18,863 nucleotides of DNA from an uncultured Verrucomicrobiota bacterium (GTDB lineage Bacteria > Verrucomicrobiota > Verrucomicrobiia > Chthoniobacterales > SZAS-18), in contig CALMVM010000567.1 of assembly GCA_937873255.1 (NCBI GenBank), positions 1 through 18,863 on the forward strand, read 5' to 3'. This document shows positions 1-18,863 of the stretch, piece after piece. A model generated the notes under the pieces. It saw only the letters and a program-made list of their open reading frames with translations, was not told the origin of the DNA and did no database searches. Position 1 is the stretch's first letter; each line of letters opens with the position of its first letter. The translations under genes and the position numbers were made by a program.

Positions 1-1547
1 TGCCGCGCTCCGCTGCCGACGCAGAGGCCCCGTCCCCGCCGGCGGCGGCCCAGGCGGCCTCGGCGTTGGAGCGGTTCGAGGCGATCTTTCACCCGGACGG
101 CGATACGCTCGACGAGGCGCTGGCCGCCGCCGAACAGATCGTGATCGAGCGTTCGCTGGCGCGGATCGTGGCTCTCTTCGGCGAACTGCCTGCGGCGACG
201 TTCGAGACGCTCGTGCAGCGGGTGCTCGAAGACCGGACGATCCCGCCCGCCGCCGGCTCGCCCGTCCACATGCCCGCTGGCAGCGCGCCCGTCGCCCCGA
301 CACGCCGTTCCGCCATGGAGGTCTGGCGCGTCCTGCGCCACCGCCTCTTGACCCGCGCCGGCCTGCGTGGCGGCCGGCGCGTTGGCTTCTTGTCGTCGCA
401 GGTAGAGGAAGCCGCGCGGGCTTATTGCTGGGAAGAACCGCAGGAGATGGCTGCGGTCTTTGCCGCCGGTCATTCCTTGGGTATCCTGTTCGCCGACAGC
501 GCCGCCACGGAGTCTAAGGAACTCTTTGACGCCTACATCCACGCCGCGCGCCAACTGGCCCTAAGCGATCCCAACGTCTTCGGCTCGCGCTGGCTCGGTG
601 CCATCCTCGACGAATACCGCGCCTGGCTGCGGCAAACCACGGACCTGCCTGCGCCGGTGGGCGACGACCTGCTCGGTGCCCTCGAACAGGCATGGCGCGA
701 AATGCAGAACGACGCCCTGCGCGAACGTCTGCGCGGCCAGTTCTGCCAACGCGTGGGCTACCTGTCGCGGTTGCTGCTCGAACGAGAGGAAACGTCCGGC
801 ATGGTCCTGCACTTCTTCCAGCGGCTGTGCCGCGAGGGTTACCATCTTACGTTGTGGGGGCTAGTCGATCAGGTCCGTTCGAGTGACGGCTTCGACCCGT
901 TGCGCTGGGCGGACGCGATCCTGACGGACGCCCGCGATGACACCGTGGTGCTGGTGGTGCTCGATGGCTTGGCGAAGGAAGTGGTGCTCGACCCCGGCTC
1001 CGGCGACGCGCAACGCGTGCTTGACGCCTTCGCCGCCTGGCAGCCCGCCGCCGCGACGCCACGCGGACGCCTCTTGCCCCGGGAGCGCCGCGCGCTGTTG
1101 TTCCTGGACCGCTTGCTGCGCGAGTTGGAACGCGCCGACGGCTTCGGAGGACCAGCGGTCGTCGGCCTGGAGCGGCACCGCGATTGGCTAGCGGCGGCGG
1201 TGGCCACGCCCGAGTTCGGCGTGCTTGCCGCGCAAGCCGCGTTCCAAGACACCTCGCACGCGGATCCCAGCCGGCAGCCACCAACCGATAGCGAGATCTT
1301 CGGGCTGGCGCTCAGTCTCTACCGGCTCCACACCATCCTGCCGGTTGACTTCGCCAAGGGGCTGACGGCGACCGTCTTGCGCACGCGCAAGGGCGACGTC
1401 CAGGGTCGACTCAAGGACTACTGGCGCGCCTTCGCTGACTTCTGGGCGGAGGAACGCCGCAAACTACCCGCCAACGACGAACACCTCGCGCTCAGTCGCT
1501 TCTACGCCTCTCGTTACGAACTCTGCCAACGCTTGCTCCGCTCGTGA
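1..1547 (+). CDS. Unrecognised cytoplasmic protein, 5' end outside window
   Basis: I do not recognise this protein. The frame is open from the left edge (first full codon at position 3), and the 21 codons before the TTG at 66 encode an Ala/Pro-rich stretch that looks like an interdomain linker. I therefore read the gene as entering from the left rather than starting at 66. The visible part, about 514 residues, is mostly helical by composition, rich in Leu, Ala, Arg and Glu, with no signal peptide or membrane segment and no nucleotide-binding or protease motif that I can find. A hydrophobic strand-like stretch followed by DGLAKEVV lies near nt 940-980. Its TGA overlaps the GTG of the next gene by 4 bp, so the two are probably translationally coupled and work together. 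Its role in the TIR/SLOG operon is unknown; a scaffold or sensor is possible but unsupported. Confidence 0.75.
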   Translation, partial: PRSAADAEAPSPPAAAQAASALERFEAIFHPDGDTLDEALAAAEQIVIERSLARIVALFGELPAATFETLVQRVLEDRTIPPAAGSPVHMPAGSAPVAPTRRSAMEVWRVLRHRLLTRAGLRGGRRVGFLSSQVEEAARAYCWEEPQEMAAVFAAGHSLGILFADSAATESKELFDAYIHAARQLALSDPNVFGSRWLGAILDEYRAWLRQTTDLPAPVGDDLLGALEQAWREMQNDALRERLRGQFCQRVGYLSRLLLEREETSGMVLHFFQRLCREGYHLTLWGLVDQVRSSDGFDPLRWADAILTDARDDTVVLVVLDGLAKEVVLDPGSGDAQRVLDAFAAWQPAAATPRGRLLPRERRALLFLDRLLRELERADGFGGPAVVGLERHRDWLAAAVATPEFGVLAAQAAFQDTSHADPSRQPPTDSEIFGLALSLYRLHTILPVDFAKGLTATVLRTRKGDVQGRLKDYWRAFADFWAEERRKLPANDEHLALSRFYASRYELCQRLLRS

Positions 1548-2863
1548 ACGCTCCCGCCAACCCACTTACCACCGCTGTGCCCACGATCATCCGACCCGCG
1601 CGGCAGGCCGGCCGCAACGAAGTCCTGTGCCAGGCCGCCCTTGCTGAAGGCGGGCCGCTGGCCCGCGTGCGCGCGCTGTGGAGTCGGCCAGCGTCGTACG
1701 CGGTGCCGCAAGGCCGACTCGGCACGCCGTTACTGATGGACGGCGCGCTCATGGAGGTCCGGCTCGTGGGCACGCAAGAGATACTGCGCCTCGTGCCGGA
1801 ACTGCGGGTCTATGGCGTCGAGCCAGGCCGGCACCAGGCGGTGGTCGATTGCCTGCACCCGCATGCCGACCGACAGTTGGAGGCGTTGCGAGAAATTATC
1901 CACGGCATATTCTTGCAATACATGGATTTGCAGATGAAGCCGGAGGCGCTCGAACGGATTATTACCTACGAATCGCCTGGGGCCGAGCCAATCCGCCAGC
2001 AGATCGCCGCCGAGACGGGGTTGACGGTGCGTTGGCACCTGCGCCCCGAGCCGGTGATTGAGGACTGGCTGCGCGGCCTCCAGCGCGCGTTGCCGCAGGT
2101 CAAGACTCTGACGTTCAACCCGGCCTCGCGCACCGCGCAGTTCAACCTCACCTTCAGCCTGCGCGTCGAAGATGTCGTACTCGGTCGGCTCTACCGTCTC
2201 GCGCAACGGGTATCCGAAGGCTGCACAATCGAGCAGGAATCGCAGAAACTCTTCGCACGCATCACCGACATGCTCGAACCGGCCTTCCGTGGCTTGGGCA
2301 ACGGCACGCGCCTGTGGGAGCACAATGCGTTCTGGTCACTGCTGCAGGCAGGCTTTAACGAGGCCGTCTCGCAGCGCGTCGAGCAGGAGTTCGGCTACCG
2401 GGTCGAATTTAACGACTTCCGACGCGAGCCGACCGCGGCGGACCTAGAAATGCTCTCGGCGGTGGAAAGCAAGAAGCACCTGCTCGTCGAGTACAACAGC
2501 GCCCACGCCAACTACGAGCGTGCTCTCGCCCGGCGCGACGAGGCCCTAGATCAGAGCCAGGACAACGACGAATCAGAAACCGTTAAGATGAGCGAGGCAT
2601 CCCTCGACCGCGCACGGCAGCGCCTGCAAAAAGCCCAGCAGGAAATGGAAAAAGGGGCGGGGCGGCCTTCCACCCCACTGGCCACGCCCGACGACAGCCA
2701 GATGCAGCAGGCGCTGTTGCAATTCCAGAGCCGCCTGGGAGTGACGCGCCTGCCGACGGGATTGGAGACGGGGACCGGCACGCACTTCGGACAGATCGGA
2801 GACCCAGCACGCCCGGGTCTCACCGACGCCGACGAAACCTCGCCGGGGCAGCCGCCCGCCTAG
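1544..2863 (+). CDS. Coiled-coil protein, weakly SPFH-like middle, function unknown
   Basis: The protein has 439 residues and starts at a GTG overlapping the previous stop (GTGA). I do not recognise the family with confidence. Residues about 130-300 contain a strand/helix pattern ending in an EFGYRVEFNDF-like segment and then a Pro. This reminds me of SPFH (stomatin/flotillin) proteins, where a helix is followed by a 'yGi-v-v-i-p' strand. Residues about 303-372 are charged and heptad-like (many E, R, Q, A and L) and should form a coiled coil. The tail from about 373 to 439 is Gly/Pro/Thr-rich and probably disordered. There is no membrane helix or signal peptide. It is followed after 37 nt by the next gene on the same strand, so it belongs to the same operon. 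If SPFH-like it could scaffold the membrane proteins encoded downstream; that is inference only. Confidence 0.7.
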   Translation: MNAPANPLTTAVPTIIRPARQAGRNEVLCQAALAEGGPLARVRALWSRPASYAVPQGRLGTPLLMDGALMEVRLVGTQEILRLVPELRVYGVEPGRHQAVVDCLHPHADRQLEALREIIHGIFLQYMDLQMKPEALERIITYESPGAEPIRQQIAAETGLTVRWHLRPEPVIEDWLRGLQRALPQVKTLTFNPASRTAQFNLTFSLRVEDVVLGRLYRLAQRVSEGCTIEQESQKLFARITDMLEPAFRGLGNGTRLWEHNAFWSLLQAGFNEAVSQRVEQEFGYRVEFNDFRREPTAADLEMLSAVESKKHLLVEYNSAHANYERALARRDEALDQSQDNDESETVKMSEASLDRARQRLQKAQQEMEKGAGRPSTPLATPDDSQMQQALLQFQSRLGVTRLPTGLETGTGTHFGQIGDPARPGLTDADETSPGQPPA

Positions 2864-2900
2864 CCGGTCGCCGCTTTCTGCACGGAGTTTGTCCCCGTCT

Positions 2901-3857
2901 ATGCCCGACGCGTCGCACACGCCAGCCTTCCGCTGCACCAACCCGCGCTGCTACCGCGTCGGCACACAGGTTCCGGCGGCCACCGGGTCGGTTTGCCGCT
3001 GGCCCGACAGTTGCGCGCGGCCCCAGCCGAATGCCTTCGCCACGCCGACGCTGCCTACAAAGGCGCCGCCTCCGCTGCCCCGGCCCACGACCGGCGGGGT
3101 GCCTGTTTCGCTGCCGGGCAGTCGCACGTTCTGGCAGAAGTGGCGAGGGTGCCTGCTGCCTGTGTTTGTCGTGGTGGCGGTCGTGGTGCTGTTGCGAAAC
3201 TGCGTCTCCCCGCCAACCCGGCAGGAAAACCGGCCCGTACCGCCGGCCACCCCGACGTCGACGCCGTATCGGACGGTCGAGAGCAGCCCGACCCCCGACC
3301 CGACGCTCCGGCGCTTTGGCGCGAGCCCGGCCCCTACCTCGACGCCCACGCCTGCGGCAACATTGTTTTTCGACACGCCGTTGCCGACCCCGTTCTTTAT
3401 CCCGCCGGCCCGCACACCGACACCGACGCCGCCCGCGAACCACTACACCCTCTACGAACACCCGCGGCATCAGTACAGCGTGTGGCTGCCGCCCGACTGG
3501 CTCACGCTGCTCAACCCAAAGGAAAACGGCGACCGGCTGGAATGCCTCACCCGCGACGGCAAGCAGCTGCTCATCCTCGTCCGCAACACCCCCCGTTCCC
3601 TGCAGGAACTCTACCAGCAGCACGCGGCGGAACACACCCTCCACGATCCCCTCAAGACGAACGACTACGCCGTGATTAAACCCGACAAGAACTGGTTCGT
3701 CGTCTCGGGCTACAACGGCCCGCGCGGCTACTACATCAAAGGGTACAAGCGCGGAAACGTGTTCCTGTTCCTCGCGCTCGAATACGACCAGCACGGCCCC
3801 AACGTCATCTCCGACGACGACATCAAGAAGATCTCGCGCTCGTTCCCCAATGACTGA
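2901..3857 (+). CDS. Single-pass membrane protein with Cys cluster and Pro/Thr linker
   Basis: I chose the ATG at 2901 (318 residues) because GGAG at 2884-2887 lies 13 nt upstream; the in-frame TTG at 2889 is only 1 nt from that box. Layout by residue: 1-45 with four cysteines (C12, C17, C32, C38), a possible degenerate zinc ribbon; a Pro-rich stretch; one hydrophobic helix at about 83-99 preceded by K80, W81 and R82, predicting the N-terminus inside; a Pro/Thr-rich linker at about 103-180 with repeated TPTPT-like units; and a compact C-terminal domain at 183-318 rich in aromatics, resembling small extracytoplasmic alpha/beta domains of the PsbP/DcrB type in general look. The linker would place the last domain on the far side of the membrane. 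It lies 37 nt after the previous gene and 19 nt before the SLOG gene, so it is probably co-transcribed. Function is unknown. Confidence 0.75.
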   Translation: MPDASHTPAFRCTNPRCYRVGTQVPAATGSVCRWPDSCARPQPNAFATPTLPTKAPPPLPRPTTGGVPVSLPGSRTFWQKWRGCLLPVFVVVAVVVLLRNCVSPPTRQENRPVPPATPTSTPYRTVESSPTPDPTLRRFGASPAPTSTPTPAATLFFDTPLPTPFFIPPARTPTPTPPANHYTLYEHPRHQYSVWLPPDWLTLLNPKENGDRLECLTRDGKQLLILVRNTPRSLQELYQQHAAEHTLHDPLKTNDYAVIKPDKNWFVVSGYNGPRGYYIKGYKRGNVFLFLALEYDQHGPNVISDDDIKKISRSFPND

Positions 3858-3876
3858 ACGCCAAACCCGGTAACCT

Positions 3877-5898
3877 ATGCCCACGCCGAACGCCCTTTCG
3901 CAGCAACCCACGGTCCCGCGTCCCGACCTAGTCCTGCGCATCGGCTTCGCGGGCAACCGCCGTTTGCCGGCGGACACTGCGTCCTTCGATGCCGTGCTGG
4001 ACACGATCCTGCAGACGGTGACGGCACGGTTGGCGGCGAATCTGGTACCGGAGGGCGAACGGGCAGCCTCCACGAAGATCGCGCGCTTTTATTCCGACGC
4101 GCCCCCTTTGCTGCGGCTGGTCACGGGGTTGGCGGAGGGCGGCGACGAACGCGCTGCGATGGCGTTGGACCGACTGGACGCCCCGGCCCTCGGTGTCCGT
4201 ACCGAACTCGCCGCCATCCTGCCTTTCGGGGCTGACGCGTACCGTGCGAGCCGCGACGAGGCGTTCCGCGCGGAGTTCGACCGGCGGCGCGCGGCGTGCG
4301 CTTACATTTACGAACTCGACGGCATTCATTCCCGCCAAGACCCGCCTGAACCCCGGATCCACCGCCGCCGCCGCGCGCGAGCCTACCGGGCGCAGTCCAA
4401 GCTGCTGTTGCGCCACATTGATTTCCTCGTCGCGGCGGCGGACTTCACCGCGGAGGCCAAGCCCGGCGGCACGGTCGAAACGGTGCGCAAGGCCCTGGCG
4501 TTCGACCTGCCGGTCATCGTTATCGACCTGGGCGACCAGGCGGCCGTCCGCCTCGTGGAACCCGAGCAAGATTTGTCCGAAGCCCTGGAGGAATCTCCGG
4601 ACGACCCCGCGGTCTGGCCGGGGCGGCTGGGCGAGTGGGTCCAGAGCGTCGTGGCCGACCCGGATGCGCCGACAGACGTCAGTCCCACTGCGTCCGTCGA
4701 GGGCGAAGCGCGAGACGCGGTCATCGAGGAATATTTCCTGCGCGCCGACTTCCCGCCGAAGGACAGCGGTGGCACCCAGCGCAAGACGTTTCGGGAAGGG
4801 CTCTGGAACCGGTTCGAAAGATTCTTCCGCCGATTGCCTCCACCCAAGTCGGACGAACGGCTCCAGCCGTTCGCCGCCTACCGCGACCGGGCCACGGCCC
4901 TGAACTACCACTACTCGGGGCTTTACCGGGGTGCGTTCGTCCTCAACTACGGCCTGGCCGTCGTCGCGGTGCTCATCGCCGCGCTGAGTCTGGTCCTGGC
5001 CGGCCGTTTCGCCGTGCATCCGGCAGAGGGCGAAGACCTCTGGCTCGGCGGCCTGGCGTTGCTCAAGCTGGGGTTGCTCGCCTGGATTTTCTTCAACACG
5101 CTCGGCGACCATCGCGGCAACTGGAGCAAGCGCGCGGTGGACTACCGCTATCTGGCGGAGCGTCTGCGCACGATGTACTACCTGCCGCGGCTGGGCAGCT
5201 TCCAGTCGCCCGCGCCTGTGACGCCCAAGCTCGCCTCGCGCAATGTGCGGCAGAGCGCCGTCGACTGGCTGTTCGAGGCTATCGTGCGCTCCGTCGATCC
5301 GAGCACCGTGGCTGCGGCTGGCGAGGAGGGCAAAAAGGCGAGGCGAATAGACGCGGCCGGCACTTTGAAGTTAATCACGGAGAAATGGATCGGCGCGCAA
5401 CGCGACCTCGCCAACCTGGAAGCGGGTCCCGGCTCGGGACAGATTTTCTACCACCAGCGCAATCACGACACGCTCGACCGCATGTACGAGCGGCTGGATC
5501 GCTGGGTACAGTGGCTGAACATTTCGGTGATCCTCGTGGTGGTCGTTGACTTGGCTGCGGTCATTTTTGAATGGAACCCGGAGCACTCCTGGTCGGTTTG
5601 GCTCCTCTTCGGGGCGACGGTGCTGCCGGCCGCGGTCGCCGGCCTCAACGGCCTGCGCTTCCAGTCCGAATGCCAGCGGCTGGCAGAGCGCTCGGGCATC
5701 ATGTTCGACCTCCTGCGGGACCGCTTGGTCCAAGCCGAAAGCCTGCAGGCGGCGATGGCGGACGTGGCCGGCACGGAGGACGACAGAGGCTCGCACGGAA
5801 TCGAGGTGCTAGCCCTGGCCGAACACGTCGCCCGCGAGCTCGTCGAAGAAGTGGCTGAGTGGTCGGTGATCTACGCCAAGGACGTGACCGACACCTGA
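3877..5898 (+). CDS. SLOG-domain protein with two 2TM (SLATT-like) membrane modules
   Basis: The protein has 673 residues. The N-terminal part (about 17-225) has SLOG/LOG-superfamily features: a first strand and loop GFAGNRRLP (23-31), then LVTGLAEGGDERAA (81-94), then PGGTVETVRKAL (196-207) followed by the hydrophobic strand LPVIVID. These loops normally bind nucleotide-derived ligands. After a charged linker (about 230-335) come two pairs of hydrophobic helices, at about 354-377 with 388-407 and 546-565 with 573-595. Each pair is followed by a cytoplasmic-looking helix (YLAERLRTMYY; QRLAERSGIMFDLL), as in SMODS/SLOG-associating 2TM (SLATT) effector domains. Known family logic is a nucleotide-sensing SLOG that gates a pore-forming membrane effector that depolarises the cell. 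The next gene, 34 nt downstream, encodes a TIR protein, so its product is the obvious candidate ligand. That pairing is inference; the SLOG call is firmer than the SLATT call. Confidence 0.8.
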   Translation: MPTPNALSQQPTVPRPDLVLRIGFAGNRRLPADTASFDAVLDTILQTVTARLAANLVPEGERAASTKIARFYSDAPPLLRLVTGLAEGGDERAAMALDRLDAPALGVRTELAAILPFGADAYRASRDEAFRAEFDRRRAACAYIYELDGIHSRQDPPEPRIHRRRRARAYRAQSKLLLRHIDFLVAAADFTAEAKPGGTVETVRKALAFDLPVIVIDLGDQAAVRLVEPEQDLSEALEESPDDPAVWPGRLGEWVQSVVADPDAPTDVSPTASVEGEARDAVIEEYFLRADFPPKDSGGTQRKTFREGLWNRFERFFRRLPPPKSDERLQPFAAYRDRATALNYHYSGLYRGAFVLNYGLAVVAVLIAALSLVLAGRFAVHPAEGEDLWLGGLALLKLGLLAWIFFNTLGDHRGNWSKRAVDYRYLAERLRTMYYLPRLGSFQSPAPVTPKLASRNVRQSAVDWLFEAIVRSVDPSTVAAAGEEGKKARRIDAAGTLKLITEKWIGAQRDLANLEAGPGSGQIFYHQRNHDTLDRMYERLDRWVQWLNISVILVVVVDLAAVIFEWNPEHSWSVWLLFGATVLPAAVAGLNGLRFQSECQRLAERSGIMFDLLRDRLVQAESLQAAMADVAGTEDDRGSHGIEVLALAEHVARELVEEVAEWSVIYAKDVTDT

Positions 5899-5932
5899 CC
5901 CGGCGGACCGATTCGGACCCGATTCGAGAAGT

Positions 5933-8900
5933 ATGCCGGAGTCATATAAATACTACGCGTTCATCAGCTACAGCTCGGCCGACAAGCCGTGGGCCGACTG
6001 GTTGAAGCGGCAGTTGGAGCGATACCGTGTACCGAAACGCATTGAGGGATTGCCCGAGGAGGACCGACCACGGCACTTCCGGCCGATCTTTCAAGACCGC
6101 GGCGAGATGCGCTCGTCGTGGAGCTTACAGGAAGTGTTGCAGGAGGCTCTGCGCGACAGCCGCTACCTGATAGTGATTTGCTCGCCGAAGGCCGCCACTT
6201 CGGAATGGGTCAACGAGGAAGTCCGCTTTTTCCGGTCGCTGGGCCGGGCGGAGCGCATTCTCCCGCTCATCGTGGACGGCAGCCCCAATCCGAACGGTGT
6301 CAGCCAGAGCTATTGTTTCCCGCCGGAGTTGCGCGATCTGCGGAGCGCGCAGGACGCAGCGCTCGGCGTCGTGTTACCGGAGGCGAAGCGGGACTCGGTC
6401 GCCGCCGCTGACGCGCGCGACCAGCGCGACGGGCGGGAGGGGGCGCTGTTGCGCATCATCGCCGGGCTGCTGGCGGTCAACATCGAGGCGGTGGTGCAGC
6501 GTGAGAAACGCCGCCGGCTCGTGCGGCGCCTGTGGACGGCGGCGGCGCTGATCCTGGCCGTCGTGCTGGGCGCGTGGGCGTGGGACTACAACCGGGTGAA
6601 AACCGTCTACTACAGTGGTTGGCAGAGCTTCTGGAACATCCCACGGGGAATCCTGCCGCTCTCGCCGGAGGCCCGCGCGCACCGCAACAGCTACCGATTC
6701 ACCTACCAGCGTGGCAAGCTGCGCAAGATCGAGGGAGTCGACGGGACGGGTTACTCGGAGTTCACTTGGGTGCGCAACGATTTGCAGGCGAACCAAGAGG
6801 AGTTCGTCTACCACGACGACGGCCGCTTGGCGGAACAACGCTACCGCAACCACTTTGGCAAGCTGGTGCAAACCGAAAAGTACACGGACGACCTCCTCCA
6901 CTCCAACCTGGTGCGTGAGGAAGACCTGCCTGCCGTGGTGGACGCAAAACTGAGCACGGAAAGCATCCTCAACGGCGTGGCCAAGCTCGATGCGGACATC
7001 AATCCCGTCCGGGGCGACACACGCGTGTCGCGCTACGACATGGAATACGACCGCGACGGGCGGCTGATCGTCTCGCGCTACCAGAAGCCCGACGGCAAGC
7101 CGACCGCCTTGCGCGACGGCACCTACGGCGCGCGCTACGAATACGACGGCAACGGCGACGTCGTGAAAAGCACCTCCTTGGGGCTTGACGGCGGCTCCAC
7201 GGTGGACAACCACGGTGTCGCCAGCACGCTCTCGAAGTACGACGCCCGACACAACCTCGTCGAAAAGACCTTCGTCGGACTGGATGGGCAGCCGGTGATC
7301 GGGGAGGAGGGCTACGCGCGTTGCGTCTACGGGTACGACAGCTGGGGCCGCAACGACCTGGCCGCGTACTTCGACCCGGCCGGGCGGCCGATGGTCCTGC
7401 CCGCCGGGGTCAGCAGCTTCCTGGAGGTTTACGACGACGCGGGCAAGGTAGCGGAATTCCGCTACCTCGACGCCGCGGGGAAACCGGTGGTCACCACCGA
7501 GGGGCATGCCATCCGGCACATGGAACACAACGTGCGCGGCCACATCACCCGCCTCAGCTACTTCGATCCGGCCGGTGCCCCGATCCTCAACGCCGACGGT
7601 TACGCCGTCGTGATCACCGAACGGGACGTGAACGGCAACCCGGTGCGCACGCGCTACCTCGGGGCCAAGGGCGAGCCGGTGGCCAACGACGGAGCCTACG
7701 AGATCGTGCGCCGTTTCGACGGGCATGGCAACACGCTCTTCGAGCAGTACCTTGATGCCCAAGGCGAACCGGCTGGCGGCAAGAGCGGCTACGCCACGGT
7801 GGAATGGCGCTACGATGAGCGCGACCGCGTCACCGAGCAGCGCTGGTTGGACGCCGCAGGGAAGCTGACGGCCCCCACCGACGAGAACGGGGTGGCGCTC
7901 CGACGGACCCACTACAACGACGAAGACCATTCCATGGCCGAACAGGACTTCGATGCCTCGGACCAGCCGACTCTCGGTTTCAGCGGGGCTTTTGACGCGC
8001 GCCTTAAAATGTCCAGGTTCGGCCTCCCGGAGGAAGCCGCCTGTTTCGACCGCCATGGCGAGCCGGCGCTGAACAAGCTCGGCTTCTGGAAGATGACCCA
8101 GCAGTTCGACGAAGCGGGACACATCGTGGACATCGCGTACTTCGGCAAGCGCGGCGAACCCGTCATCCAGTTGCAGGATAAAACCCACCGGACCCGGGCG
8201 ACCTTCGATCAGGCCGGCCAGCTTGCCTCCGTCTGTTGCCTCGACACCGCGGATGCCCCAGCACCGGACAAATCCGGCCACGCCGAGACGCGCTACCGCT
8301 ACGACGCCCGGGGTTGGATGATCGCCGAGGATTATTTCGACGGCCTCGGACACCCCGCGAACAACCTGAGCGGGGTGGCGGGCTACCGCTACGAATTCGA
8401 CGGACGGCACAATATTGTGTCGATGACGAGTGTGGATGGCGCCGGACAACCGATGAGCGGCAAGGAAGGTCGCACCCGTATCGAAAGTGCTTATAACGAG
8501 CGTAACCAAATCACGCGCATGCGATTCTTCGACGCGGCCGGCCAGCCAACGATCTCCTCAAGCGGCTTTCATCGCGTGGATACGCAGTACGACCCGGCGG
8601 GACGGACCGAGGAGCGGACGTTCTACGGGGTGGACGACCGACGCTGCTTCGCCAGCCAGGATCTGGCCGAGGCGTTCGGCGAGGAGAAAAACAAGCTCGG
8701 CAACGCCGTGGCGTTCCTCTCGTCCATCCGCAACGAGTACGACCGCTTCGGGCGGACCGTCTCCACGCGCAGCTTCGGGACGAATGACGAACCCGTGCCG
8801 GGCTTTGGCGGCGCGCACCGGATCAGGAACGACTACAACGAAAAGGGCCTTGTATCCCGCACGAATTTCCTGGACGACCGGGGCATGCTCACGCTGTCGC

Positions 8901-10237
8901 TAGTTGGCTACGCCGCGTGCGAGACCATCTACGACGAGAAAGGGTCGGCCGCCGAAGTACGTTACTTCGGTGCCGACGGGGAACGGATGATCGCCATCGA
9001 CGCACAATCCGGCGTGGCGTGCGCGAGCATCCGGATCGCCAATGACGACCACGGTCGGCCGGTGCGTTTCACGCTGCTGGATGAGCAGGGAAAGCCCTTC
9101 CAGAGCAATGTGCACGCGTCCGAAATCCGCAAGAAGTACGACGCGCGCGGCAACGAAACCGAGATCGCGTTTTTCGGACTGGACGGCCGCCCGGTTGATT
9201 CGAGCCTCGGCTATTCCATACAGAAATCCGAGTACGATGGTCTGGGCAATGTTGTCCGGGCGAGCATCTACGACGCTCAGGGACGCCTGATCGCGATGGC
9301 CCCGAAGCACTCGATCACGACCTACAAAAACAACGCCGCCGGTCAGACGACCGAGATGCAGTGCTTGGACGAGCACGGCGAGCCGGGGGAGGACGAAAAC
9401 CACGTGTCGCGCATGGAAGCGGATTACGACCCCGCCGGCCGGGAGGTCGGCCGGCGCTACTTCGACGTGGCGGGTCGGCTCGTCGCCGGGGAGGGAGGCT
9501 ACGCGGCATCCCGCGCACGGTACGACGCGGCCGGCCAGTTGGTGAGCCAGCAGTATTTCTCGGCGAGGGAGGAACTCCTGAACGTGCCGCAACTCGGCTA
9601 CGCCCAGCAGGAATACACGTATGACCCGAGCCATCGCATGACGGAAACCCGCTGTCTCGACACGGCAGGAAAACTGGTCAACAGCGCCTCCGGAGTCGCC
9701 CGCACGGTCGAAAACTTCACCGCCACCGGCTCGGAGGCCGCGTGCTTTGACGCCACCGGCAAGCCAGTCAACGGGGAACAGGGCTGGGCGCGGCGGGTCC
9801 GTTACAACTCTGTCAACGGGCAGCCCGACCGGGAATTGACCTTCGATGCCGACGGGCGCGCTATGCTCGGCGGAATGGTCATCAAGGAATGTTTGCCATT
9901 CGGCAGCGCGCAGGCGCTCGGCTTGCGGCCCGGGGACATCGTCCTACGCATCGGCCCGTGGTCGGTCCTCGACGAGGGGGTCTACTCCTTCGCTTGGCGC
10001 CTGCTCCGTTTCGCGATCAGCCGCGTTTCCAGCAAGGAGCCGCAGCCCGCCTTGGTCTATCGTGATGGCGAACTTCTCCGGGTCACGGTGCCGCCTGGCT
10101 TACTCGGCGCGAACATGCAAGACCAGTGCCTGCCGAAGGATCAGGTAGCGACTCTACTCACAGAAGTGTCGATTTCAAAGCCGCAATCTTCGCAGCCGGC
10201 AACCGCCGCCAAACTGCGCCGGAGTTCGAGAAAATAG
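5933..10237 (+). CDS. TIR - membrane helix - 32-residue YD-like repeats - PDZ protein
   Basis: The protein has 1434 residues. Residues 5-125 form a TIR domain: YYAFISYSSADKPWADWLKR at the start, RDSRYLIVICSPKAATS, then SEWVNEEV, where E96 aligns with the catalytic glutamate of NAD-cleaving TIR domains (S-x-W-x-x-x-E pattern). The segment ALLRIIAGLLAVNIEAVVQRE (171-191) is typical of bacterial TIR proteins just before a membrane anchor. A hydrophobic helix at about 199-217, flanked by RRR and RR, is the probable single membrane span. From about residue 368 to 1312 come about 28 units of close to 32 residues, consensus YDxxGxxxxxxYLDxxGxP followed by about 7 residues and GYA, recalling RHS/YD repeats but without an RHS core or toxin tip. 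Residues about 1313-1385 look like a PDZ domain (LRPGDIVLRIG). NADase or cyclase activity producing a signal is inferred from the family. If the span has N-in topology, the repeats and PDZ lie outside the cytoplasm and could sense envelope damage or phage. Confidence 0.85.
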   Translation: MPESYKYYAFISYSSADKPWADWLKRQLERYRVPKRIEGLPEEDRPRHFRPIFQDRGEMRSSWSLQEVLQEALRDSRYLIVICSPKAATSEWVNEEVRFFRSLGRAERILPLIVDGSPNPNGVSQSYCFPPELRDLRSAQDAALGVVLPEAKRDSVAAADARDQRDGREGALLRIIAGLLAVNIEAVVQREKRRRLVRRLWTAAALILAVVLGAWAWDYNRVKTVYYSGWQSFWNIPRGILPLSPEARAHRNSYRFTYQRGKLRKIEGVDGTGYSEFTWVRNDLQANQEEFVYHDDGRLAEQRYRNHFGKLVQTEKYTDDLLHSNLVREEDLPAVVDAKLSTESILNGVAKLDADINPVRGDTRVSRYDMEYDRDGRLIVSRYQKPDGKPTALRDGTYGARYEYDGNGDVVKSTSLGLDGGSTVDNHGVASTLSKYDARHNLVEKTFVGLDGQPVIGEEGYARCVYGYDSWGRNDLAAYFDPAGRPMVLPAGVSSFLEVYDDAGKVAEFRYLDAAGKPVVTTEGHAIRHMEHNVRGHITRLSYFDPAGAPILNADGYAVVITERDVNGNPVRTRYLGAKGEPVANDGAYEIVRRFDGHGNTLFEQYLDAQGEPAGGKSGYATVEWRYDERDRVTEQRWLDAAGKLTAPTDENGVALRRTHYNDEDHSMAEQDFDASDQPTLGFSGAFDARLKMSRFGLPEEAACFDRHGEPALNKLGFWKMTQQFDEAGHIVDIAYFGKRGEPVIQLQDKTHRTRATFDQAGQLASVCCLDTADAPAPDKSGHAETRYRYDARGWMIAEDYFDGLGHPANNLSGVAGYRYEFDGRHNIVSMTSVDGAGQPMSGKEGRTRIESAYNERNQITRMRFFDAAGQPTISSSGFHRVDTQYDPAGRTEERTFYGVDDRRCFASQDLAEAFGEEKNKLGNAVAFLSSIRNEYDRFGRTVSTRSFGTNDEPVPGFGGAHRIRNDYNEKGLVSRTNFLDDRGMLTLSLVGYAACETIYDEKGSAAEVRYFGADGERMIAIDAQSGVACASIRIANDDHGRPVRFTLLDEQGKPFQSNVHASEIRKKYDARGNETEIAFFGLDGRPVDSSLGYSIQKSEYDGLGNVVRASIYDAQGRLIAMAPKHSITTYKNNAAGQTTEMQCLDEHGEPGEDENHVSRMEADYDPAGREVGRRYFDVAGRLVAGEGGYAASRARYDAAGQLVSQQYFSAREELLNVPQLGYAQQEYTYDPSHRMTETRCLDTAGKLVNSASGVARTVENFTATGSEAACFDATGKPVNGEQGWARRVRYNSVNGQPDRELTFDADGRAMLGGMVIKECLPFGSAQALGLRPGDIVLRIGPWSVLDEGVYSFAWRLLRFAISRVSSKEPQPALVYRDGELLRVTVPPGLLGANMQDQCLPKDQVATLLTEVSISKPQSSQPATAAKLRRSSRK
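7034..9867 (+). repeat. Tandem 96-nt (32-residue) coding repeat array in the TIR gene
   Basis: Inside the TIR gene I can align about 28 consecutive protein units, most exactly 32 residues (96 nt) long, each beginning with YD, FD or YN and carrying a second [FL]D-x-x-G-x-P turn about 12 residues later. The units are diverged at DNA level, so this is an old protein solenoid and not a recent tandem duplication. One unit near 8581-8730 carries an insertion of roughly 18 residues, and a few others are a residue or more off register. Expect a beta-rich elongated or shell-like structure. Confidence 0.8.
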
Positions 10238-10322
10238 AGCGATTCTGAGGTGGCAATACTGACAAGCGGAATCAAAAATCGTGTGCCTCGACGAAGCCGG
10301 TGCGCTACCAAGACAAACGCGC

Positions 10323-10328
10323 TACAAT
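10323..10328 (+). promoter_or_regulatory. Possible -10 box ahead of the STAND gene
   Basis: TACAAT sits 37 nt before the chosen ATG at 10366 in the roughly 130-nt gap after the TIR gene. It would place a transcript start near 10335, which favours the ATG at 10366 over the GTG at 10339. I see no convincing -35 hexamer at 16-18 nt spacing, so this is weak. Confidence 0.2.
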
Positions 10329-10365
10329 CCGTCCATGAGTGGCGGTACGTTCAAGCATCTGCGAA

Positions 10366-13300
10366 ATGCCCGACTTCATCGCCAACGAAAACCGCGACGC
10401 TTGGAATGTCATCCGCGGATACGTCTATCAGGTCGATCTGACTCTCTTACGCTGGCTTAACCTTCCGCCTGGTTCGGTATTGGAATTGGAACGCGGCGAG
10501 GACATTGATCTTGCTCCGGCTGTGATTGATACCGGCGGTCGGGACGAACGCTTATTGGAGCAGATCAAGCACGTCGAGGGGAGCACCCTGACGCTGCGCT
10601 CGGCGCGGGCGGTCGAGGCGATTGCGAACGCCATTGAGCATCGCCAGAAAAACCCGGATTGGAACATCGTCTTTCGCTTTTCGACGAACGCCCGGCCTGG
10701 CCTCGAGCAACTCAGTCCGTTTCGTCCACGGACTGGCGTGCAGGTTTGGGAAGCGATCCGGCGCGGCGATTTGGCGGAAGACGCGTTGCATAATGCTCTC
10801 ACCGGCGTGCGCCAAATCCTCGAAGACGTGCCCCAGCCTGAGGGCATGTCGGAGAATACGTGGAACGGGTTCAAGGCGTTTTTTAACGACACGAATGACG
10901 AGCCGCTCTTTGAACTCATTCGTTCCTTCGAGTGGAGTCCGGGGCAGATCGACGCAGGAAGGGTTTCGGAGCGGGTGATCGAAGCGTTGATCCGCACCGG
11001 GCGGAGCGGTGACCAGCGGGCGGCCCGCGAACTGTACGAGCGGCTGTTCCTGTTCGTCTTCAAATTGCTCACACACCGCGGGACTAAGCGGCTCACCGTC
11101 GATGATTTGGCTGGGCAGGCGGCGCTGCCGACCCTCAGCGCGCACGACCACGACCTGCTGATCCGCTTGCAAGCGCTGTTACACCATCTGGAAGCAAGGG
11201 TGACGAGCCTTGAGCAGTTCGTTGGCCACATGAGTGGCGAGGTGACAGCGATTGCCGCGCAGATGGGCATCCTCAGTCGGCTGACGTTCGGTCCGTCGCC
11301 CCCCATGCTCGACGTACCCGCGCTCGCCGAACAAGCGAGCCTGCGGGCAGCCAACGTCGAATCGATCATGAGCGCCATCAAATCGCACCCCTGGGTGGCC
11401 ATCCACGGAGCGGTTCAGTCGGGCAAGACGCAACTGGCGGTGTTAATCACGCAGGCGGGTTTTGGCGAGATCATCTGGCTGCGCTGCCGGGGAATGAACA
11501 GCGCCACCGCTTGTCGGTTGATCGACGTGGCTCTAGCCATGAAATCGGGGATTGCGCCGACGATTCGGAGGGCGGCGTGGCTCGACCAGGCGTGCCACGC
11601 CTTGGGCGAGAGCACGGCCCTCGTGCTCGATGATCTACCCGGGATCGTGGCTGGGGACGAACTTTGCGAGCGGCTTACCCTGCTGGTCCAATCGTGCGAC
11701 CGCGCGGGAGTTCATCTCCTAACGTTGTCCGCGCATCCGTTGCCAGAAAGTTTCCGCCGTCAGATCGGGAACGATCTCCACTTTGAACAGGCGGTTACCC
11801 GCATGACCACCGAGGAAACGCTCGAAATGATGGTCGCCTGCGAAGCGCCTGAGTCGTTCGTACAACCGGGCTGGCCGGAGACGATTACCGCGCTGGGTCA
11901 CTCGCATCCAGGCGTCATCGCCACGATTATTTCGTATTTAAAAGGACAGGGCTGGGAAGCCACCCCGGCGCAGATTGGGGCGCTGTTCCAGCGGGATTAC
12001 GCAACCGGCCCCGACGGTGAGACACTGGATCGGCTGGCCAACACCGTGCAGGACGAACAAACCCGCGAGCTGTTGTACCGCCTCGGCTTGGCTCAGAACG
12101 CCTTCACGTTTGGCGACGTGCAGGCACTGGCTGAAATTCCGCCAGCGGTAAACCGGCCACGCGAGCGTTTGCGCGCGCTGTCCGGCCTCTGGGTGCAGGG
12201 TGAGCAGGACAGGTGGCAAGTTTCCGCCCTCGTCCGTGGTTTGGGGGAAAGCGACCTCGAACCGGAAACGCGCCGGGGCTGTTTTCGCGTGCTTGCGGAG
12301 CGGATCACGCGCCGGGAAAGCATGAGCCAGTTTCAGGCGCTCCAGGCCTTCATCTATTTCCGGCGGGCAGACGAATACGAACGAGGCGCAGCCATCCACG
12401 CGCTGTTGCTTTCCGACTTCCTGGTCCGCGAAGCGCAGGAGGAGGAAGCCCAGCTGGTGCTCGCCGTGCTCAACGACAAGCCTCTCGAAACACAGATCAG
12501 CCTTGGACTGCGGATTTATATCCGCAGCATGCAGATCGCTTTGTTCAAGAAATACGGGCGGGCGACCGGCTTCCTGGTAAACGATCTCGATGGTCTCATG
12601 CAGCAGACGGACCGCAGTCACGGGTCTGCCATCCTCGCGGCGGCCGTGCTAGCGGGTCCGGCCATCCTCGAAACTCGTCCCGCGAGCACGTTTGCATACT
12701 TGCGCCAGGCTTTCGAGGCGGAGGTCGAGATGCCGAACGGTGAGGATTCGCCCTTCCCGCCGGGTTTTGCACCGGATGCGGGCTTGATCTGGACGATGCT
12801 GGCGAACGTGCGGACGGCTGATGCCCTGCGTGCCTGGCTCGACTTTTACGAGCAACTGTCTCCCGAGCGTCGGCAAAGGGTGGCGTCAGGCGGCTGGGCT
12901 CAGACCGGTGCCATGGCTTTCGCCGGCAGACTGCTGACGGTGGAATGGGCAAAGCCGGAACCCGACCGGGAGTGGCGCGCTGTTTCCACGGTTCTCGAAG
13001 AGTTTGCCGCGCATGCCAACCGGCTTGGATTTGATTTGCTTTGGAGCAATCTGAGAAGGTCGCACCTGATTATGCTGGCCGAGATCGAAGGCGACTTGGA
13101 CGGCGCGGTGGAACTGGCCCGCGCCAGCCTCGCGGGAAAGCCGGATGATCCTCTGGTTACCTTCTTGATCGCCGAGTACATCGGTGAACGATACTGCGCG
13201 GCAGGGAACATGACCGAGGCAACGAGATGGCTCGACCTGGCGCTGGCTTCCCAAACGGACGCCTACCCGTCCCTTCGTTCCCGGGGTCTGCTTCACGCGA

Positions 13301-14613
13301 GTTGGGCCGGTGCCAGCACCGATCCTAAGAAATCGGTGGCTCAAGCGCAGTCTGCGGTCGGGGAGGCGCGCCGGGCCGTGGACCTGCCACCCACGGAGAC
13401 GATCCGCGCGTTGGCGGAACTGGCCGTCGCCTTGTGGGCGTCCGGGGAATCCATGACGGTTGTATTCCGCACGTGGGACCGCGCCGCAGAGGAATTGTTT
13501 GCTGCTCGCGACGACGGCCGGGAATGGAAGTCGTTCTTCGTGCCGTTCGCACACGTCACGGGATATTTCGGTGCTTTGGCGCTCAATGGGCGACCGTTGG
13601 AGCGCACCGCCGACGGCAGGAGTTACCGGGCGCCGGAACCAGGGATGTTTCTGCGCGAGCCGCCGGGAGTCGAAGTGCTCCACACGCGGAACATGGAATT
13701 GGCCGTGCTCGCTCATCTTTCCACGTTTGCACGCGCGGCGGAAGACGCCGAGCGTGCGCGGGATTGGATGCTGCGCGGGCTGGAGGCGGATCGCGGGTGG
13801 CCCGAGTCACTGGGTGCGGCGAAACTCGGTTTCGACCATGTTCCTTATCTCGTCGAAGAACACCGGTTCTCGGACGCACTGGATGGCGCTATGAGGTTTG
13901 CCGTCGTTGCCGTGGCTAGCCCGCTGCTCACAGTCGCCGGGGCTGATCTGATGTCCGAGGCCGTAGATTTCCGGGCGGCGCTGGGTGATCGTCGAGGCGG
14001 ACCTTGGGCGCAGGCAGAAACCCTCGCGTTTCAAAACGCCATGTGGCCAGTGGCGGTCCATCTCTGCCAGACGGCGCTGACCGACCGGGTCGAAGCCCAA
14101 CGTCACGCCAGCGACCTGGCGCGGCTCTGTCGTTCGCAGGCACCGGGGTCGGCGGTGCCGGAGTTGTGGGACGAGGCCGCGTCCCTATTTGAAACCTTTT
14201 TGGACACAGCCGCCACACCCGATGTTTTAATTGCGCGGAGCAATGCATTGGCGGGGGCGGGAAATCAAGATGTCGCCGTGCTGGCATGCCTGTTTGCCTC
14301 GGTCCACCCGGCGGTCCGGTTGGCCGATGCACTCCGGCTGCACCTGTACGTCACCCCATTGGTCGCCCGGAACGTGCCCGTGACCCTACAGATTTCTCGT
14401 GGTGGTGGGATCACTGATTTTCTGCTTCGATTCTGGCGCGGTCGCTTCGACGGCGGACGGTTCAACTTCCGAAAGCCGGGCGACGTGGACCGCCAACTCG
14501 CGGGCGTGACCGCGCAGCCGGCGGACCGTCAGAACAAGGTTCTTCTAAGAACCATCGCCAATGGACTCGGGCAGGACCTACCTCCCGGCGCGGACTCCTG
14601 GCTCGATTCCTGA
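10366..14613 (+). CDS. Avs-like STAND NTPase with N-terminal Cap4-type nuclease
   Basis: The protein has 1415 residues from ATG 10366; an in-frame GTG at 10339 would add 9 and neither has a clear ribosome site. Residues about 8-210 match the Cap4/DUF4297 nuclease type: WNVIRGYVYQVDLTLLRWL, LELERGEDIDL (39-49, acidic active-site residues such as E42, D46 and D48) and LEQIKH (64-69) supplying the Q-x-K of this PD-(D/E)xK variant. A P-loop NTPase follows with Walker A GAVQSGKT (348-355) and Walker B ALVLDD (418-423). The remaining roughly 900 residues are helical and Ala/Leu-rich, as in TPR-like sensor regions. Known Avs proteins of this size bind a phage protein through the C-terminal repeats, oligomerise through the STAND ATPase and degrade DNA with the N-terminal nuclease. 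I infer the same here. It stands alone, about 130 nt after the TIR gene and convergent with mazF. The exact Avs subtype cannot be assigned by eye. Confidence 0.85.
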   Translation: MPDFIANENRDAWNVIRGYVYQVDLTLLRWLNLPPGSVLELERGEDIDLAPAVIDTGGRDERLLEQIKHVEGSTLTLRSARAVEAIANAIEHRQKNPDWNIVFRFSTNARPGLEQLSPFRPRTGVQVWEAIRRGDLAEDALHNALTGVRQILEDVPQPEGMSENTWNGFKAFFNDTNDEPLFELIRSFEWSPGQIDAGRVSERVIEALIRTGRSGDQRAARELYERLFLFVFKLLTHRGTKRLTVDDLAGQAALPTLSAHDHDLLIRLQALLHHLEARVTSLEQFVGHMSGEVTAIAAQMGILSRLTFGPSPPMLDVPALAEQASLRAANVESIMSAIKSHPWVAIHGAVQSGKTQLAVLITQAGFGEIIWLRCRGMNSATACRLIDVALAMKSGIAPTIRRAAWLDQACHALGESTALVLDDLPGIVAGDELCERLTLLVQSCDRAGVHLLTLSAHPLPESFRRQIGNDLHFEQAVTRMTTEETLEMMVACEAPESFVQPGWPETITALGHSHPGVIATIISYLKGQGWEATPAQIGALFQRDYATGPDGETLDRLANTVQDEQTRELLYRLGLAQNAFTFGDVQALAEIPPAVNRPRERLRALSGLWVQGEQDRWQVSALVRGLGESDLEPETRRGCFRVLAERITRRESMSQFQALQAFIYFRRADEYERGAAIHALLLSDFLVREAQEEEAQLVLAVLNDKPLETQISLGLRIYIRSMQIALFKKYGRATGFLVNDLDGLMQQTDRSHGSAILAAAVLAGPAILETRPASTFAYLRQAFEAEVEMPNGEDSPFPPGFAPDAGLIWTMLANVRTADALRAWLDFYEQLSPERRQRVASGGWAQTGAMAFAGRLLTVEWAKPEPDREWRAVSTVLEEFAAHANRLGFDLLWSNLRRSHLIMLAEIEGDLDGAVELARASLAGKPDDPLVTFLIAEYIGERYCAAGNMTEATRWLDLALASQTDAYPSLRSRGLLHASWAGASTDPKKSVAQAQSAVGEARRAVDLPPTETIRALAELAVALWASGESMTVVFRTWDRAAEELFAARDDGREWKSFFVPFAHVTGYFGALALNGRPLERTADGRSYRAPEPGMFLREPPGVEVLHTRNMELAVLAHLSTFARAAEDAERARDWMLRGLEADRGWPESLGAAKLGFDHVPYLVEEHRFSDALDGAMRFAVVAVASPLLTVAGADLMSEAVDFRAALGDRRGGPWAQAETLAFQNAMWPVAVHLCQTALTDRVEAQRHASDLARLCRSQAPGSAVPELWDEAASLFETFLDTAATPDVLIARSNALAGAGNQDVAVLACLFASVHPAVRLADALRLHLYVTPLVARNVPVTLQISRGGGITDFLLRFWRGRFDGGRFNFRKPGDVDRQLAGVTAQPADRQNKVLLRTIANGLGQDLPPGADSWLDS

Positions 14614-14761
14614 AGGCGTGACGCCGTCAGCGGGACGCGCTTTCGGCTACGCTGGAGCGGGAGCCGCGTCGCCATCCTCGTCGGTACGCCGCTTTTTCAC
14701 GAAGGAGGTCACTACGTCGCCATCCCTGTATTCGGCCACAGAAATCTACGGATGGAACTAA
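14614..14761. other. Convergent intergenic gap with 11-bp direct repeat
   Basis: This 148-nt gap lies between the stop of the STAND gene and the stop of mazF, where a bidirectional terminator would be expected. I find no strong GC stem followed by a T run. CGTCGCCATCC occurs twice (14667-14677 and 14715-14725, 48 nt apart). A 30-codon minus-strand frame (14739 down to 14647, GTG start) is open, but I cannot support it as a gene. Confidence 0.4.
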
Positions 14762-15109
14762 TTACTGGTACTCGACCACCGCCGCGACAGCAGCGGCAAC
14801 CTCCTCCATCATGGTTGCATTGAGCGATCCAAGCTGTCGGGTAAATCGACGCACATCCACGCCTCGCATCTGTAGCAGATCGACGGCGGAGCGTTTAGCG
14901 AGGCCGTTTTGGGGAGTTGGAAGCAGCGACACATGCCAGAAGTTCTGTTCGAAGTGCGCCTTCCACTCTGTCAAGGGAGCGATCAAGCGTAGCGGCAAAC
15001 GCCTCAATGCATCTGAACTCACCACCAATGTCGGTCGCGTCTTCTTGATCTCTACCCCAACGGTTGGATCCAAGTTGACCATCCAGATTTCTCCACGCTT
15101 TGGGTCCAT
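14762..15109 (-). CDS. mazF: MazF/PemK-family endoribonuclease toxin
   Basis: The protein has 115 residues, the usual MazF length. It opens with KRGEIWMVNLDPTVGVEIKK and TRPTLVVSSD, the hallmark of the MazF/PemK fold, followed by LIAPLTEW. R25 and T47 correspond to the arginine and threonine that form the active site of family members. Known members cut single-stranded mRNA at short sequence motifs and stop growth. The gene begins 3 nt after the stop of the XRE-peptidase gene on the same strand, so it is translationally coupled and co-regulated with it. No separate MazE, AbrB or ribbon-helix-helix antitoxin gene is present; the C-terminal tail of the upstream protein is the best antitoxin candidate. 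Confidence 0.92.
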   Translation of the reverse strand: MDPKRGEIWMVNLDPTVGVEIKKTRPTLVVSSDALRRLPLRLIAPLTEWKAHFEQNFWHVSLLPTPQNGLAKRSAVDLLQMRGVDVRRFTRQLGSLNATMMEEVAAAVAAVVEYQ

Positions 15110-15112
15110 GAT

Positions 15113-16285
15113 TTATTTGTGGTCGACAAAGTCGCCCCCTCCGATGTCATCGTTTTCAATGAGTTCGTGGTAGTAGCCCTCCAACCGTCGCGCCTGCTCC
15201 TCCAACGCCTGCCGTCGTCTCTCCATAGGCAGTTTCATGAACTCCCGACGACTGACCAGACTGGACTCTTCGGGGCCATTGACGGGCCCGCCGAGCATCT
15301 CGCTGGCCTGTGCGCGGCTGAGCAATCCTTCCGCGAAGGCACGCAGCACGTTCCTTTGGAACCATTCGGGTTTTTCGGCTGGCAGAGGCAGTGGTTCTGC
15401 TTTGCGAAAACCTTGGCGGCTAAAGATCTGGAACCATTGGCGGTAATAAACGTCTGTAATGACTCCTAGCTCGTGCAAGCGGTAAATGAGCGACTGCATG
15501 CTCATGCCGAAGCGCCGTTTGTGGAGGGCTAGCTCCCTCATCGGCAAATGGCTGCGCTTGGTTCCCACCTCTTGAAGCAAGGTCTTGGCTGGCGCCAAAA
15601 AAGCCCCGGCGAAGCGGCGTGCTGCCTTTTCCTCGTCCATCTTCGCGCCCACCTTCATGACGATGTGTGCAACCTCGTGCGCCAAGTTCGAGCGCTGGCG
15701 CTCCCCGGTCAGGTTGCCGCGTGATGCCACGGCCGTGGCTTTGATATTCGACTTCGCATCGCGGGCGATGCCGGAGATGCCGTCGAAATCCTCGCCGGTT
15801 TGGAACTCGATCACATGCACGAAAAAGCTCTCGAGGGTGTTCGTCAAGTTCCCGATCGGATCTTGGCCGAGGTTCCAATACTCGCGGAGTTGATTGGCGG
15901 CTTCCTCCGCCTGCTCGATCGTGTCGACGGAAAATTGCTGCACGCAGAGCGGCGGCGGTGTTGATTTCGTCAGGTCTTGAACGACGACCCGGCGCTCCAA
16001 TTCCAGCTTGAAGCGGCTTTCGATGTGCGCGGAGTCGGTCTTGGTCAGCTTGGCTTTTTTGCGGTAGGCGACGACTTCGATTTGGTAGGTGGGCTCGGCC
16101 CACAGTTGGGCGGCTTTGACATTGAGGGCGGCAGCGAGTTTGGCCAGTACGACTGGGCTGGGCATGCTGAGCCCGCTTTCGTATTTGCTGAGCGCTTGCT
16201 TGGTCACTAGTCCACCCATTTGGGCGGAAAGGGCTTCCAACGAAAAGCCGTGGGCAAGGCGCAGCATTTTGATGCGGTTCTCCAT
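15113..16285 (-). CDS. XRE-HTH / ImmA-IrrE metallopeptidase with antitoxin-like tail
   Basis: The protein has 390 residues from the ATG at 16285. The frame is open to 16396, but that longer start lies upstream of the probable promoter and begins with non-domain sequence. Residues 1-62 are an XRE helix-turn-helix (RIKMLRLAHGFSLEALSAQM, then VTKQALSKYESG). Residues about 150-275 are an ImmA/IrrE-type zinc peptidase with H203-E204-V205-A206-H207, a likely third ligand at E218/E219, and FAGAFLAP. Residues about 312-333 (LRAFAEGLLSRAQASEMLGG) are usual in this family. The last 45 residues (about 346-390: SRREFMKLPMERRRQALEEQ, then LEGYYHEL and a terminal GDFVDH) look like the small antitoxins that precede PIN or MazF toxins. 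It should bind the palindrome in front of it, repress itself and probably the divergent CBASS operon, and bind MazF. Self-cleavage or cleavage in trans on damage is inference by analogy with CapH/CapP and ImmR/ImmA. Confidence 0.85.
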   Translation of the reverse strand: MENRIKMLRLAHGFSLEALSAQMGGLVTKQALSKYESGLSMPSPVVLAKLAAALNVKAAQLWAEPTYQIEVVAYRKKAKLTKTDSAHIESRFKLELERRVVVQDLTKSTPPPLCVQQFSVDTIEQAEEAANQLREYWNLGQDPIGNLTNTLESFFVHVIEFQTGEDFDGISGIARDAKSNIKATAVASRGNLTGERQRSNLAHEVAHIVMKVGAKMDEEKAARRFAGAFLAPAKTLLQEVGTKRSHLPMRELALHKRRFGMSMQSLIYRLHELGVITDVYYRQWFQIFSRQGFRKAEPLPLPAEKPEWFQRNVLRAFAEGLLSRAQASEMLGGPVNGPEESSLVSRREFMKLPMERRRQALEEQARRLEGYYHELIENDDIGGGDFVDHK

Positions 16286-16316
16286 AAAATTTGGGGGGAT
16301 GTTTTGGAAAGCCCGG

Positions 16317-16347
16317 TTGACAAAATATCCAGCTGGATGCCTATTTG
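16317..16347 (+). promoter_or_regulatory. Probable promoter of the CBASS operon
   Basis: On the plus strand TTGACA (16317-16322) has a perfect -35 but only weak -10 candidates: CCTATT at 16340-16345 (17-nt spacing) or TATTTG at 16342-16347 (19-nt spacing). A strong -35 with a poor -10 suits a promoter kept low by default. The first gene starts at 16390 with AAAGGA at 16371-16376. Confidence 0.4.
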
Positions 16348-16351
16348 TCAA
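16322..16351 (-). promoter_or_regulatory. Sigma70-like promoter of the XRE-mazF operon
   Basis: On the minus strand TTGACA (16351-16346) is followed after 18 nt by TATTTT (16327-16322). This places the transcript start near 16315, about 30 nt before the ATG at 16285. There is no clear ribosome site in the leader. Confidence 0.5.
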
Positions 16352-16389
16352 CTGAAGGTTCCAGATCAAGAAAGGATACGAAAACCACC

Positions 16390-16560
16390 ATGGCAAAGAA
16401 TGCGCCTATTGGAGACAATCGACGCATCGGCGCGGTTCGCGACCGCTCGCAAGTGTTCAATCCGGTGAACGAGCGTTGGGTGAAGCGTGGCGAGACCGGC
16501 CGGTTCATCGATCAGAAAGCAGACCTGCGACCGTTCAAAGGAGTGCGCAAGGAGAAGTAG
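16390..16560 (+). CDS. 56-residue basic protein at the head of the CBASS operon
   Basis: This small protein (MAKNAPIGDNRRIGAVRDRS, ending PFKGVRKEK) is very basic, and Gly, Arg, Lys and Asn rich. It contains a W-x-K-R-G-x-T-G-R-F motif in the middle and has no membrane helix. I chose ATG 16390, preceded by AAAGGA at 16371-16376; an in-frame TTG at 16345 would fall inside the palindrome and -10 region. From memory, closely similar small proteins of unknown function recur in bacterial genomes, so this is a conserved real gene. It lies 70 nt before the cyclase gene on the same strand. Its charge suggests nucleic-acid binding or docking to an acidic partner, but nothing shows which. Confidence 0.75.
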   Translation: MAKNAPIGDNRRIGAVRDRSQVFNPVNERWVKRGETGRFIDQKADLRPFKGVRKEK

Positions 16561-16630
16561 TTTCAGTTTGCAGCCAAAGGCTTCCCGATCACGTGAGTAA
16601 GGAGGCTTCAACCCCAACAACACCAATCCA
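16561..16630 (+). other. Leader between small gene and cyclase, distant Shine-Dalgarno
   Basis: The gap contains a perfect AAGGAGG at 16599-16605, but the cyclase ATG is 25 nt further on. No in-frame start lies closer because TAA at 16598-16600 closes the frame. A 14-codon frame from GTG 16593 to TGA 16637 overlaps the cyclase start. Confidence 0.4.
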
Positions 16631-17569
16631 ATGTTGAACAATACCCAACTGCGATATTTCGACAGTCAAGTGCTTCGGCTGCCGCGTGAAACGCGGACGG
16701 AGTACCACGGACAGGTGGACCGGCTCATCAAGAATCTGTCTGCCAGCGTCAAAGACAACACGAAGATCAAGGTCACCCGCGTGGTGAAGGCTGGATCGTT
16801 CGCCAAGTTCACGATCTTGCGCAAGTCACCGACCGACCCGGTGGATGTGGACTTGGTCTTCTATGTGTGCGGCAAGAGCGTCGCGGAATCATCCTACGAG
16901 AGTCTCAGCCAAGACATTTACGACCTGCTTGTCGAGCTCTACCCCAACAAATCGGTCGAAGATTTCGTCATCCAAAAGCGGGCGGCCACGGTCGAGTTCA
17001 AGGGCTCGGGTTTGCTGGTGGACATCGTGCCCGTCGTCGAAATTCCCGACGAGCCGGGGCAGGGCTACCAGTTTGGCACGGACGGTTCGAAGACGAAAAC
17101 CTGCGCGCCGTGCCAGATCGACTTCGTCAAAACCCGCAAAAATGCGGACAGCGACTACCGCACATTGGTGCGCTTGGGCAAGAAGTGGCGCAACTACAAA
17201 GAGGTCAAGGGACTAAAGTCCTTTCACATCGAACTGATCCTGGCTTACCTCCAAGACCGCGACGGCCCGTGCGAGCGGATCGAGCAGCGGTTGTGCGACT
17301 TTTTCCTCTACATCGCCCAATCCGGCCTCGAAGAAGAAATTCGTTTTCCGGAGAACGGCCCGGCCACGGTCGTGTTCAGCGAGCCAGTCGTCGTCGTCGA
17401 CCCGGTCAACGATGAGAACAACACAACTTCGCGCATCAGCGAGGAGGAGCGCAAAGCCATCGTCGCGGCAGCGACGGAAGCCTGGGAAACTGCGCACCAC
17501 GCGTCTACCGAGGACGATCCCCAAGTCTGGAAGGAACTCTTCGGGCCGAAATTCAAAACGGAGGATTAA
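16631..17569 (+). CDS. cdnC: CD-NTase, CdnC-like CBASS cyclic-oligonucleotide synthase
   Basis: The protein has 312 residues, normal for the family. The nucleotidyltransferase core shows KAGSFAKFTILRKS (53-66, G55-S56), the metal-binding D72-V-D74 in PVDVDLVFYV, and a third aspartate D131 in LLVDIVPVVE. The C-terminal half has LKSFHIELILAYLQ and VVVDPVNDENN, both typical of the CdnC group that works with HORMA and TRIP13 proteins. E. coli CdnC makes cyclic tri-AMP; the product here cannot be read from sequence. On phage infection the enzyme makes a cyclic oligonucleotide that switches on a killer effector. The gene is followed after 6 nt by the HORMA gene. All catalytic residues are present, so it is probably active. 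Confidence 0.92.
   Translation: MLNNTQLRYFDSQVLRLPRETRTEYHGQVDRLIKNLSASVKDNTKIKVTRVVKAGSFAKFTILRKSPTDPVDVDLVFYVCGKSVAESSYESLSQDIYDLLVELYPNKSVEDFVIQKRAATVEFKGSGLLVDIVPVVEIPDEPGQGYQFGTDGSKTKTCAPCQIDFVKTRKNADSDYRTLVRLGKKWRNYKEVKGLKSFHIELILAYLQDRDGPCERIEQRLCDFFLYIAQSGLEEEIRFPENGPATVVFSEPVVVVDPVNDENNTTSRISEEERKAIVAAATEAWETAHHASTEDDPQVWKELFGPKFKTED
17560..17564 (+). promoter_or_regulatory. Ribosome binding site of the HORMA gene
   Basis: GGAGG lies inside the last codons of the cyclase gene, 11 nt before the ATG at 17576, and fixes that start. Confidence 0.6.
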
Positions 17570-17575
17570 CCCATC

Positions 17576-18070
17576 ATGTCCACGACTTACACTGCTACCG
17601 AAACTTACACCGTCGTCGACGTGGAGAACGCGTTTCGCCGCCTCCGTACCGACCTCTTCATGATCGCCGAAAGCACGGGCGCGATCACGCGTACCGAGGC
17701 CGACGATTACGCGTACGACGCCGAGTACCTGGCCCGACGCAAGTACCTCAAATCCGTCGATGTCACCTTGCTCAGCGGCACCGAGGAGTTGCGCGCCGTG
17801 CGCTACACCATCAACGAGGCGGCCGGCGGCCTAGTATCGTCCCGGCCAGGCGGAACGCTGTGGCCGCGGGTCGCCGGGGCGTGGCTGCGGATCATCCTCT
17901 CCTACACCGTCGCCTACACAGAGGAAAAGAAAGCGGTCACGCGCGGCTCCCTCCGGAACTCTTGGAGTCCCACCCTGGCGGACACTTCCCACCTAGGATT
18001 GAACTCGCTCACGGGCCGCAACTACACGAGCAACGCCTTCGGCTTGGAGCGAAGTGACTTCAGCAAATGA
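17576..18070 (+). CDS. cap7: CBASS HORMA-domain protein (Cap7)
   Basis: The protein has 164 residues. Sequence similarity among bacterial HORMA proteins is low. I make the call from size, from its place between a CdnC-like cyclase and a TRIP13-like ATPase, and from features seen here: an N-terminal helix VENAFRRLRTDLFMIAESTG, the middle segment DYAYDAEYLARRKYLKSVDVTL, and a Ser/Thr/Asn-rich C-terminal part (about 120-164) that could be the mobile safety-belt region. In known type III CBASS the HORMA protein senses a peptide, closes around it, then binds and activates the cyclase. The stop overlaps the next start (ATGA), so it is coupled to cap6. An alternative is another small adaptor, but the context makes that unlikely. 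Confidence 0.8.
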   Translation: MSTTYTATETYTVVDVENAFRRLRTDLFMIAESTGAITRTEADDYAYDAEYLARRKYLKSVDVTLLSGTEELRAVRYTINEAAGGLVSSRPGGTLWPRVAGAWLRIILSYTVAYTEEKKAVTRGSLRNSWSPTLADTSHLGLNSLTGRNYTSNAFGLERSDFSK

Positions 18071-18863
18071 CAACAGATTCTGTTTTCGATCACGAGGTCT
18101 CGCTGCCCGACGACGATCTGACATGCAAAGCGCAGGGTCTCGTGGGTTTCGAGGGGCGCTACCAAAGGGTGCAGCGGCAACTCCAGTTGCTCCTGCGCCT
18201 GGACGAACTGAGCGACTGGGGCAAACGGCACCACGGCCGCAAGGACCTGCCCTTGTGCCACCTGATCGCCGAGCAGTACCCGCTGGTCATTTTCTACGGG
18301 GACGTGGGCACGGGCAAAACGGCCACCGCCGAGTGCATCGCCAACCGGCTGGCCACCGAGGCGAGAGTGGAGGATTCGATCCTCTTCAAGCTGGGCAACC
18401 GGGTGCGTGGCAGCGGCAAGGTCGGGGAGATGGGAACGCTCTTGACCGAAGCATTTAAGCGGATTGTGGCCTCGGCCGGCAAAAACCGGCGCGCCATCTT
18501 GGTGATCGATGAAGGCGATTCGTTGGCCGCCAAGCGTTCCCAGGAACACAGCCACCACGAGGACAAGGTAGCCGTCAACACGTTGATCCAAAGCATCGAC
18601 AATTTACGCAAGCTGGGAGGCAGGGTCGTGACGATTCTCTGCACCAACCGTCTCTCGGTCGTAGATCCAGCGGTCCGTCGACGCGCGGCGGTCGTCGAGG
18701 AATTCACCCGACCCACGGCCGACGAGCGCCAACAGCTCTTCGAGGCAGATTTGGCTGGGTTGGACCTTTCGGTGGCCCAGTTAACGGGGTTGATCGAACA
18801 GACCGGTCCGCAGGGAAAGCGGCCTGGGTGGACGTATTCGGACCTCCGCGCCCGGCTCTACCC
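18067..18863 (+). CDS. cap6: TRIP13/Pch2-like AAA+ ATPase (Cap6), 3' end outside window
   Basis: The frame is open from ATG 18067 to the right edge, 265 complete codons; relatives are usually about 300 residues, so only the end is missing. Visible motifs: Walker A GDVGTGKT (78-85), Walker B ILVIDE (144-149), a sensor-1 Asn in TILCTN (N194) and an arginine-finger region PAVRRR (201-206). The N-terminal part is short, as in bacterial TRIP13 proteins that lack the eukaryotic N-domain extension. Known role: ATP-driven unfolding of the HORMA N-terminus, opening the HORMA-cyclase complex and keeping CBASS off without infection. It starts inside the HORMA stop codon (ATGA overlap). The next gene, outside this window, is expected to be the effector. 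Confidence 0.92.
   Translation, partial: MTTDSVFDHEVSLPDDDLTCKAQGLVGFEGRYQRVQRQLQLLLRLDELSDWGKRHHGRKDLPLCHLIAEQYPLVIFYGDVGTGKTATAECIANRLATEARVEDSILFKLGNRVRGSGKVGEMGTLLTEAFKRIVASAGKNRRAILVIDEGDSLAAKRSQEHSHHEDKVAVNTLIQSIDNLRKLGGRVVTILCTNRLSVVDPAVRRRAAVVEEFTRPTADERQQLFEADLAGLDLSVAQLTGLIEQTGPQGKRPGWTYSDLRARLY

Follow-up and report, generated by a model that had tools for sequence, protein, structure and literature searches.

A MazF-associated C-terminal module on an XRE-ImmA protein encoded beside CBASS genes

The last ~45 residues of a fused XRE-ImmA protein form a conserved tail that would very probably neutralise the MazF toxin encoded directly downstream, and this reading is strongly supported by computation. 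We regard the tail as a MazF antitoxin module because it co-occurs with MazF, is carried beside MazF by stand-alone proteins, is naturally fused to MazF and co-diverges with it. The original prediction described the whole protein as a three-part fusion of DNA-binding, protease-like and antitoxin parts, and the same evidence gives this description strong computational support. The window, i.e., the whole stretch of 18,863 nucleotides that we analysed, comes from an uncultured Verrucomicrobiota bacterium, and the gene pair in it is likely a RosmerTA-like toxin-antitoxin (TA) operon and regulator with a toxin-specific C-terminus.

The gene pair and conservation of the tail

The XRE-ImmA gene (15113–16285, minus strand, ATG at 16285) is one fused frame of 390 aa. 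It encodes an HTH_3 domain by Pfam match (residues 5–59; 16109–16273, minus strand) and a Peptidase_M78/ImmA-like domain (residues 191–271; 15473–15715, minus strand) with a HEVAH motif (residues 203–207; 15665–15679, minus strand), of which H203 and E204 were invariant and H207 was conserved at ≥90% in a 75-row alignment. A linker of low model confidence (residues 340–344; 15254–15268, minus strand) connects the core to the putative MazF-antitoxin module, which comprises residues 346–390 and the stop codon (15113–15250, minus strand). The MazF/PemK toxin gene (115 aa; 14762–15109, minus strand; PF02452, E 1.5e-24) lies on the same strand, and the gap between the XRE-ImmA stop, ending at 15113, and the MazF ATG at 15109 is 3 nt. 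An antitoxin-like tail of 45 residues followed at this distance by MazF had been predicted and was confirmed, and relatives in many phyla share the conserved tail. The segment SRREFMKLPMERRRQALEEQ named in that prediction starts at S345, one residue before 15113–15250, and the YYHEL and GDFVDH motifs lie inside the tail. In comparison with PADLOC, the protein matched RmrA, the RosmerTA antitoxin, at E 4e-41, with weak matches to capP and capH (4.6e-6 and 5.3e-5, respectively).

The XRE-ImmA model built from the 75-row alignment had a mean pLDDT of 88.4, with residues 340–344 and 379–390 below 50. The tail was modelled as a short helix (346–350), a long helix (354–378) and a low-confidence end (379–390). 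That is, in this model of the chain alone, the protein is predicted to be a confident core, a flexible link and a helical tail. The sole PDB match under E 0.001 was CapP 7t5t (4.4e-4 over 177 columns; TM 0.28/0.38 in a partial alignment), and searching the PDB with a tail profile yielded nothing above chance level.

An alignment of the window protein with 27 relatives, taken from 120 listed matches of 400 in a protein search, gave the tail consensus ERRAFMKLPLEERRxILAEQA...GGDIxEY. Scanning genome contigs with an alignment query that was itself tail-bearing returned 179 relatives, and we retained the best 80; the same type of scan with a single XRE-ImmA protein as the query confirmed no relatives. 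Similarly, a word-limited search with the window tail alone gave no matches, and a profile of 23 tails was required. At E 0.001, this profile matched XRE-ImmA in 65 of the 80 loci (best 80 of 179) and in the window (L081, left out of locus counts), where it found the copy at E 1.7e-21. The other 15 loci comprise 12 tail-less loci, L036 and two Chloroflexus loci (L067 and L068) with diverged tails that miss the threshold; MazF is also present in both. We consider the tail more than a chance likeness because it is conserved across many phyla and its profile matches the window copy specifically. A comparison of the 23 tails with NCBIfam gave no antitoxin family, and 0/23 matched a MazE model at E 0.1; the XRE-ImmA protein gave no AbrB or MazE match.

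Within the window's phylum, the tail profile matched one of 288 genomes at E 0.001, namely the window itself. A same-order genome outside the match list of these 288 (L082), found with the full alignment among 38 relatives, holds a tail-bearing XRE-ImmA with MazF, and three further loci (L015, L061 and L071) are titled Verrucomicrobia(ta) or Akkermansia. The distribution is patchy; in view of L082, which has the pair, and of these three loci, a recent horizontal gain by the window lineage is not claimed.

Association of the tail with MazF

Among the 65 tail-bearing loci (from the best 80 of 179 relatives), a MazF frame of ≥80 aa was found directly downstream in 59, counting L049, whose MazF frame starts upstream, and L008, L020, L048 and L062, in which MazF looks split or shortened. 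MazF was partial in four others (L010, at a contig end, L015, L053 and L058), and an N-terminal MazF remnant of 16–19 aa was left in L040 and L043. A tailed XRE-ImmA with no toxin partner, the case that would speak against the predicted role, was therefore absent in 65/65 loci when partial genes and remnants are counted, in a sample that is neither independent nor unbiased (tail-bearing seed, best 80 of 179, cores nearly one clade). In the 12 tail-less loci, XRE-ImmA ended near profile position 340 and intact MazF was found in 0/12, L074 having a MazF fragment. In L036, MazF was fused in frame and the tail region was out of frame. A tblastn search with five PIN-like proteins placed a PIN-like gene directly after XRE-ImmA in nine of the 12 tail-less loci (L070, L072, L073, partial, and L075–L080; not L065, L066 or L074), the PIN label being based on a Pfam match of L070 below the cut-off (6.7e-4) and on the annotation that the depositors gave in Mesorhizobium loti. 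In L066 (877–2484), XRE-ImmA has another C-terminus and the gene after it encodes a zeta-like kinase (2.2e-8). We also read six plasmid loci, from 15 records found, starting from MazF. Where MazF was closest to that of the window (two loci; 62.8% and 64.5%, the latter over a partial match), its partner bears the tail; at the four more distant loci (36–44%) it does not (≤5.7 bits).

Co-divergence was assessed in 53 complete pairs, after removal of 28 of 81 loci in which one of the three parts (tail, MazF or core) was not complete or had diverged too far. The correlation with MazF was higher for the tail than for the core (r 0.71 vs. 0.61; partial 0.52 vs. 0.27), and in a 45-residue sliding window the tail scored highest of the whole protein (r 0.68, partial 0.48). 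Permutation reached the tail-MazF correlation in 0/999 cases, a weak control given that permutations break the phylogeny. XRE-ImmA residues 181–240 (15566–15745, around HExxH) showed a partial correlation of 0.41–0.43 with MazF, and given this co-variation the core may take part. The XRE-ImmA core tree split the MazF type from the PIN type with support of 100/99; the cores of MazF-tailed proteins were nearly one clade, and the window's own branch was long.

The tail was also found apart from the XRE-ImmA core. The tail profile matched 28 of 292 cyanobacterial genomes; G044 carried it on an XRE-ImmA and the others on short frames. In the cyanobacterial stand-alone loci (L124–L152), same-strand MazF was near the tail in 23/29, including short matches in L129, L131 and L152. 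The other six (L124 and L143–L147) had no MazF or relic within about 3 kb; L143 and L144 carry stop codons within or close to the tail, and in L146 the tail end is missing. These six may be orphan antitoxins, antitoxins in decay or carriers that act on another target. The N-termini of the stand-alone carriers vary: of ten scanned, L139 matched PhdYeFM (9.4e-13), L127 matched DUF2283 (3.6e-14) and the other eight gave no Pfam match above the cut-off. Matches of the stand-alone carriers to NF050104 were weak and all below the cut-off. A Poribacteria genome with an XRE-ImmA locus (L042) holds a stand-alone carrier with MazF as well (L121); two weak matches (L122 and L123) were excluded from the stand-alone count.

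In Chloroflexota, 8 of 301 genomes matched the tail profile: L153 is a stand-alone carrier with MazF, L154 and L156–L160 are XRE-ImmA with MazF, and L155 has 146 nt remaining past the tail, with no MazF within those. The stand-alone tail of L153 and the XRE-ImmA tail of L155 share 71% identity over 52 aa, which suggests that the module has been exchanged. Among 245 Nitrospirota genomes, 6 matched, and the four newly read all had MazF. Finally, two natural single-protein fusions, P0142 (182 aa) and P0145 (175 aa), which came from a joined tail and MazF query, consist of the helical part of the tail followed by MazF, both without the GGDxxEY-type acidic end. The predicted fold of P0142 was too poor (mean pLDDT 48.5) and was set aside, and mixed tail and MazF alignments were discarded before folding because they placed tails on MazF.

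The operator and the CBASS neighbourhood

A palindromic operator, GTTGACA-N23-TGTCAAC, lies at 16316–16352 and is the single match to the strict pattern in the 5.0-Mb assembly. The predicted xre-immA promoter (16322–16351, minus strand), a consensus match only, has its -35 (TTGACA, 16351–16346) and -10 (TATTTT, 16327–16322) inside this operator. The pattern GGTTGACA-N22-24-TGTCAACC, with ≥13/16 matching, was found upstream in 66 of 76 usable loci, after five of the 81 upstream regions had been set aside for want of a usable start; first-order shuffles gave 0.3 on average and 3 at most. It was missing from ten loci, namely L016, L061 and eight from Poribacteria. The operator is common to loci of the MazF, PIN and zeta types, L066 included. 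The simplest reading of this arrangement is that xre-immA is probably autorepressed at the operator. On the divergent P0242-CBASS side, a consensus promoter search identified no CBASS promoter.

That side begins 37 nt past the operator with P0242 (16390–16560, plus strand), a conserved small gene of 56 aa that is divergent from xre-immA, lies between the operator and the cyclase and matches the PADLOC defence candidate PDC-S38 (1.8e-29). It is followed on the plus strand by the genes for the CBASS oligonucleotide cyclase (CD-NTase; 16631–17569), which starts 278 nt beyond the operator, a HORMA protein (bacHORMA_1; 17576–18070) and a TRIP13-like AAA ATPase (18067–18863), which runs off the window. 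P0242 homologues were found in 57 plasmid records. Of four contexts, those in Marinobacter and Klebsiella have a WYL protein facing the homologue, and the two in Hymenobacter do not. We rejected P0242 as a CBASS-specific part, as homologues in four plasmid records adjoin YegP, DUF1883, DUF4238 or unnamed genes.

Elsewhere in the window, a plus-strand gene at 5933–10237 encodes a 1434-aa protein with an N-terminal TIR_2 match (3e-15), RHS repeats and a weak PDZ match. A 1424-aa frame at 10339–14613 (plus strand) has no Pfam match and an N-terminal match to PADLOC LmuA and DUF4297; it is possibly another defence gene.

The window cyclase matched 83 plasmid records, 37 of them with ≥80% coverage. 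Ten plasmid records of Alphaproteobacteria, which represent three lineages (two Mesorhizobium, one Beijerinckiaceae and seven near-identical Bradyrhizobium), have an XRE-ImmA gene head-to-head with a window-type cyclase, with 221–253 bp between the matches. We read four of the ten; a PIN-like stretch comes next in 4/4, in Bradyrhizobium as two pieces in different frames, and an operator-like GTTTACA-type palindrome is present at 12–13/16, counted without a shuffle control. That is, the window layout recurs with another toxin, as the same CBASS type here stands head-to-head with an XRE-ImmA/PIN pair. Because the MazF and PIN core clades are separate, XRE-ImmA came to lie next to CBASS on at least two occasions, provided that the window is placed correctly in the MazF clade. 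Bradyrhizobium 172 has separate HTH and ImmA genes downstream. Other XRE-ImmA/PIN pairs have different neighbours: in Neotabrizicola the pair faces a multiubiquitin-E2-E1 operon, and in Sphingobium it precedes a TerB/BrxD-like pair. The neighbours of seven MazF-type loci (L010, L018, L030, L041, L046, L050 and L052) matched PADLOC in 7/7, these being drawn from ten picked by look (L033, L024 and L043 left out), which is not an enrichment test. Among PIN-type neighbours, those of L179 matched and those of L178 did not.

The original prediction held that one proteolytic event would free MazF and derepress CBASS together. We consider this joint release plausible, at rather less than an even chance. 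It gains plausibility from the conserved operator in the divergent intergenic region, from P0242 beyond it and from the recurrent XRE-ImmA/PIN-CBASS loci, and is weakened because the CD-NTase, HORMA and TRIP13 genes of the window's CBASS were found in 0/80 of the related loci (best 80 of 179; ≤8 kb fetched per side). A cyclase search of 288 genomes of the window's own phylum likewise found the window only. These absences suit an alternative to which we give close to an even chance, in which XRE-ImmA-MazF is an autonomous addiction or defence module in a defence island, exerting no control over CBASS, which is adjacent by coincidence. It is also favoured by the operator overlapping, by consensus, the xre-immA promoter only, by the distance to the cyclase start, and by four other cyclase records (Klebsiella, Moellerella, Pseudomonas mandelii and Acinetobacter) with no annotated XRE-ImmA upstream. 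However, the ten head-to-head plasmid records, which come from another XRE-ImmA clade, argue against a coincidence, as does the position of P0242, a member of a defence-candidate family with WYL-facing homologues, so close to the operator.

Proposed mechanism and relation to known systems

In the mechanism that we propose, XRE-ImmA and MazF would form a two-gene toxin-antitoxin operon in which the last ~45 residues of XRE-ImmA would be the MazF-neutralising module. By analogy with the MazE tail, described on MazF in the accessible part of PMC12557383, the tail helix and its flexible acidic/aromatic end may lie across the MazF dimer groove. Judging from the conservation of the palindrome at 16316–16352, the HTH domain would use it to repress its own promoter and probably also affects transcription of P0242-CBASS, which diverges from the shared intergenic region. 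The ImmA-like domain is likely a damage sensor or protease, in the manner of CapP, for which activation by ssDNA is known (PMC13373217, in part), and of PprI, an ssDNA-sensing relative according to partial text. When triggered, this domain would inactivate XRE-ImmA, whereupon repression would end and MazF would no longer be held.

The XRE-ImmA core itself might instead neutralise MazF, as is thought for tail-less RmrA antitoxins with other toxins, the tail merely docking or stabilising. The match of the core to RmrA, the pairing of tail-less XRE-ImmA with PIN-like genes and the co-variation of residues 181–240 with MazF are in line with this, as are the RmrA-type antitoxins with unrelated toxins in the available text of PMC10440598. 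However, the tail stands beside MazF on proteins without an XRE-ImmA core and is missing where the neighbour is other than MazF, and we consider the core an improbable neutraliser. It is very improbable that the tail has nothing to do with MazF and serves as a degradation tag or dimerisation extension, as its helical, partly low-confidence model and the six stand-alone carriers without nearby MazF might suggest, since it co-occurs, co-diverges and naturally fuses with MazF.

With the tail taken as the probable MazF antitoxin, the pair resembles RosmerTA (RmrA/RmrT, including RipAB of Streptococcus pneumoniae, which the part of PMC12795458 available assigns to Rosmer) in having XRE and ImmA/M78 in one antitoxin protein and an adjacent toxin gene in the same operon. 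Unlike in RosmerTA, the window toxin is a MazF that has no match among PADLOC families at E 0.01 and is no catalogued RmrT, and the window protein adds a distinct, putative C-terminal MazF-antitoxin module; the accessible portions of the RosmerTA literature do not name MazF as a Rosmer partner. MazEF/PemIK shares the MazF/PemK-fold toxin, the antitoxin gene in first place and the C-terminal helix and flexible end as presumed clamp, whereas the window protein has an XRE-ImmA N-terminus rather than an AbrB-type MazE and its tail is below the curated MazE cut-offs. CapH and CapP, which control CBASS and other immune operons, likewise place an HTH repressor and an ImmA-like protease by CBASS; however, the window has one fused 390-aa protein instead of two genes, and this protein carries a putative antitoxin for the neighbouring toxin. 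CapK/CapS and VapKSC are a damage-responsive family of immune-operon regulators that, in the available text of PMC13373217, also occurs as a TA system with a VapC-like (PIN) toxin. They use kinase/STAS chemistry and, as far as that text goes, keep the two roles in separate loci, whereas the window uses XRE-ImmA and may combine both.

Makarova in 2009 (PMC2701414) reported COG2856-Xre fusions that share predicted operons with PIN or RelE toxins; the accessible part of that paper does not describe the MazF pairing or the tail module. The available text of PMC10440598 presents ImmA antitoxins as a hub with PIN-like partners and states that for one XRE-ImmA antitoxin-toxin pair the complex was not reliably predictable. 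Synechocystis Ssl2245 is described, in a source available in part, as a putative PemK-partner antitoxin with no assigned family. A search for literature on MazF/PemK with ImmA/XRE gave none by title or abstract start, with supplements and most subscription papers outside its scope.

We tentatively suggest that XRE-ImmA may be a chassis with a swappable, toxin-matched C-terminal clip (MazF, PIN or zeta), a constant DNA-binding site and a damage-sensing protease. Placed head-to-head with defence operons (CBASS, Bil-like or other), it might allow one cleavage to activate defence and arm the RNase toxin, and its pairing with CBASS would have arisen at least twice, with different toxins. If true, such a system would serve as alarm and fail-safe at once. 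The accessible part of PMC10440598 does not explain by what means XRE-ImmA antitoxins counter toxins that are unrelated to one another, and a separable toxin-specific C-terminal module would be a simple answer. Through its conserved operator, the XRE-ImmA-MazF locus would connect toxin-antitoxin modules with a possible control of CBASS at the level of transcription, and one protein seems to unite a sensor, a gene switch and a toxin clamp beside a phage-defence operon.
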